Shown here: one piece after another, positions 1-55,476 of the stretch
How the letters are laid out: each line of letters begins with the position of its first letter
Position numbering within the stretch: position 1 is the stretch's first letter
Assembly (NCBI RefSeq): GCF_937859865.1
Contig: NZ_CALMAT010000079.1
Coordinates: 1-55,476, forward strand
Reading direction: 5' to 3'
DNA length: 55,476 bases
Source: an uncultured Mucilaginibacter sp.
GTDB lineage: Bacteria > Bacteroidota > Bacteroidia > Sphingobacteriales > Sphingobacteriaceae
The notes under the pieces: model-generated
What the model saw: the letters and a program-made list of their open reading frames with translations, nothing else
Told to the model about the DNA's origin: nothing
The model's database searches: none
Program-made: the position numbers and the translations under genes

Positions 1-647
1 ATAACCGGTATTGCCGCAAACTTAAAAATTACCAAACAAACAGCCGAAAAAAACAGCAGCATGTAGCGGTAAATATTTTCGGTAAAATTGAGGTTTTTAA
101 ATTTGAGAGAGAGCAGCGGCAATTCGGCAACCAGCAGCCAGCAGTTGATGACGATAAAACTGTACAAAAACCAATGGCTTAAAATTATGCCGGTAAAAGA
201 AGCATTGCCCTGCAATAAAATCAGAGGAAAAGAAGCCGAAAATAGGGCACTTGCAGGCGTGGGCAAACCGATAAAACTGTTGCTTTGCCGCGTATCAATA
301 TTAAACTTGGCCAGGCGCAACGCTGAAAAAACAGCGATAAAAAAAGCACCGAAATAACTCCAGGTTAAATGATTTGGATCCTCGTTCGGCAGATAAAATA
401 AATGGTAAATAATAACGGAAGGCAAAACCCCAAAGCTGATCATATCAGCTAGTGAATCCAACTGCTTGCCTAAATCCGAATGCACTTTGAGCAAACGCGC
501 AGCCATTCCATCTAAAAAATCAAAAAAAGCAGCGGTAAAAACAGCATAAGCCGCATAATCTAACCTACCGTGAAAAGCAAAAACAATACCTGTGCAACCG
601 CTAAAAAGGTGTGCACAGGTTATTGCGTTTGGAATGTTTTTCTTCAT
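1..647 (-). CDS. pssA: CDP-diacylglycerol--serine O-phosphatidyltransferase (3' end cut by window)
   Basis: Integral membrane enzyme that makes phosphatidylserine from CDP-diacylglycerol and serine, the first step towards phosphatidylethanolamine. I translated it from the minus strand: it starts at the ATG at 647-645 (MKKNIPNAITCAHLFSG) and stays open to the window edge, giving 215 visible codons. The complete CDP-alcohol phosphotransferase signature DGx2ARx8Gx3Dx3D is present near residues 47-69 (DGMAAR ... G ... DSLAD). Several hydrophobic segments follow, as expected for the family. The strip GNASFTG near residue 150 is encoded by a copy of the dispersed 12-mer described under findings, and the related word TAAAAACAGCAT lies at 536-547. 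It lies downstream of rho on the same strand, 86 bases away. Identification is firm; the C-terminus is not visible. Confidence 0.93.
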   Translation of the reverse strand, partial: MKKNIPNAITCAHLFSGCTGIVFAFHGRLDYAAYAVFTAAFFDFLDGMAARLLKVHSDLGKQLDSLADMISFGVLPSVIIYHLFYLPNEDPNHLTWSYFGAFFIAVFSALRLAKFNIDTRQSNSFIGLPTPASALFSASFPLILLQGNASFTGIILSHWFLYSFIVINCWLLVAELPLLSLKFKNLNFTENIYRYMLLFFSAVCLVIFKFAAIPV

Positions 648-658
648 TATGGAGTTGT

Positions 659-732
659 AGGTTTTAAGTTTTACGTTCTAAGTTCTGCAAGGCGCAGTAA
701 ACTTGCAACGTAAAACTTATCACTTAAAACCT
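659..732. repeat. Imperfect inverted repeat between rho and pssA
   Basis: The left arm AGGTTTTAAGTTTTACGTT (659-677) is mirrored by AACGTAAAACTT (707-718) and TTAAAACCT (724-732), with a six-base interruption in the right arm. It could fold into a long hairpin in the rho-pssA gap. It may be a terminator or a decayed dispersed palindrome; there is no clean T-run to decide. Confidence 0.5.
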
Positions 733-733
733 C

Positions 734-2491
734 TTAGCTGTTCATGCTGATTAAAAATTCTTCGTTGGATTTTGTCCCGCGGATTTGGCCTTGTAAAAAC
801 TCCATCGCTTCCTGCGAGTTCATATCGGCTAAATGATTTCGTAAAATCCAAACGCGTTGTAAGGTTTCTTTATCTAACAATAAATCATCACGGCGTGTGC
901 TGGAAGCCGTAAGGTCAATGGCAGGGAAAATCCTTTTGTTGGACAATTTACGGTCGAGCTGTAGCTCCATGTTGCCGGTTCCTTTAAATTCTTCAAAGAT
1001 CACCTCGTCCATTTTAGAACCGGTATCAATTAAAGCCGTTGCAATAATGGTTAAACTTCCGCCGTCTTCAATATTTCGCGCAGCGCCAAAAAAGCGTTTT
1101 GGTTTGTGCAAAGCATTGGCATCAACACCGCCGGAAAGTATTTTGCCGGAAGCAGGCGCAACCGTATTGTAAGCACGTGCCAAACGGGTAATTGAATCTA
1201 ACAGAATCACCACATCGTGTCCGCATTCGACCATGCGTTTTGCCTTTTCCATCACAATATTGGCGATTTTTACATGGCGTTCTGCGGGTTCGTCAAAAGT
1301 AGAAGAAACCACTTCGGCACGAACGCTACGGGCCATATCGGTAACTTCTTCCGGGCGTTCGTCAATCAATAAAATGATCAGATAAACTTCTGGATGGTTT
1401 TTGGCAATAGCATTCGCCACATCTTTTAACAAACTTGTTTTCCCGGTTTTTGGCTGGGCAACAATCAAACCGCGCTGGCCTTTACCAATCGGCGTAAACA
1501 AATCAATAATGCGGGTAGAATAATTGCTGGCTTCCGAAAACAAGTTCAACCGTTCCTGCGGGAACAAAGGCGTTAAAAAATCGAAAGGAACACGGTCGCG
1601 CACTTCAGAAGGAATGCGTCCGTTGATCGCTTCCACCCGAACCAATGGAAAATATTTTTCGCCTTCTTTTGGTGGACGGATGCTTCCGCGAACGGTATCA
1701 CCAGTTTTTAAACCAAACAATTTAATTTGCGATTGTGACACATAAATATCATCCGGGGAAGACAGGTAGTTATAATCGGATGAACGCAGAAAACCGTAAC
1801 CATCGGCCATAATTTCCAACACGCCTTCGTTTACAATTACGTTATCAAAATCCAGGTTTATCGCTGGTTCTGCATGTTTGTTCGGCAAATTGCTGGTGTT
1901 GGTTTGCGGCTGGTTGTTCTGGTTTCCGTTGTTCTGGTTTCCGTTGTTTTGATTGTTGTTGTTCTGGTTGCCGTTGTTGTTATAACGCTTCTCAAATTTA
2001 GGCTGCCGGTTATCTGTTTGTGGTTCAGGATAACGGCGAACCGGCTCGGCAGTAGGGCTTGGTGCAGATGAAGCCGGAACATATCGAGGCATTTGGCCGT
2101 CTTGCTGTTCAGTTCTCGCTTGAACAGGTTCTGCGTTAGGAAAAGCAATTTCTGCAACGGCACCTGCGCTGCTGTCTTTAGCAACTTTAAGTGTCCGGGT
2201 CCTTTTCCGTGGTTTATCGTCTGCCGTTTCAGATTCGGTAGTGGCGGCGGCAGGCGTTTCTGCTGTATTTGTAGCTGCCTGGGCAGGTATTTCTGCAACG
2301 GCCGGCGCAGCTTCTGCCGCTTTTGGCTTTCTGCCGGGTTTGGCTTTTTCGGGCACTGGCTGTTGTTTTTTGCTGATTTCGGTGATCAAGTCCTGTTTGC
2401 GTAAATCTTCTGCCTGGGCAATGCCCATCGTTTTGGCTATTTCACGCAACTCAGATACGAGCTTGTCGTTCAGTTCGGAGGTATTAAACAT
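734..2491 (-). CDS. rho: Transcription termination factor Rho with long low-complexity insertion
   Basis: RNA-dependent hexameric ATPase that ends transcription. The 585-residue product starts with a Rho N-terminal helical domain (about 1-45). A Pro/Ala-rich stretch and an Asn-rich tract follow (about 170-205, runs such as [13 protein letters not shown]). Next comes the cold-shock-like RNA-binding domain (about 220-290, [16 protein letters not shown]). The RecA-like motor carries Walker [10 protein letters not shown] near 345-353, Walker [17 protein letters not shown] near 424-440 and the secondary-channel segment [21 protein letters not shown]. coli Rho has about 420 residues; the extra length is the disordered insertion, which is typical of Bacteroidota. 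The tract is an in-frame tandem array of Asn/Gln codons and may vary in length between strains. The start ATG at 2491 gives the canonical [16 protein letters not shown]. Confidence 0.97.
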
Positions 2492-2700
2492 GCGAAGGAA
2501 TAATAATGTATTATCTTTTTAACTTAAGATTAAATGGTAGCTGTAATTTTTTCTGTGCTGATGCCGTACATCTCAGTTTTTACACTGATAAAAACCATTG
2601 GAGAATGATCTGCTATTTTGAAATGCAGGAAAACCGTCAGGAAAACGATGCAATTCTAAATAATAATTCTAACTAATCAAACTATTTGTGCAAAAAATTT

Positions 2701-2726
2701 ATGCTACTGTTTTTATCGGCATAAAT
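2701..2726 (+). repeat. Variant copy of the dispersed motif upstream of pyrF
   Basis: The sister word of the dispersed motif appears with one change (CTACTGTTTTTA) and is followed by the usual tail (TCGGCATAAATT). It lies about 30 bases upstream of the pyrF start. Confidence 0.5.
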
Positions 2727-2756
2727 TGTTTATTTTGAATCACCTAAAATAAAAAA

Positions 2757-3596
2757 ATGTTCTCCAAACAGCAATTGATTGATTCCATCCGCCAAAAAAA
2801 ATCTTTTTTATGCATTGGTTTAGATACCGACCCCGAAAAAATACCTGCCTTTTTGCACAGTTTCCCAAACCCGGTGCTGGAATTTAACCGCCGTATCATT
2901 GATGCCACGCACGATCTGTGCATCGCCTACAAACCCAACACTGCTTTTTACGAATGTTATGGTGCAAAAGGTTGGCAAAATTTAATTGATACCTGCAATT
3001 ATATTCCTGCTGCCAATTTTAAAATTGCCGATGCCAAACGCGGCGACTTGGGCAACACGGCCGAAATGTATGCCAAAGCTTTTTTCAACAAAGCAATATC
3101 GGGGATGGAGTTTGATGCCGTTACGGTTGCGCCTTACATGGGCAGCGATTCGGTGATGCCTTTTTTACAGCATAAAAATAAGTGGGCCATTTTGCTGGCA
3201 CTTACCTCCAACCAAAGCCATCAGGATTTCCAGTTGATGGAAAACGAAGATGGCACTTTGTTTGAACAGGTTTTGCAAAAATCACAAGCTTGGGGAAACC
3301 CGGAACAGATGATGTATGTAGTTGGTGCTACGCGGGGCGAAGCTTTTTTAAAGATTAGAAAAATCGTTCCGAACCATTTTTTACTGGTTCCAGGAGTTGG
3401 GGCGCAAGGCGGAAGTTTGGAAGAAGTTTGCAAATATGGAATGAATGCAGATTGCGGTCTGATCGTAAATTCTTCCCGCGCAATTATTTATGCATCTGAT
3501 GGCCGTGATTTTGCAGAAGCTGCCCGGGCCGAAGCTTTACAAATTCAACAAACCATGAAAACGGAACTGGAAAAACACGGCTTTTTGGAACAATAA
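2757..3596 (+). CDS. pyrF: Orotidine 5'-phosphate decarboxylase, long (type 2) form
   Basis: Decarboxylates OMP to UMP, the last step of de novo pyrimidine synthesis, in the cytosol. The product has 279 residues, the length of the type 2 PyrF family rather than the ~230-240 of the E. coli type. The catalytic Asp/Lys segment [11 protein letters not shown] is at about residues 90-100. The substrate-binding regions [11 protein letters not shown] (near 20) and [15 protein letters not shown] (near 210), and the phosphate-binding end [12 protein letters not shown], are all intact. It begins with ATG at 2757 after an A-rich leader, with variant motif copy CTACTGTTTTTA just upstream. It stands alone, transcribed away from rho, and is followed by an inverted pair of motif copies. 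Confidence 0.95.
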
Positions 3597-3648
3597 AATT
3601 TTTTGTTTGATGGTTTAAGGCTTGTTTGATTTTTTTAAAATAATTCTG

Positions 3649-3660
3649 ATGCTTCTTTTA
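3649..3660 (+). repeat. Dispersed 12-mer (ATGCTTCTTTTA), with tail
   Basis: Exact core, followed by CCGCATAAAAATC. The flanks TGAT and ATCA are complementary. It forms an inverted pair with 3728-3739. Confidence 0.85.
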
Positions 3661-3727
3661 CCGCATAAAAATCATTGCCTTTTTGTGGTTTCTAAAACAA
3701 TTTATTTCAACACCAAATTTATAGGCA

Positions 3728-3739
3728 TAAAAGAAGCAT
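3728..3739 (-). repeat. Dispersed 12-mer, reverse copy
   Basis: Exact TAAAAGAAGCAT, inverted partner of 3649-3660. The tail on the minus strand reads TGCCTATAAATTTGG. Confidence 0.85.
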
Positions 3740-3799
3740 CAACATATTTTAGTGTATCAATTTAAACAGGCCGTAACATTGAGGCAAAATTTAAGGTGA

Positions 3800-3811
3800 T
3801 AAAAACAGTAT
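3800..3811 (-). repeat. Sister word (ATACTGTTTTTA), reverse copy
   Basis: Exact TAAAAACAGTAT. On the minus strand it is followed by the same kind of tail (TCACCTTAAATTTTG) as the main motif. Confidence 0.65.
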
Positions 3812-3925
3812 CAAAACATGAAAAAATTTCTGTTTTAATAATGACAAACAGAAAATCACCTGCATTGTATTATTGTTAAGCTTAATCAGCAGAATAATAC
3901 TACTTTTCAGAAATCTTTAAAAACC

Positions 3926-4651
3926 ATGCAAACCCCTTCTGATCCCAAAAAATTTCTTTCTATTGATATTGGCGGTTCCCACATCAAAGCTACCGTTTTA
4001 GATCAGGAAGGAAAACAAATTAAAGAATACGAAAAAATTCAGACACCAAGCCCTGCCTCTCCGGAGAACCTGATGCAAGCCATTAAAACACTGACAAAAG
4101 ATTTCCCGGCATATGACCTGATTTCTGCCGGTTTCCCAGGCTATGTTAAAGACGGTACTGTTTTTACCGCACCAAATTTAGGGACAGACCTTTGGCGCAA
4201 CACCAACCTAAAAAAATTACTGAAAGATAATTTAGGCAAAGATGCCATTGTGGTGAACGATGCCGACATGCAGGGCATGGGCGTAATTGGCGGCAAAGGT
4301 TTTGAAATGGTGATTACACTTGGCACCGGTTTTGGCACGGCTTTATTTTTTAACGGAAAACTGTTGCCGCATTTGGAACTGGCCCATCTACAAGTTACCA
4401 AATCCAAAACTTACGATGTGTATCTGGGCGATAAAGCTTTGCACGAAATTGGCGCCGGCCGGTGGAACAAACGCGCAAAAAAAGTGCTCGACAATTTTAA
4501 TACTGTTTTTAACTATGATTTTTTGTACATCGGCGGCGGAAATGCGAGCAAAATAGATTTTAAGTTGGAAGGCAATGTCAAAATTGTATCTAACCGCGAA
4601 GGCATCAAAGGCGGCCCAAGATTGTGGCAGCAGGACGAAAAGCCGGTTTAA
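3926..4651 (+). CDS. ROK-family glucokinase (polyphosphate-glucokinase-like)
   Basis: Sugar kinase that would phosphorylate glucose to glucose 6-phosphate, the substrate of zwf further along the cluster. The 241-residue protein has the N-terminal phosphate-binding motif DIGGSHIKAT (14-23), the acidic catalytic segment VVNDADMQGMG (about 109-119) and the second phosphate loop TLGTGFGTALF (about 130-140). It lacks the Cys-rich zinc motif of classical ROK proteins, and its length matches the polyphosphate/ATP glucokinase (PpgK) branch. Whether polyphosphate or ATP is the donor cannot be read from sequence. It starts the pentose-phosphate gene run and lies 53 bases before transketolase. The sister word ATACTGTTTTTA occurs inside it at 4500-4511. 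Confidence 0.85.
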   Translation: MQTPSDPKKFLSIDIGGSHIKATVLDQEGKQIKEYEKIQTPSPASPENLMQAIKTLTKDFPAYDLISAGFPGYVKDGTVFTAPNLGTDLWRNTNLKKLLKDNLGKDAIVVNDADMQGMGVIGGKGFEMVITLGTGFGTALFFNGKLLPHLELAHLQVTKSKTYDVYLGDKALHEIGAGRWNKRAKKVLDNFNTVFNYDFLYIGGGNASKIDFKLEGNVKIVSNREGIKGGPRLWQQDEKPV

Positions 4652-4704
4652 AAAACAATTACAGCAAATACATCTTACACCTTTTTATATTAAATTAAAA
4701 AATA

Positions 4705-6711
4705 ATGAATGTAGAAACTCAAAACGTTGAACAGCTTGGTATTGATACGGTAAGGGTATTATCGGCCGATGTTGTTCAGAAAGCAAATTCAGGCCACCCG
4801 GGCGCGCCGATGGGCCTTGCAGCAGTAGGGCATGTTTTATGGTCTGAAGGCATGAATTACAGCCCAAGCAATCCCGAGTGGCCAAACCGCGACCGTTTTA
4901 TCCTTTCCAACGGCCACGCTTGTGTGCTTCAGTATTGCTATTTGCATCTCACGGGTTATGATTTATCAATGGACGACCTGAAAAACTTCCGTCAGTTAAA
5001 CAGCAAAACTGCCGGCCATCCTGAATATGGTTTGGCACCGGGTGTAGACGTAACCACCGGTCCATTAGGTCAAGGTTTTGCAAATGGCGTAGGTTTCGCC
5101 ATCGGCCAAAAACATTTGGCCGGCCGTTACAACCAACCAGGCCATCATATTTTTGATTATAAAATTTTCGCCATTTGCAGTGATGGCGATTTAATGGAAG
5201 GCGTAACTTCCGAAGCTGCTTCTTTGGCTGCCCAGTTAGAGTTGGGCAACATGATTTACTTGTATGATGACAACCACATCTCTATTGAAGGTGATACCGA
5301 TATTACTTTTACCGAAGATGTGTCTGCGCGTTTTGAAGCTTACGGTTGGCATGTGCAGGTTGTAGAAGATGGCAACGACATTGAAGCGCTAAAAAATGCC
5401 GTGCATAATGCTAAAATAGAAATTCGCAAGCCTTCGTTGATAAAAGTACGTACACATATCGCTTATGGCAGCCCAAACAAAGTAGATACTGCCGGCGCAC
5501 ATGGTTCTCCGCTGGGCGAAAAAGAAGTTAGGTTAGTTAAAGAAGGTATGGGTTTTGACCCCGACCAATCTTTTGTAGTGCCAAAAGAAGTATCCAATTA
5601 TTATTTGGAATGCGGAAAAAAAGGCACGGCAAAAGAGCAAAAATGGAACGAAGCTTACGAAGCCTATAAAAAGGATTTTCCGGAACTGGCAGCAGAATAT
5701 GAACTGTTGAGCAGCGGTGGTTTACCGGAAGGCTGGAAAGACAACCTGCCTGTTTTTAAAGCCGAAGAAGGCAAAATAGCAACACGCAAAGCATCCGGAA
5801 AAGTACTGAATGCAATTGCGGCATCGCTTCCGGGGCTGATTGGCGGTTCTGCAGACCTTTCCCCATCAACCGATACCAACTTAGATAAATACGAATCGTT
5901 TACCGCAGAAGACCGTACCGGAAGGAATTTTCATTTCGGTATCCGCGAACACGCAATGGGCTCGGCTTTAAACGGCATGGCTTTAACCAAAGGTATTATC
6001 CCTTACGGTGCAACTTTCCTGATTTTTTCAGAATATATGCGCCCGCCGATTCGTTTGGCGGCCATCATGAAAATCAAACCAGTTTTTATTTATACGCATG
6101 ACAGTATTGGTTTGGGCGAAGATGGAACGACGCACCAACCGGTTGAGCAGTTAATTTCCCTGCGGTCTATTCCAAACATCACTTTAATCCGCCCAGGTGA
6201 TGCCAACGAAACTGCACAGGCATGGCGCGTAGCCATTGAGCACAAAGGCGGGCCGATTGTTTTGGTATTGACCAGGCAAGGTTTGCAAACGATTGACCAG
6301 GATAAATATGCCAAGGCAGAAAATTTAGAAAAAGGCGCTTACATTTTGTCTGATGTTGAAAATCCGCAATTGTTATTAATTGCAACCGGTTCTGAAGTGG
6401 CTTTGATTATGGACGCACAAGCCAAGTTAAAAGAGCAAGGTATTGCAGCACGCGTAATCAGTATGCCGTCTTGGGAATTGTTTGAAAAACAAGATGCCAC
6501 CTACAAAGAAAAAGTATTGCCAAAAGCATTAAAAAAACGTTTGGCAGTAGAAGCCGGTTCAACTTTAGGCTGGCATAAATATGTAACAGATGAAGGCGCA
6601 ATTATCGGCATGACTACTTTTGGCGAATCGGCACCGGCAGAAGAACTGTACAAAGTTTTTGGTTTCACGGTAGACAACGTGGTGGAAAAAGCCAAAGCTT
6701 TGCTTGCATAA
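4705..6711 (+). CDS. tkt: Transketolase
   Basis: Thiamine-diphosphate enzyme moving two-carbon ketol units between sugar phosphates in the non-oxidative pentose phosphate pathway. The 668 residues match the full-length bacterial enzyme. Landmarks are the N-terminal GHPGAPMGLA segment (about 30-39), the catalytic TTGPLGQGFANGVG, the cofactor motif SDGDLMEGVTSEAASLA (about 158-174), and in the pyrimidine domain RNFHFGIREHAMGSALNG with the catalytic Glu. The C-terminal domain is complete. It sits between glucokinase and rpiB, all on the plus strand, consistent with one sugar-phosphate cluster. No frameshift or missing catalytic residue is seen. Confidence 0.97.
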   Translation: MNVETQNVEQLGIDTVRVLSADVVQKANSGHPGAPMGLAAVGHVLWSEGMNYSPSNPEWPNRDRFILSNGHACVLQYCYLHLTGYDLSMDDLKNFRQLNSKTAGHPEYGLAPGVDVTTGPLGQGFANGVGFAIGQKHLAGRYNQPGHHIFDYKIFAICSDGDLMEGVTSEAASLAAQLELGNMIYLYDDNHISIEGDTDITFTEDVSARFEAYGWHVQVVEDGNDIEALKNAVHNAKIEIRKPSLIKVRTHIAYGSPNKVDTAGAHGSPLGEKEVRLVKEGMGFDPDQSFVVPKEVSNYYLECGKKGTAKEQKWNEAYEAYKKDFPELAAEYELLSSGGLPEGWKDNLPVFKAEEGKIATRKASGKVLNAIAASLPGLIGGSADLSPSTDTNLDKYESFTAEDRTGRNFHFGIREHAMGSALNGMALTKGIIPYGATFLIFSEYMRPPIRLAAIMKIKPVFIYTHDSIGLGEDGTTHQPVEQLISLRSIPNITLIRPGDANETAQAWRVAIEHKGGPIVLVLTRQGLQTIDQDKYAKAENLEKGAYILSDVENPQLLLIATGSEVALIMDAQAKLKEQGIAARVISMPSWELFEKQDATYKEKVLPKALKKRLAVEAGSTLGWHKYVTDEGAIIGMTTFGESAPAEELYKVFGFTVDNVVEKAKALLA

Positions 6712-6721
6712 AATATACCGA

Positions 6722-6733
6722 TAAAAGAAGCAT
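6722..6733 (-). repeat. Dispersed 12-mer, reverse copy (tkt-rpiB gap)
   Basis: Exact TAAAAGAAGCAT eleven bases after the tkt stop. With the imperfect forward copy TTGCTTCTTTTA at 6774-6785 it brackets an unrelated hairpin at 6736-6771. Confidence 0.85.
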
Positions 6734-6735
6734 CG

Positions 6736-6771
6736 GCCTGCTTCCTCTCATTTAGGAGAGGGTTGGGGTGA
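6736..6771. repeat. Palindromic repeat of a second type (CTCTC...GAGAG)
   Basis: The stretch CCTCTCATTTAGGAGAGG is a short hairpin followed by GTTGGGGTGAGG. It resembles the small G/C-rich intergenic palindromes common in Bacteroidota, and it lies between two inverted copies of the 12-mer. A terminator role after tkt is possible. Confidence 0.55.
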
Positions 6772-6773
6772 GG

Positions 6774-6785
6774 TTGCTTCTTTTA
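6774..6785 (+). repeat. Dispersed motif, one mismatch (TTGCTTCTTTTA)
   Basis: Differs from the core only at the first base, with the tail CCACCTTAAAATC. It lies 21 bases before the rpiB start. Confidence 0.65.
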
Positions 6786-6805
6786 CCACCTTAAAATCAA
6801 CAACA

Positions 6806-7249
6806 ATGAAAGTAGGAATTGGCGCAGACCACGGCGGTTTTGAATTGAAGGAAATGCTTCGGGACTATCTGAAAAATTTGGGGCACGAAGTGATTGATTT
6901 TGGTGCGGCATCATTAGCGCAAGGCGATGATTTCCCCGATTATGTAATCCCTTTAGCCAAAGCCGTAGCAAGCGGGGAGTTAGAACGCGGTATTGCCGTT
7001 TGCGGTAGTGGCGTTGGTGCCTGCATTGCGGCCAATAAGGTTTCCGGCGTTCGTGCTGCTTTGATCACCGATCATTTTTCTGCCCATCAAGGTGTAGAAG
7101 ACGATAATATGAATGTTATGACCATCGGCGGTCGTGTAGTTGGTTTCAATGTGGCACAAGAACTGGTTACTTCATTTTTAAATGCCAAATTTATTGGTGC
7201 CGAAAGACATTTGCGCCGCCTGGAAAAAGTTCATCAAATAGAAAAATAA
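6806..7249 (+). CDS. rpiB: Ribose 5-phosphate isomerase B
   Basis: Interconverts ribulose 5-phosphate and ribose 5-phosphate, linking the oxidative and non-oxidative pentose branches. The 147-residue protein has the RpiB/LacAB N-terminus GADHGGFELKEML with the phosphate-binding Asp-His. The catalytic Cys lies in VCGSGVGACIAANK (about residues 65-78), and DNMNVMTIGGRVVG gives the C-terminal anion hole. Length and motifs are normal. It starts at ATG 6806 and is followed after 17 bases by transaldolase, with a motif variant in that short gap. Confidence 0.95.
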   Translation: MKVGIGADHGGFELKEMLRDYLKNLGHEVIDFGAASLAQGDDFPDYVIPLAKAVASGELERGIAVCGSGVGACIAANKVSGVRAALITDHFSAHQGVEDDNMNVMTIGGRVVGFNVAQELVTSFLNAKFIGAERHLRRLEKVHQIEK

Positions 7250-7253
7250 CCCT

Positions 7254-7265
7254 TAAAAGAAGTAT
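7254..7265 (-). repeat. Motif variant (TAAAAGAAGTAT) one base before the tal start codon
   Basis: A one-mismatch reverse copy occupies almost the whole rpiB-tal gap and ends one base before the ATG. Its AAAAGAAG purine run sits where a ribosome binding site would be, so it may double as the translation-initiation region of tal. Confidence 0.65.
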
Positions 7266-7266
7266 C

Positions 7267-8370
7267 ATGGAACCTAACAGAGTTAAAAAAATACACGATT
7301 TCAAACAAAGTATCTGGCTTGATTTTATCGACCGTAAAATTATGAATACCGGCGAAATGCAGAAGTTGATTACCGAAGATGGTGTAAGAGGTGTAACTTC
7401 AAACCCGGCCATCTTTGAAAAAGCTTTCAGCAGCAGTTCGGATTATGATGAGGATATTGCCAAATTGGCGAAAGAAGGCAAAAGTAACGACGATATTTTT
7501 TATGGCGTTGCAGTAGAAGACATCAAACGTGCTGCAGACATGTTTATGCAGGTTTACGAAGATGAAGTAAAAGGTGCGGATGGTTATGTAAGTTTGGAAG
7601 TATCACCACGTTTTGCAACAGATACCGAAGCTACAACTAAACAAGCTTTGGAATTGTGGAAAGCCGTGCACAAAGACAACGTGATGATCAAAATCCCGGG
7701 CACAAAAGAAGGGTTACCTTCTATCCAAAAATGTATCGCCGAAGGCTTGAATATCAACGTAACATTGCTTTTTGGTTTGGATAGATACGAAGCCGTTACC
7801 GAAGCGTACATTGCCGGTTTGGAAGAACGTGCCAACGCAGGCAAAGATATTGAATACGTGTCTTCTGTAGCCAGTTTCTTTTTAAGCCGTATTGATGTTT
7901 TGATTGACCCAATGTTGCAGGAAAAAGGGTTGGCAGATTTAAAAGGCGAAGTTGCCATTGCCTCCGCAAAAAAAGCATACGAAATTTACAAACGTGTTTT
8001 TAGTAGCGAACGGTTTAAAAAGTTGGAAGAAAAAGGTGCCAAACCGCAACGTTTGCTTTGGGCAAGCACCGGCAGCAAAGACCCGGCGTATTCTGATGTA
8101 AAATATGTAGAAGCACTGATCGGCCCTGATACCGTTGATACCATTCCTTTGGAAACATTGGAAGCATTCCGTGACCATGGAAATGCGGCCAATACTTTAG
8201 AAACAGGTTTGGATAAAGCAACCGAAGTTTTGGCAGCGATAAAAAAAGCAGGTATTGATATTGATGCCATCACCAAGCAGTTGGAAGAAGAAGGCATTGA
8301 AAAATTTAACAAACCTTATGATAAATTGCTGGCCGCCATTGAAGAACAAAAACAAAAAGCCTCAGCCTGA
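7267..8370 (+). CDS. tal: Transaldolase (long form)
   Basis: Transfers dihydroxyacetone units between sugar phosphates via a Schiff base. The 367-residue length and the opening QSIWLDFIDRKIMNTGEM place it in the long transaldolase subfamily known from actinobacteria and cyanobacteria. The Schiff-base lysine is K142 in NVMIKIPGTKEGLP. The upstream DGVRGVTSNPAIFEKAF and downstream INVTLLFGLDRYEAV segments are intact. It follows rpiB by 17 bases and precedes the HAD gene by 11, so co-transcription is likely. Confidence 0.95.
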   Translation: MEPNRVKKIHDFKQSIWLDFIDRKIMNTGEMQKLITEDGVRGVTSNPAIFEKAFSSSSDYDEDIAKLAKEGKSNDDIFYGVAVEDIKRAADMFMQVYEDEVKGADGYVSLEVSPRFATDTEATTKQALELWKAVHKDNVMIKIPGTKEGLPSIQKCIAEGLNINVTLLFGLDRYEAVTEAYIAGLEERANAGKDIEYVSSVASFFLSRIDVLIDPMLQEKGLADLKGEVAIASAKKAYEIYKRVFSSERFKKLEEKGAKPQRLLWASTGSKDPAYSDVKYVEALIGPDTVDTIPLETLEAFRDHGNAANTLETGLDKATEVLAAIKKAGIDIDAITKQLEEEGIEKFNKPYDKLLAAIEEQKQKASA

Positions 8371-8381
8371 AACCTCAAATA

Positions 8382-8999
8382 ATGGAAGCTGGTTATCCTA
8401 AAGTTTTGTTTTTGGATGTTGGCGGTGTATTGCTGACCAATGGTTGGGGGCATGAATCGCGGCAACTTGCAGCAGAAAAATTTAACATCAGTTATGCAGA
8501 CATGGAAAGCCTGCATAACTTGATTTTTCCCGTTTATGAGATAGGCAGCATAACATTGGATGAATACCTCGATACGGTTGTTTTTAACCATCCGAGAGAC
8601 TTTACCCGCGAAGATTTTAAATCTTTTATTTTTTCTGAATCAAAAGAACTTCCGGATTTGTTGCAATGGCTGAAAGCATGGAAAAAAGATTGTGGTTTTC
8701 GCATCATTTCCATCAACAATGAAGGGAAAGAGTTAAACGAATACCGCATTAAAAAATTTGCCCTGCACCAATGTTTTGATGCTTTTGTTTCTTCCTGCGA
8801 AGTTGGCCTGCGCAAACCAGACCCTTCCATTTTTAAATTGGCCATGGGCATTGCACAAGCAGTGCCAAAACAATGTTATTATTTTGATGACCGGCCGATG
8901 CTGGTGGAAGCGGCAAGAAGAACAGGGATAAACGTATTTCAGCATATCAACTTTGAATCTACCAAACAGATTATAGAAAATATACAAACACAACCTTAA
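8382..8999 (+). CDS. HAD-superfamily hydrolase inside the pentose phosphate cluster
   Basis: Putative phosphatase of the haloacid dehalogenase superfamily, 205 residues. Motif I is LFLDVGGVLL with nucleophile D12; the usual second Asp (general acid) is replaced by Gly, as in the YihX/epoxide-hydrolase-like branch. Motif II is IISINNEG, motif III the Lys in GLRKPDPSIF, and motif IV YFDDRPMLVEAA near residues 167-178. A helical cap lies between motifs I and II. Position between tal and gnd, with gaps of 11 bases on each side, suggests it acts on a sugar phosphate or a side product such as 4-phosphoerythronate. That substrate is inference from context only. Confidence 0.8.
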   Translation: MEAGYPKVLFLDVGGVLLTNGWGHESRQLAAEKFNISYADMESLHNLIFPVYEIGSITLDEYLDTVVFNHPRDFTREDFKSFIFSESKELPDLLQWLKAWKKDCGFRIISINNEGKELNEYRIKKFALHQCFDAFVSSCEVGLRKPDPSIFKLAMGIAQAVPKQCYYFDDRPMLVEAARRTGINVFQHINFESTKQIIENIQTQP

Positions 9000-9010
9000 T
9001 ATTAAAAAAA

Positions 9011-10447
9011 ATGCCGGACAACAAATATACTTTTGGAATGATTGGGTTAGGAACCATGGGCAGAAACCTGTTGCTCAATATGGCCGATCATGGTTTTAAG
9101 GGTGCAGGTTATGATAAAGATACTTCTAAATTGGATCTGCTGCACTCAGAAGGCGAGGGAAAACCCGTACAAGGATTTCCAACTTTACCCGAATTTGTAA
9201 GCAGTTTGCAAAAACCCCGTGCTTTGATGATGCTGGTGCCTGCCGGAAAAATTGTGGACAGCGTAATAGAAGACCTGATCCCATTGATGGAAGAAGGCGA
9301 TATTATTATTGATGGCGGAAACTCTCATTTTACCGATACCGACCGCCGCGTTGCCTACTTGCAAACTAAAAAATTGCACTTTTTTGGCATGGGGATCTCC
9401 GGAGGGGAAGAAGGCGCGCGTAAAGGCCCAAGCATGATGCCGGGCGGTGATAAAGAAGCTTATTCTTATGTAGAAAATATATTCAACGCTATTGCAGCCC
9501 AGGTAGATGGCGAACCTTGTGTTACTTATATTGGCCCGGGCGCTTCCGGACATTTTGTAAAAATGGTACACAATGGCATTGAATATGGTTTGATGCAACT
9601 GATTGCCGAAACTTACGGTTTGCTGAAGAACGGTTTGCAATTGGACGACCAGGCCATACAACAAGTTTTTACAAAATGGAACGAAGGCAAGTTGAAATCT
9701 TATTTGCTGGATATTACCAAAGATATTTTCAACTTTAAAGAAGAGGGATCCAATGAACTTCTTTTAGATACTATTAAAGATGAAGCCCGCGCCAAAGGGA
9801 CCGGCAAATGGACTTCACAAATTGCAATGGATTTGGAAACACCTGTCCCAACCATTGATACGGCCGTTTCCATGCGCGACCTTTCCAAGTACAAAGACTT
9901 GCGGGTAAAGTTGTCAGAAATTTATTCGGAACAACTTCCTTTATCAACACAAAATAAGGATGATTTTATCAACCACATGGAACAGGCTTTGTATTTCAAC
10001 ATGATCATGACTTATACCCAGGGCATGCATTTGTTGTTCAAAGCTTCTGTTGCTTACAACTACAACCTTAACCTTGCAGCAATTGCCAGCATTTGGCGCG
10101 GCGGTTGTATCATCCGTTCGGAGTTTTTAAATGTGATTACCAAAGCGTACAACGACAACAACAAATTAGAATTGTTGCTAACAGACGGAACGGTACAAGG
10201 CTTGGTTAAAGAAGCAGAAAGCAGTGTGCGTACTGTTCTTACCGCTGCCATACAAGCCGGAATTTCAGTTCCTGCTTATGCTTCATGTTTAAGTTATTAC
10301 GATACTTTCCGCACAAAAAATATGCCTTCGAACCTCATTCAGGCTCAGCGCGATTATTTTGGCGCGCATACTTATGAATTGATTGGCAAAGAAGGGACTT
10401 TCCATACTGAGTGGCAAGCCATCCCTTCCCATAAAACAAATAATTAA
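9011..10447 (+). CDS. gnd: 6-phosphogluconate dehydrogenase, decarboxylating
   Basis: Oxidises 6-phosphogluconate to ribulose 5-phosphate and CO2 with reduction of NADP. The 478 residues match the long dimeric form. The N-terminal Rossmann loop is MIGLGTMGRNLLLNMADHG (about 10-28). The substrate-binding signature is GISGGEEGARKGPSMMPGG (about 127-145), and the catalytic Lys is in GHFVKMVHNGIEYGLMQL. The all-helical C-terminal domain and tail are present. It lies between the HAD gene and zwf. The order gnd-zwf-pgl places the three oxidative-branch genes in reverse order of the pathway. Confidence 0.97.
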   Translation: MPDNKYTFGMIGLGTMGRNLLLNMADHGFKGAGYDKDTSKLDLLHSEGEGKPVQGFPTLPEFVSSLQKPRALMMLVPAGKIVDSVIEDLIPLMEEGDIIIDGGNSHFTDTDRRVAYLQTKKLHFFGMGISGGEEGARKGPSMMPGGDKEAYSYVENIFNAIAAQVDGEPCVTYIGPGASGHFVKMVHNGIEYGLMQLIAETYGLLKNGLQLDDQAIQQVFTKWNEGKLKSYLLDITKDIFNFKEEGSNELLLDTIKDEARAKGTGKWTSQIAMDLETPVPTIDTAVSMRDLSKYKDLRVKLSEIYSEQLPLSTQNKDDFINHMEQALYFNMIMTYTQGMHLLFKASVAYNYNLNLAAIASIWRGGCIIRSEFLNVITKAYNDNNKLELLLTDGTVQGLVKEAESSVRTVLTAAIQAGISVPAYASCLSYYDTFRTKNMPSNLIQAQRDYFGAHTYELIGKEGTFHTEWQAIPSHKTNN

Positions 10448-10448
10448 C

Positions 10449-10460
10449 ATGCTTCTTTTA
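10449..10460 (+). repeat. Dispersed 12-mer between gnd and zwf
   Basis: Exact ATGCTTCTTTTA one base after the gnd stop codon, with tail CCGGTTATTTTTTA. It fills the front of the 37-base gap before zwf. Confidence 0.85.
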
Positions 10461-10496
10461 CCGGTTATTTTTTAAACATCTATTGTGAACAAAACC

Positions 10497-12002
10497 ATGA
10501 AATCAACCAAAGATCAGCCTACTGTTTTTGTAATTTTCGGTGGCACAGGCGATCTGAACTGGCGCAAGGTTACGCCTGCACTTTACAATCTATTTCTGGA
10601 TAACTGGTTGCCTGATCAATTTTCGATCATTGGTTCCGGCAGGACAAAATTATCAGATGATGATTTTAAGAATAAAATGCTCGACGGTATCAACCAGTTT
10701 TCAAGAAGCGGAAAAGCTGACCCCGAGAAATGGGCCAAGTTTTCAGAACGTGTTTTTTATCAAGCGGCAGATTTGAATGATGCCGAGACTTACAAAGAGT
10801 TTGGCAACCTCATCAATAACTACGAAACCGAGTGGAAACAGGAAGCCAACGTAATTTATTACCTCGCTGTTGCACCCCAGTTTTTCTCGGTAATTGCAGA
10901 GAACATTTCTAAAAGCGGTTTAGCGAAAGACCCGGACAAAACACGGATTGTAATCGAAAAACCATTCGGCCATGACCTGGAATCTGCAAAATCGCTAAAC
11001 CAATTGTTGAGCCGAATTTTTCAGGAAAAGCAAATTTATCGCATAGACCATTATTTGGGAAAAGAAACGGTACAAAACATTCTCACCTTTCGTTTTGCCA
11101 ATTTACTTTGCGAACCGCTTTGGAACCGAAATTATATTGAGCATGTACAGATTTCGGTTACTGAGCAATTAGGCGTGCAAGACCGCGGCGATTATTATGA
11201 AGGGGCAGGGGCGATGCGCGATATGATCCAAAACCATATTTTGCAATTGCTTTGTTTGGTGGCAATGGAAGTGCCGGTTAATTTTGGTGCAGACGAAATC
11301 CGGAACAAGAAAGTAGATGTGCTGAATGCCATGCGGCCTTTCACTTCAGAAAACATTAAAGATCGTGCCGTACGCGGCCAATATGGCAAAGGCTGGATAG
11401 AAGGCAAAGAAGTGCCGGGTTATCGCCAGGAAGCCAAAGTTAAACCTGATTCTAATACCGAAACTTTTGCAGCCGTTAAGTTTTTTGTAGATAATTGGCG
11501 TTGGCAGGATGTGCCGTTTTACGTTCGTACCGGTAAAAGAATGCACCAATCGGCATCAGTTATAACGATACAATTTAAAGATGTCCCTCACTTGGTTTTT
11601 CCTGCCGAAGCAACCGATAGTTGGCAGCAAAATCGCCTGATTATCAGCATTCAGCCCGAAATGAGCATCCGTTTACAAGTTCAAGCCAAAAGGCCGGGCG
11701 TAGATATGGTAATTAATACGGTTGATATGGTATTTGATTACAAAGGCAGCTACGACAACCCGGCCCCGGAAGCTTACGAAACACTTTTGCTGGATACCAT
11801 GCAAGGCGACCAGACTTTGTTTATGCGAGCTGACCAGGTAGAAGCAGCCTGGGCGTTGATTATGCCAATCTTAAATACTTGGGAATCCAAAAAAAGCTCT
11901 AAATTTCCTAACTATTCTGCCGATTCTTGGGGGCCGGAAGTAGCAGAAGCATTAATTGCACGTGATGGTTTCCATTGGTTTACTCTTTCAAAAAAAGAAT
12001 GA
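10497..12002 (+). CDS. zwf: Glucose-6-phosphate 1-dehydrogenase
   Basis: Oxidises glucose 6-phosphate to 6-phosphogluconolactone, feeding NADPH production. I chose the ATG at 10497 (501 residues, [20 protein letters not shown]). An in-frame GTG four codons earlier, at 10485, would give 505. The nucleotide-binding loop is [11 protein letters not shown] and the active-site signature [13 protein letters not shown] lies near residues 181-193. The C-terminal domain is complete. Its stop overlaps the first possible ATG of the next gene (ATGA at 11999-12002), so translation of pgl may be coupled. Confidence 0.96.
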
Positions 12003-12004
12003 TC

Positions 12005-12742
12005 ATGCAAACAAAACTAAATATCTTTCCTACTGAACAGGAAGTACTTCAACATATTGCCAACTATTTTACGGAAATTGCCAGCCAGGCGGTCAAAGAA
12101 AACGGCATGTTTAATGTTTCGCTTTCCGGCGGCAGTTCTCCAAAAAAACTGTACGAAATGCTAGCTTCTTCTGATTACAAGGAGAAAATAGCCTGGGACA
12201 AAATTTATTTTTTCTTTGGTGATGAACGTTATGTTCCGGCCGATGACCCGGACAGCAATTTTTTGATGGCAAAAAAAGCATTGTTCGACCCGCTTCAAAT
12301 CCATTCTTCCCAAATTATTCCAGTAAATACAACTTTGTCGCCAGAACAGGCTGCCGAAGCTTATGCCTCGGCTGTTTACACACATTTTAAACCTTATAAT
12401 GCCAAGTTTGATTTGGTTTTGCTGGGTTTAGGCGATAATGCACATACGGCTTCGCTTTTTCCGCATACCACTATTTTACATGAAGAAGAATCATCTGTAA
12501 AAGCAGTTTGGCTGGAAGACCAGCAGGTTTATCGTATTTCGATGACGGCCGCCATGATTAATGCCGCACACCATATTGCTTTTTTAGTTTACGGTGCTGG
12601 GAAAGCAGAGGCGGTGCATCAGGTTTTGGAAGAAAACGAAAATATCGAACAATATCCGGCACAATTAATCAAAACAGAAAACGGCGATTTGCAATGGTTT
12701 TTGGATGAAACTGCGGCATCGAAACTGGCTGAAAAACATTAA
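12005..12742 (+). CDS. pgl: 6-phosphogluconolactonase
   Basis: Hydrolyses 6-phosphogluconolactone to 6-phosphogluconate, the step between zwf and gnd. The longest open frame begins upstream at a TTG, but I place the start at ATG 12005 (MQTKLNIFPTEQEV, 245 residues) just after the zwf stop; an ATG at 11999 is the alternative. Family motifs are SLSGGSSPKKLYEML, FFGDERYVPADDPDSNF and LLGLGDNAHTASLFP. It ends the oxidative pentose phosphate run and is followed by a motif copy and a terminator-like hairpin. Confidence 0.95.
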   Translation: MQTKLNIFPTEQEVLQHIANYFTEIASQAVKENGMFNVSLSGGSSPKKLYEMLASSDYKEKIAWDKIYFFFGDERYVPADDPDSNFLMAKKALFDPLQIHSSQIIPVNTTLSPEQAAEAYASAVYTHFKPYNAKFDLVLLGLGDNAHTASLFPHTTILHEEESSVKAVWLEDQQVYRISMTAAMINAAHHIAFLVYGAGKAEAVHQVLEENENIEQYPAQLIKTENGDLQWFLDETAASKLAEKH

Positions 12743-12753
12743 TACTTCTTTTA
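12742..12753 (+). repeat. Motif variant (ATACTTCTTTTA) after pgl
   Basis: One mismatch to the core; the first base is the last base of the pgl stop codon. The tail CCCTATAAAAATCAG matches other full copies. Confidence 0.7.
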
Positions 12754-12775
12754 CCCTATAAAAATCAGGATCCCT

Positions 12776-12812
12776 AAAAAAGCGGTGGTTTGTAAAAATC
12801 ATCGCTTTTATT
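12776..12812 (+). terminator. Rho-independent terminator after pgl
   Basis: Arms AAAAGCGGTG and CATCGCTTTT can pair over ten bases with one G-U, separated by a loop of about 15 bases and followed by TTTTG. It probably ends the tkt-pgl transcript before the SDR gene. Confidence 0.65.
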
Positions 12813-12877
12813 TTGTTTACTGCGAACAAAACAACCTCAATCACGTCTGATTTTTAAAATACATTAACCTTAAAAAT

Positions 12878-13606
12878 ATGAGATTCGAAAATAAAATCTG
12901 CTTAGTTACCGGTGGTGGTTCCGGTATTGGCCGTGCAACTTGTATCCGTTTTGCTTCCGAAGGCGGTACCGTTATTGTTGTGGATATTAATGAGCAGCAC
13001 GGAAACGAAACGGTAAGCCTGATCCAGCAACATAAGGGCAATGCGCTTTTTATCAAAACAGATATTGGTAATGCCGATGAAGTAAAAAGCTGTGTAAAAA
13101 CAGTAACTGATAAATATCAGCGTATTGATGTGCTAGTAAATAATGCGGCCTTTATGACTTTTACCAAAATTGTAGATCTGGCTGAAAGTGATTGGGACAA
13201 GGTGCAAAACATCAACTTAAAATCCGTTTTTCTTTTTTGCAAATACGCTATTCCTTTCATGAAAAACGGAGCTGTAGTAAATACAAGTTCTGTACATGCA
13301 CATGAAACTACAGCCAATGTTTTGCCTTATGCAGCAAGCAAAGGTGGGATGGAAGCCTTTACGCGCGGACTTAGTTTGGAATATCAACCTAATCAGGCGC
13401 GTTTTAATTGCGTGGCGCCAGGTTCGGTAGATACGCCGATGCTTTGGTCAAACCCGGACATTAAAGATGGGGTGGAAAAAATGCAGGGCGCCATAGGCAA
13501 ACCGGAAGAACTGGCTGCTGCAATTTGTTTTATGGCTTCGGATGAAGCTTCTTTTGTTAACGGCACGACTTTGGTTGTTGATGGCGGCCGCTTAGATATA
13601 CTTTAA
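12878..13606 (+). CDS. SDR-family NAD(P)-dependent oxidoreductase
   Basis: Classical short-chain dehydrogenase of 242 residues. The cofactor loop is VTGGGSGIGRAT (about 9-20), the NNAA element follows IDVLVNNAAFM, and the catalytic triad is the Ser in NTSSVHAHET with Y151 and K155 in PYAASKGG. The tail NGTTLVVDGGR is typical. The acidic VVVDINEQ at the end of beta-2 suggests NAD rather than NADP. It is separated from the GH1-like gene by only 7 bases, so the two are probably one operon, perhaps sugar or aldose oxidation linked to glycoside breakdown. The substrate is unknown. Confidence 0.85.
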   Translation: MRFENKICLVTGGGSGIGRATCIRFASEGGTVIVVDINEQHGNETVSLIQQHKGNALFIKTDIGNADEVKSCVKTVTDKYQRIDVLVNNAAFMTFTKIVDLAESDWDKVQNINLKSVFLFCKYAIPFMKNGAVVNTSSVHAHETTANVLPYAASKGGMEAFTRGLSLEYQPNQARFNCVAPGSVDTPMLWSNPDIKDGVEKMQGAIGKPEELAAAICFMASDEASFVNGTTLVVDGGRLDIL

Positions 13607-13613
13607 ACCAGCT

Positions 13614-14813
13614 ATGAAAAACAAATTTATGTTTGCCACTGGTATCGAAAATAGTTACCCTACTGTTTTTATCAATGGAAAAAAGGTAAGGGTTGACGAA
13701 CTCGAAAAAACCGGCCATTACAAAAGATGGCAGGAAGATTTCGGGTTGGTTAAGGATTTGGGCATCGAATACTTGCGGTATGGCCCGCCTTATTTTTCTA
13801 CCCATATCGGCCCCGGAAAATACGATTGGACCTTTGCCGACGATACTTTCAACGCTTTAAAAGAATTACACATTACCCCAATCGTTGACCTTTGCCATTT
13901 TGGTGTGCCGGATTGGTTGGATAACTTTCAAAACCCCGATTTCCCTCAATACTTTGCAGAATATGCTTTGGCTTTTGCAAAAAGATACCCGCACCTTAAA
14001 TTTTATACGCCTGTAAACGAGATTTTTGTTACCGCTTCTTTCTCCGGGCAGTATGGCTGGTGGAACGAAAGTTTGTCGAGCGACAGAGGTTTTGTAACAG
14101 CGTTGAAACATTTATGCAAAGCAAACGTGCTGGCGATGGAAGCGATTGAAAGGGTGCAGCCTGATGTAACCTTTATCCAAAGCGAATCATCTGAGTACTT
14201 TCACCCCGAAGACCCTTCCTGTTGTGCGCTTGCTGATTTTTTAAATTTGAAGCGTTTTTTATCGCTTGATCTTTCTTACGCACATTCCATCAAAGTTCCG
14301 CATTATAAATATTTGATGGAAAACGGGATGACGGATGCCGAATACGAATGGTTTATGAACAACAAGATACGTGGAAAATGTATCATGGGAACAGATTACT
14401 ATGTTTCGAACGAACACATAGTTCACAGCGACGGCTCTACAAGTCCGTCAGGAGAAATTTTTGGCTATTATGTAATCACCCATCAGTATTATACCCGTTA
14501 TCGTTTGCCGGTGATGCATACCGAAACTAATATTGCCGAACCAGCTTCTGTAGCTTGGTTGCAGAAAGAATGGGCAAATTTGTACCGTTTTATGCAGGAC
14601 GGTTTTCCGATTGTTGGTTTCACCTGGTATAGTTTGTTGGATCAGGTGGATTGGGAAACCGCGCTGAGGCAGGATAATGGCAATGTTAACCCTTTAGGTT
14701 TGTATGATTTGAACAGAAAAATCAGACCAGTTGGCGAAGCTTATCAAAATATTATCAAAAACTGGCGGCCAGTGTTGGATAACGAATCTTTAAATGTGAA
14801 CTTCAACACTTAA
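13614..14813 (+). CDS. Glycoside hydrolase family 1-like protein
   Basis: TIM-barrel glycosidase-like protein of 399 residues. The acid/base Glu is E136 in the strand end YTPVNEIF (the TFNEP position). The likely nucleophile is E304 in VMHTETNIAEP (the TENG position). The conserved C-terminal GFTWYSLLDQVDWETAL matches the GH1 'W-S-x-x-D-x-x-E-W' region. There is no signal peptide, so it acts in the cytosol. It is shorter than most GH1 enzymes (about 450 residues) and belongs to a divergent branch. It pairs with the preceding SDR gene. Confidence 0.75.
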   Translation: MKNKFMFATGIENSYPTVFINGKKVRVDELEKTGHYKRWQEDFGLVKDLGIEYLRYGPPYFSTHIGPGKYDWTFADDTFNALKELHITPIVDLCHFGVPDWLDNFQNPDFPQYFAEYALAFAKRYPHLKFYTPVNEIFVTASFSGQYGWWNESLSSDRGFVTALKHLCKANVLAMEAIERVQPDVTFIQSESSEYFHPEDPSCCALADFLNLKRFLSLDLSYAHSIKVPHYKYLMENGMTDAEYEWFMNNKIRGKCIMGTDYYVSNEHIVHSDGSTSPSGEIFGYYVITHQYYTRYRLPVMHTETNIAEPASVAWLQKEWANLYRFMQDGFPIVGFTWYSLLDQVDWETALRQDNGNVNPLGLYDLNRKIRPVGEAYQNIIKNWRPVLDNESLNVNFNT

Positions 14814-14823
14814 AAATAGGTGG

Positions 14824-14835
14824 TAAAAGAAGCAT
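14824..14835 (-). repeat. Dispersed 12-mer, reverse copy, between convergent genes
   Basis: Exact TAAAAGAAGCAT in the 30-base gap between the convergent GH1-like and DUF6702 genes, preceded by TTAAAAATAGGTGG. Confidence 0.85.
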
Positions 14836-14843
14836 CAGTTTAA

Positions 14844-15320
14844 TCAAAATTTAAAATTGGCATCGGCATCAGGGTTATCAACCTTGGTGCTTTTTCTTTG
14901 GTTATTGATGATCACGTGCATCATATTGATCTGCTCGGGATGTTGTTCGTACAATAAATCATCGTGTACTTGTACTTCTTTTATGGCATTAATTCCTTTA
15001 ACCTCAAAATAACTCCAAGCACCATCTTCCTGGATTTCGTAGCCGATAAAGTTTAAGTTTAACACTTTTCCATCAGCCTTAATAAGCAAATGTTTCTTCA
15101 CATAATCGTTGATGAGCTTGTTGATTTGCGCTTTATCTTTCGGTTTCACAATATCCAATTGCACATGGTATTGTTTTTCCAAAGCCTTTTCCAGGTCGTC
15201 ATAAAACATCCGGCAACTAATTTCGATGGAATGGTTCGTTGGGTTTTGTTTGATTTCGGTAACGCTTACATAAAACGGATGGAAAATTCGGAACCAGGAA
15301 ATCAGCAAAAGGTGTAACAT
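14844..15320 (-). CDS. DUF6702 family protein
   Basis: A 158-residue protein of the Bacteroidota family DUF6702. It opens with a hydrophobic stretch (MLHLLLISWFRIFHPFYVSVTEI) that probably serves as a signal or anchor. The family hallmark HPFYVSVTEI is followed by charged beta-rich sequence (SIEISCRMFYDDLEKALEK) and a polar tail. Function is unknown. It stands divergently from a HupE-like gene and an M1 peptidase, an arrangement I recognise from other Bacteroidota, but no biochemical role follows from that. Confidence 0.75.
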   Translation of the reverse strand: MLHLLLISWFRIFHPFYVSVTEIKQNPTNHSIEISCRMFYDDLEKALEKQYHVQLDIVKPKDKAQINKLINDYVKKHLLIKADGKVLNLNFIGYEIQEDGAWSYFEVKGINAIKEVQVHDDLLYEQHPEQINMMHVIINNQRKSTKVDNPDADANFKF

Positions 15321-15377
15321 GTTTGTATGCTTTTCAAATTATCTTTCAAAAAAAGCTATAATTAGCCACATTAACCA

Positions 15378-15389
15378 ATACTTCTTTTA
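15378..15389 (+). repeat. Motif variant (ATACTTCTTTTA) overlapping the hupE-like start codon
   Basis: One mismatch to the core. Its last A is the first base of the ATG at 15389, so the motif forms the immediate leader of that gene. Confidence 0.7.
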
Positions 15390-15979
15390 TGCCGGATTTT
15401 TCTTTGTACTTTCAGCTTGGCATCCAGCACATTTGCAACTGGCAGGGCTATGACCATATTCTGTTTGTAACCGTGCTGTGCGGCATTTACCAATTGCAGG
15501 ATTGGCGCAAAGTTTTGATTTTGGTTACCGCTTTTACCATCGGCCATTCCATCACGCTGGCTTTAAGTGTTTTTAATATCATCCATATCAACACTTCTTT
15601 GATTGAATTTTTAATCCCGGTTACCATTGTAATCACAGCCATAAATAACATTGGTAAAAGAAGCATCGCACAAAAAACCATTAACCTGACTTATTTTTTG
15701 GCTTTATTTTTTGGGTTGATCCATGGTTTGGGCTTTTCCAACTATTTAAAAAGCTTGTTGGGCAAAAGTACCAATATCGTGGCGCAATTGTTCGCTTTTA
15801 ATGTTGGTTTAGAGTGCGGCCAGGTTTTAATTGTAATTTCTGTATTACTTTTGTCTTTTTTACTGATTAAAACTTTCAAAATCAAACCTGCCGACTGGAG
15901 TTTTTTTCTATCTTCGGCTATCTTTGGCATTGCTTTAATGCTATGTATTGATCGTTTCCAACAAATTATTTTTAGATGA
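15389..15979 (+). CDS. HupE/UreJ-like membrane protein
   Basis: Polytopic membrane protein of 196 residues with about six hydrophobic segments. The family signature GIQHICNWQGYDHILFV near the N-terminus and the later IGHSITLAL and GLIHGLGFS elements place conserved His residues in the membrane. Homologues include putative nickel/cobalt permeases and HupE/UreJ. The Bacteroidota branch usually sits next to an M1 peptidase, as here. Its stop overlaps the start of that gene by 4 bases (15976-15979). An exact 12-mer copy at 15655-15666 encodes GKRSIA in a loop between two membrane segments. Confidence 0.8.
   Translation: MPDFSLYFQLGIQHICNWQGYDHILFVTVLCGIYQLQDWRKVLILVTAFTIGHSITLALSVFNIIHINTSLIEFLIPVTIVITAINNIGKRSIAQKTINLTYFLALFFGLIHGLGFSNYLKSLLGKSTNIVAQLFAFNVGLECGQVLIVISVLLLSFLLIKTFKIKPADWSFFLSSAIFGIALMLCIDRFQQIIFR
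15655..15666 (-). repeat. Dispersed 12-mer inside hupE-like gene
   Basis: Exact TAAAAGAAGCAT read in the gene as part of GKRSIA. Confidence 0.85.
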
Positions 15980-18324
15980 AGAAAATTTATCTCGCTATTT
16001 CCTGTATCGCACTGTTCAGTTCGGCTGTCCGAGCGCAATACGATAACAACCCCGGCTCCAACCACGGCAACAAGTTTGAGCAGTTGGGTACGATGATTTC
16101 CGACCCGAACATGTTCCGTTCTGCTTCCGGTGCGCCAGGCTCCAAATACTGGCAGCAACGCGCGGATTACGAAATCAACGCCACGCTGAACGACGATAAA
16201 CAGCGTTTAGACGGCACCGAGACCATTACTTATTTCAACAATTCCCCCGATCCCTTAACCTATTTGTGGCTGCAGTTGGACGAAAACCAGCACCGCAAAG
16301 ATTCGCAAGGCAGCACGGCCAGCGAAAGCAAGATGCAGGAAAAGATGAGTTTGCGCCAACTGCAATCCATCATGGGCAACAACTTGGATTTGGGCGACCA
16401 TGTTTTGAGTGTAAAAGATGCCAGCGGAAAAGCAATTCCTTTTACCGTTAATGAAACCATGATGCGTTTGGAACTGCCTAAAACCCTGCTTCCCGGCGAA
16501 AAATTTAAGTTTAAAATAGCTTGGTTTTACAACATTTCTGATCGTTTGACGATCGGTGGCCGCGGCGGTTACGAGTACTTTCCGGAAGATAAAAATTACC
16601 TGTACACCATGACGCAGTGGTATCCGCGGATGGCCGTTTACAGTGATTTCCAGGGCTGGCAAAACAAGCAGTTCATCGGCAGCGGCGAGTTTGCTTTGGC
16701 TTTCGGAAATTTTAAAGTTAACATTAATGTACCGGCAGATCATGTGGTTGGTGCAACGGGTCTATGCCAAAATTACAGCCAGAATCTATCTACAGCACAA
16801 TTAAAACGTTGGAACCAGGCACAAACATCCAAAGAACCGGTTGAAATTGTAACACTGGCCGAAGTGAAAGACCGTATGAAAGGCCACGCACAAGCACGTA
16901 AAACTTGGACGTATGCTGCAGAAAATGTGCGCGATTTTGCCTGGGTTTCTTCCCGCAGGATTGTTTGGGACGGAATGTCAACCCAAATTGAAGGCGGCAA
17001 AAAAGTAATGGCCATGTCGTACTACGGCCCGGAAGCTTATCCGCTTTACCGCCGTTATTCTACCAAAGTGGTGGCGCATACGCTTAAAGTATATTCTGCG
17101 CATACTTTCCCTTATCCGTATCCAAGTGCCATTTCGGTAGAAGCATCCAACGGAATGGAATACCCAATGATCTGCTTTAATTATGGCCGTGCCGAAAAAG
17201 ACGGAACCTACAGCGAAGCAACCAAAAACGGGATGATTGGTGTAATTACGCATGAAGTTGGCCACAACTTTTTCCCAATGATTGTAAATTCGGATGAGCG
17301 GCAATGGACTTGGATGGACGAAGGTTTAAACACGTTCTGCCAGTTTTTGGCCGAGCAGGACTGGGACAACAACTTCCCGTCGCAGCGCGGTCCGGCTTAT
17401 AAAATTGTGGATTACATGAAGCTGCCGAAAGATGAGTTGGAACCGATCATGACCAATTCTGAAAATATTGCCCGTTTTGGCCCGAATGCTTATGCCAAAC
17501 CTTCTACGGCTTTAAATATTTTGCGCGAAACGGTAATGGGCAGAAAGTTGTTTGATTACGCTTTTAAAACCTACGCGCAACGCTGGGCTTTTAAACATCC
17601 AACGCCTGCTGATTTTTTCAGGACGATGGAGGATGCTTCGGCCGTTGATTTGGACTGGTTTTGGCGCGGCTGGTTTTACGGAACCGATGCGGTTGATATT
17701 TCTTTGGATAGTGTAAAAGCTTACACCATCAACACCAAAAACCCGGAAACCAATGCAGCTTATGATCGTCAGCAATACGAGCGCAATAACTTACAGCACA
17801 TCAGCGCACAAAGAAATAGGGAAGAAGGGACGAAATTTGCGGTGGAAGCAGATACTTCTTTAAAAGATTTTTACGGCAAATTTGACCGTTTCTCAGCAAC
17901 GCCGGTTACCAAAGAAAGCTACCAGGCGATGTACAATTCGCTTTCGCCGGAGGAAAAACAGTTTTACGAAAGCAAGAACTACTTTTACCAGTTGAATTTA
18001 AGCAACAAAGGCGGTTTGGTGATGCCGCTGATTGTGGAATGGACTTATACCGACGGAACAAAAGAAGTTGACCGGATTTCGGCCTACATCTGGCGAAAGA
18101 ATGAGCAAAAGATTTCTAAAGTTTTTGCCAAAACAAAAGAAGTAAAATCAATCAAAATTGATCCTTACCGCGAAACGGCCGATATTGATGAAGAGAACAA
18201 TAGCTGGCCGCGCAGCTTTACGCCATCACGCTTTGAATTGTTTAAGCAACAAACTTTGCCACGCGGCGTAACTTCCGGCGGAAACCTGATGCAGCAGCAA
18301 AGCACAACAAAAAAGACCCCGTAA
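15976..18324 (+). CDS. Secreted M1-family metallopeptidase
   Basis: Zinc aminopeptidase-like protein of 782 residues, exported through the signal peptide MKKIYLAISCIALFSSAVRAQ. The zinc site is complete: H426-E427, H430 in THEVGHNFFP, and E449 in WTWMDEGLN, giving HExxH-x18-E. The substrate-binding strand before it reads SNGMEYPMICFNYG, replacing the usual GAMEN. The N-terminal beta domain contains the ETITYFNNSPDPLTYLWLQLDEN motif typical of the family. It is translationally coupled to the HupE-like gene. The stop codon TAA at 18322-18324 is the first three bases of an exact copy of the dispersed 12-mer. Confidence 0.9.
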   Translation: MKKIYLAISCIALFSSAVRAQYDNNPGSNHGNKFEQLGTMISDPNMFRSASGAPGSKYWQQRADYEINATLNDDKQRLDGTETITYFNNSPDPLTYLWLQLDENQHRKDSQGSTASESKMQEKMSLRQLQSIMGNNLDLGDHVLSVKDASGKAIPFTVNETMMRLELPKTLLPGEKFKFKIAWFYNISDRLTIGGRGGYEYFPEDKNYLYTMTQWYPRMAVYSDFQGWQNKQFIGSGEFALAFGNFKVNINVPADHVVGATGLCQNYSQNLSTAQLKRWNQAQTSKEPVEIVTLAEVKDRMKGHAQARKTWTYAAENVRDFAWVSSRRIVWDGMSTQIEGGKKVMAMSYYGPEAYPLYRRYSTKVVAHTLKVYSAHTFPYPYPSAISVEASNGMEYPMICFNYGRAEKDGTYSEATKNGMIGVITHEVGHNFFPMIVNSDERQWTWMDEGLNTFCQFLAEQDWDNNFPSQRGPAYKIVDYMKLPKDELEPIMTNSENIARFGPNAYAKPSTALNILRETVMGRKLFDYAFKTYAQRWAFKHPTPADFFRTMEDASAVDLDWFWRGWFYGTDAVDISLDSVKAYTINTKNPETNAAYDRQQYERNNLQHISAQRNREEGTKFAVEADTSLKDFYGKFDRFSATPVTKESYQAMYNSLSPEEKQFYESKNYFYQLNLSNKGGLVMPLIVEWTYTDGTKEVDRISAYIWRKNEQKISKVFAKTKEVKSIKIDPYRETADIDEENNSWPRSFTPSRFELFKQQTLPRGVTSGGNLMQQQSTTKKTP

Positions 18325-18333
18325 AAGAAGCAT
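18322..18333 (-). repeat. Dispersed 12-mer containing the M1 peptidase stop codon
   Basis: Exact TAAAAGAAGCAT; its TAA is the stop codon of the preceding gene. Confidence 0.85.
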
Positions 18334-18351
18334 CCCCAAAAACAGATGTAT

Positions 18352-18392
18352 AAACAGCAAAGCCGGAACAAATTGTTCCGGCTTTGCTGTTT
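18352..18392 (+). terminator. Strong terminator, perfect 20-bp arms
   Basis: The arms AAACAGCAAAGCCGGAACAA and its exact complement are separated by a single central A and followed by ATTT. This 41-base perfect palindrome, 28 bases after the M1 peptidase stop, should act as an intrinsic terminator, possibly for both strands. Confidence 0.85.
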
Positions 18393-18467
18393 ATTTAAAC
18401 TTGTCTTTCTGTAAAATATGCTGTGTTCAGCTTACTTGCTGTTCATAATTATATATAAAAAATGCCA

Positions 18468-18479
18468 ATGCTTCTTTTA
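18468..18479 (+). repeat. Dispersed 12-mer with CCAAT/ATTGG flanks
   Basis: Exact core with tail CCCTATAAAAATTGG. CCAAT before and ATTGG after are complementary. It is an inverted pair with 18544-18555. Confidence 0.88.
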
Positions 18480-18543
18480 CCCTATAAAAATTGGTGCCTG
18501 TTTCAATTTAAATAAAACCGGGTGTTTACCAATTTTTAGGCGA

Positions 18544-18555
18544 TAAAAGAAGCAT
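18544..18555 (-). repeat. Dispersed 12-mer, reverse copy with TACCAAT/ATTGGTA flanks
   Basis: Exact TAAAAGAAGCAT. The flanking seven bases on each side of the core-plus-tail unit are perfectly complementary (TACCAAT and ATTGGTA). Confidence 0.88.
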
Positions 18556-18585
18556 TGGTATGCTGTCAAATAAATTTTAAGGCAC

Positions 18586-18774
18586 TTAATGTTTTTGCTT
18601 ATTATTATTTCCTGTTGTGTCGTTCGGCGGCACCGTGTTTTGGATATTGTTGGTGCTATCACCAGCATGAACGGTATCCTGACGTCCCAGACCGTAATTT
18701 TTATGCTTGCTGTCGCAAGTTGTTGTTAAAAAAAGGATAACCAATGCAGAAAATAAAAGGGATTTGTTTTTCAT
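18586..18774 (-). CDS. Small putative lipoprotein
   Basis: A 62-residue ORF starting MKNKSLLFSALVILFLTTTC. A short basic start and hydrophobic core are followed by a Cys at position 20 that could be the lipidated residue, although TTTC is a loose lipobox. The rest is polar and Asn/Thr-rich (DTVHAGDSTNNIQN, PPNDTTGNNNKQKH), typical of small Bacteroidota lipoproteins without known function. Its ATG lies one base after a motif copy (18776-18787), the same arrangement as at tal. Function unknown. Confidence 0.55.
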   Translation of the reverse strand: MKNKSLLFSALVILFLTTTCDSKHKNYGLGRQDTVHAGDSTNNIQNTVPPNDTTGNNNKQKH

Positions 18775-18775
18775 G

Positions 18776-18787
18776 ATGCTTCTTTTA
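18776..18787 (+). repeat. Dispersed 12-mer just upstream of the small lipoprotein start
   Basis: Exact core on the plus strand. Read in the sense of the minus-strand gene it is TAAAAGAAGCAT, one base, then ATG. Confidence 0.85.
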
Positions 18788-18875
18788 CCAGTAAAAAATT
18801 TTAATAATTGTAATGCTGCTTATTTAACAAGCCAAGCAATAAAAGTTTATAATTGTGCTGCTAATTTATTTACAA

Positions 18876-21800
18876 TTATCGGATAACCGTAACATATCCG
18901 CCATAGTTTTTAGTTCCGTCCCTCAAATTCAAAACATAATAGTAAGTGCCCACCGGAACTTCTTGTCCGTTATAACGCCCGTCCCAAGCTGTGCCGTAGC
19001 CAATTGAATGGAACATCCTTTGTCCATAACGGTTATAAATATCCATGATACAGTCCGGGTAGCGGTCTAAATTTTTAATGTTCCAAACATCGTTTGTGCC
19101 ATCATTATTTGGGGTGAACGTATTCGGGATGATTGGAATTTTCAAAATACGGATAGAAATGGTATCGGTAGCCGTACAACTATCGGTAGAAGTTACGGTA
19201 AGGCGGTACGTGATGTCATCCGTAGGCGTTGCAACCGGGTTGGCAATACGCGGGTTGCTGAGGCCGGTAGCAGGCGTCCACAGGTAACTTAAAATCTTGC
19301 CCGAAACTTTAGGCGAAAGCCTGGCCTGATCGCCAATATGCACGTATAGGTTTTTGCCGGCATCTAAAACAGGGGTCGGGTTTACGGTAATGGGCTGTGA
19401 AAGCGAATCGGCACAACCGCTGCTGTTGGTGAAAACGTATTTAATCAGGTGCGTGCCAAGGCCGGCAGCAGCCGGGCCAAACAAGCCTGAGGCAGAAACC
19501 CCGGCACCAGAATAAACGCCTTTTCCTACACCACCGCTGATTTCTGCCGCTTGTGTAATTTGGAAAGGGCTAACTTCCTGGCAAACGCTACCCAATGCGG
19601 TAAACACAACTTTTGGCGTTGCGTTGATGGTAATGGTTTGATCAAGGACATCCATACAAGTTATCCCGGAATAAGCAACCATCCGAACGGTGTAAGTTTT
19701 GGTGGCAGGCGTGTTAAAAGGATCGTATTGGTGCGTGTATATTTTGCCGACCGTTGGGTCTTCATCAGTCAGGTCAACGGTTTTTTTGTTCTGATAATCA
19801 AAATACCATTCAATTTTGGTGATCGAACCCACATCAACGCTTGCACGGTTTTCAAAATTAATTGGCGAAATACTGCAAACATTGCCGGTAGTAATAATAT
19901 TGAAAGCTGCTTTAGGCATTGATCCGTTTACCTGAAAAGGTTTAGTGATGGTAGCCGAACTGCCATCATCAGCCGTAACCGTAAGCATGATTTGGTAAAC
20001 TTGTGCTTTGCCGAAACGGTGTACCGGGTTTTTATCGGTTGAAGTATTTGGGTTGGATGCGTTTGCATCGGCATCGCCAAAATTCCATGAATAAGTTAAA
20101 GTGGCCGCTGTGCCAACCGAATCGGCAGTTAAATCCAAGAATTGGGACGAAAGGTCGGCAGAACAAACTTCCGGCGATTTAAAGTTTGGTTTGTAACCTG
20201 GCTTTGCCGTTACCGATTGTGTAACCACGCTGGTACAGCCTGCATCAGAAACAACTGTTAAAGCAACTTTGTAAGTTCCGGCAGCAGCATAGTCATGCTC
20301 GAATTGGTTGGCATCCGTGCGTGTAGCATTTTTCCCGTCTCCAAAATTCCAGTTCCATTTTACTATTTTGCCAACGTTGATTGTTGAAGCATCTTTAAAA
20401 AACACGGCATCATCTTTAAACACCGAATTTTTAGTGGTAAAAGAAGCATTCGGCAGGTTATTTACCTTGATGTATTTTTGAATGGTCGTTTGGCAGCCGC
20501 TTTCGGAAATGGCCGTTAAACTTACAGTATCCGTGCCAGGCAAAGTATAAACATGCGTTGGGTTTTGCAAAGTAGAAGTACTGCCGTCGCCAAACTTCCA
20601 GATCCAGCTTTTTACCGTTTTGCTGCTATCGGTACTTTTATCAACAAACCTTACGGTATCGCCCAAACAAACGGTGGCCGGCATGGTAAAAGCAGTAACC
20701 GGCGCACTGTAAACGGTAAACGGAAAATTATACTTCTGGTCGCCAATTGGGCAGCCGCGCGATGACGGGGGCAGGTTGGCTGTAATATCTACACTGTAAA
20801 CACCGGCTTTGTTAAAAACGGCCGGTTTCGGGATGCTGTAAACATAAAAAGGCTGGTTGTTGATCGTTGTGTCGCGGGCAACCGGGTTGTCCTGTATAAT
20901 AGGGGCCATGTTGGAAGGGCTAACCCGCCATTCGATATGTTTTGTTGGAACGTTTAGCGTTAACTGCAAAAAATACTGATCGTAAACACAGGCACTGGTG
21001 ATGGACAATTTGGAAATAGGGTCAACAACCGTAGCGGTAACGGTGGTGGCCAGGTTTGTACCGGCAGAATAAGCATAGGATTCTACTTGGCCAAAACCAT
21101 AAGCAATGGCATTAAAGCCATCGTCCGCAGTCAGGTTAAAATTATTGGTGCGCAAGCCATTCAAGTTAAGCTGAAGGTAAGAGTAACCGGGCAATTGCGC
21201 TATCGGGACAAAAGGCGTGGAAGGTACAGCACCATTGATACGAAAACTTGCTACCGACGTTGTTTTTATCAGCACATTTATGTACTGCTCTGAAATATTT
21301 TCCCGCGTTGAAGAATAAACAGTTATGTTTTTGATGCTGTATTCTATTGGGTTAAGAATTACCATATCCGGATCTCCTGGTATGTTCAAACTGGGTATTA
21401 TGTTTGAACAACCCGCTGTTAAAGCAAATTGTGCTACACTAATAGGTTTATCGGCAGTGATGCTGGCAGGTGTACTATACGGGTTCGGGGATGAATAAAA
21501 TTGCCCCGTATTTAATGTAGCAACGGTCGCACCATTAATCCGAACTGTGGTATTGTCATATGCAGCCACTACCCGAATGTAATTTCCTAATGTTCTTTCT
21601 GTAGGGGCAGTTCTGCCCGGTGCAACCATACTAAAAGGAATAAAGCCATACGTTCTCCCCCAACTTTCAATAGGATAATTTTGCTGGAACAATGGGTCAT
21701 ATGATCTTGGGAAGCAGGAAGCATCATTGATAGTTGTACCGCTGCTTCCAGAAAACATAGCAAAACGCTTGCAACCAGATGTAACGCTATCAACACTTGC

Positions 21801-22442
21801 AGAAACTCCGGTTAAATCATCAGAAGAAAGATATTCGTACACATCGCCAACATTGGCAAGTGTAACGCCGCCAGCAACCAGATTAGTAGTTCCGCGTTTG
21901 ATAAAAACTTTTGTATTCGCTTCGCTGGCAACTAATGTAATGTAATTCTGACCAGTTCCTGTTTGTGTTGAGTTTAAGTTTTGTATATAGTTCATGCTAT
22001 AATACAGTTGCCCTAAGGCTTTAACAGGCAAAATGAGAGATGCTGCTGATCGTTCACCGGCAAAAATATGAGAATAAACAACAACGTTTGGCTGCCCGGC
22101 ATCAACTACAATATGGATGGCACGGTTAGTTAAGACCCGGCCACTTTCAAAATTAGCAATATAAGCACTGGAACGGGGAACCTGGATTTCGGTAACGGTA
22201 TTGGCAACAACAGTAAACTTTTGGGAGAAACCGCCGACAGAAACTGTACCAGAAGAATTGGATTTACCAGTGATAAAAACACTGATGTTGGCAAGTTCTG
22301 AAGCGGTGTTTGGAAGGTGCGTAGGAAAAACAGACCAAAACTCCGCGCCTTCGTTGGATATGACTTGTGCTTTTGCCCAATTTATGGTGGATAAAAGAAG
22401 TATCAATAAACCCGGTAAAAATTTAGATAGTTGTTTAATCAT
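18876..22442 (-). CDS. IgGFc-binding/PKD surface protein with T9SS type B sorting domain
   Basis: Large exported protein of 1188 residues. It has a signal peptide (LLILLLSTINWAKAQ), then an N-terminal IgGFc-binding-like domain (about 27-460; markers are the GAEFWSVFP opening and PNVVVYSHIFAGERSA). Several PKD domains follow, recognised by WIWKFGDGS, WNWNFGDGK and YSWNFGDAD cores between about 575 and 850. The last 90 residues are the gliding-motility-associated C-terminal domain (IPNTFTPNNDGTNDVW ... YNRYGQRMF ... GTYYYVL), the signal for the type 9 secretion system, type B. It probably acts as a surface adhesin or matrix protein. Motif copies encode ASFTT at 20438-20449 and part of the signal peptide at 22392-22403 (one mismatch). 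Confidence 0.9.
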   Translation of the reverse strand: MIKQLSKFLPGLLILLLSTINWAKAQVISNEGAEFWSVFPTHLPNTASELANISVFITGKSNSSGTVSVGGFSQKFTVVANTVTEIQVPRSSAYIANFESGRVLTNRAIHIVVDAGQPNVVVYSHIFAGERSAASLILPVKALGQLYYSMNYIQNLNSTQTGTGQNYITLVASEANTKVFIKRGTTNLVAGGVTLANVGDVYEYLSSDDLTGVSASVDSVTSGCKRFAMFSGSSGTTINDASCFPRSYDPLFQQNYPIESWGRTYGFIPFSMVAPGRTAPTERTLGNYIRVVAAYDNTTVRINGATVATLNTGQFYSSPNPYSTPASITADKPISVAQFALTAGCSNIIPSLNIPGDPDMVILNPIEYSIKNITVYSSTRENISEQYINVLIKTTSVASFRINGAVPSTPFVPIAQLPGYSYLQLNLNGLRTNNFNLTADDGFNAIAYGFGQVESYAYSAGTNLATTVTATVVDPISKLSITSACVYDQYFLQLTLNVPTKHIEWRVSPSNMAPIIQDNPVARDTTINNQPFYVYSIPKPAVFNKAGVYSVDITANLPPSSRGCPIGDQKYNFPFTVYSAPVTAFTMPATVCLGDTVRFVDKSTDSSKTVKSWIWKFGDGSTSTLQNPTHVYTLPGTDTVSLTAISESGCQTTIQKYIKVNNLPNASFTTKNSVFKDDAVFFKDASTINVGKIVKWNWNFGDGKNATRTDANQFEHDYAAAGTYKVALTVVSDAGCTSVVTQSVTAKPGYKPNFKSPEVCSADLSSQFLDLTADSVGTAATLTYSWNFGDADANASNPNTSTDKNPVHRFGKAQVYQIMLTVTADDGSSATITKPFQVNGSMPKAAFNIITTGNVCSISPINFENRASVDVGSITKIEWYFDYQNKKTVDLTDEDPTVGKIYTHQYDPFNTPATKTYTVRMVAYSGITCMDVLDQTITINATPKVVFTALGSVCQEVSPFQITQAAEISGGVGKGVYSGAGVSASGLFGPAAAGLGTHLIKYVFTNSSGCADSLSQPITVNPTPVLDAGKNLYVHIGDQARLSPKVSGKILSYLWTPATGLSNPRIANPVATPTDDITYRLTVTSTDSCTATDTISIRILKIPIIPNTFTPNNDGTNDVWNIKNLDRYPDCIMDIYNRYGQRMFHSIGYGTAWDGRYNGQEVPVGTYYYVLNLRDGTKNYGGYVTVIR
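20438..20449 (-). repeat. Dispersed 12-mer inside the PKD gene
   Basis: Exact TAAAAGAAGCAT, encoding NASFTT on the minus strand at the start of a PKD domain. Confidence 0.85.
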
Positions 22443-22845
22443 ATCATCTTTGACAAAAAACGGGTTTGTTTACTTCATACCAACACCTACGAAAATAAAG
22501 TCAGCCCGGCCTTGTTGTTTTAACGCAATATTTTCAGTACATATTATTGGCCACAACGTTATTAAATCTTAACCAATACCAACAGTTTACCAACAGCAAC
22601 GGATAAGCCGAAGTTTACGGTTTTAGCAGGATAAAACAACATTTTTGGTTTAAAAATTCAGGCTGATCGGTTTCAACTAATATACACACGTTATCAATTT
22701 TTTCCGCTGTTTTCAGCATTAAAAATACAAACATTTTATTTAAGTTGAGGGGAGGTGAATCGGATAGCTAAATTGATTTTTGATTTACGGTTTATACTAT
22801 TATAAGGATGGGAAATTTTAGATGCTTCTTTTATCGGCATAAATT
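22443..22845. other. Upstream region of the PKD gene
   Basis: About 400 AT-rich bases with no credible ORF. It presumably carries the PKD-gene promoter. A motif copy lies at its far end (22822-22833). Confidence 0.4.
22822..22833 (+). repeat. Dispersed 12-mer after the DinB relic
   Basis: Exact core with the consensus tail TCGGCATAAATTT, at the 3' end of the DinB pseudogene. Confidence 0.85.
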
Positions 22846-23105
22846 TCAACTGGCTGGGTTTTGCCTGACATAAAAAATATAATCAGTTGGCGGCAACATT
22901 TCAACTCCCGCCAGTTTTAAATGTTGCCCAATTTGCGCGCGGTAATGTGTACCATGATTTAGCACATGGGTTACAATTTCGCTGATTGTATTTTCATATT
23001 GGTTGCCGGTAGAATTTGTATAATGGATAGTTGCATCCAAATCAGTAACGCCGTTAACAAATGCTGGCGGTCGTAATTAAACAGTTGTGTAAAATAAGTT
23101 TTCAT
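22846..23105 (-). pseudogene. DinB-family protein relic (internal deletion and frameshift)
   Basis: Two pieces of a DinB-like four-helix metalloprotein remain. The start at 23105 reads MKTYFTQLFNYDRQHLLTAL, a normal DinB N-terminus. After about 23 codons the frame breaks, and the C-terminal part continues in another frame to 22846. That part has the conserved IHYTNSTGNQYENTISEIV, the helix HVLNHGTHYRAQIGQHL with metal-ligand His residues, and PPTDYIFYVR. Intact members have about 150-165 residues; some 70 in the middle, including the first His ligand, are missing. It is therefore a dead gene rather than a short functional one. Confidence 0.75.
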
Positions 23106-23199
23106 GATACGGATAAGAAAGACCAAAGCAAGATAAAGTTTTTTTCTGTTTTGTATTTACTTGTATAAATTGATATTTGCTACACCAAAAAAATGCCGG

Positions 23200-23211
23200 T
23201 AAAAGAAGCAT
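23200..23211 (-). repeat. Dispersed 12-mer upstream of the efflux pump gene
   Basis: Exact TAAAAGAAGCAT preceded by AAATGCCGG, 36 bases before the ATG at 23248. Confidence 0.85.
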
Positions 23212-23247
23212 TGCAACCAAAACCGGCAATCGAAATTAATATTCCCC

Positions 23248-24474
23248 ATGACCAAAAAACGCTACTTTTTCCTCATCCTCATATTAGGCACTTTAACCGC
23301 GCTTGGCCCTTTTTCCATTGATATGTATTTGCCTGGTTTCCCGACTATTGCACAGGATTTAAAAACTACCGTTGCCCGCGTTTCGCTTTCGCTGTCCAGC
23401 TTTTTTATCGGGATTTCTGCCGGGCAGTTGCTGTACGGGCCGTTGCTAGACCGTTTTGGCCGGAAGAAACCGCTGTATGTTGGCCTGGTGGTTTATATTT
23501 TGGCTTCCATCGGTTGTATGTCTGTCCGCAGTATCGAAGCTTTGATTGTGCTGCGTTTTGTGCAAGCCATTGGCAGTTGTGCCGCGGCCGTCGCTTCAAT
23601 TACCATGGTGCGCGACCTTTTCCCGGTGAAAGACAACGCCAAAGTTTTCTCTTTGCTGATGCTGGTTGTTGGCGCTTCGCCCATGCTTGCGCCTACGGTT
23701 GGTGGCTACGTTACGGCTGCTTTTGGCTGGCAGTCGGTTTTCCTGGTCCTGTCCGTAATTGCCGGGCTGATCCTGCTGGCGACAGTCTTTTTTCTGCCAA
23801 ACAGTTATCGGCCTGATACTTCGATTTCCTTAAAACCGAAACCTATTTTGCTCAACTTTTGGTCGGTTTTACGCGAACCGCAATTTTATACTTATGCGTT
23901 TACCGGCGCTGTGGCTTTTTCGGGTTTGTTTGCTTATGTGGCCGGTTCGCCGTTGGTTTTTATGGATATTTACCGCGTTAACGGTAAAGTTTACGGTTGG
24001 ATTTTTGCTTTTCTTTCCGTCGGTTTAATCGGTTCCAGCCAGTTGAACAGTTGGCTGCTTAAAAAATACCGAAGCGAACAAATTGTATTTGGTGCTTTAG
24101 TTTGCCAGGTTATCGTTGGTACGGTTTTCCTCGCGGGAACCCTGGCCAACCTGCTCGGCCTGTACGGAACCATCGCCATGCTTTTTCTTTTTTTGAGCTG
24201 TTTGGGCATCACCAATCCCAATGCGGCGGCACTATCGCTGGCGCCTTTTTCAAAAAATGCGGGCAGTGCTTCGTCTTTAATGGGTGCATTGCAATTGGGT
24301 TTGGGCACGCTGGCCTCGGTTGCCGTAAGCTTGTTCAGTGTTCACTCTGCTTTGCCTATGGTAGCCATTATTGCGGTTACCAGTTTGCTGGCTTTGCTGG
24401 TTTTAATCATCAGCCGAAAAAATATTGCAGAACCAATAGCAGCGGCAGCCGAAACCGCCGCTGTTGTCCATTAA
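23248..24474 (+). CDS. Bcr/CflA-family multidrug efflux MFS transporter
   Basis: Twelve-segment major facilitator of 408 residues in the drug:H+ antiporter-1 group. The family opening ALGPFSIDMYLPGFPTIAQD, the GQLLYGPLLDRFGRKKPL loop (the MFS signature between TM2 and TM3) and MVRDLFP with the TM5 motif GASPMLAPTVGGYV are typical of Bcr/CflA bicyclomycin/chloramphenicol exporters. It probably exports drugs or small metabolites from the inner membrane; the substrate is not predictable. It is a single gene, flanked on both sides by motif copies (23200-23211, 24500-24511). Confidence 0.9.
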   Translation: MTKKRYFFLILILGTLTALGPFSIDMYLPGFPTIAQDLKTTVARVSLSLSSFFIGISAGQLLYGPLLDRFGRKKPLYVGLVVYILASIGCMSVRSIEALIVLRFVQAIGSCAAAVASITMVRDLFPVKDNAKVFSLLMLVVGASPMLAPTVGGYVTAAFGWQSVFLVLSVIAGLILLATVFFLPNSYRPDTSISLKPKPILLNFWSVLREPQFYTYAFTGAVAFSGLFAYVAGSPLVFMDIYRVNGKVYGWIFAFLSVGLIGSSQLNSWLLKKYRSEQIVFGALVCQVIVGTVFLAGTLANLLGLYGTIAMLFLFLSCLGITNPNAAALSLAPFSKNAGSASSLMGALQLGLGTLASVAVSLFSVHSALPMVAIIAVTSLLALLVLIISRKNIAEPIAAAAETAAVVH

Positions 24475-24481
24475 ATTTTGG

Positions 24482-24511
24482 ATACTGTTTTTATGCCGGT
24501 AAAAGAAGCAT
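24482..24511. repeat. Head-to-head sister word + 12-mer
   Basis: ATACTGTTTTTA (24482-24493) is followed after TGCCGG by TAAAAGAAGCAT (24500-24511). Here the two words of the family form the two arms of one 30-base imperfect palindrome, which suggests that they are related halves. It lies between the convergent efflux and amidohydrolase genes and may act as a terminator. Confidence 0.88.
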
Positions 24512-24553
24512 CACAAGTTTTAAGATTTTAATTGTGATGAGAAAAGCATAAGC

Positions 24554-25549
24554 TTACACTTTCAATTTCAGCAAACGGTCGGCGTTGCCATGTAAAAACT
24601 TTTCCAAGTCTGCTGCCGGTAAATCCAAACTGTCTAAAAAAGCTTTTCCTTTTTCGTTTGCGCTAAAAGGATAATCTACCGAAAACATAATCCGGTCTAT
24701 ACCAAAAGTTTCGATGGCAGTTTTTAACGGCGGCAACGTAAAAAAGCCGCTGCTGGTAATGTTGATTTGCTGGCGTAAAACTTCGCTCAGGCTGCGGTCT
24801 GATTTTACCAGTTCTTTGTTCAGCATATCTTCGCTCCTGGCCATCATAAAGGGCAGCATTTCGCCCATGTGGCCAATAATCAGTTGCAGTTTTGGGAAAC
24901 GGTTTAACGTGCCTGAAGCAAACAGCCGCAATATATGGATGCCTGTTTCTGCATGCCAGCCAAAAGCGCCCGAAGCGAAAACCGAACTGATGGCAACGGG
25001 AAAATTACTGTAATAAGCTTCGCGTACAGCCTTTTGCGGAAAGTTTGGGTGAAGGTAAATTGGTACATCCAGCTCCTGCGCCTTTGATAAAATAGGGGCA
25101 AAAGAAGCATCGTCCAGAAAAAGGTTATTGGTGGTGCCGTTAATTAGCGCGCCGCAAAAACCTAATTCTTTGACGGCACGTTCCAGTTCATCTGCCGCAG
25201 CTTCGGGCGCGGTCATCGGTAAATGGGCAAAACCGGCAAAACGGGTTGGGTGCGCCGCAATTTTTTCGGCTAACACATTGTTGTATTCCCGCGCCAACTG
25301 CACGCTTTCTTCTGGCGGCAACAAATCTGCCCCGGCACCCGAAACCGACAAAACCTGCACAGTGATGCCCGCTTCGTCCATTGATTTTAACCGGACGTCG
25401 CCCACTTCCGGCAACAGCTTTTGTGCCTGCTGCATTATTGGCGGCGCTTTTTCGAGCGATGCCCAGCCGCGTTCGGCAATCGCTTCTTTGGGTATTCTTT
25501 TAACCAGTTCCGGCGAGGCGAAGTGTTCTTCTAAAGTTACTATACGCAT
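24554..25549 (-). CDS. Amidohydrolase-2 family metal-dependent hydrolase/decarboxylase
   Basis: TIM-barrel metal enzyme of 331 residues in the ACMSD/gamma-resorcylate decarboxylase group. Features are the N-terminal TLEEHFASPEL (ligand strand with Glu and His), the central DVPIYLHPNFP, the second His in LQLIIGHMGEMLPFM and the catalytic Asp in RIMFSVDYPFS. Such proteins decarboxylate or hydrolyse aromatic acids, but the exact substrate cannot be told. It is a single gene with no signal peptide. At 25099-25110 the strip DASFAP is encoded by a one-mismatch copy of the dispersed 12-mer. Confidence 0.85.
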   Translation of the reverse strand: MRIVTLEEHFASPELVKRIPKEAIAERGWASLEKAPPIMQQAQKLLPEVGDVRLKSMDEAGITVQVLSVSGAGADLLPPEESVQLAREYNNVLAEKIAAHPTRFAGFAHLPMTAPEAAADELERAVKELGFCGALINGTTNNLFLDDASFAPILSKAQELDVPIYLHPNFPQKAVREAYYSNFPVAISSVFASGAFGWHAETGIHILRLFASGTLNRFPKLQLIIGHMGEMLPFMMARSEDMLNKELVKSDRSLSEVLRQQINITSSGFFTLPPLKTAIETFGIDRIMFSVDYPFSANEKGKAFLDSLDLPAADLEKFLHGNADRLLKLKV

Positions 25550-25724
25550 GGAGTTGTGTTTTTTTAGATGAACAGCGGGAGGGATGGTGGAGTTTGTAAT
25601 ATTGTTGTGTGGGAGGAGGGATTATTTACAATTATAATTTCAGAATAAAGACAAATACTAAAATTAATTGACTGTAAATTTTAAAAAAAATCATAATTTT
25701 CCCTTTTTAAAATCAAATAAAAAC

Positions 25725-26957
25725 ATGTGTGTTTTCTTAACTTCTATCCATATAAATAAGGTTATTAATCTTGAAAATATAGACATCGATATAGACTCTC
25801 AACAGAAAAAACACCTTATTATTACAGGTAAAAATGGTTCTGGTAAAACTTCTTTATTAATTTCTATAGCTGATTTTTTACAAAGATTTCATTGTGATGT
25901 TAATTTAGATTTTTTAAAATTACATGAGTATGTTTCTTTATGGCAACAAGAGTTATCAAATAGAAAAAAAAACAATGCTCCAAGTAGCGATATTTTACAA
26001 GCAGAGCAAATGGTAAAATCATGTCAAGACGACTTAGAAAAAACTTTTGGTAAGGTTAATCTTAAATTTAATGATTTGTATGAACTGTCAAAAAAAGTTC
26101 AAAATCAAGACTATATTTTAGCATTTTATACTGCAAATCGTAAAACGGAAGTTACCGTCCCGGTCAACCCTGAGAAGCCAGACCTTAAACCTGTAAATGA
26201 TATTAATAAAACTAAAATAACTGAATTTATAAGGTTTTTAGTTGATTTAAAAATACAGGAAGCGCTTGCAAGAAATGAGAACAAAATACAGGAAGCAGAT
26301 GAAATCAAAGATTGGTTTATCAATTTTAATACTCTTTTAAAGCGTTTATTCGAGGATGAGAGCGTTATACTTGAATTTAATTATAAAGATTATTCGTTTA
26401 CAATATGTCAAAGCGACAAGAAGTTTGGGTTTAATGAGTTATCGGACGGCTATTCTGCAATTATTGACATAGTTGCAGACCTAATAATTAAAATGCAAGG
26501 ACAAAATTCTTTGACTCGAATATATGAAAAGCAAGGGATAGTACTTATTGATGAAATCGAAACACATCTCCATCTTAAGCTGCAGCGTGTAATACTTCCA
26601 ATGCTTACCGGGATATTTCCTAACATTCAGTTAATAGTAACCACGCATTCTCCATTTGTCTTAAATTCCTTAGAAAACGTTATTGCATATGATTTAGAGA
26701 GAAAAATAAGATTAGAAGATTTAACTGAATATTCATATGAGGCTTTAGCCGAAGGATATTTTAAAGTAGAGACTGATTCTAATTTTCTACAAACTAAGAT
26801 AGATAGATTTAAAGAACTTTCAGAAATTATAAATAAGGATTCTTCGGAACTTGAAGAATATGAAAGTTTAGACAAGGAATTTGCATCAATGGATGAAACC
26901 TTTGCTCCTATAAACGTTAAAGGGCAATACTTGCAAATCAAAATAGCTGACAAATAA
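25725..26957 (+). CDS. AAA ATPase of a Septu-like defence pair (PtuA-like)
   Basis: ATPase of 410 residues with an SMC/ABC-like head. I start it at ATG 25725; the open frame can be extended to a TTG at 25668. Walker A is GKNGSGKTS (35-43), Walker B is GIVLIDEIETHLH with D276-E277, and the H-loop follows in VTTHSPFVLNSLENVIAYD. Between them lies a charged, Lys/Glu-rich helical region. The HNH gene follows after 6 bases. ATPase plus HNH nuclease of this kind is the PtuA-PtuB pair of the Septu antiphage system, also found with retrons. Base composition is much more AT-rich than the neighbouring genes and no motif copy is present, which suggests recent transfer. Phage-sensing details are unknown. 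Confidence 0.72.
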   Translation: MCVFLTSIHINKVINLENIDIDIDSQQKKHLIITGKNGSGKTSLLISIADFLQRFHCDVNLDFLKLHEYVSLWQQELSNRKKNNAPSSDILQAEQMVKSCQDDLEKTFGKVNLKFNDLYELSKKVQNQDYILAFYTANRKTEVTVPVNPEKPDLKPVNDINKTKITEFIRFLVDLKIQEALARNENKIQEADEIKDWFINFNTLLKRLFEDESVILEFNYKDYSFTICQSDKKFGFNELSDGYSAIIDIVADLIIKMQGQNSLTRIYEKQGIVLIDEIETHLHLKLQRVILPMLTGIFPNIQLIVTTHSPFVLNSLENVIAYDLERKIRLEDLTEYSYEALAEGYFKVETDSNFLQTKIDRFKELSEIINKDSSELEEYESLDKEFASMDETFAPINVKGQYLQIKIADK

Positions 26958-26963
26958 ACTATT

Positions 26964-27617
26964 ATGATTAGGGTTTATAAAAGTGAAGTTGTTCCTCCAT
27001 CGTTGCAAGTTGAAAATTGCAAAAAATATGATAATCAAGACGTTCAGGATTCTTTAGTTAAGGATCAACATCAAAAGTGTTATTTATGTGAACAAAATAC
27101 AAATAAAAGCTACCAAATAGAACATCTAAGAGCAAAAGCTGAAAATTTTAATCCAGAATTAAAATTCGTTTGGACTAACTTGTTGTTATCTTGCTCTTAC
27201 TGTAATGGCAGAAAACCAAACAGTTTTAAGTTATTAGATCCAGTAACAAATAATGTTGAAGATATAATAACTCATCGTTTGGATTTTTCTAATAATATGG
27301 TTGTTTTTGAAACGAGTAGAAATGGTATCCAAGAAAACAATACAACGAAATTACTTTCTAAACTTTTTAATGGAGAAGTAAATCTGAGAGATAAAAAGAC
27401 ACAGATTTTATTTGAAGATTTACAAAGGGAAATTATTTTTTTTCTTGGTTTGCTAAATACTTATAATTTAAAAAAAGACCATGAGAATAAGCTGAAAGTT
27501 ATCGATAGTTTAAATATCAAAAAAGAGTTTTTGGCCTTTAAATATTGGATAATTAAGAATAACAAGACTTTTTATAATGATTTTAAGGAATACATTATTT
27601 GGAACAAACATTTTTAG
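26964..27617 (+). CDS. HNH endonuclease of a Septu-like defence pair (PtuB-like)
   Basis: Nuclease of 217 residues with an HNH zinc fold near the N-terminus: C39-x2-C42 in KCYLCEQ, H54 in IEHLRAKAE, then WTNLLLSCSYCNGRK with C77-x2-C80. The IEH ... W-x-NLL-x-SC-x-x-CN pattern matches the HNH family found with retrons and Septu (PtuB). It would cleave DNA or RNA once the upstream ATPase is activated. Start ATG at 26964. The C-terminal 100 residues are helical and unassigned. It ends at 27617; the next 150 bases show nothing I can identify. Confidence 0.72.
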   Translation: MIRVYKSEVVPPSLQVENCKKYDNQDVQDSLVKDQHQKCYLCEQNTNKSYQIEHLRAKAENFNPELKFVWTNLLLSCSYCNGRKPNSFKLLDPVTNNVEDIITHRLDFSNNMVVFETSRNGIQENNTTKLLSKLFNGEVNLRDKKTQILFEDLQREIIFFLGLLNTYNLKKDHENKLKVIDSLNIKKEFLAFKYWIIKNNKTFYNDFKEYIIWNKHF

Positions 27618-27720
27618 AGGAAAATTAACAGCTTTTGGGATGGCTTGTTTAGCCGAAAGCAAGTCAAAATCGGCACAAAAAATAATGGGTTGGGTTACAG
27701 GAGGTTTTGTTGGAAAAACG

Positions 27721-27748
27721 TGATTGCAAGTTTGGACAATTGCAATCA
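27721..27748 (-). terminator. Hairpin TGATTGCAA/TTGCAATCA
   Basis: Nine-base perfect arms with a ten-base loop. Read on the minus strand it is followed by CGTTTTT, so it could end transcription coming from the small genes at 27838-28294. Confidence 0.5.
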
Positions 27749-27770
27749 AACCACAACAAAAAACATGAGA

Positions 27771-27809
27771 TAAAAGAAGCATACAAGTTTGAATTGCATG
27801 CTTCTTTTA
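27771..27809. repeat. Inverted pair of the dispersed 12-mer, 15 bases apart
   Basis: TAAAAGAAGCAT at 27771-27782 and ATGCTTCTTTTA at 27798-27809, both exact, form a 12-bp perfect stem around a 15-base loop. Sitting between the convergent Septu-like and hypothetical genes, it may act as a two-way terminator. The forward copy has the tail TGGCATAAAATTTTGG. Confidence 0.88.
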
Positions 27810-27837
27810 TGGCATAAAATTTTGGATAAATTTAGAA

Positions 27838-28161
27838 TTAAGTACGCGGCCGTGTTGGCACAAAAGCCACCAAAAACTTTAAATCTTCGGCCGAAATACT
27901 TTTGGTGTTGATCAATTGCTCTTCGCTGTTTAAAGTTTGGTGCAACTTGGATTTGACGGAATGAAAAACCGGCAGCAAAACTTCGGGGAACATTTTAGCG
28001 GCAATGGTTGGATGATAATTCTTCTGGATCCGGGATCGTTCTTTATCAGTAACCAAACTTAATTGCCAGTTATCATCAGCCTTAAAACCATGTTCTTTGG
28101 CCGTGTTCATCAAATCGAACAAGTACATTCGGGTTTCGTTTTCTACGGTTTGCTCCTGCAT
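27838..28161 (-). CDS. Small hypothetical protein
   Basis: I start this gene at the ATG at 28161 (MQEQTVENETRMYLFDLMN, 107 residues). The longer frame would overlap the gene at 28163-28294, whose coding character is clearer. The product is soluble and mixed-charge, with KEHGFKADDNWQLSLVTDKER and a Pro/Arg-ending tail (FVPTRPRT). I do not recognise the family. One base separates it from the stop of the upstream Lys-rich gene, so the two are likely co-transcribed. Confidence 0.55.
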   Translation of the reverse strand: MQEQTVENETRMYLFDLMNTAKEHGFKADDNWQLSLVTDKERSRIQKNYHPTIAAKMFPEVLLPVFHSVKSKLHQTLNSEEQLINTKSISAEDLKFLVAFVPTRPRT

Positions 28162-28162
28162 G

Positions 28163-28294
28163 CTACTTGGATTTTTTAACCGGCGTCGTTTCTGATTTCG
28201 ACCCTTTATCAGATTGGTAGCTCGATTGTTTTTTGTTTGCATTGGTGCTTGGCGCTTTTTTGGCTTCCTTGGTTGATTTTTTTTCTTTGCTCAT
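28163..28294 (-). CDS. 43-residue Lys/Ser-rich protein
   Basis: Short ORF starting at ATG 28294 and stopping at 28163. Composition is extreme: MSKEKKSTKEAKKAPS, then Asn/Gln/Ser and SDKGSKSETTPVKKSK. It is entirely polar and strongly basic, so probably disordered and possibly nucleic-acid binding. One base separates its stop from the next start. The tight spacing and a conflicting frame in the overlapping longer ORF argue that this short frame is the real one. Function unknown. Confidence 0.5.
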   Translation of the reverse strand: MSKEKKSTKEAKKAPSTNANKKQSSYQSDKGSKSETTPVKKSK

Positions 28295-28481
28295 GGCTGG
28301 TTAAATTTTAGGGTTATCGGTTTCTGTTTAAATCTCAATGCTACTGTTATAAAAACATCATTTGCGATAGAAAAGTATGTTTTGCAGGAAAGTAATTGCT
28401 TAAAGGTAAGTACTTCAGCACAAAGAATTGTACAAATCAAAATATATATTCTTGCCAAAACCGACACCAATTTTATGCCTA

Positions 28482-28493
28482 TAAAAACAGTAT
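28482..28493 (-). repeat. Sister word (ATACTGTTTTTA), reverse copy
   Basis: Exact TAAAAACAGTAT, with tail ATAGGCATAAAATTGG on the minus strand, upstream of the alpha-galactosidase gene. Confidence 0.65.
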
Positions 28494-28578
28494 CAGGTAA
28501 AAAACGAGCCGGGCAGACATCGAAAATATATAAATTAGCTGCTGCTTTTATCCGCCTAAAATTAACCTGATTAAATTT

Positions 28579-30804
28579 ATGCAATTTCAATATCCAAAAG
28601 CTGTCGGCTTAAATATTTTCAAAAAAGCACAAATGCTGTTTTTACCGGCCTTTTTTTGGTGCGGAACCCAAGTGATGGCGCAGGCAAAAGTGATTGTGAT
28701 CGAATCTCTGCATAATGCCATCGCTTTAGAAGTTCGTGCCGATAAACGGGTTGGCCTAATTTACTTCGGAACAAAACTGGCCGACCGCAATGAGTACCAA
28801 AAAATTTCACCAGCACGCAGGCAAAGCGAAGATTATTCGGGGATTTTAAATTCGGCTTATACGCCAGCCGGTTCCCGCAATTTGGTAGAGCCGGCCATCG
28901 AAGTTACGCAAGCGGATGGCAACAACTCGCTGGATTTGCAATATGTAAGCGACCAAACGCAGCAGTTAGATCGCCATGTTTCCTTAACCAGCATCGTTTT
29001 AAAAGATCCGGTTTATGCTTTCCAGGTTATGTTGTATTATAAAGTTTATGCGGATGATGATGTGGTAGAGCAATGGTCGGTCATCAAACACACTGAAAAA
29101 AAGAACGTTACGCTGCAAAAGTTTGCTTCGGCCAACTTGTATTTCAGCTCAAATTCTTACTGGTTAAAACAGTACCACGGCGATTGGGCGCGCGAAATGC
29201 AACCGCAGGAAGCAGAACTGACGGCCGGAATTAAAGTGCTGGACAGCAAATTAGGGACGCGGGCCGATTTGTACCAGCCGCCGTCGTTTATGGTTTCTTT
29301 TGATCAAGCGGCAAGCGAAGATGAAGGAAAAGTATTGCTGGGTTCGTTGGAATGGTCGGGCAATTTTAAGATTGATTTGGAAGTTGACCCGATAAAAAAT
29401 TTGAGGTTGATTGCCGGCATAAATCCGTATGCTTCGGCCTACAGTTTAAAACCGAATGAAGAATTTAAAACGCCGGCCTTTGTTTATACTTATTCTGAGC
29501 ATGGAAAAGGAAATGCCAGCCGCAACTTGCAACGCTGGGCGCGGGACTACAAAATTGTAGATGGAAACGGCCCAAGGTTAACCATTTTGAACAATTGGGA
29601 ATCTACATATTTTGATTTTAACGAACCCAAACTTGCTGCTTTATTAAAAGATACCAAAAAACTTGGAACAGATGTTTTTTTGTTGGACGACGGCTGGTTT
29701 GGCAATAAATATCCAAGAAATGATGACCGTGCAGGTTTGGGCGACTGGCAGGAAAACAAAGCCAAACTGCCAAACGGAATTGGATATTTGGTGAAAGAGG
29801 CACAAGCTAACAGTGTAAAGTTTGGCATTTGGGTAGAGCCGGAAATGGTAAACCCAAAAAGCGAACTGTACGAGAAGCATCCGGATTGGGTGATCAAACA
29901 ACCCAACCGTGAAGAATATTACTTTCGCAACCAACTGGTTTTGGATCTGAGCAACCCAAAAGTGCAGGGTTTTGTGTTTGGTATCTTGGATAATTTGTTC
30001 ACCAAAAACCCCAAACTTGGATTTGTAAAATGGGACTGCAATTCGGTTATCTACAATGCATATTCAACTTACGAAAAAAACCAGTCGCATTTATACATTG
30101 ATTATGTAAAAGGTTTGTACAGCGTGTTAGAGCGGTTGCGTGCCAAATACCCAAAAGTGCCGATGATGTTGTGTTCCGGCGGCGGCGGAAGGGTAGATTA
30201 TGGCGCGTTAAAATACTTTACCGAGTATTGGCCAAGTGATAACACCGACCCGTTGGAGCGTATTTTTATCCAGTGGGAATATTCTTACTTTTTTCCGGCC
30301 ATTGCTTCGGACAACCACGTTACCGATTGGAGCAAAGCACCAATCAAGTTCCGCACAGACGTGGCGATGATGGGCAAATTGGGTTTTGATTTAATTGTAA
30401 GCAAACTGAACGAAAAAGACCTGCAATTTTGCCAGCAGGCCATCCAAACGTACCAAGGTTTTAGCGATGTGGTTTGGCACGGCGATCAATATCGGTTGTT
30501 AAGTCCGTGGAAGAATGATTTGGCCTCGATCCAATACTTAAAAACCGACAAAAGCAAAGCCATTGTTTTTAATTACTTGGTAAGCAACCGTTACGATGCC
30601 GGCAGTAAATTGCCCATCCAATTAAAAGGTTTGGATGCCAACAAAAATTACTTGGTAAAAGAAGTAAACTTGTATCCGGGAACCAGATCTGCAATCCAAG
30701 ACGATGCTGTTTTTACCGGTGATTATTTGATAAAAGTTGGGATTAACCCGGTTGTGAATGCGGGAAGGGCGAGTGTTATTTTGGAAGTGGATGAGGTGAG
30801 GTAA
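28579..30804 (+). CDS. GH36 alpha-galactosidase, secreted
   Basis: Glycosidase of 741 residues that would remove alpha-galactose from raffinose-type sugars or galactomannan. A signal-like segment ends near residue 36 (MLFLPAFFWCGTQVMAQ). An N-terminal beta domain is followed by the TIM barrel. The catalytic nucleophile is D486 in FVKWDCNSV and the acid/base D554 in YWPSDNTDPLERI; LLDDGWFG and CSGGGGRVDYG are family signatures. A C-terminal beta domain ends VILEVDEVR. The 3' end of this gene is duplicated at 31863-32120. Start at ATG 28579. It is a single gene, probably periplasmic. Confidence 0.93.
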   Translation: MQFQYPKAVGLNIFKKAQMLFLPAFFWCGTQVMAQAKVIVIESLHNAIALEVRADKRVGLIYFGTKLADRNEYQKISPARRQSEDYSGILNSAYTPAGSRNLVEPAIEVTQADGNNSLDLQYVSDQTQQLDRHVSLTSIVLKDPVYAFQVMLYYKVYADDDVVEQWSVIKHTEKKNVTLQKFASANLYFSSNSYWLKQYHGDWAREMQPQEAELTAGIKVLDSKLGTRADLYQPPSFMVSFDQAASEDEGKVLLGSLEWSGNFKIDLEVDPIKNLRLIAGINPYASAYSLKPNEEFKTPAFVYTYSEHGKGNASRNLQRWARDYKIVDGNGPRLTILNNWESTYFDFNEPKLAALLKDTKKLGTDVFLLDDGWFGNKYPRNDDRAGLGDWQENKAKLPNGIGYLVKEAQANSVKFGIWVEPEMVNPKSELYEKHPDWVIKQPNREEYYFRNQLVLDLSNPKVQGFVFGILDNLFTKNPKLGFVKWDCNSVIYNAYSTYEKNQSHLYIDYVKGLYSVLERLRAKYPKVPMMLCSGGGGRVDYGALKYFTEYWPSDNTDPLERIFIQWEYSYFFPAIASDNHVTDWSKAPIKFRTDVAMMGKLGFDLIVSKLNEKDLQFCQQAIQTYQGFSDVVWHGDQYRLLSPWKNDLASIQYLKTDKSKAIVFNYLVSNRYDAGSKLPIQLKGLDANKNYLVKEVNLYPGTRSAIQDDAVFTGDYLIKVGINPVVNAGRASVILEVDEVR

Positions 30805-30997
30805 GCACAATCAATAATAAGCACAAATTATCTTTATTATTGATAGTCTTAAATTTCTTGCGATAAACATATTTAATAATTAGAAAATCTGAATTGAGTT
30901 TTTCAATTAGTTCCTTCTAACCATTAAGTACTTTAATATTTGTTACAACAGAAAACAAGTATACAATAATAGTAAATCAAACATTGTTTATAATAAG

Positions 30998-31675
30998 TTA
31001 AAAGCTTTGGCCAATTGTAAGATAAAAGGTAACTGTTTTAAGTTTACTGATATCAATCCCTGTATTATTATTTACAAGAATGTTTGTCAAACCGAAATCA
31101 ATATTACCGCTTATTGCCCATCCTTTTGCTGCCTTAAATCCAAGAACGGTAGCTGCACCAAATTCTGTTTTTTTAAAATCCCCGTTATGACCGTATTTTA
31201 ATGGAATAGTTATTGGATCGTCTGAAAAAAGTGTTTGTTTATTTGCACCATTGAGGGCATAGGCAACATAAGGGCCTATACCTAAAAAAATATTAGCACC
31301 ATTGCCAATCGGTATATGCCCAATAAAGTCTAACGGGACTTCAAGATAATGCATTTTATAATTATTATCGACAGAAATGTTCCTACCATCTTTTATATAG
31401 GTAGCGTTCATAGTTCCGCCTTTACCCGAATAAAATATGGCGGGTTGGATAGAAAAATAATCATTAAATTTAAAGTCCACGTTGAAGCCTATAGAAAAAG
31501 GGCTTTCCATATTAGTATTAACATATTCTTTATACGCCGATTTTACATGGAGAAAAGCAAAGTTAGAGCCGCCTGACAATCCAAATGTTATGGGATTATC
31601 ATTATACCCAGAATATTGTGCATGTGCAATGGTAGTGGCAACCAGAAAAATGAAAATAAGTAGATATTTTTTCAT
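30998..31675 (-). CDS. Outer-membrane beta-barrel protein (porin-family)
   Basis: 225 residues with signal peptide MKKYLLIFIFLVATTIAHAQ and alternating hydrophobic beta-strands (FGLSGGSNFAFLHV, FSIGFNVDFKFNDYFSIQPAIFYSGKGG, YLEVPLDFIGHIPIG). It ends in an aromatic residue (TIGQSF), as outer-membrane barrels do. It belongs to the outer-membrane beta-barrel type common in Bacteroidota; specific function is unknown. It lies between the GH36 gene and its duplicated 3' end, is more AT-rich than the GH36 gene, and may have arrived with the neighbouring restriction-modification genes. Confidence 0.75.
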   Translation of the reverse strand: MKKYLLIFIFLVATTIAHAQYSGYNDNPITFGLSGGSNFAFLHVKSAYKEYVNTNMESPFSIGFNVDFKFNDYFSIQPAIFYSGKGGTMNATYIKDGRNISVDNNYKMHYLEVPLDFIGHIPIGNGANIFLGIGPYVAYALNGANKQTLFSDDPITIPLKYGHNGDFKKTEFGAATVLGFKAAKGWAISGNIDFGLTNILVNNNTGIDISKLKTVTFYLTIGQSF

Positions 31676-31862
31676 AATAAGTATTTAGATTTTAAGTCCA
31701 ACTATACTTACTATCACCTTTTAAGGTTACACGATATTAAAATAAAGTTCGTCAAGCGTTAGCTATTGATATTAATAAATGCTGTATTTATGGAATGTTT
31801 TTAACATCATAACCTTTATAGTAGCGAATGAAACCTATTAGTTTACCCGCAATGTTATTGTT

Positions 31863-32120
31863 TTGATTTGCAAATATTTGCTGTTTAATTATCTTACCGG
31901 CAACCACTATAAAACTGACAGTTATATACTTGTTCTGTTAAACAGACTTGAACTTGACAAGAAGTATATTGTAAAAGAAGTAAACTTGTACCGGGAAATC
32001 AAATCTCCAATCCAACACAATGCTGTTTTTACCGGTAATTTTTTAATGAAAGTTGGGATTAACCCGGTTGTAAATGCGGGAAGGGCAAGTGTTATTTTGG
32101 AGGTTGATGAGGTGAGGTAG
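31863..32120 (+). pseudogene. Duplicated 3' end of the GH36 alpha-galactosidase
   Basis: An open frame of 85 residues without a normal start (TTG at 31863) whose translation matches the last ~85 residues of the GH36 enzyme. FNYLTGNHY corresponds to FNYLVSNRY, YIVKEVNLY to YLVKEVNLY, and both end VGINPVVNAGRASVILEVDEVR apart from small changes upstream. Nucleotide similarity is highest over the last 100 bases. It is either the remnant of a second GH36 gene or a partial duplication formed when the intervening genes were inserted. Confidence 0.8.
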
Positions 32121-32271
32121 GTTTATTGTAAGTTTGGTTTTGATAAAAAAATTTAGATTTGTAATTGGTGAACTGAAAGGTGCGTTGATTTAAGAGTTAG
32201 GTGTTGTATTCGAGCTAACCGAATTGACAAAGCTTTTTTTATTTTACCTGCAAATTATTTAGACAGAAAAT

Positions 32272-33207
32272 ATGCATCCATTTGAAAAGGTTTTATCAGT
32301 TTCCAAAGAAGATGCTGAACTGGAACTTACAGGTATTAAAGAAATTACCTGGGCTGACTTTTGGCTTAACCCAAGAAGGTTAAGAGGCAGTGACTTTTTG
32401 ATGAGGTGGTCGCAAGGAGTTTGGAGCGAAAAACGCTTGACCGATGCAATAAACAACACAAACTTGTTTTATGCAATTGCATATGGACCAAGCGGAACCG
32501 CACCAACAAATGATGTAAGGGCATTTGAACTATACTTTGAACGGCTTGAAGCGGCGGGGCTTGGTAATATAAAAAGACCAGATTTATTAGTTTTTAAAAT
32601 AGAAGATAAGCTATTTGTAGACAAATTTCTCGAAGATATTGGAGGCGTTGAAGAACTGCCGTTCATTGTTGAAAATGAACTGCAGGAATTAGTACAAAAA
32701 GCTATTGTAGCAGTTGAATGTGAAAATTCACTTTGGGTAGCTGAAAAAATGCCTTTTTTTAATTCTCCACTCAAAGCACAAAAAAGACTGGGTGGAAAAT
32801 TGGGCCTTTCTAAATCTTCTGTTTTACCCACAATTATAATTAAAGAAGAAGACCGCATACCTTTAAAAGGCTGGCAGGAAATAAACAAAGTCCCTATCCA
32901 TGTTTGGCACGTATTTTTCGACAGGGCATACGGATTATCTTTTGATGAAGCGGAACGCTTAGTAAAAGATGGTTTAATTGAACCAACAATTCAAACTTTT
33001 CAAGCTCCTGGCGGGGCAACTACTAAAAAAGCGATTTATAAGCATTATTATCATTATGCCTATCCTCTCGGAATTTCGAAAGAAAGACCCGAACTAATTC
33101 CCGCTTATATTGAAGACAAAAACGGGCATATTTTACCTTATGTAAAATTTGAAGGTGGTACATTAGAAATTACTGTTGATGCGATAAATCTTTTAAAGCA
33201 ATTCTGA
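32272..33207 (+). CDS. Type II restriction endonuclease (putative)
   Basis: 311-residue protein encoded immediately before a DNA methyltransferase. A plausible nuclease core is RPDLLVFKI with P103-D104, followed by the strand IVAVECENSLWVAEKMPFF with E149/E151, compatible with a PD-(D/E)xK-type fold. No membrane segment or signal peptide is present. The stop overlaps the methyltransferase start (TGATG at 33205-33209), so the two are translationally coupled. The family may be AccI-like, but I cannot confirm this or read the recognition site. Low G+C and absence of motif copies suggest it was acquired. Confidence 0.65.
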   Translation: MHPFEKVLSVSKEDAELELTGIKEITWADFWLNPRRLRGSDFLMRWSQGVWSEKRLTDAINNTNLFYAIAYGPSGTAPTNDVRAFELYFERLEAAGLGNIKRPDLLVFKIEDKLFVDKFLEDIGGVEELPFIVENELQELVQKAIVAVECENSLWVAEKMPFFNSPLKAQKRLGGKLGLSKSSVLPTIIIKEEDRIPLKGWQEINKVPIHVWHVFFDRAYGLSFDEAERLVKDGLIEPTIQTFQAPGGATTKKAIYKHYYHYAYPLGISKERPELIPAYIEDKNGHILPYVKFEGGTLEITVDAINLLKQF

Positions 33208-34730
33208 TGGGTAAAATAAAAACACATCAAAAATTGCCTACAAAATGGAGCGAAAGAGAAATCCTTCGCGATAAAGGACAGTTTTGGACACCCAATTGGG
33301 TTGCAGAGGCAATGATAGCTTACATAACTGAAGATACCGATTTAGTTTTTGACCCTGCCACAGGTAGGGGCGCTTTTTATGAAGCATTAACAATTCTCAA
33401 TAAACCTCTGGTTTCATTTTATGGAACTGACATTGATGAAGAAGTTTTGGCTGATGAAATCTACAATGGAACTAACTGTATTGTTGAGAAAAGAGACTTT
33501 ATAAAAAACCCGCCTAAAAGAAAGTTTAGGTCGATTGTTGCAAATCCGCCATACATACGGCATCATAGAATTGACGAAGAAACGAAGGCGGTTTTAAAAA
33601 AACTTTCAATAAATATTACCGGGGAAAAAATAGATGGAAGGGCAGGTTATCATATTTATTTTCTAATTCAAGCATTAAACCTTTTAGAGCAGGATGGGAA
33701 ACTTGCATTCATAATGCCGGCAGACACTTGTGAGGGTAAGTTTGCAAAAAATTTATGGAAATGGATTTCAGAAAATTTTTGCATAGATTGTGTTATAACA
33801 TTTGATGAAAAAGCTACACCTTTTCCAAATGTTGATACCAATGCCATTGTTTTCTTAATCAAAAATTCCATACCAACTACAAGCCTTTATTGGGTAAAGG
33901 CTAATGAAGCATATTCAACAGACCTCTTTGATTTTGTTTCATTGAAATTTAAAAAGCAAAAATTTGCAACGCTTGATGTTTTTAACCGTCAACTTAAAGA
34001 AGGGATAGCAACCGGGTTTTCACGCCCAGAGCAAAATCATAATGGTTTTAAATTTCACTTAAATGATTTTGCAAACGTTATGAGGGGCATTGCTACAGGG
34101 TCTAATGAGTTTTTCTTTTTGACTGCAACCCAAGTAAAAGAAATAAATATACCTGAAGAATTCCTTAAAAGGGCCATTGGAAGGACAAAAGATGCAACCG
34201 AAAGCATCTTGACATTAGATGATGTTCATCAATTAGAAAACGAAAACAGGCCTACTTATTTACTATCAATTAAAGGTACAGACAATGTTCCTTTATCAGT
34301 ATCAAATTATCTTGAAATTGGAGAAAAAATGGGTTTGCCCAATCGGGCATTAATCCAACAACGTAAACCTTGGTATAAAATGGAAAAACGTGAAGTGCCA
34401 CCATTGTTATTTGCATACCTTGGCAGACGGAATACAAGGTTTATAAAAAATGAGGCGGCTGTTTTACCCTTGACGGGTTTTCTTTGTGTTTATCCACTTT
34501 ATAACGACAAAGATTTTGTAGACAAACTTTGGCAAGCCCTCAATCATCCTGATACATTAGAAAACTTAAAACTTGTAGGTAAAAGTTACGGTTCAGGAGC
34601 AATAAAAGTAGAGCCAAATAATTTAAGTAAACTTCCTATTCCAGAACATATTGTAAAAGAGTTTGACTTAGAACGACAATACAAGACGGCATCAGGACAA
34701 CTTAGGATATTTAGAGAACAAGAAAATTAA
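33207..34730 (+). CDS. N6-adenine DNA methyltransferase of a type II system
   Basis: 507-residue Class I methyltransferase in gamma-type order. Motif X-like GQFWTPNWVAEAM lies near residue 25-37. SAM-binding motif I is FDPATGRGAF (48-57) with D49, and catalytic motif IV is NPPY (113-116) followed by IRHHRID. A C-terminal target-recognition region holds LIQQRKPWYKME and GSGAIKVEPNNLSKLPIP, resembling TaqI-type enzymes. It would methylate adenine in the site cut by the upstream nuclease. Start ATG at 33207 overlaps the nuclease stop by one base. Confidence 0.85.
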   Translation: MGKIKTHQKLPTKWSEREILRDKGQFWTPNWVAEAMIAYITEDTDLVFDPATGRGAFYEALTILNKPLVSFYGTDIDEEVLADEIYNGTNCIVEKRDFIKNPPKRKFRSIVANPPYIRHHRIDEETKAVLKKLSINITGEKIDGRAGYHIYFLIQALNLLEQDGKLAFIMPADTCEGKFAKNLWKWISENFCIDCVITFDEKATPFPNVDTNAIVFLIKNSIPTTSLYWVKANEAYSTDLFDFVSLKFKKQKFATLDVFNRQLKEGIATGFSRPEQNHNGFKFHLNDFANVMRGIATGSNEFFFLTATQVKEINIPEEFLKRAIGRTKDATESILTLDDVHQLENENRPTYLLSIKGTDNVPLSVSNYLEIGEKMGLPNRALIQQRKPWYKMEKREVPPLLFAYLGRRNTRFIKNEAAVLPLTGFLCVYPLYNDKDFVDKLWQALNHPDTLENLKLVGKSYGSGAIKVEPNNLSKLPIPEHIVKEFDLERQYKTASGQLRIFREQEN

Positions 34731-34776
34731 TACCATAGGCAGCAAACTTCCCTTAGCATTAGTTTTGTAAAAAAAC

Positions 34777-34860
34777 CAACTTTTATTTTAATATTTTACT
34801 TAAGTTCCAACTGACCATCAAAATTTAGCCGGTAAAAGAAGCATCAACATTTGTTTATAA
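34777..34860 (+). repeat. 84-bp direct repeat, left copy
   Basis: Begins CAACTTTTATTTTA and ends AACATTTGTTTATAA. It matches 36836-36919 with five differences by eye. It contains an exact 12-mer copy at 34833-34844 and lies just after the methyltransferase gene. Confidence 0.88.
34833..34844 (-). repeat. Dispersed 12-mer in the left direct repeat
   Basis: Exact TAAAAGAAGCAT, preceded by AAATTTAGCCGG. Confidence 0.85.
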
Positions 34861-35059
34861 ATTTGACTTTGGTTTTGGGCTGACAAGTTTCAAATACCAG
34901 TTCTTCGCCAAGTCCAGAACGTTGGCTGCAAGTCTGACAGACCTTACGTTGCATACAAACATCCAAACTTTTGGACTTCTCAATACAATAACTTTGGACT
35001 TTACAGGAAAGCTTACTGAAAATTTTATGTTCAACTTTACAGCATAAAATTTTCAGAAA

Positions 35060-35965
35060 ATGGGAAATAAAAAAGCATATATCATTACGGGGCCAACTTC
35101 AGGAATTGGCTATGAAACAGCATTAGAACTCGCTAAACACGGAACTGTTATTCTCGTTGGGCGAAATCATGAGAAACTGGAGCAAGTACAAAAGACTATA
35201 AAAGACAACGGACAAAATGCAGTATCAGTAGTTTGCGATATTTCAGATGTTATAAGTGTAAGACGTGCAGCGCAGCAAATCATTGAACTTAATCTTCCGT
35301 TAGGCGGACTACTAAACAACGCAGGAATTATGTCTTCAAAAGCAACAAAAAGCAAGCAAGGTTTTGATATGACTTATGCTACCAATCATCTCGGAGCATT
35401 TGCATTAACCGAAGCACTTGCGCCTCATCTTCCTGATGGTGCAAATGTTGTGTTCATTGCTTCTGCAATTGAAAACCCTGAACGCAAACCTGCAAAGGTT
35501 ATGGGAATGAAAGGCGGTCGTTATATTTCTGCAGAAGCAAGTGCAAGGGGCGAGTGGAAAGAGGGCGGTTCTAAAATGGCAGGCACAGATGCTTACGCCA
35601 CATCAAAGCAATGTATTCTTGCTTCCTCATTTGCTTTTGCACGGGAAACACCAAGGTTGCATTTCAACGCTGTAGACCCGGGAATAACTCGTGGAACAAA
35701 TCTTGGTGGCGAAAGCACAAATGCCATTGTTCGCTTCATATTTGGGCATCTGCTAGCTATACTTCCGCCCTTTTCTAAATACAGCAGCACACCTAAGAAA
35801 TCGGCAAAAGTCATCACAAAAATTTTAACAGATACATCAGGCAATACAGGTGTTTATTATGACGAAAAAGGTCAACCAATGCAAGGTTCAGAACAGGTAA
35901 GAGATATAAAATTTCAAGACCGTGTTGTGGCCGAAACACGAGCCTTATTAGCGAAAGTGAAATAA
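35060..35965 (+). CDS. SDR-family oxidoreductase (retinol dehydrogenase-like)
   Basis: Short-chain dehydrogenase of 301 residues. The cofactor loop is TGPTSGIGYETA (about 10-21), VGRNHEKL after beta-2 suggests NADP preference, and the structural element is LLNNAGIMSSK. Catalytic Y179 and K183 occur in DAYATSKQC. Length and the GFDMTYATNHLGAFALTE segment match the retinol dehydrogenase/WW-oxidoreductase-like branch. It is followed after 26 bases by an AraC-type regulator, and both are enclosed by the 84-bp direct repeats, so they probably moved together. Substrate unknown. Confidence 0.85.
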   Translation: MGNKKAYIITGPTSGIGYETALELAKHGTVILVGRNHEKLEQVQKTIKDNGQNAVSVVCDISDVISVRRAAQQIIELNLPLGGLLNNAGIMSSKATKSKQGFDMTYATNHLGAFALTEALAPHLPDGANVVFIASAIENPERKPAKVMGMKGGRYISAEASARGEWKEGGSKMAGTDAYATSKQCILASSFAFARETPRLHFNAVDPGITRGTNLGGESTNAIVRFIFGHLLAILPPFSKYSSTPKKSAKVITKILTDTSGNTGVYYDEKGQPMQGSEQVRDIKFQDRVVAETRALLAKVK

Positions 35966-35991
35966 AGTATGCGTAAATTCGGCAATGCAAA

Positions 35992-36795
35992 ATGAAAGAT
36001 AATACAGTCAACATGCCGTATGTGGGAAAAGAAATTTCGCCTGAACAATTTATTGCTGAACATACTTTCGTGTACGTTGTAAAAGGAATAATGAACCTTT
36101 ATGACGGAAGCGGGCTACAGGCATTGAAATCGGGTGCATGCTGCATTGCCCGCAAAAACCGCTTGGTACGCTTTAATAAAGTTAAAGTTGATGGCGAGTT
36201 GGAAAAAGTATTTGTCTTTTTTGATGAAACATTTTTAAAAAGGTTTCAGGAAAAACATAAAAGCAATACGACCAAGTTTACCTCTTCTTCAACGCTTGTA
36301 AACGTAAACAATAATGAGTTTCTGCCGGATTATATTCAGTCGTTACACCCATATTACAATCATGGAAAAATTAATGATGCTTTTGCTGACGTGAAGCGTG
36401 AAGAGCTATTAATTATTTTGCTGCAACAACAGCCTGAGCTGGCAGGTTTATTTTTTGATTATGGTATTCCTGAAAAAATAAACATTGAAGAATTTATGAA
36501 TCGTAATTTCAAATTCAATGTTAGTATTGAACGGTTTGCTTTTTTGACAGGAAGAAGTCTGTCGGCTTTTAAACGAGATTTCAATGCAACGTTTAACAAC
36601 ACACCCAATCAATGGTTAGTGCAAAGACGATTGCAAGAAGCTCATTTTCTCATTGACAAAAAAAATAAAAAGCCAACAGAAATTTATCTTGACTTAGGCT
36701 TTGAAGCCTTGTCTCACTTTTCATTCGTTTTTAAAAAACAATTTGGACTGTCACCAACCGAACTGACAGAACGAAAGACGAAGATCAACCGCTAA
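35992..36795 (+). CDS. AraC-family transcriptional regulator
   Basis: 267 residues. The N-terminal two thirds form a cupin-like sensor region (YVGKEISPEQFIAEHTFVYVVKGIMNLYDGSG). The C-terminal part has the two helix-turn-helix units of AraC/XylS: FAFLTGRSLSAFKRDFNATF and PTEIYLDLGFEALSHFSFVF, ending KKQFGLSPTELTE. It probably regulates the SDR gene next to it and responds to an unknown small molecule. Start ATG at 35992. Confidence 0.85.
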   Translation: MKDNTVNMPYVGKEISPEQFIAEHTFVYVVKGIMNLYDGSGLQALKSGACCIARKNRLVRFNKVKVDGELEKVFVFFDETFLKRFQEKHKSNTTKFTSSSTLVNVNNNEFLPDYIQSLHPYYNHGKINDAFADVKREELLIILLQQQPELAGLFFDYGIPEKINIEEFMNRNFKFNVSIERFAFLTGRSLSAFKRDFNATFNNTPNQWLVQRRLQEAHFLIDKKNKKPTEIYLDLGFEALSHFSFVFKKQFGLSPTELTERKTKINR

Positions 36796-36835
36796 CAAGG
36801 GGTTTGGCGTTATTGTGGCAGGACGATTTAAACAT

Positions 36836-36919
36836 CAACTTTTATTTTATTATTTTGCATAAGTTCCAACTGACCATCAAAATTTAGCCGATAAAAGAAG
36901 CATCAACATTTGATTATAA
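36836..36919 (+). repeat. 84-bp direct repeat, right copy
   Basis: Near-identical to 34777-34860. With it, it encloses the SDR and AraC genes in a segment of about 2.06 kb. It contains an exact 12-mer at 36892-36903. Confidence 0.88.
36892..36903 (-). repeat. Dispersed 12-mer in the right direct repeat
   Basis: Exact TAAAAGAAGCAT; its flanks match those of the left copy except one base (CCGA instead of CCGG). Confidence 0.85.
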
Positions 36920-36959
36920 TCTCATTTTCACAATCTTTAAATTATAAAAATCTACAACC

Positions 36960-37073
36960 ATAACCCGTAAACAACTTTTCTGGCGGATACTATTTTTACT
37001 ACTCTTGTTTAGTTTGATTAAAAATTGGAAAGATGTAAAAAACGGTTTTATGGATGGTGTAAAAGAAAGTTAG
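36960..37073 (+). pseudogene. Small membrane-protein ORF without a standard start
   Basis: A frame of 37 codons reads ITRKQLFWRILFLLLLFSLI, then KNWKDVKNGFMDGVKES and a stop. This has the look of a small single-pass membrane protein. The first codon is ATA, and an in-frame stop lies four codons upstream, so no ATG, GTG or early TTG is available. It may be a gene whose ATG mutated to ATA, or it may use a rare start. Confidence 0.4.
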
Positions 37074-37207
37074 AACAAAGATAATGTTACAAGTATGAAA
37101 AAAATAGTTAAGCTTGTTTTGGATAAATAAATGTTTATAACGCAGCCATTTCAATTAGCTTATCCGCAGTTTCAACTACCAATTTTTATAAAATTGTTTT
37201 CGTGAAA

Positions 37208-37244
37208 AAAATGCCAGCCCGAACAATATCCAAGCTGGCATTTT
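37208..37244 (-). terminator. Rho-independent terminator of the 37270-38940 operon
   Basis: Perfect 11-base arms AAAATGCCAGC and GCTGGCATTTT with a 15-base loop. On the minus strand it follows the stop at 37270 and is itself followed by a short T-run (TTTTTTCACG). Confidence 0.85.
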
Positions 37245-37269
37245 AATATTAAAAAATTAAAAGGCAAAA

Positions 37270-37773
37270 CTAATATTGTAATGCTTTTTTCTTCTTTTTC
37301 TTGTTAAAATATAAAACCATCCCAGTCAAAACCACTCCAGTAGCAATTTTTGTAACGAAACCTTTCCGGTTAAATTTCCATTCGGCTTTTAAGCCTTTTT
37401 CTGCAAAAATATTGGGGATATGGCCGTGTTTTAAATCGTCTATCATGCCTTCCACCACGTTAATCCGGTCGGCCAGCAACAAAGGCAGCCAGTGGCCGTA
37501 TTCGTTTTCACTGAAATTTTTAAAGGCGTAACGACGGATAACGCCGCTTAAACCGGAAGGCGGAACAGAAGTGCCAAACACAGCCGTTAAATTTGGGCGT
37601 TCGATGGAATGCAGGATTTCAACCGTTTCTTTTTGCAGCACTGGCCGTACCCAATTGATGCGGTTGTGGTCATCGCCGTTGTAGTGTTTCATCGGATAGG
37701 TTGGTTCGTTTTTCGGGTCGGCATCTACGCCCCAACCATTGATATGCGTATAATCGTTTGTTGTATTTTCCAT
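37270..37773 (-). CDS. Hypothetical protein with C-terminal membrane anchor
   Basis: 167 residues: a soluble polar region (NGWGVDADPKNEPTYPMKHY, DDHNRINWVRP), then a helical part (GHWLPLLLADRINVVEGMIDDL). One predicted membrane segment near the end (TKIATGVVLTGMVLYF) is followed by a Lys-rich tail (NKKKKKKALQY), consistent with a cytoplasmic C-terminus. I do not know the function. It lies 12 bases downstream of the zinc alcohol dehydrogenase gene, so the two form an operon ended by the hairpin at 37208-37244. Confidence 0.7.
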   Translation of the reverse strand: MENTTNDYTHINGWGVDADPKNEPTYPMKHYNGDDHNRINWVRPVLQKETVEILHSIERPNLTAVFGTSVPPSGLSGVIRRYAFKNFSENEYGHWLPLLLADRINVVEGMIDDLKHGHIPNIFAEKGLKAEWKFNRKGFVTKIATGVVLTGMVLYFNKKKKKKALQY

Positions 37774-37785
37774 GATCGTTCTTTT

Positions 37786-38940
37786 TTATTTTTTGGCAGA
37801 TGGCGGGATCAAAACTGTTTTGATACAGTCGTCTAATTTTGATGAAAAAATATGGTAAGCATCGGCAACTTCTTCCAAAGGCACACGGTGCGTTATAATT
37901 CCTTTCGGGTTTAAACGGCCGGCGCGGACATGCTCGATCAGCCTCGGCAGCAAGCGTTTAACCGAAGATTGGTTGGCCCGAACGGTGAGTCCTTTGTTCA
38001 GTACGTTGCCAATTGGAACGAGGTTGTCCGTAGGGCCGTAAACGCCAACAACAGAAACAATTCCGCCTTTTTTTACAGAGTTGATTGCCCAATGCAGTGC
38101 CGTAGCAGAACCAGCCTGCAAAAGCAGTTTTTTGCCGGTGATGGTTTGCAAAGCATCGCCTGTGGCATCGGCGCCAACGCAATCAATACAAACATCGGCC
38201 CCAAACCAATCGGTTGTTTGCTTTACAAACATTACCGGGTCTTCCATTTCTTTAAAGTTATAAGCCTCGCACTGCGCATATTTTTTGACGAATTCCAAGC
38301 GGTAATCCAAGTGATCAATCACAATTACCCGGCCTGCACCAAAAAGCCAGGCACATTTTGCCGCTAAAATCCCAACCGGTCCGGCGCCAAAAATTACAAC
38401 CGTGTCGCCGGTTTTTATGCCGCCCATTTCTGCCGCTTGGTAACCGGTTGGTACAACGTCAGTCAGTAAAACCGCGTCATCGTGGTCCATCCAATCCGGG
38501 ATAACCGTCGGGCCAACATCAGCGTAAGGAACACGGACATATTCTGCCTGTCCGCCATCATACCCGCCGGCCGTATGCGAATAACCAAAAATTCCGCCGA
38601 CAGCAGTGGCCTGGGAATTTGATTCGTGGCAATTGCCGTACAGTTCCTGCTTGCAAAAAGCACATTTTCCGCAGGCCACGTTAAAAGGCACGATCACGTT
38701 ATCGCCCACTTTTAAGTTTTGTACCGATGCGCCTATATCTTCTACCACGCCTATAAATTCGTGCCCGAAAGTTGACCCAACCCGGGTATCCGGCACCAAA
38801 CCATGGTACAAATGTAAATCCGAACCGCAGATACAAGATCGTGTAACACGGACAATGGCATCTTCGGGATGCAGGATTTCGGGTAATGGCTTTTGGTCTG
38901 CCCGTACCCGGCGCGGGCCGCGGTAATTCATTGCTAACAT
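37786..38940 (-). CDS. Zinc-dependent alcohol dehydrogenase (formaldehyde-dehydrogenase-like)
   Basis: Medium-chain dehydrogenase of 384 residues. Catalytic zinc ligands are seen in SCICGSDLHLYHG (Cys, with the following GHE), FGHEFIGVVEDIG and VLLTDVVPTGY. The structural-zinc Cys cluster is CGKCAFCKQELYGNC and the Rossmann loop is VVIFGAGPVGILAA. Length and spacing resemble the glutathione-independent formaldehyde dehydrogenase/sorbitol dehydrogenase-like branch. Two in-frame ATGs (MLAM) make the first residues uncertain. Likely an NAD-linked aldehyde or alcohol oxidase; substrate unknown. Confidence 0.88.
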   Translation of the reverse strand: MLAMNYRGPRRVRADQKPLPEILHPEDAIVRVTRSCICGSDLHLYHGLVPDTRVGSTFGHEFIGVVEDIGASVQNLKVGDNVIVPFNVACGKCAFCKQELYGNCHESNSQATAVGGIFGYSHTAGGYDGGQAEYVRVPYADVGPTVIPDWMDHDDAVLLTDVVPTGYQAAEMGGIKTGDTVVIFGAGPVGILAAKCAWLFGAGRVIVIDHLDYRLEFVKKYAQCEAYNFKEMEDPVMFVKQTTDWFGADVCIDCVGADATGDALQTITGKKLLLQAGSATALHWAINSVKKGGIVSVVGVYGPTDNLVPIGNVLNKGLTVRANQSSVKRLLPRLIEHVRAGRLNPKGIITHRVPLEEVADAYHIFSSKLDDCIKTVLIPPSAKK

Positions 38941-39153
38941 AATTTTTCCTCTCTTTTTGTTTAATATATATAATGGTTGCTATTAGAATTTGTAACAATC
39001 GCAAATTCAAGTAAGCATATAATTATAAATTAATGCTTATTAGGTAAATGCTATTTCATTATAGTTTGTTTTGAATGGCAGAAATCAAATTATTCAGATC
39101 AAAAAGCAGTAAGAAGAAGGGCCTGTTTATTTTTCTATGGCCAAAATTTTACG

Positions 39154-39165
39154 ATGCTTCTTTTA
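39154..39165 (+). repeat. Dispersed 12-mer upstream of the adhesin
   Basis: Exact core, tail TGCCTATATAATTG; inverted with 39235-39246. Confidence 0.85.
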
Positions 39166-39234
39166 TGCCTATATAATTGCAGGTTTTGATTGCTTCCGGT
39201 ACATCAACTACAATAAGTACTGATTTTTATAGGG

Positions 39235-39246
39235 TAAAAGAAGCAT
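39235..39246 (-). repeat. Dispersed 12-mer, reverse copy with CTGAT/ATCAG flanks
   Basis: Exact TAAAAGAAGCAT. On the minus strand the unit reads CTGAT-core-CCCTATAAAA-ATCAG, with five-base complementary flanks. Confidence 0.88.
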
Positions 39247-39294
39247 CAGCCAAAAAGCTTAAACAACTCGTTACCCATACAAAAAATATAGTGG

Positions 39295-39306
39295 TAAAAA
39301 CAGTAT
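39295..39306 (-). repeat. Sister word, reverse copy
   Basis: Exact TAAAAACAGTAT, 49 bases after the reverse 12-mer. Confidence 0.65.
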
Positions 39307-39576
39307 TACTTAAAAGCAAATTTGTGTTGATAATTATCTTTCCAATAAATAACTACATCCAATTTTGAAACTGGTTTTCCCAAAACAAAAAACGCGTTTT
39401 AGTGCGTAACTGTTTTTCCTTCAAAGTAAAAGCAGTGTAAACCAGTTACTTGAACTTAAATCACTTCCTTTCGTAAAAGGCCAGAACGGTTGTTTTTTAG
39501 CTGAATGCACAGGTGGCTGGCTCTTGCGCCGATTGCTAATTTCTATTCGCACATTTCAAAAAACAGGCTTAAAGAC

Positions 39577-39583
39577 AGGAGGG
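39577..39583 (+). promoter_or_regulatory. Strong Shine-Dalgarno (AGGAGGG) before the leader ORF
   Basis: AGGAGGG lies five bases before the ATG at 39589. Such a match is unusual in Bacteroidota, where most genes lack one, and supports translation of the short ORF. Confidence 0.7.
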
Positions 39584-39588
39584 AATTT

Positions 39589-39666
39589 ATGTTTGAAACT
39601 TTCTTAAGTACAGCACCTGTCGTCCTCGGTCCGGCTTATGGTTTAACCTTTTATAAGGTTGTATGA
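39589..39666 (+). CDS. 25-codon leader ORF overlapping the adhesin start
   Basis: Begins MFETFLSTAPVV and ends TFYKVV. Its stop TGA (39664-39666) overlaps the ATG of the 2495-residue adhesin (39663-39665) in the order ATGA, a layout that usually means translational coupling. A strong Shine-Dalgarno precedes it, whereas the adhesin start has no obvious one. It is too short for a fold. I read it as a translated leader that delivers ribosomes to the adhesin start; it could instead be the start of an alternative control switch. Function is inference. Confidence 0.6.
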   Translation: MFETFLSTAPVVLGPAYGLTFYKVV

Positions 39667-42600
39667 GAAGGTTTTTACTGTTAGTTGCTTTTATTATAGC
39701 TTATGCTGTATCAACAAAAGCACAAGTACCAACTATTAACGTTGATTTGTCTTCTTCAAATATCCCATGGACTTACTATTCGGCAAGAGGCGGATATCTT
39801 TGTAGTGACAATACAACTACTAAATGTATTATTTTTAACATCACCCTAAACCCTAATACAAACCTTTTAAATTTTACTGCAGACCAATTAACCGGAGCAA
39901 GTTTTTACACCGTAACTTATCCAGGGGATCAAATTTGCGGTAGTCATCTTTATCCGATTGGCACAGCAGCCTGTATCACGCCTAATTCAACCAATGTCAT
40001 TATTTCTTTTTGTAAGCCAGGCGGCAATGCTGTAAATTATACCATAACGGCATCGTCAACCGTTACTGCTTCCGGCCCCGGAACGCTTAGGCAAGGTTGT
40101 ACCGGTGCAATGACGGTAACTGGTTTAAACACTTCTGGTTTAACATGGACATCCGTTTATCCTGGTGCTGCCGGAACTTATAATGCTTATTTAAGTTGTA
40201 CTTCGGGTTGCACAACCACTTATGTTACGCCGGCAATAGGGGCGCCGCCTTATATTGATTATCAGGTTTCGGGCACTACTACTGCTACAAACTGTGTTCA
40301 AAGTAAAACTGCTGTGGTGCGTGTTTATACCTTTCCACCGCTTAACGTAACAATCAATCCTGCAAGTGCTGTGATTTGTAACGGAAACCCGGTTACTTTG
40401 GCCGCAAACGTTACCGGTGGAAACCCCGCTTATACTTATTCCTGGGCGAAAGACGGGCAGTCAATTTCGCAGACCACTTCTTCCATTACCGTTTCTGCAG
40501 CAGGCAATTATACCGTTACCGTTGCCGATCAAATTCCGAACTGTCCTGCAGTTCCCCAATCCGTAGCGGTAACTGCTGCCCAAACCCCGCCTGTGCCAAC
40601 AGCCAGCAATGCCAGTACTTGCGCCAATAGCACGGCCACTTTAACCGCTACTGCGCCCGGCGGAAGCTATGAATGGTACAATGCTGCCACAGGCGGAACC
40701 CCGCAGGGAACAGGTGCCACATTTACTACGCCCGCGCTTACGGCAAATACCACTTACTATGTACAAACTACCCTAAATGGTTGTACCAGCGCGCGTACAC
40801 CGGTTACGGTAACCGTTAATCAGGTTCCAAACGCACCAACAGCTTCCGGAACAACTATTTGCAGCGGTAGCCAGGCAACATTAACCGCAAGCGGCTCAAC
40901 CGGAAGTTACCAATGGTTTGATGCAGCAACCGGTGGAAATTTGCTTCCCGCTAACGGTGCTTCTTTTACCACGCCGGTTTTACAAAACACCACTACCTAC
41001 TATGTGCAAACTACGGTTAACGGTTGTACCAGTACGCGCACCTCAGTTACGGTTACGGTAAACCAAACGCCAGATGCGCCAACGGCAGCAGGAATCAATA
41101 TTTGCAGCGGCGGCACAGCAACTTTAACTGCAACGGCACCCGGCGGAAGTTACCAGTGGTTTGATGTACCTTCGGGTGGCGTGCCGCTTCCTGGCAATGC
41201 TTCTTTTACCACATCTTTTTTAACCTCTACCAAAACATATTATGTGCAAACAACGGTTAACAATTGCACCAGTGCGCGTACCCCGGTTACGGTTACCGTT
41301 ACACCAATTCCGGATGCACCAACTGTTAGCAACACATCAGTTTGTAGCGGTAGCCGGGCAACATTAACAGCCAGCGGCTCGACGGGGAGTTATGCGTGGT
41401 TTGATGTTGCTTCGGGCGGAACACCACTATCCGGCAATGCTTCTTTTACCACCTCAAATTTATCAAGCACAACTAATTATTACGTGCAAACTACGGTAAA
41501 TGGTTGTACCAGTTCGCGTACGGCAGTTACGGTAACGGTCAATCAAATTCCTGCTGCGCCAACTGCATCAGGAACAACAATTTGCAGTGGAAACCCGGCT
41601 ACGCTAACCGCAACCGCTCCGGGTGGGACTTATAACTGGTATGCCGCTTCAACCGGTGGAACGCCGCTTGCAACCAATGCTTCTTTTATCACACAAAATT
41701 TAGCATCAACCACAACTTTTTATGTTGATGTTACTTCTGCCGATGGTTGTACCAGTACGCGTACGCCGGTTACGGTAACTGTCAACCAAATTCCGGCTGC
41801 GCCTACTGCTTCCGGAACAACCATTTGCAGCGGAAACCCGGCTACGCTAACCGCAACTGCCCCCGGCGGAACTTACAACTGGTATACCGCTTCAACCGGT
41901 GGAACGCCCCTTGCAACCAATGCTTCTTTTACCGCACAAAATTTAACATCTACCACCATTTTTTATGTTGATGTTACTTCTGCCGATGGTTGCGTAAGCT
42001 CGAGAACTCCGGTTACGGTAACAGTCAACCAAATTCCGGATGTGCCAACTGCTTCCGGAACAACGATTTGCAGTGGAAACCCGACCACTTTAACCGCAAC
42101 TGCCCCCGGCGGGACTTACAACTGGTATGCCGCTGCCTCAGGTGGAACGCCGCTTGCAACCAATGCTTCTTTTACCGCACTAAATTTATCAACCACAACT
42201 ACTTTTTATGTTGATGTTACTTCTGCCGATGGCTGCACCAGCCTGCGTACACCGGTTACGGTAACAGTTAATCAAATCCCTGCTGCGCCAAGTGTTTTTG
42301 GAACACCAGTTTGCAGCGGTAGCCAGACAACATTAACTGCAAGCGGTTCGAACGGGAGTTATGCGTGGTTTGATGCTGCTTCGGGTGGTAATTTACTGCC
42401 CGCAAGCGGTGCTTCTTTTACCACCCCAAATTTATCAAGCACAACTAATTATTACGTGCAAACTACGGTTAACGGTTGTACAAGTTCGAGAACTGCGGTT
42501 ACGGTAACGGTTAACCAAATGCCGGATGCGCCAACTGCATCAGGAACAACGATTTGCAGTGGAAACCCGGCCACTTTAACCGCAACTGCTTCCGGCGGAA

Positions 42601-45600
42601 CTTATAACTGGTATGCCGCTTCAACCGGTGGGACATCGCTTACAACCAATGCTTCTTTTACCATACAAAATCTTACCTCAACCACAACTTTTTATGTGGA
42701 TGTTACTTCTGCCGATGGTTGTGTAAGTCCGCGCACACCAGTTACGGTAACGGTTACACCGCCTACGGATCCGACTTTTCAGTATTCATCCAATACTTTT
42801 TGTAAAACGGGTGCCAATCCGGTTCCGGTTATTGCAAGTACTTCCGGTGGTACGTTTAGCGCATCAGCAGCCGGTTTGGTTTTTGCAGATAACCAAACAG
42901 GAGAGATTGATTTAAGTAGAAGTACACCTGGCACTTATACCGTTACTTTTGTTACCAACACCACTTGCGTTTATACCAGCAACACCACTGTTTCCATAAC
43001 GCCGGGCCCGGATGCAACTTTCAGTTATGGCGGGCCTTATTGCCAGCAGCAAAGTAATCCGCTGCCTACTTTTCCAACCAGTAGCAGTGCCGGAAGTTTT
43101 AGTTGCGCGGATGCCGATTTGGTTTTTGCCAGCAGCAGCACCGGCGAAATTAACTTGCAGCAAACCGTTCCGGGAACTTATACCGTGCGTAATGATATTA
43201 CTGCATCCGGCGGTTGTGCCGCTACGTTTGCTACCGGTACAATTACCATTAATCCGCTTCCGACGGTTAATGCCGGAATGGATAAAGTGGTTTGTTCGGG
43301 AGAAACTGTACCGCTAAACGGAACGATAGGCGGAGGGGCAAGCAGTGCAACCTGGTCTGGCGGAACGGGAACGTTTTCGGATGTTACATCGCTACAAACC
43401 GTATATACACCAGGCGCCGGGGAAACAAATGTTACGCTTTATTTAACAACGAATGATCCTGCCGGGCCGTGTGGTTTTGCTGTTGATGAAATTAAGATCA
43501 CGATTAACCCGACACCAGCCGTTACCAGTGATGCGAGTAATACGGTTTGCAACGAAACCGACCAAACTTATGTTATTAAAGGTAATGATGTTATCGGCAC
43601 AACTTTTAACTGGAGCAGGGCCGCGGTTGCCGGAATCAGTAATGCGGCAGTTAGCGGACAAACCAGCGCTGCAATCACGGAAAAGCTCATTAATACCACA
43701 CCATCACCAGTTGCGGTAACTTACACTATTGTTCCCGAAGCTAACAATTGTACGGGCTTGCCTTTTAATTATACTGTAAAGGTAAATCCAACACCTCATA
43801 TTTCTGTTTCCAACGAAGCTACGGGAACGGTTTGTAACGGCACTTCCCAGAATTATATACTTGCCGGTGATGTAGCCGGTACTACTGTTAAGTGGAGCCG
43901 CGCAGCCGTAAACGGCATCAGCAACGCAGCCGTGAGCAATCAAAGCAGTAATGTCATCAGCGAAGCTTTGATCAACACAACAAATGCGCCGGTTGCTGTC
44001 AACTATCTGATCGTTCCAACAGCTAATGGTTGTACCGGCCCGGCTTTTACTTATACCGTAACCGTAAATCCAACATTAACTATTAATAGTGCAGCAAGCG
44101 GGACTGTTTGCAGCGGGACGGCGCAAAACTATCTGATTAAGAGTGATGTAAACAACGCAACTTTTAGCTGGAGCAGAACTTCTGTAACCGGCATCAGCAA
44201 TCCGGCAGTTAGTGGAGAAAGCAGTGATAGGATCACCGAAAGCCTGGTCAATACAACATCAGCGCCTGTTGTGGTAACTTATACGATTATCCCAAGTATC
44301 AATGGCTGCGCTGGAGATCCATTTCAATATCAGGTTACGGTTAATCCGGTTGCTACCATTAGAAGTGTTTCAAACGGAACAAGTTGCAGCGGAACTGCGC
44401 AGGGTTATACCATCAAAAGTGATGTAAACGGAGCAACTTTTAACTGGAGCCGGGCAGCAGTAACCGGAATTAGCAATGCGGCGGTGAGCAATCAAAGCGG
44501 CAACAGCATTACCGAAGCTTTGATCAACACCACATCCGCTCCAATTGCCGTCAATTATTTAATCATTCCCGAAGCAAACAGTTGTACCGGCCCGGTTTTT
44601 ACTTATACCGTAACCGTAAACCCAACGCCTGCAATCAGCAATACTTCTTTTAGCCAGGTAATTTGTTCGGGAGAAACGTCGGTTCCGGTAACGCTGAATT
44701 CCAACATCAGCGGAACTACTTTTGCCTGGATCGCAACGGCTACAAACGGCATCAGCATCAATACAACCAGCGGAACGGATGTAATTCCCGCTCAAACGTT
44801 TACCAATCCTGGCACAACTGCCGCAACAATCACTTACACCGTTACGCCTTTGCATGATGGTTGTATTGGCGAAACTGCAACGTTTACCATCACCGTAAAC
44901 CCAAAACCCGCAACGCCTGTTTTAAGCAGCAATTCGCCGGTTTGTAGCGGAACGAGTTTGATGCTGAATACTGCCACCGTAGATAATGCAACTTACAACT
45001 GGACTGGCCCGAACGGTTTTACTTCTCATTTGCAAAACCCGGAAATAGCCAATGTTGCTTTGGCCTCACAAGGAAATTATACGTTGATAACCAGTGTAAA
45101 CGGTTGTTTGAGCGAGGATGGAACGATAGCTGTTGTTATCAATCCAACGCCTGCAGCTCCCGTAGCTTCCGGTAACGGACCGGTTTGTGCCGGCGAAAAG
45201 CTACAGTTATCAGCCAGCTTGATTTCGGGTGCAAGTTACAGTTGGACAGGGCCTAATAGTTTTACTTCTTCGCTTCAAAATCCGGTTATTGATCAGGCTA
45301 CCGTTGCCGCATCAGGCACTTATACCGTTAAAGCTATGGTTAACGGATGCGAAAGTGCGGCAGGAACAATTGCTGTTTTGGTCAACCCGATGCCGCTGAC
45401 CCCAACAGTAAGCAGTAACAGTCCGGTTTGCGCTACAACCAGCCTTTCCTTAACGGCATCAACGATTACAGGTGCAAGTTATCAATGGGCTGGGCCTAAC
45501 GGTTTCACTTCTTCCATCCAAAACCCGGTGATCCCGGCAGCTACACCTGCAAACGCTGGTACTTACAGTGTTCTGGCTACCGTTAACGGTTGTACAGCTC

Positions 45601-47150
45601 CTGTAGCGTCAATAGCAGTTGTGGTAAATGAATTGCCGGCACAACCTGTTTTGAGCAGTAACAGTCCGGTTTGTAGCGGCACTTCGATAGAAATCAATTG
45701 TAAATCTACTGATGGTGGTTTTTACAAATGGACTGGTCCAAACGGTTTTACCTCGACCCTGCAAAACCCTGTTCTTGCTAACGCAACTGCAGCAAACCAG
45801 GGCCGGTACACGGTTGTGATTACTACGCCGGGTTGCACGGTTGTTAATACTGCTTTTATCAACATAAAAGTGAACCAAACGCCTGATGCGCCGAGCGTAA
45901 GCAGTAACAGTCCGGTTTGCGCAGGGCAGAATATCAAACTGACTGCTGCAGCAATTGCAGGAGCAAGTTACCAATGGAAAGGGCCAAATGGGTTTACCTC
46001 TAACCTTCAAAATCCCGAAATTGCATCGGTAAACGAAGCACAAGCCGGCAAGTACAGTTTAACAGTAACCGTAAATGGTTGTACCAGCAATGCAGGCATT
46101 ACACAAGTAGCGGTCAACCAGCCGCCGGTAGTAACGGCGGGCGTAGATCAAACGGCTTGTGCCGGTAAACCAGTTGCCACGCTTTCGGGCAGTATCACGG
46201 GCAGCACCACAACCGGCAGTTGGACTACCAGCGGCAGCGGCACTTTTACAACCGGAAATACCAGTTTAAAAGGCATTTACCTTGCATCCGCAGCAGATAT
46301 TGCAAACGGAGGTGTTGTTTTAACCTTAACATCTACAAATACTGCGCCTTGTGCAGTCGCTTCGTCTTCCTTTAAGTTAAATATTATACCCTTTCCGGTT
46401 GTTGCTGCGGGAAAAGACCAGGAAGTTTGTATGGGTGATGTTGTTAATTTAAATGGTAAAGTAAGTAACGCCGAAGGCGGAACCTGGTCGAGTTCGGGCA
46501 CAGGCGTTTTCAATCCGTCTAAAACCAGTTTGGATGCCCGTTATATTCCGAGTGAGAAAGACAAGTTTGACAAAAGCTTCGTACTTACGCTAACATCTAC
46601 AGGCAATTGTGCACCTATTTCCAGTCAAATGAAAGTGCAGTTGGTCGAGCCGCCAAAAGTAGATGCCGGTGCAGATTTATATGTAATGCAAAACGAAAAA
46701 ATAGTTTTGCAACCGGCAGTAACCGGAACCGGGCTAACTTATTCCTGGGCACCGAACCAGCAACTAAGCGACAGTAAATCAAAAACACCTGTATTAACCG
46801 GTCAGGAAGATGCCACTTATACCTTAACCGTTACCGGGGCCGCCGGGTGCATTGCCCAAGACCAGGTTTCTATCAAAGTGCTCAAACCCATCAAAATACC
46901 AAACACGTTTACACCAAATGGCGATGGTATTAACGATACCTGGGCAATAAAAGAACTGGACAGCTATCCTGGTATCACCGTAAAAATTTTTAACCGTTAT
47001 GGTACCCAATTATTTTTTTCGGAAGGTTACGGCGTGCCTTGGAACGGAACTTACAATAATCAATTACTGCCTTTTGGTACTTATTATTATATCATTGATT
47101 TGAAAACCCACGGCAAACTGCTTTCCGGGCCGGTAACCATATTGCGGTAA
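39663..47150 (+). CDS. Giant repeat adhesin with T9SS type B sorting domain
   Basis: 2495 residues, exported by the signal peptide MRRFLLLVAFIIAYAVSTKAQ. After a unique N-terminal region come nine Ig-like repeats of about 80 residues (roughly residues 308-1035; unit start PTASGTTICSG, core YNWY-x-AS-x-GGTPL). Five PKD-like repeats follow (about 1280-1740; VCSGTAQ ... WSRAAVTGISNAAVS ... EALINTT), then five Ig-like units with the core WTGPNGFTSxLQNPxI. The end is the gliding-motility C-terminal domain (KIPNTFTPNGDGINDTW ... FGTYYYII) that directs secretion by the type 9 system and surface attachment. It probably mediates adhesion or gliding. The repeats are close enough in DNA sequence to recombine. 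Translation is probably coupled to the leader ORF. Confidence 0.93.
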   Translation: MRRFLLLVAFIIAYAVSTKAQVPTINVDLSSSNIPWTYYSARGGYLCSDNTTTKCIIFNITLNPNTNLLNFTADQLTGASFYTVTYPGDQICGSHLYPIGTAACITPNSTNVIISFCKPGGNAVNYTITASSTVTASGPGTLRQGCTGAMTVTGLNTSGLTWTSVYPGAAGTYNAYLSCTSGCTTTYVTPAIGAPPYIDYQVSGTTTATNCVQSKTAVVRVYTFPPLNVTINPASAVICNGNPVTLAANVTGGNPAYTYSWAKDGQSISQTTSSITVSAAGNYTVTVADQIPNCPAVPQSVAVTAAQTPPVPTASNASTCANSTATLTATAPGGSYEWYNAATGGTPQGTGATFTTPALTANTTYYVQTTLNGCTSARTPVTVTVNQVPNAPTASGTTICSGSQATLTASGSTGSYQWFDAATGGNLLPANGASFTTPVLQNTTTYYVQTTVNGCTSTRTSVTVTVNQTPDAPTAAGINICSGGTATLTATAPGGSYQWFDVPSGGVPLPGNASFTTSFLTSTKTYYVQTTVNNCTSARTPVTVTVTPIPDAPTVSNTSVCSGSRATLTASGSTGSYAWFDVASGGTPLSGNASFTTSNLSSTTNYYVQTTVNGCTSSRTAVTVTVNQIPAAPTASGTTICSGNPATLTATAPGGTYNWYAASTGGTPLATNASFITQNLASTTTFYVDVTSADGCTSTRTPVTVTVNQIPAAPTASGTTICSGNPATLTATAPGGTYNWYTASTGGTPLATNASFTAQNLTSTTIFYVDVTSADGCVSSRTPVTVTVNQIPDVPTASGTTICSGNPTTLTATAPGGTYNWYAAASGGTPLATNASFTALNLSTTTTFYVDVTSADGCTSLRTPVTVTVNQIPAAPSVFGTPVCSGSQTTLTASGSNGSYAWFDAASGGNLLPASGASFTTPNLSSTTNYYVQTTVNGCTSSRTAVTVTVNQMPDAPTASGTTICSGNPATLTATASGGTYNWYAASTGGTSLTTNASFTIQNLTSTTTFYVDVTSADGCVSPRTPVTVTVTPPTDPTFQYSSNTFCKTGANPVPVIASTSGGTFSASAAGLVFADNQTGEIDLSRSTPGTYTVTFVTNTTCVYTSNTTVSITPGPDATFSYGGPYCQQQSNPLPTFPTSSSAGSFSCADADLVFASSSTGEINLQQTVPGTYTVRNDITASGGCAATFATGTITINPLPTVNAGMDKVVCSGETVPLNGTIGGGASSATWSGGTGTFSDVTSLQTVYTPGAGETNVTLYLTTNDPAGPCGFAVDEIKITINPTPAVTSDASNTVCNETDQTYVIKGNDVIGTTFNWSRAAVAGISNAAVSGQTSAAITEKLINTTPSPVAVTYTIVPEANNCTGLPFNYTVKVNPTPHISVSNEATGTVCNGTSQNYILAGDVAGTTVKWSRAAVNGISNAAVSNQSSNVISEALINTTNAPVAVNYLIVPTANGCTGPAFTYTVTVNPTLTINSAASGTVCSGTAQNYLIKSDVNNATFSWSRTSVTGISNPAVSGESSDRITESLVNTTSAPVVVTYTIIPSINGCAGDPFQYQVTVNPVATIRSVSNGTSCSGTAQGYTIKSDVNGATFNWSRAAVTGISNAAVSNQSGNSITEALINTTSAPIAVNYLIIPEANSCTGPVFTYTVTVNPTPAISNTSFSQVICSGETSVPVTLNSNISGTTFAWIATATNGISINTTSGTDVIPAQTFTNPGTTAATITYTVTPLHDGCIGETATFTITVNPKPATPVLSSNSPVCSGTSLMLNTATVDNATYNWTGPNGFTSHLQNPEIANVALASQGNYTLITSVNGCLSEDGTIAVVINPTPAAPVASGNGPVCAGEKLQLSASLISGASYSWTGPNSFTSSLQNPVIDQATVAASGTYTVKAMVNGCESAAGTIAVLVNPMPLTPTVSSNSPVCATTSLSLTASTITGASYQWAGPNGFTSSIQNPVIPAATPANAGTYSVLATVNGCTAPVASIAVVVNELPAQPVLSSNSPVCSGTSIEINCKSTDGGFYKWTGPNGFTSTLQNPVLANATAANQGRYTVVITTPGCTVVNTAFINIKVNQTPDAPSVSSNSPVCAGQNIKLTAAAIAGASYQWKGPNGFTSNLQNPEIASVNEAQAGKYSLTVTVNGCTSNAGITQVAVNQPPVVTAGVDQTACAGKPVATLSGSITGSTTTGSWTTSGSGTFTTGNTSLKGIYLASAADIANGGVVLTLTSTNTAPCAVASSSFKLNIIPFPVVAAGKDQEVCMGDVVNLNGKVSNAEGGTWSSSGTGVFNPSKTSLDARYIPSEKDKFDKSFVLTLTSTGNCAPISSQMKVQLVEPPKVDAGADLYVMQNEKIVLQPAVTGTGLTYSWAPNQQLSDSKSKTPVLTGQEDATYTLTVTGAAGCIAQDQVSIKVLKPIKIPNTFTPNGDGINDTWAIKELDSYPGITVKIFNRYGTQLFFSEGYGVPWNGTYNNQLLPFGTYYYIIDLKTHGKLLSGPVTILR
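40581..42760 (+). repeat. Nine tandem ~240-bp repeats in the adhesin gene
   Basis: Each unit encodes one Ig-like domain. The exact 12-mer sits at the same place (encoding NASFT or NASFI) in six units: 41197, 41437, 41677, 41920, 42163 and 42649 (start positions). Two units (40957, 42409) carry GTGCTTCTTTTA. The periodic spacing of about 240 bases shows that these copies spread by unit duplication, so they should not be counted as independent insertions. Confidence 0.9.
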
Positions 47151-47227
47151 AGCAACAATTGTTTTTTATTTTTTTGAATTGATGTGGAAGGCAGGACGCG
47201 AACAAGCAGCAAAGCCAGCTATTGGGC

Positions 47228-47239
47228 ATGCTTCTTTTA
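47228..47239 (+). repeat. Dispersed 12-mer after the adhesin
   Basis: Exact core with consensus tail CCGGCATAAAATC. Confidence 0.85.
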
Positions 47240-47418
47240 CCGGCATAAAATCAAGAAGGGTTGCGGCCGAAAACAAAAAAGCCCGCCTTAAACAGACGGG
47301 CAAGCACCGGCATAAAAATGCTACCTTAAAACGGATTTAGTTTTTAATAGCTAATCGGATAGACACCAATTTCTGCCCAGGTTCAGCCCCTTTTTGCTAT
47401 ATGGCAAAAAGATGACCA

Positions 47419-47430
47419 ATGCTTCTTTTA
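47419..47430 (+). repeat. Dispersed 12-mer upstream of the retropepsin gene
   Basis: Exact core; inverted relative to the sister word at 47473-47484. Confidence 0.85.
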
Positions 47431-47472
47431 CCACTACTTTTTTAACCAAACTGCACAAAAAATTTTATGCCA

Positions 47473-47484
47473 TAAAAACAGTAT
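47473..47484 (-). repeat. Sister word, reverse copy
   Basis: Exact TAAAAACAGTAT, about 47 bases before the GTG start of the next gene. Confidence 0.65.
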
Positions 47485-47530
47485 TACCATCAAATATTTG
47501 TAAATTTACTTCACCTAAATAAACGTTACC

Positions 47531-48790
47531 GTGTTGGTTTCCTGGTTGCAACGGCATTGCTGCGGATGCTTTTTGTTGTTAGCTGTTTTTTGGCTGACGG
47601 AAAAGCCTTTGCCTGTTTGTGCCCAACAGGTTTTCAGGATTTCGGGCAGGCAAAACAAAGCCGAGGTGCATTTTAAGTTTGTGCGGAACATGTTAATTGT
47701 ACAAGCCAAAATCAACAACCACGGCCCATATAATTTTGTGCTGGATACCGGTTGCGGTTATATGATGATCACCGATCCGCTGCTGTTGGATTCCCTCAAC
47801 CTTAAATACAAAAAGAAGTTAAAGATCACCGGTTTGGGCGAAGGCGAAGACCTGGACGCCTGGCTGGTTTCGGCCTTGCATGTAAAAATAGGGGACATTG
47901 AAGCAGATAATGTATCGGCCGCTCTCTTGGGCAAAGATGTTTTGGAACTTTCCGGATTTGCCGGTGTTCCGATACATGGTTTAATCGGTTATGATTTTTT
48001 TAACAGTTTTCCCGTAAAAATTAATTTTGCCGACAGCACGATTACTGCTTTTAGCACCCATAAATTGCCAGGCTGCAGAAAATGGACTAAAATTCCCTTG
48101 CAGATTGAAGGGAAAAAACCATACCTGTTTGCCAATATCAATTTCAACCAGGGTTCTTCTGTTCCGCTAAAACTGATTGTTGATTTGGGCGCAGGCCATC
48201 CTTTATCTGTTGAAAGCGGCTGGAACAACAATGGCAGCATGCCCGAAAAATACATTGCCGCGGCCAACTTGGGCGTAGGTTTGAGCGGGCCGGTAAACGG
48301 CTACATGAGCCGGGTTGATTTGATGGAGATCGGGACGTATCAATTTAAACAGGTTATTGCCGCTTTTCCGGATTCGTGCAGCGTAATGGGAAAGCTGGAT
48401 GCCGTAAAGCGCAACGGCAGCATTGGCGTTGATTTGCTGAAACGTTTTGTGATGCTGTTTGATTACCAGCAAGGTTACCTTTGCCTCAAGCCAAATTACA
48501 AGTTTAAAGAGCCTTTTGAGCACGATATGAGCGGCATGGAGTACTGTTCAGCAGGAGCGGGTTTAAACCGGATTATTGTTTGTAGGGTAGAACCGGGTTC
48601 GGCGGCGGATTTATTGGGGATTGAAAAAGACGACGAACTACTGGCCATCAATTTTAAAGAAGTAAGCCACATGAGTTTGCAGGAAGTAGACGATATTTTG
48701 CGTTCAAAAAACGAACGGACATTGTTGCTGGAAGTGCTGCACCACAACATCCAGGCAAAAGTGCTGCTGACTTTGAAGCGAAGAATTTAG
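47531..48790 (+). CDS. Retropepsin-like aspartyl protease with PDZ domain
   Basis: 419-residue exported protein. The frame opens with GTG (47531) or TTG (47534); no ATG is available upstream before a stop. A signal peptide follows (CGCFLLLAVFWLTEKPLPVCAQ). The first active-site loop is FVLDTGCGYMMI with D72; the second half has IVDLGAGHPLSVE, the matching DxGA-type loop. A PDZ domain closes the protein (VEPGSAADLLGIEKDDELLAI ... LLLEVLHHNIQAKVLL). Aspartyl protease plus PDZ is a common Bacteroidota periplasmic architecture. Natural substrate unknown. Confidence 0.85.
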   Translation: MLVSWLQRHCCGCFLLLAVFWLTEKPLPVCAQQVFRISGRQNKAEVHFKFVRNMLIVQAKINNHGPYNFVLDTGCGYMMITDPLLLDSLNLKYKKKLKITGLGEGEDLDAWLVSALHVKIGDIEADNVSAALLGKDVLELSGFAGVPIHGLIGYDFFNSFPVKINFADSTITAFSTHKLPGCRKWTKIPLQIEGKKPYLFANINFNQGSSVPLKLIVDLGAGHPLSVESGWNNNGSMPEKYIAAANLGVGLSGPVNGYMSRVDLMEIGTYQFKQVIAAFPDSCSVMGKLDAVKRNGSIGVDLLKRFVMLFDYQQGYLCLKPNYKFKEPFEHDMSGMEYCSAGAGLNRIIVCRVEPGSAADLLGIEKDDELLAINFKEVSHMSLQEVDDILRSKNERTLLLEVLHHNIQAKVLLTLKRRI

Positions 48791-48804
48791 CGGAAACGGT
48801 TTTT

Positions 48805-48918
48805 TTAATCCTGAATTGGTTTGGGTTGATGCTGGTCTAAAACTTCATGTTCAATCCTTTTATCGGGGATAAACCAGATCAGCGGAACCTTTTGGTTTTT
48901 GGGCGATAAAAGAAGCAT
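48805..48918 (-). CDS. Possible 37-residue ORF starting inside a motif copy
   Basis: The ATG of a forward motif copy (minus strand, 48918) opens a frame reading MLLLSPKNQKVPLIWFIPD, then KRIEHEVLDQHQPKPIQD and a stop. Codon choice looks like that of the host and the composition looks protein-like, but no family is recognised. It may be real, or part of a decayed gene. Confidence 0.25.
   Translation of the reverse strand: MLLLSPKNQKVPLIWFIPDKRIEHEVLDQHQPKPIQD
48907..48918 (-). repeat. Dispersed 12-mer between convergent genes
   Basis: Exact TAAAAGAAGCAT, preceded by TTTTTGGGCGA. Confidence 0.85.
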
Positions 48919-48972
48919 GAACAAAAAGCCGATTTAAATTGAAACTTATTCTAAAGTTAAAACAACTTTTTA

Positions 48973-50508
48973 TCAATCTTTTACTGCCAAGGTTTCTTTA
49001 ATCATGCGTTCAAGCATCTTTTCATTTTCAGCATCAATTCTAAAACCTGAAAATACAATCCGTCCTTTTTGGTCTATTAAATAATTTGCAGGCGCGCCGG
49101 GTGCTGGCAAATTACCTTTGTCTCTTCCCCAATTATCATGCAAAGGCGTAAAAGTATAACCGGTTTCTTTTAAAAAAGCAGGCACAATCTGGTCTTGCGT
49201 AGGCTGTAGGTTTAACCCTAAATAAACAATATCATTTTTGCTGAATTTTTTCAAAACGGATTCAAAGTGCGGAAACTCATTACGGCAAGGGCCGCAGCCG
49301 GGGAACCAATAGGTTAACAAAACAAGCTTGCCCTGATAATCCGACAATGCTGTTTTTCCACTGGTTTGAAAATTCTCCAAAGAAAAATCCGTAGCCTTTA
49401 TCGCCCTGCTATTTCTCATTTTCCAGATGCTTTTTACCACACTGTTGCTGTCCATGCCTAATTTACTGCCATATTTAAACACGGCATCATGTAGTCCTTC
49501 CGTCGGTTCTTTGCTGTACAAAACCGCAAGGCTATCAAAAGCCATGTTGGTTTGTTTGGCTGCATCGGCCGCTTCTGCTTTAAAAAGCGCCAAATATTCT
49601 TTCGCATCTATACCATAACTGCCCGACATCGGGTTGTTCAAATCTACTTTGTTTAAAAGCACCAACGCTGTTTTAGGGTCGTTTTCGGACAATGCTTTTT
49701 TTGCCTTTAAAAATGCATCCGCAATAGTCATCCTGTCCTTCCAAATATTACGGTTCCTTTTGCCTTCGATAGCCATGGTTAAGGCAACGTCAAAAGCCTG
49801 GTTGGGGTTGGTTTTCAGTAAAAGATCGAAATAGGCTAATGTCCCACCTAAATACCATTCGGAAAGCGGATTGGCTTTATGGTTGTACAACTGTTTAAAA
49901 TAGGCAACTTTTTCGGCAGGAACAGATGTATATTTGGCTAACAAAAACAAAGATTCTACGGCACGCTCACTCTCCGGGAACTTCCTCACCACTTCCAAAG
50001 CAAGGGAATCATGGCGTAACTTATCCGTTTCATCAAAAGATTCGGCATAATCAAAAGCATAATCGGCATTTTTAGAGTCGAGCTGCATGGCTTTGATTAA
50101 ATATTCCCGGCGTTTGGTTAAATCGTTGCTTAACGTTGTAGCACTCGCAAGAAGGTACCAAGTTTCAGCTTTATCTGGTTTTAATATACTTGCTTGAAGC
50201 AGATAAGGCGTTGCTTTCGGGTTTTCCCTGTTTACATAATATTGGCCTATTGCAAACGGAATAACATAGTTTTTAGGATATTTTGATGTCCAGATTTTGT
50301 ATTGCGCTTCCATTTGGGGATTATCCATACCCGGAAAAGCGCTGATAAACGCTTCATGCGCTTCCAAATTAGATGGGTTGGCTTCTACCTTGGAACGAAG
50401 TTTTTGTATGGCTGCTTCCTGGGCGGCCGTTAGTTTAAAAGTGTTTTGGGCTTTTGCTTTAAAAACAAACAGGCCGATTAAAACTAAAATTGTTGTTATC
50501 CTTTTCAT
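48973..50508 (-). CDS. TPR protein with C-terminal thioredoxin/TlpA domain
   Basis: 511 residues with signal peptide MKRITTILVLIGLFVFKAKAQ. The middle is helical and TPR-like (EANPSNLEAHEAFISAFPG, LKPDKAETWYLLASATTL, QLDSKNADYAFDYAES). The last 150 residues are a TlpA/AhpC-like domain: LTYWFPGCGPCRNEFPHFE with redox C405-x-x-C408, and APANYLIDQKGRIVFSG with the cis-Pro. It is probably a periplasmic thiol-disulfide reductase with a protein-interaction region. A single gene; a motif copy lies 50 bases upstream. Confidence 0.85.
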   Translation of the reverse strand: MKRITTILVLIGLFVFKAKAQNTFKLTAAQEAAIQKLRSKVEANPSNLEAHEAFISAFPGMDNPQMEAQYKIWTSKYPKNYVIPFAIGQYYVNRENPKATPYLLQASILKPDKAETWYLLASATTLSNDLTKRREYLIKAMQLDSKNADYAFDYAESFDETDKLRHDSLALEVVRKFPESERAVESLFLLAKYTSVPAEKVAYFKQLYNHKANPLSEWYLGGTLAYFDLLLKTNPNQAFDVALTMAIEGKRNRNIWKDRMTIADAFLKAKKALSENDPKTALVLLNKVDLNNPMSGSYGIDAKEYLALFKAEAADAAKQTNMAFDSLAVLYSKEPTEGLHDAVFKYGSKLGMDSNSVVKSIWKMRNSRAIKATDFSLENFQTSGKTALSDYQGKLVLLTYWFPGCGPCRNEFPHFESVLKKFSKNDIVYLGLNLQPTQDQIVPAFLKETGYTFTPLHDNWGRDKGNLPAPGAPANYLIDQKGRIVFSGFRIDAENEKMLERMIKETLAVKD

Positions 50509-50558
50509 AACTAATTTTTTAGGAAAATTACATTATTAATTTATTGTTTCAAACAACA

Positions 50559-50570
50559 ATGCTTCTTTTA
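50559..50570 (+). repeat. Dispersed 12-mer upstream of the TPR-thioredoxin gene
   Basis: Exact core, tail TCGGCCTAAATTTGG. TAAATTTG in the tail also fits the Bacteroidota -7 pattern, but on the strand away from the neighbouring gene. Confidence 0.85.
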
Positions 50571-50738
50571 TCGGCCTAAATTTGGTGAATGTTTATCATC
50601 GCTCTAAAAAATCTTTCTTAGCTTGTCTTGTTACAAAAACAATCCAATTCTATACACCAAACTGCCAATCCAATTGGTTTTCTTTACAATTTTACAGGGT
50701 TGAGTACGGAGAAGAAACCATAAAAGTGCTGTGTTTTA

Positions 50739-50900
50739 ATGAGGAAAACGGCTTTTATACTACTAAAGAAAGAAGCCGTTAAAATCAAACTGGAAGCTTT
50801 AGGTTTTAAGGCGATGCGGTTTTGGGAAAAACAGGTCAAAAAAGAATTGCAAACCTGCCTCAATCAAATCTGGGATCATATCCATCAATTTAAACCTTAG
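50739..50900 (+). pseudogene. C-terminal relic of a DUF559/Vsr-like endonuclease
   Basis: A frame of 53 residues contains KLEALGFKAMRFWEKQVKKE, then LQTCLNQIWDHIHQFKP and a stop. The pattern (residue run) LexLGfkvlRFWexqV...nlxxxlxxI is the C-terminal end of DUF559 proteins, which share the PD-(D/E)xK fold with Vsr. The catalytic N-terminal part is missing and cannot be found intact upstream, so this is a truncated gene. The 230 bases before it show a conflicting open frame that I judge non-coding. Confidence 0.5.
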
Positions 50901-51007
50901 CACTTCTTAGAAAATCACTTTTTCCTCCACAAAACTCGCAATTAATTTTACTGTTGACAAACAGGCAGGCAAAGGAAAGCCAAAGCCAAACACCAAAAAA
51001 ACAGGCA

Positions 51008-51047
51008 TAAAAGAAGCATGGGCAAAAATCGGCCAATGCTTCTTTTA
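51008..51047. repeat. Inverted pair of the dispersed 12-mer, 16 bases apart
   Basis: TAAAAGAAGCAT (51008-51019) and ATGCTTCTTTTA (51036-51047), both exact, can form a 12-bp stem. The forward copy has the tail GCACCTAAAAATTG with flanks CAAT/ATTG. It lies about 85 bases upstream of trxB. Confidence 0.88.
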
Positions 51048-51106
51048 GCACCTAAAAATTGTTTCTGCCTGACATTTGCCTTAAACCAATTATCACGCTA
51101 AAAACG

Positions 51107-51114
51107 TATTTTTG
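51107..51114 (+). promoter_or_regulatory. Bacteroidota -7 box for trxB
   Basis: TATTTTTG fits TAnnTTTG exactly and lies 18 bases before the ATG at 51133. No convincing -33 element was seen at the right distance. Confidence 0.5.
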
Positions 51115-51132
51115 TACAAACTCAAAAACAAC

Positions 51133-52089
51133 ATGTCGTCAAATATCGAACACGTACAATGCCTCATTATTGGTTCTGGCCCTGCCGGTTATACCGCTGC
51201 AATTTATGCCGCCCGTGCCGATTTAAAACCTGTTTTATACACCGGGATGCTGGCCGGCGGGCAGCTAACGCAAACCACCGAAGTGGAGAATTTTCCGGGT
51301 TACCCGGATGGCATCCAGGGACCGGAAATGATGGAGCTTTTTCAAAAACAGGCTGAGCGTTTTGGTACGGATATTCGTTTTGGTTACGTTAGTTCGGTTG
51401 ATTTTTCAAGTTCTCCGCACAAAGTGGTGGTGGATGAAGTAAAAACGATTTTGGCCGATACGGTGATCATTTCCACCGGTGCTTCTGCCAAGTGGCTGGG
51501 CTTGGAATCCGAGCAAAAGTATAATGGATTTGGTGTTTCTGCCTGCGCCGTTTGCGATGGCTTTTTCTTTAAAGGCCAGGATGTGGCGATTGTTGGGGCC
51601 GGGGATACGGCCGCCGAAGAAGCAACTTACCTGGCAAAATTGTGCCGTAAAGTTTATATGATTGTGCGTAAACCAGAATTCCGTGCTTCAAAAGCAATGG
51701 TAAGCCGGGTTTTAAACACGCCAAATATCGAAGTAATTTACAGTTCGGAGACGCAGGAAATTGTGGGCAACGGACAAACGGTAAACGGTGTCCGCATTAA
51801 AAACACCGATACGCAGGAAGAACGATTGCTGGATGTTACCGGCTTTTTCGTCGCCATCGGCCATCATCCAAACACCGATATTTTTAAAGGCTGGATTGAT
51901 ACGGATGAAGTCGGTTACATCATTACCAAACCAGGTTCTACCCAAACCAATATAGAAGGTGTTTTTGCCTGCGGCGATGCGCAGGACAAAGTTTTTCGTC
52001 AGGCAATTACGGCAGCCGGAACAGGTTGTATGGCCGCATTGGAAGCTGAGCGTTATCTGGCTGCTAAAGAAAGTGTTGTTGAAGCATAG
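51133..52089 (+). CDS. trxB: Thioredoxin-disulfide reductase
   Basis: FAD/NADPH enzyme that keeps thioredoxin reduced. I start it at ATG 51133 (MSSNIEHVQCLIIGSGPAG, 318 residues); the open frame extends to a TTG seven codons earlier. The FAD loop is IIGSGPAGYTAAIYAAR, the redox pair is C138-x-x-C141 in SACAVCDGFFF, the NADPH loop VAIVGAGDTAAEEA and the C-terminal FAD contact VFACGDAQDKVFRQAITAAGTG (residues given in two parts: VFACGDAQDK and VFRQAITAAGTG). All are intact. It is a housekeeping enzyme, followed after 120 bases by a DUF4230 gene. Confidence 0.97.
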   Translation: MSSNIEHVQCLIIGSGPAGYTAAIYAARADLKPVLYTGMLAGGQLTQTTEVENFPGYPDGIQGPEMMELFQKQAERFGTDIRFGYVSSVDFSSSPHKVVVDEVKTILADTVIISTGASAKWLGLESEQKYNGFGVSACAVCDGFFFKGQDVAIVGAGDTAAEEATYLAKLCRKVYMIVRKPEFRASKAMVSRVLNTPNIEVIYSSETQEIVGNGQTVNGVRIKNTDTQEERLLDVTGFFVAIGHHPNTDIFKGWIDTDEVGYIITKPGSTQTNIEGVFACGDAQDKVFRQAITAAGTGCMAALEAERYLAAKESVVEA

Positions 52090-52145
52090 TGAAGAGGTAT
52101 CAGGTTTGAGGTTAAGAGGTAAAGGGTAGAAAGGTAGCCGCTATG

Positions 52146-52172
52146 CTTCCCCCTCAAGGGGGTCAGGGGGTT
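52146..52172. repeat. G/C-rich palindrome (CCCCCTC...GGGGG)
   Basis: CCCCCTCAAGGGGG followed by TCAGGGGGTT, a small hairpin of the G/C-rich type seen dispersed in Bacteroidota. It lies directly before a 12-mer copy, as at the tkt-rpiB junction. Confidence 0.55.
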
Positions 52173-52180
52173 AGCAAACA

Positions 52181-52192
52181 ATGCTTCTTTTA
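52181..52192 (+). repeat. Dispersed 12-mer before the DUF4230 gene
   Basis: Exact core, tail CCACCTAAAATTC, 16 bases before the ATG at 52209. Confidence 0.85.
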
Positions 52193-52208
52193 CCACCTAA
52201 AATTCATT

Positions 52209-52808
52209 ATGGCAAATACAAACACGGAAACCAACACGATCATCAAAACTTTAATCGGTTGGGTTATGGTGCTGGGCGTGCTGGCTTTTGGCTATTTTTA
52301 TTTTAAAGACAAGCTTTTTGCTTCCCGCAAGGAAATGAAAGAGGATGTGATGGTGCAGAAAATCACTTCGATGGGAAAACTGGAACTGGTAAAATATGCA
52401 ATGAAAGATGTGATCGAGCAAAAGGAAGTACGCACCATTTTGCCGGATAAACGCATTTTGTTTGTTGCCGTTGGCGAAGTTACCGGCTGTATTGATTTGA
52501 CCAAAGTTCAGAAAAAAGACATTGTTGCGGCAGGAGAAGATTCGGTTACCGTGTTTTTGCCGCAGCCGCAAATTTGTTACGTCAAGTTAGACCACCAGAA
52601 ATCGCAGGTTTATGATGTTTCGGGAACCTGGTTTCCAACCGATACAAAAGATATGGTCGAAGGCATTTACAAAATTGCCGAGCAGCGTTTGCTCAAAAAT
52701 GCTTCGGACATGCAGTTGCTGCAAAAAACAAAGCAAAATGCACTACTCATCTTTAAACCGTTGCTCCAGAATATTTCAGGGAAAAAAGTAGGTGTCATCT
52801 TCAGGTAA
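52209..52808 (+). CDS. DUF4230 family membrane-anchored protein
   Basis: 199 residues from ATG 52209 (MANTNTETNTIIKTLIGW); a longer frame begins upstream but runs through the G/C palindrome and the motif copy, so it is unlikely. One N-terminal membrane helix (LIGWVMVLGVLAFGYFYF) is followed by a basic stretch. The soluble DUF4230 domain has the family pattern ITSMGKLELVKYAMKDV ... RILFVAVGEVTGCIDLTKV ... VTVFLPQPQICYVKLD. The family is widespread but its function is unknown. It lies 63 bases upstream of the hexosaminidase, which has its own promoter-like sequence. Confidence 0.8.
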   Translation: MANTNTETNTIIKTLIGWVMVLGVLAFGYFYFKDKLFASRKEMKEDVMVQKITSMGKLELVKYAMKDVIEQKEVRTILPDKRILFVAVGEVTGCIDLTKVQKKDIVAAGEDSVTVFLPQPQICYVKLDHQKSQVYDVSGTWFPTDTKDMVEGIYKIAEQRLLKNASDMQLLQKTKQNALLIFKPLLQNISGKKVGVIFR

Positions 52809-52833
52809 CAATCTCACACTTAAAGCCGTACGC

Positions 52834-52863
52834 TTTGTTCGGCCAATATTTTTTATAGTTTTG
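52834..52863 (+). promoter_or_regulatory. Bacteroidota-type promoter for the GH20 gene
   Basis: TTTG (52834-52837), 18 bases, then TAGTTTTG (52856-52863), matching the -33 TTTG and -7 TAnnTTTG elements. The start codon at 52872 is so close that the leader would be only a few bases long. Confidence 0.5.
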
Positions 52864-52871
52864 TTTATTCC

Positions 52872-55169
52872 ATGGTTTTTAAATATTTCTGCAGTTTTAT
52901 TGTTCTGATTTTTGCCGCCGCACCGGGTTTTTCTCAACAAGCCGATCCAAATTTCGGCATCATCCCGGCACCGTTTTCCATCAAACCAAACCCGGGCAAA
53001 TTTTATGTGCATAAAAGAAGCATTGTAAAATCAGAGTTAAAGGACGACCGTTCTGTTGCGTTTCTGTCTTCTTTTCTTACACAATTTAATCCTGCTAATC
53101 TTCAAACCAAAACTGATACTTCAACTTCCATCATCGAGCTAACTTCAATTGGTGCCGAAAACTTGCCGGAAGAAGGTTATCGTTTAAGCATTACGCCGGC
53201 AAAAATTACGGTTATTGGGAAAGATGCCGGTTTATTTTACGGTGTGCAATCATTGATCCAGTTGCTGGCCGACACAAAAACGACCGATAAAAACAGCATC
53301 AATTGTGTGGAAATTGAAGACCATCCGCGTTTTAAATACCGGGGCATGCACCTGGATGTTTCGCGGCATTTTTTTCCTGCTTCTTTTATCAAGCAATATT
53401 TGGATTTGCTGGCGATGTACAAAATCAACACTTTCCATTGGCATTTAACAGACGACCAAGGCTGGCGTATCGAGATCAAAAAATACCCAAAGTTGACGGA
53501 AGTTGGAAGTCAGCGTGCGCAAACTTTGATTGGCAATTATCGCTACCGCGGCCAGCAGCAATTTGACAACACACCTTATGGTGGCTTTTACACGCAGGAA
53601 GAAATCAAAGAAATTGTAAAATACGCGGCCGACCGTTTTATCACCATCATCCCGGAAATTGAAATGCCCGGCCATTCTACGGCTGCGATTGCGGCTTATC
53701 CGGAATTGGGCTGCACGCCAAACAAAACTTATAAAGTGGCCGAAACCTGGCATGTTTTTCACGGCGTTTATTGCCCTTCCGATTCTACGTTTAACTTTCT
53801 GCAAAATGTTTTGACGGAAGTAATGCAATTGTTTCCGGGGAAATATATTCATATCGGTGGCGATGAAGTTCCGAAAAGTGTATGGCACAATTCTCTGTTT
53901 TGCCAGCGTTTGATCAAAAGGCTGAAGCTGAAAAACGAACACGGTTTGCAAAGTTATTTTATCGGGAGGATTGAAAAATTTCTGAATGAAAACGGAAGAA
54001 GCATCATCGGTTGGGACGAAATTTTACAAGGCGGACTGGCGCCAAACGCAACCGTGATGAGTTGGCGCGGCGAAACTGGCGGAATTGCAGCGGCCAGGCA
54101 AAACCACGATGTAATTATGGCTTCGCAAAAAGCGGGTTTGTATTTTGATAAGGCACAATCCAAATCAGCCCAGGAACCGCTGTCTAACAATGGTTATGCG
54201 CCTTTGCAGCAAACTTACAGTTATAATCCTGTTCCTGCTGCTTTAACTGCTGAACAGCAGGCTTTTATCATTGGCGTGCAGGCGACTTTATGGACAGAAT
54301 ACATCAGCACAACTGCGCAGGCAGAATACATGTTGCTGCCAAGGTTGCTGGCTTTGTCCGAAATTGCATGGACACCTTTGGCCAATAAAAACTTCCGGGA
54401 TTTTGCAGAAGTACGGTTGCCGCGGCATTTGTACCGTTTGGATGCCGACAGCATCAACTTCCGAGTGCCCGAACCTTTTGGCATCCGCGATACTTTTATG
54501 ATTGGCCAAACGCTGAATTATCAATTGAAACCATCGGTTACAAATGCTAAAATTTATTATTCTGTCAGCAGCAATTCATCGGCACAAAAAAGTTTGCTTT
54601 ACAAAGATCCGATCAACATCAACATAGAAAACAACCAAACGCTCAATTTGCAAACGCTGCAAGTTACGCCCAATGGTAAAAAAAGCCTGGTAAACAGAGT
54701 ATCGGTTTATAACCGGCAGCCGTTTTTGGCGCAAAACATTCAGCCGCTTGCCGAAGGTTTAAAATATAAAATTGTAAGCGGGAATTTCAATACTTCGGCA
54801 CAATTGGACAGCGCGACGGTGGTTGATACCGGGACGACGAAAACGATTAACGTTGGAAGCCTCAGAAAAAACAACGGTTATTTTGGGGCGATTTACCAGG
54901 GCAATATCCGCATTGACCAGGATGGAAATTACAATTTGGGTTTGAGTTCTGATGATGGTTCGCAATTGTTTTTGGACGATGAGCTGGTGGTTGACAACGA
55001 CGGCAAACATGCTTTGTCGCAAAAGAACAGCCAAGTGCCGCTGCAAAAAGGTTTCCATAAAATTAAGATCAAATATTTTGATGCCGGTGAGGCAACTACG
55101 CTAAGAGTTTATTTAAATTTAGCCGGAAAACCACAAACAGAATTGCCGCCTGACATTTTATTTAACTGA
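52872..55169 (+). CDS. GH20 beta-N-acetylhexosaminidase with PA14 domain
   Basis: 765 residues, signal peptide MVFKYFCSFIVLIFAAAPGFSQ. A GH20b N-terminal domain (about 30-150) is followed by the catalytic barrel beginning FKYRGMHLDVSRHFFP. The catalytic pair is D331-E332 in HIGGDEVPKSVW; substrate contacts include FHWHLTDDQGWRIEIK and the Trp in VMSWRGETGG. The last 130 residues form a PA14 carbohydrate-binding domain (IRIDQDGNYNLGLSSDDGSQ, LFLDDELVVDNDGKH). It would release GlcNAc or GalNAc from chitin fragments or glycans. A motif copy at 53012-53023 encodes HKRSIV, and a related CTGCTTCTTTTA at 53377-53388 encodes PASFI. Confidence 0.93.
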   Translation: MVFKYFCSFIVLIFAAAPGFSQQADPNFGIIPAPFSIKPNPGKFYVHKRSIVKSELKDDRSVAFLSSFLTQFNPANLQTKTDTSTSIIELTSIGAENLPEEGYRLSITPAKITVIGKDAGLFYGVQSLIQLLADTKTTDKNSINCVEIEDHPRFKYRGMHLDVSRHFFPASFIKQYLDLLAMYKINTFHWHLTDDQGWRIEIKKYPKLTEVGSQRAQTLIGNYRYRGQQQFDNTPYGGFYTQEEIKEIVKYAADRFITIIPEIEMPGHSTAAIAAYPELGCTPNKTYKVAETWHVFHGVYCPSDSTFNFLQNVLTEVMQLFPGKYIHIGGDEVPKSVWHNSLFCQRLIKRLKLKNEHGLQSYFIGRIEKFLNENGRSIIGWDEILQGGLAPNATVMSWRGETGGIAAARQNHDVIMASQKAGLYFDKAQSKSAQEPLSNNGYAPLQQTYSYNPVPAALTAEQQAFIIGVQATLWTEYISTTAQAEYMLLPRLLALSEIAWTPLANKNFRDFAEVRLPRHLYRLDADSINFRVPEPFGIRDTFMIGQTLNYQLKPSVTNAKIYYSVSSNSSAQKSLLYKDPININIENNQTLNLQTLQVTPNGKKSLVNRVSVYNRQPFLAQNIQPLAEGLKYKIVSGNFNTSAQLDSATVVDTGTTKTINVGSLRKNNGYFGAIYQGNIRIDQDGNYNLGLSSDDGSQLFLDDELVVDNDGKHALSQKNSQVPLQKGFHKIKIKYFDAGEATTLRVYLNLAGKPQTELPPDILFN
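53012..53023 (-). repeat. Dispersed 12-mer inside the GH20 gene
   Basis: Exact TAAAAGAAGCAT, encoding part of HKRSIV. Confidence 0.85.
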
Positions 55170-55174
55170 TAGCT

Positions 55175-55476
55175 ATGGATTTTTTAGGTGATAAAAGAAG
55201 CATCGTTTGCCAACTAATTGCAGTTGTTATAACTGCAATTTTGGCCGGTTGTAATTCATCAAACCAACAACCGGCTGTGCAAAAGATAGTTACAACGGCA
55301 AAGCCAGGTTTGATGCAGCCTTTCCGTTTTCATAAAACCATTGAAGTTTCGCCCGACAATATTTTTGATGTTTTTAGCTGGGGACGGGGATCCAACAAAA
55401 CCGGAGCTTATTTGATTTTGGAATCGGATTCGACCGGTGCAAAATACACCACTACAACCGGCGATCTGGACGGCGC
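55175..55476 (+). CDS. Lipoprotein, cut by the window edge
   Basis: Starts at ATG 55175, five bases after the GH20 stop, so the two are likely co-transcribed. The signal peptide MDFLGDKRSIVCQLIAVVIT runs into AILAGC with the lipidated Cys at position 26. The visible 100 residues continue SSNQQPAVQKI ... LMQPFRFHKTIEVSPDNIFD ... TGAYLILESDSTG, which I cannot assign. Its basic n-region KRS is encoded by an exact motif copy (55192-55203). Context suggests a role with the hexosaminidase in glycan handling; this is inference. Confidence 0.7.
   Translation, partial: MDFLGDKRSIVCQLIAVVITAILAGCNSSNQQPAVQKIVTTAKPGLMQPFRFHKTIEVSPDNIFDVFSWGRGSNKTGAYLILESDSTGAKYTTTTGDLDG
55192..55203 (-). repeat. Dispersed 12-mer in the signal peptide of the last gene
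   Basis: Exact TAAAAGAAGCAT encoding DKRSI; preceded by GATTTTTTAGGTGA, so the flanks GAT/ATC are complementary. Confidence 0.85.

Follow-up and report, generated by a model that had tools for sequence, protein, structure and literature searches.

The 12-mer ATGCTTCTTTTA at position 3649 of the window (the whole 55,476-nucleotide stretch of DNA analysed here) is the core of a longer motif, ATRCT(TC/GT)TTTTA-YC-RSNN-W(5-7), in which a strict core is followed, one helical turn downstream, by a tract of A or T. Both core and tail are kept by evolution, even in genes. On sequence patterns, we favour the reading, at a probability of roughly 0.6, that the motif acts as a DNA uptake sequence like the Haemophilus USS, providing a self-recognition tag for natural transformation. 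The host, a relative of Mucilaginibacter arboris from soil, has a draft genome of 3.98 Mb of which the window is one contig (C79). Profiles given below come from samples of 371–613 kb of this genome, and genome-wide counts from pattern searches. Genes were called as the longest ORFs of at least 100 aa; with such calls, 'intergenic' may take in short genes, and 'coding' copies near ORF starts may precede the true start.

The core is abundant and restricted to one genus

A genome-wide pattern search found 2,114 exact copies of ATGCTTCTTTTA in the 3.98 Mb, 1,055 on the plus and 1,059 on the minus strand, against 2 occurrences of the reversed control in the same genome. The core, which is not palindromic, is present in all three genomes of its genus; the sister species (M. 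arboris HMF7410 and a lichen Sphingobacteriaceae MAG) contain 1,947 and 1,118 copies. It is at background level in other family members, with at most 9 copies in each of 34 genomes, and 23 genomes outside the family have at most 5 copies each. When named genomes were scanned for core plus tail, many of the matches listed came from the two sister species, and other organisms contributed one per record. A search of viral contigs for core plus tail gave no match, which is uninformative. Nineteen relatives in the family, sampled at 20 kb each, showed no other dialect of the motif, although a weaker one could have escaped.

Perfect cores outnumbered near-matches, 321 against 175 for all 36 single mismatches summed, and 84 of the latter were a single variant, ATACTTCTTTTA. 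A second core type, ATRCTGTTTTTA, occurs in 524 copies when YC follows, and is likewise genus-restricted. Both ATACTTCTTTTA and ATRCTGTTTTTA bear the same tail as ATGCTTCTTTTA.

A conserved A/T tract follows the core

The principal sites in the window are as follows.

3649..3660, plus strand: index core 12-mer, ATGCTTCTTTTA
3661..3664, plus strand: YC-RS link, CCGC, between index core and tail (0.3–1.4 bits per position, +12 to +15)
3667..3673, plus strand: index A/T tail tract, AAAAATC, +18 to +24, with unbroken A/T at +19 to +23
3715..3721, minus strand: A/T tail tract of the partner copy, tail TGCCTATAAATTTG
3728..3739, minus strand: partner core facing the index core (convergent, start-to-start 79)
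18468..18555, no single strand: convergent pair with cores at 18468 (plus) and 18544 (minus), both A/T-tailed
22822..22846, plus strand: single motif, tail TCGGCATAAATTT
28633..28657, plus strand: second core type, ATGCTGTTTTTA, with the same tail
47228..47252, plus strand: single motif, tail CCGGCATAAAATC
52181..52205, plus strand: motif, tail CCACCTAAAATTC, near the start of an ORF called at 52143..52808, whose true start may be downstream of the motif

A preliminary description of this DNA had proposed that the 12-mer continues into a conserved tail, and the five tails that it quoted are all present where it placed them. In an alignment of 144 intergenic copies (371 kb of genome), information does not drop to background after the 12-mer; it extends to about +28 and reaches background by about +30. 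The link contributes 0.59 bits at +12 (Y), 1.36 at +13 (C), 0.42 at +14 (R) and 0.34 at +15 (S), the tail 0.5–1.2 bits at +18 to +24 (0.6–1.2 at +19 to +23), and the profile ends in a weak RGTG of 0.35–0.48 bits at +25 to +28. In total, the core holds about 20 bits and the tail 8.5 bits. The tract had been written as TAAAA-AT; it is indeed conserved, but as A or T rather than as A only, its letters in intergenic singles being 52% A and 46% T. Its centre lies at +20.5 (sd 1.0), and that of the core T-run at 8.5 (W-run, 9.0), which places the two 11.5–12 bases apart. The spacing is about one helical turn, slightly more than the 11 bases originally given.

In 613 kb of genome, an unbroken run of five A/T bases (W5) occupies +19 to +23 in 93% of intergenic copies and in 81% of those within genes, compared with 17% and 9% respectively for other offsets; in the window, 49 of the 52 sites have one. 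In the sister species, the corresponding values are 86–87% and 77–81%, from counts that include some duplicates where the 8-kb loci partly overlap other sampled stretches. The tail is also carried by intergenic singles outside any pair. Because W5 follows so many coding copies, the earlier statement that the tail is lost in most copies inside genes was wrong. What survives of the contrast drawn between intergenic and coding copies is a difference in information, 5.4 against 3.4 bits over +18 to +24 in singles; the tail is weaker in genes, yet clearly there.

Evolutionary constraint and the shape of the tract

Coding copies were aligned by codon across the three species of the genus, the sites being picked by their core (≤ 2 mismatches) with tail positions unused. 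Because only the core was used in choosing sites, its conservation is partly conditioned by that choice and that of the tail is not. The tail (+19 to +23) diverged at 6.5% of bases and the flanks at 21–23%; changes between A/T and G/C amounted to 2.6% in the tail and about 25% in the flanks. There were 15 A–T swaps and 10 other changes in the tail, compared with 123 and 744 in the flanks (p = 3e-7; this p-value and the next are indicative only, because related species pairs share some sites). AT-rich codons alone are insufficient to account for this, since, in the same genes, the orthologue kept all-A/T in 97% of W5 tails and in only 57% of control W5 tracts. W-to-S changes per site were 0.9% in the tail and 11.8% in control W5 tracts (p = 4e-17).

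The steps within the tract bear on its likely shape. TpA steps number 0.36 per six-base tract in intergenic copies, compared with a genome W6 mean of 0.96, and ApT is common inside the tract. The mixture of A-type and T-type blocks puts both steps below the expectation from column shuffling, and it is the contrast between TpA and ApT that is informative. Exchange of A for T, together with avoidance of TpA, fits a rigid A-tract with a narrow minor groove more than a melting site. The earlier suggestion that bending or melting needs the tail can therefore be narrowed to a rigid A-tract, which fits both features better than easy melting does. The USS tracts of Haemophilus were likewise read as rigid, narrow-groove A-tracts from their predicted shape (PMC7811141).

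Coding copies come from point mutation

Intergenic DNA contained 147 of 202 copies, against ∼13% non-coding DNA, and about a third of sites (172 of 516) lay within ORFs. Coding copies are about equally sense (80) and antisense (92), and use five of the six reading frames, the sixth giving a stop. A polarity like that of Chi or KOPS was rejected, there being no clear orientation bias relative to gene direction.

Thirty-one coding sites could be aligned to family outgroups; the motif was absent from the outgroups in all of them, and in 28 the core aligned gap-free. It follows that coding copies arose by substitution: they come from point mutation, not insertion. Singles lost in a sister species mostly leave equal lengths (12/12, 38/38 and 16/16). 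Pairs inside the MITEs described below are the exception to an origin by point mutation.

One cluster of coding copies has a different history.

41197..42660, plus strand: in-frame copies (encoding NASFT) in ∼240-bp coding repeats of a 2,495-aa ORF

Most of the ∼240-bp repeats in this ORF (window 39663-47150) have the 12-mer in the same frame; these copies are not independent, because they were multiplied along with the protein repeat. A protein motif was rejected as the general cause, since the NASFT repeats cover this cluster only and five frames are used elsewhere. Similar stretches around motifs at 30656-30715 and 31972-32031 of the window, and at 34833 and 36892, suggest local duplications.

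Paired sites and a MITE family

Closely spaced inverted pairs of the motif occur. Convergent pairs are frequent at 75–86 bp start-to-start, with partly homologous interiors, and supply about a fifth of sites. Divergent and tight convergent pairs, at 10–32 bp, form hairpins with U-rich arms. At L032:17321-17434 (contig C3), two near-perfect palindromes of ∼44 bp adjoin, with facing cores 32 bp apart and a shared tail; similar units were seen in each of the three species.

The index motif (3649) and the copy that faces it (3728) sit in a MITE-like element; most sites do not. Neither this placement nor the second core with its shared tail had been noticed in the preliminary description.

3620..3771, no strand: MITE-like element, 152 bp, enclosing the index motif pair, with degenerate terminal inverted repeats
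3620..3633, plus strand: left terminal inverted repeat, GCTTGTTTGATTTT (family consensus GCCTGTTTAAATTT)
3758..3771, minus strand: right terminal inverted repeat, CAATTTAAACAGGC on the plus strand

Members of the family (this element, L256-L258 and others) are 145–160 bp long, with terminal inverted repeats (TIRs) GCCTGTTTAAATTT/AAATTTAAACAGGC and two facing motifs. Units with exact TIRs number 20 in this genome and one in each sister species, with none in seven family relatives. For four related units, the window copy not among them, the sister genomes are without 150–160 bp at the orthologous place. The flanks, read by eye, hint at a TTAA/TAA target-site duplication.

We favour the view that the MITE acquired the motif rather than seeded it, because substitution-derived coding copies are shared between species. 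Inheritance of the tail from the MITE was rejected, as singles and coding copies carry the tail, and as the tail swaps A for T. The MITE family may have captured a motif pair, which it may use for its spread; if the uptake reading is true, a MITE carrying the tag would be a mobile element that exploits the uptake code of its host.

Comparison with known repeat and uptake systems

The preliminary description had likened the motif to the Haemophilus USS, with its strict core and AT tract at helical spacing, and this comparison stands for almost all of the features that can be judged from sequence. The Pasteurellaceae USS has a core, AAGTGCGGT, and two AT-rich segments 12 positions apart (PMC1626085), a distance close to that between T-run and A/T tract here. 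In both, a strict core has AT-rich tracts on one side, perfect copies exceed near-matches, copies originate by point mutation and prefer intergenic DNA with many in genes, and inverted pairs and clade-specific variants occur (USS features from PMC1626085 and PMC7811141); the USS was shown not to be an insertion by the same kind of outgroup test (PMC1626085). The present motif differs in its core (ATGCTTCTTTTA/ATRCTGTTTTTA, not AAGTGCGGT or ACAAGCGGT), in the phylum of its host, in having a single outer AT tract where the USS has two, if the core T-run is left out of the count, in the failure to find type IV pilus proteins and in being carried by a MITE family. Given the different core and phylum, and with no type IV pilus found, we describe it as USS-like rather than as a USS proper.

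The Neisseriaceae DUS (ATGCCGTCTGAA, with ComP) likewise has a strict core of 12 bases, many copies, inverted pairs and dialects. However, it is without flanking AT motifs and has a type IV pilin as receptor, whereas no pilin was detected here, and the shared letters ATGC are no evidence of kinship. Published accounts treat uptake sequences as something particular to two proteobacterial families, both with type IV pili (PMC7811141; PMC5031613). In REPIN/REP sequences, too, short and mostly intergenic repeats form inverted doublets, in P. fluorescens preferentially 71 and 110 bp apart (PMC3116915); here, however, the core is non-palindromic, ORFs contain a third of the sites, and no repeat-flanked RAYT gene was detected.

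Riemerella (Flavobacteriia, likewise Bacteroidota) possesses the ComEC/DprA/HHH set and transforms naturally without pilus homologues, R. columbina preferring its own DNA (PMC8459023; PMC7965970). Unlike the motif here, its candidate k-mers are A-rich and at most 10 bases long, and no long strict motif has been reported. We found no strict uptake motif for Bacteroidota in the literature searched. The genome studied here encodes ComEC, DprA and HHH_3 proteins, including one with two HHH domains. ComEC, DprA and HHH proteins also occur in family members without the motif; because these genes do not track the motif, they permit the uptake reading rather than prove it. Profile searches of this genome, with positive controls, gave no N_methyl match (type IV pilin) and no T2SSE match (pilus/T2SS ATPase), the second result being firmer because the pilin model is short (27 residues). 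The genus yielded no match to DUF5689, the domain of one protein that acts in Riemerella transformation. A search for Tex (Tex_N, PF09371) gave matches in each of five other genomes of the family but in none of the three from this genus.

What the motif may do

Marks of this sort could also be left by a DNA-binding protein that is widespread on the chromosome, and the main rival to the uptake reading is a lineage-specific chromosome-organising or nucleoid protein that reads core and tail inside the cell, with selection keeping its sites. Nucleoid proteins typically target A-tracts, which the tail would suit, and such a protein would also agree with a constrained, strand-symmetric motif that is genus-wide and spread through the genome. 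Nevertheless, perfect copies outnumber near-matches, a strict consensus of a sort that is unlike internal binding sites (PMC1626085), and the ∼20 + 8.5 bits of the motif far exceed what 2,000–3,000 sites need. We therefore think this explanation unlikely. A role of the Chi or KOPS kind has in addition the lack of a clear orientation bias against it.

That the motif is a mobile repeat only, REPIN or MITE, with a tail shared by descent, seems to us very improbable. The convergent pairs with their partly homologous interiors, and the TIR units that are absent from orthologous places in the sisters and present in 20 exact copies here, are what such a repeat would produce. However, these pairs account for a minority of sites, whereas one and the same tail is found on singles and on coding copies, coding copies have a gap-free origin in all open frames, and the tail exchanges A and T without G/C; for coding copies the explanation is already contradicted. 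There is one IS200-like Y1 transposase (161 aa), none is of RAYT size, and it is not systematically flanked by the motif, so that a REPIN/RAYT origin was rejected as the whole explanation. A transcription terminator or other signal at the level of RNA has still less to recommend it and is hardly to be believed as the main function: the closely spaced pairs do give hairpins and most copies are intergenic, but most are also single and unable to form such a hairpin, coding copies are near-equally sense and antisense, and exchange of A for T in the tail would hardly be acceptable. USS pairs in H. influenzae double as terminators (PMC5217627); termination is probably a secondary role of the pairs here.

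Returning to the uptake reading, we infer that a candidate surface receptor would read the core tightly, and that the A/T tract one turn downstream would offer a rigid, slightly bent, narrow-groove shape that eases entry of the DNA. Fragments bearing the motif would be preferentially taken up and recombined, so that point mutations creating or improving it would accumulate throughout the genome by molecular drive. Because the lineage seems to be without type IV pili, receptor and outer-membrane step should belong to a pilus-less route, as in Riemerella. Tentatively, and at odds a little short of even, this might be a third uptake-sequence system that evolved on its own: it would belong to pilus-less Bacteroidota and combine a core with a shape-read A-tract, two coexisting core types and a MITE family that spreads by means of the tag pair it carries. 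If true, uptake sequences would have a third independent origin, in an apparently pilus-less lineage, and the motif would help to track down the receptor for DNA in the outer membrane of Bacteroidota, and would make it possible to ask directly whether pili are needed for such motifs to evolve. It might also find practical use in transforming relatives of Mucilaginibacter.

Distribution of sites along the genome

Core density is mostly 0.4–1.3 per kb across the genome. Uptake sequences would be expected to lie at somewhat more even distances than chance gives; here the sites appear to be at most slightly more regular than random placement predicts, with a CV of 0.79 against 0.875 (sd 0.058; P = 0.06), and gaps shorter than 600 bp make up 15.4% against 23.2% (sd 2.5%). 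Three motif deserts of 9–11 kb, considered as possible islands, were seen (L211:5594-17077, L049:1-9590 and L208:1968-11193); one is without an IS transposase (PF13612), and the other two have one inside.
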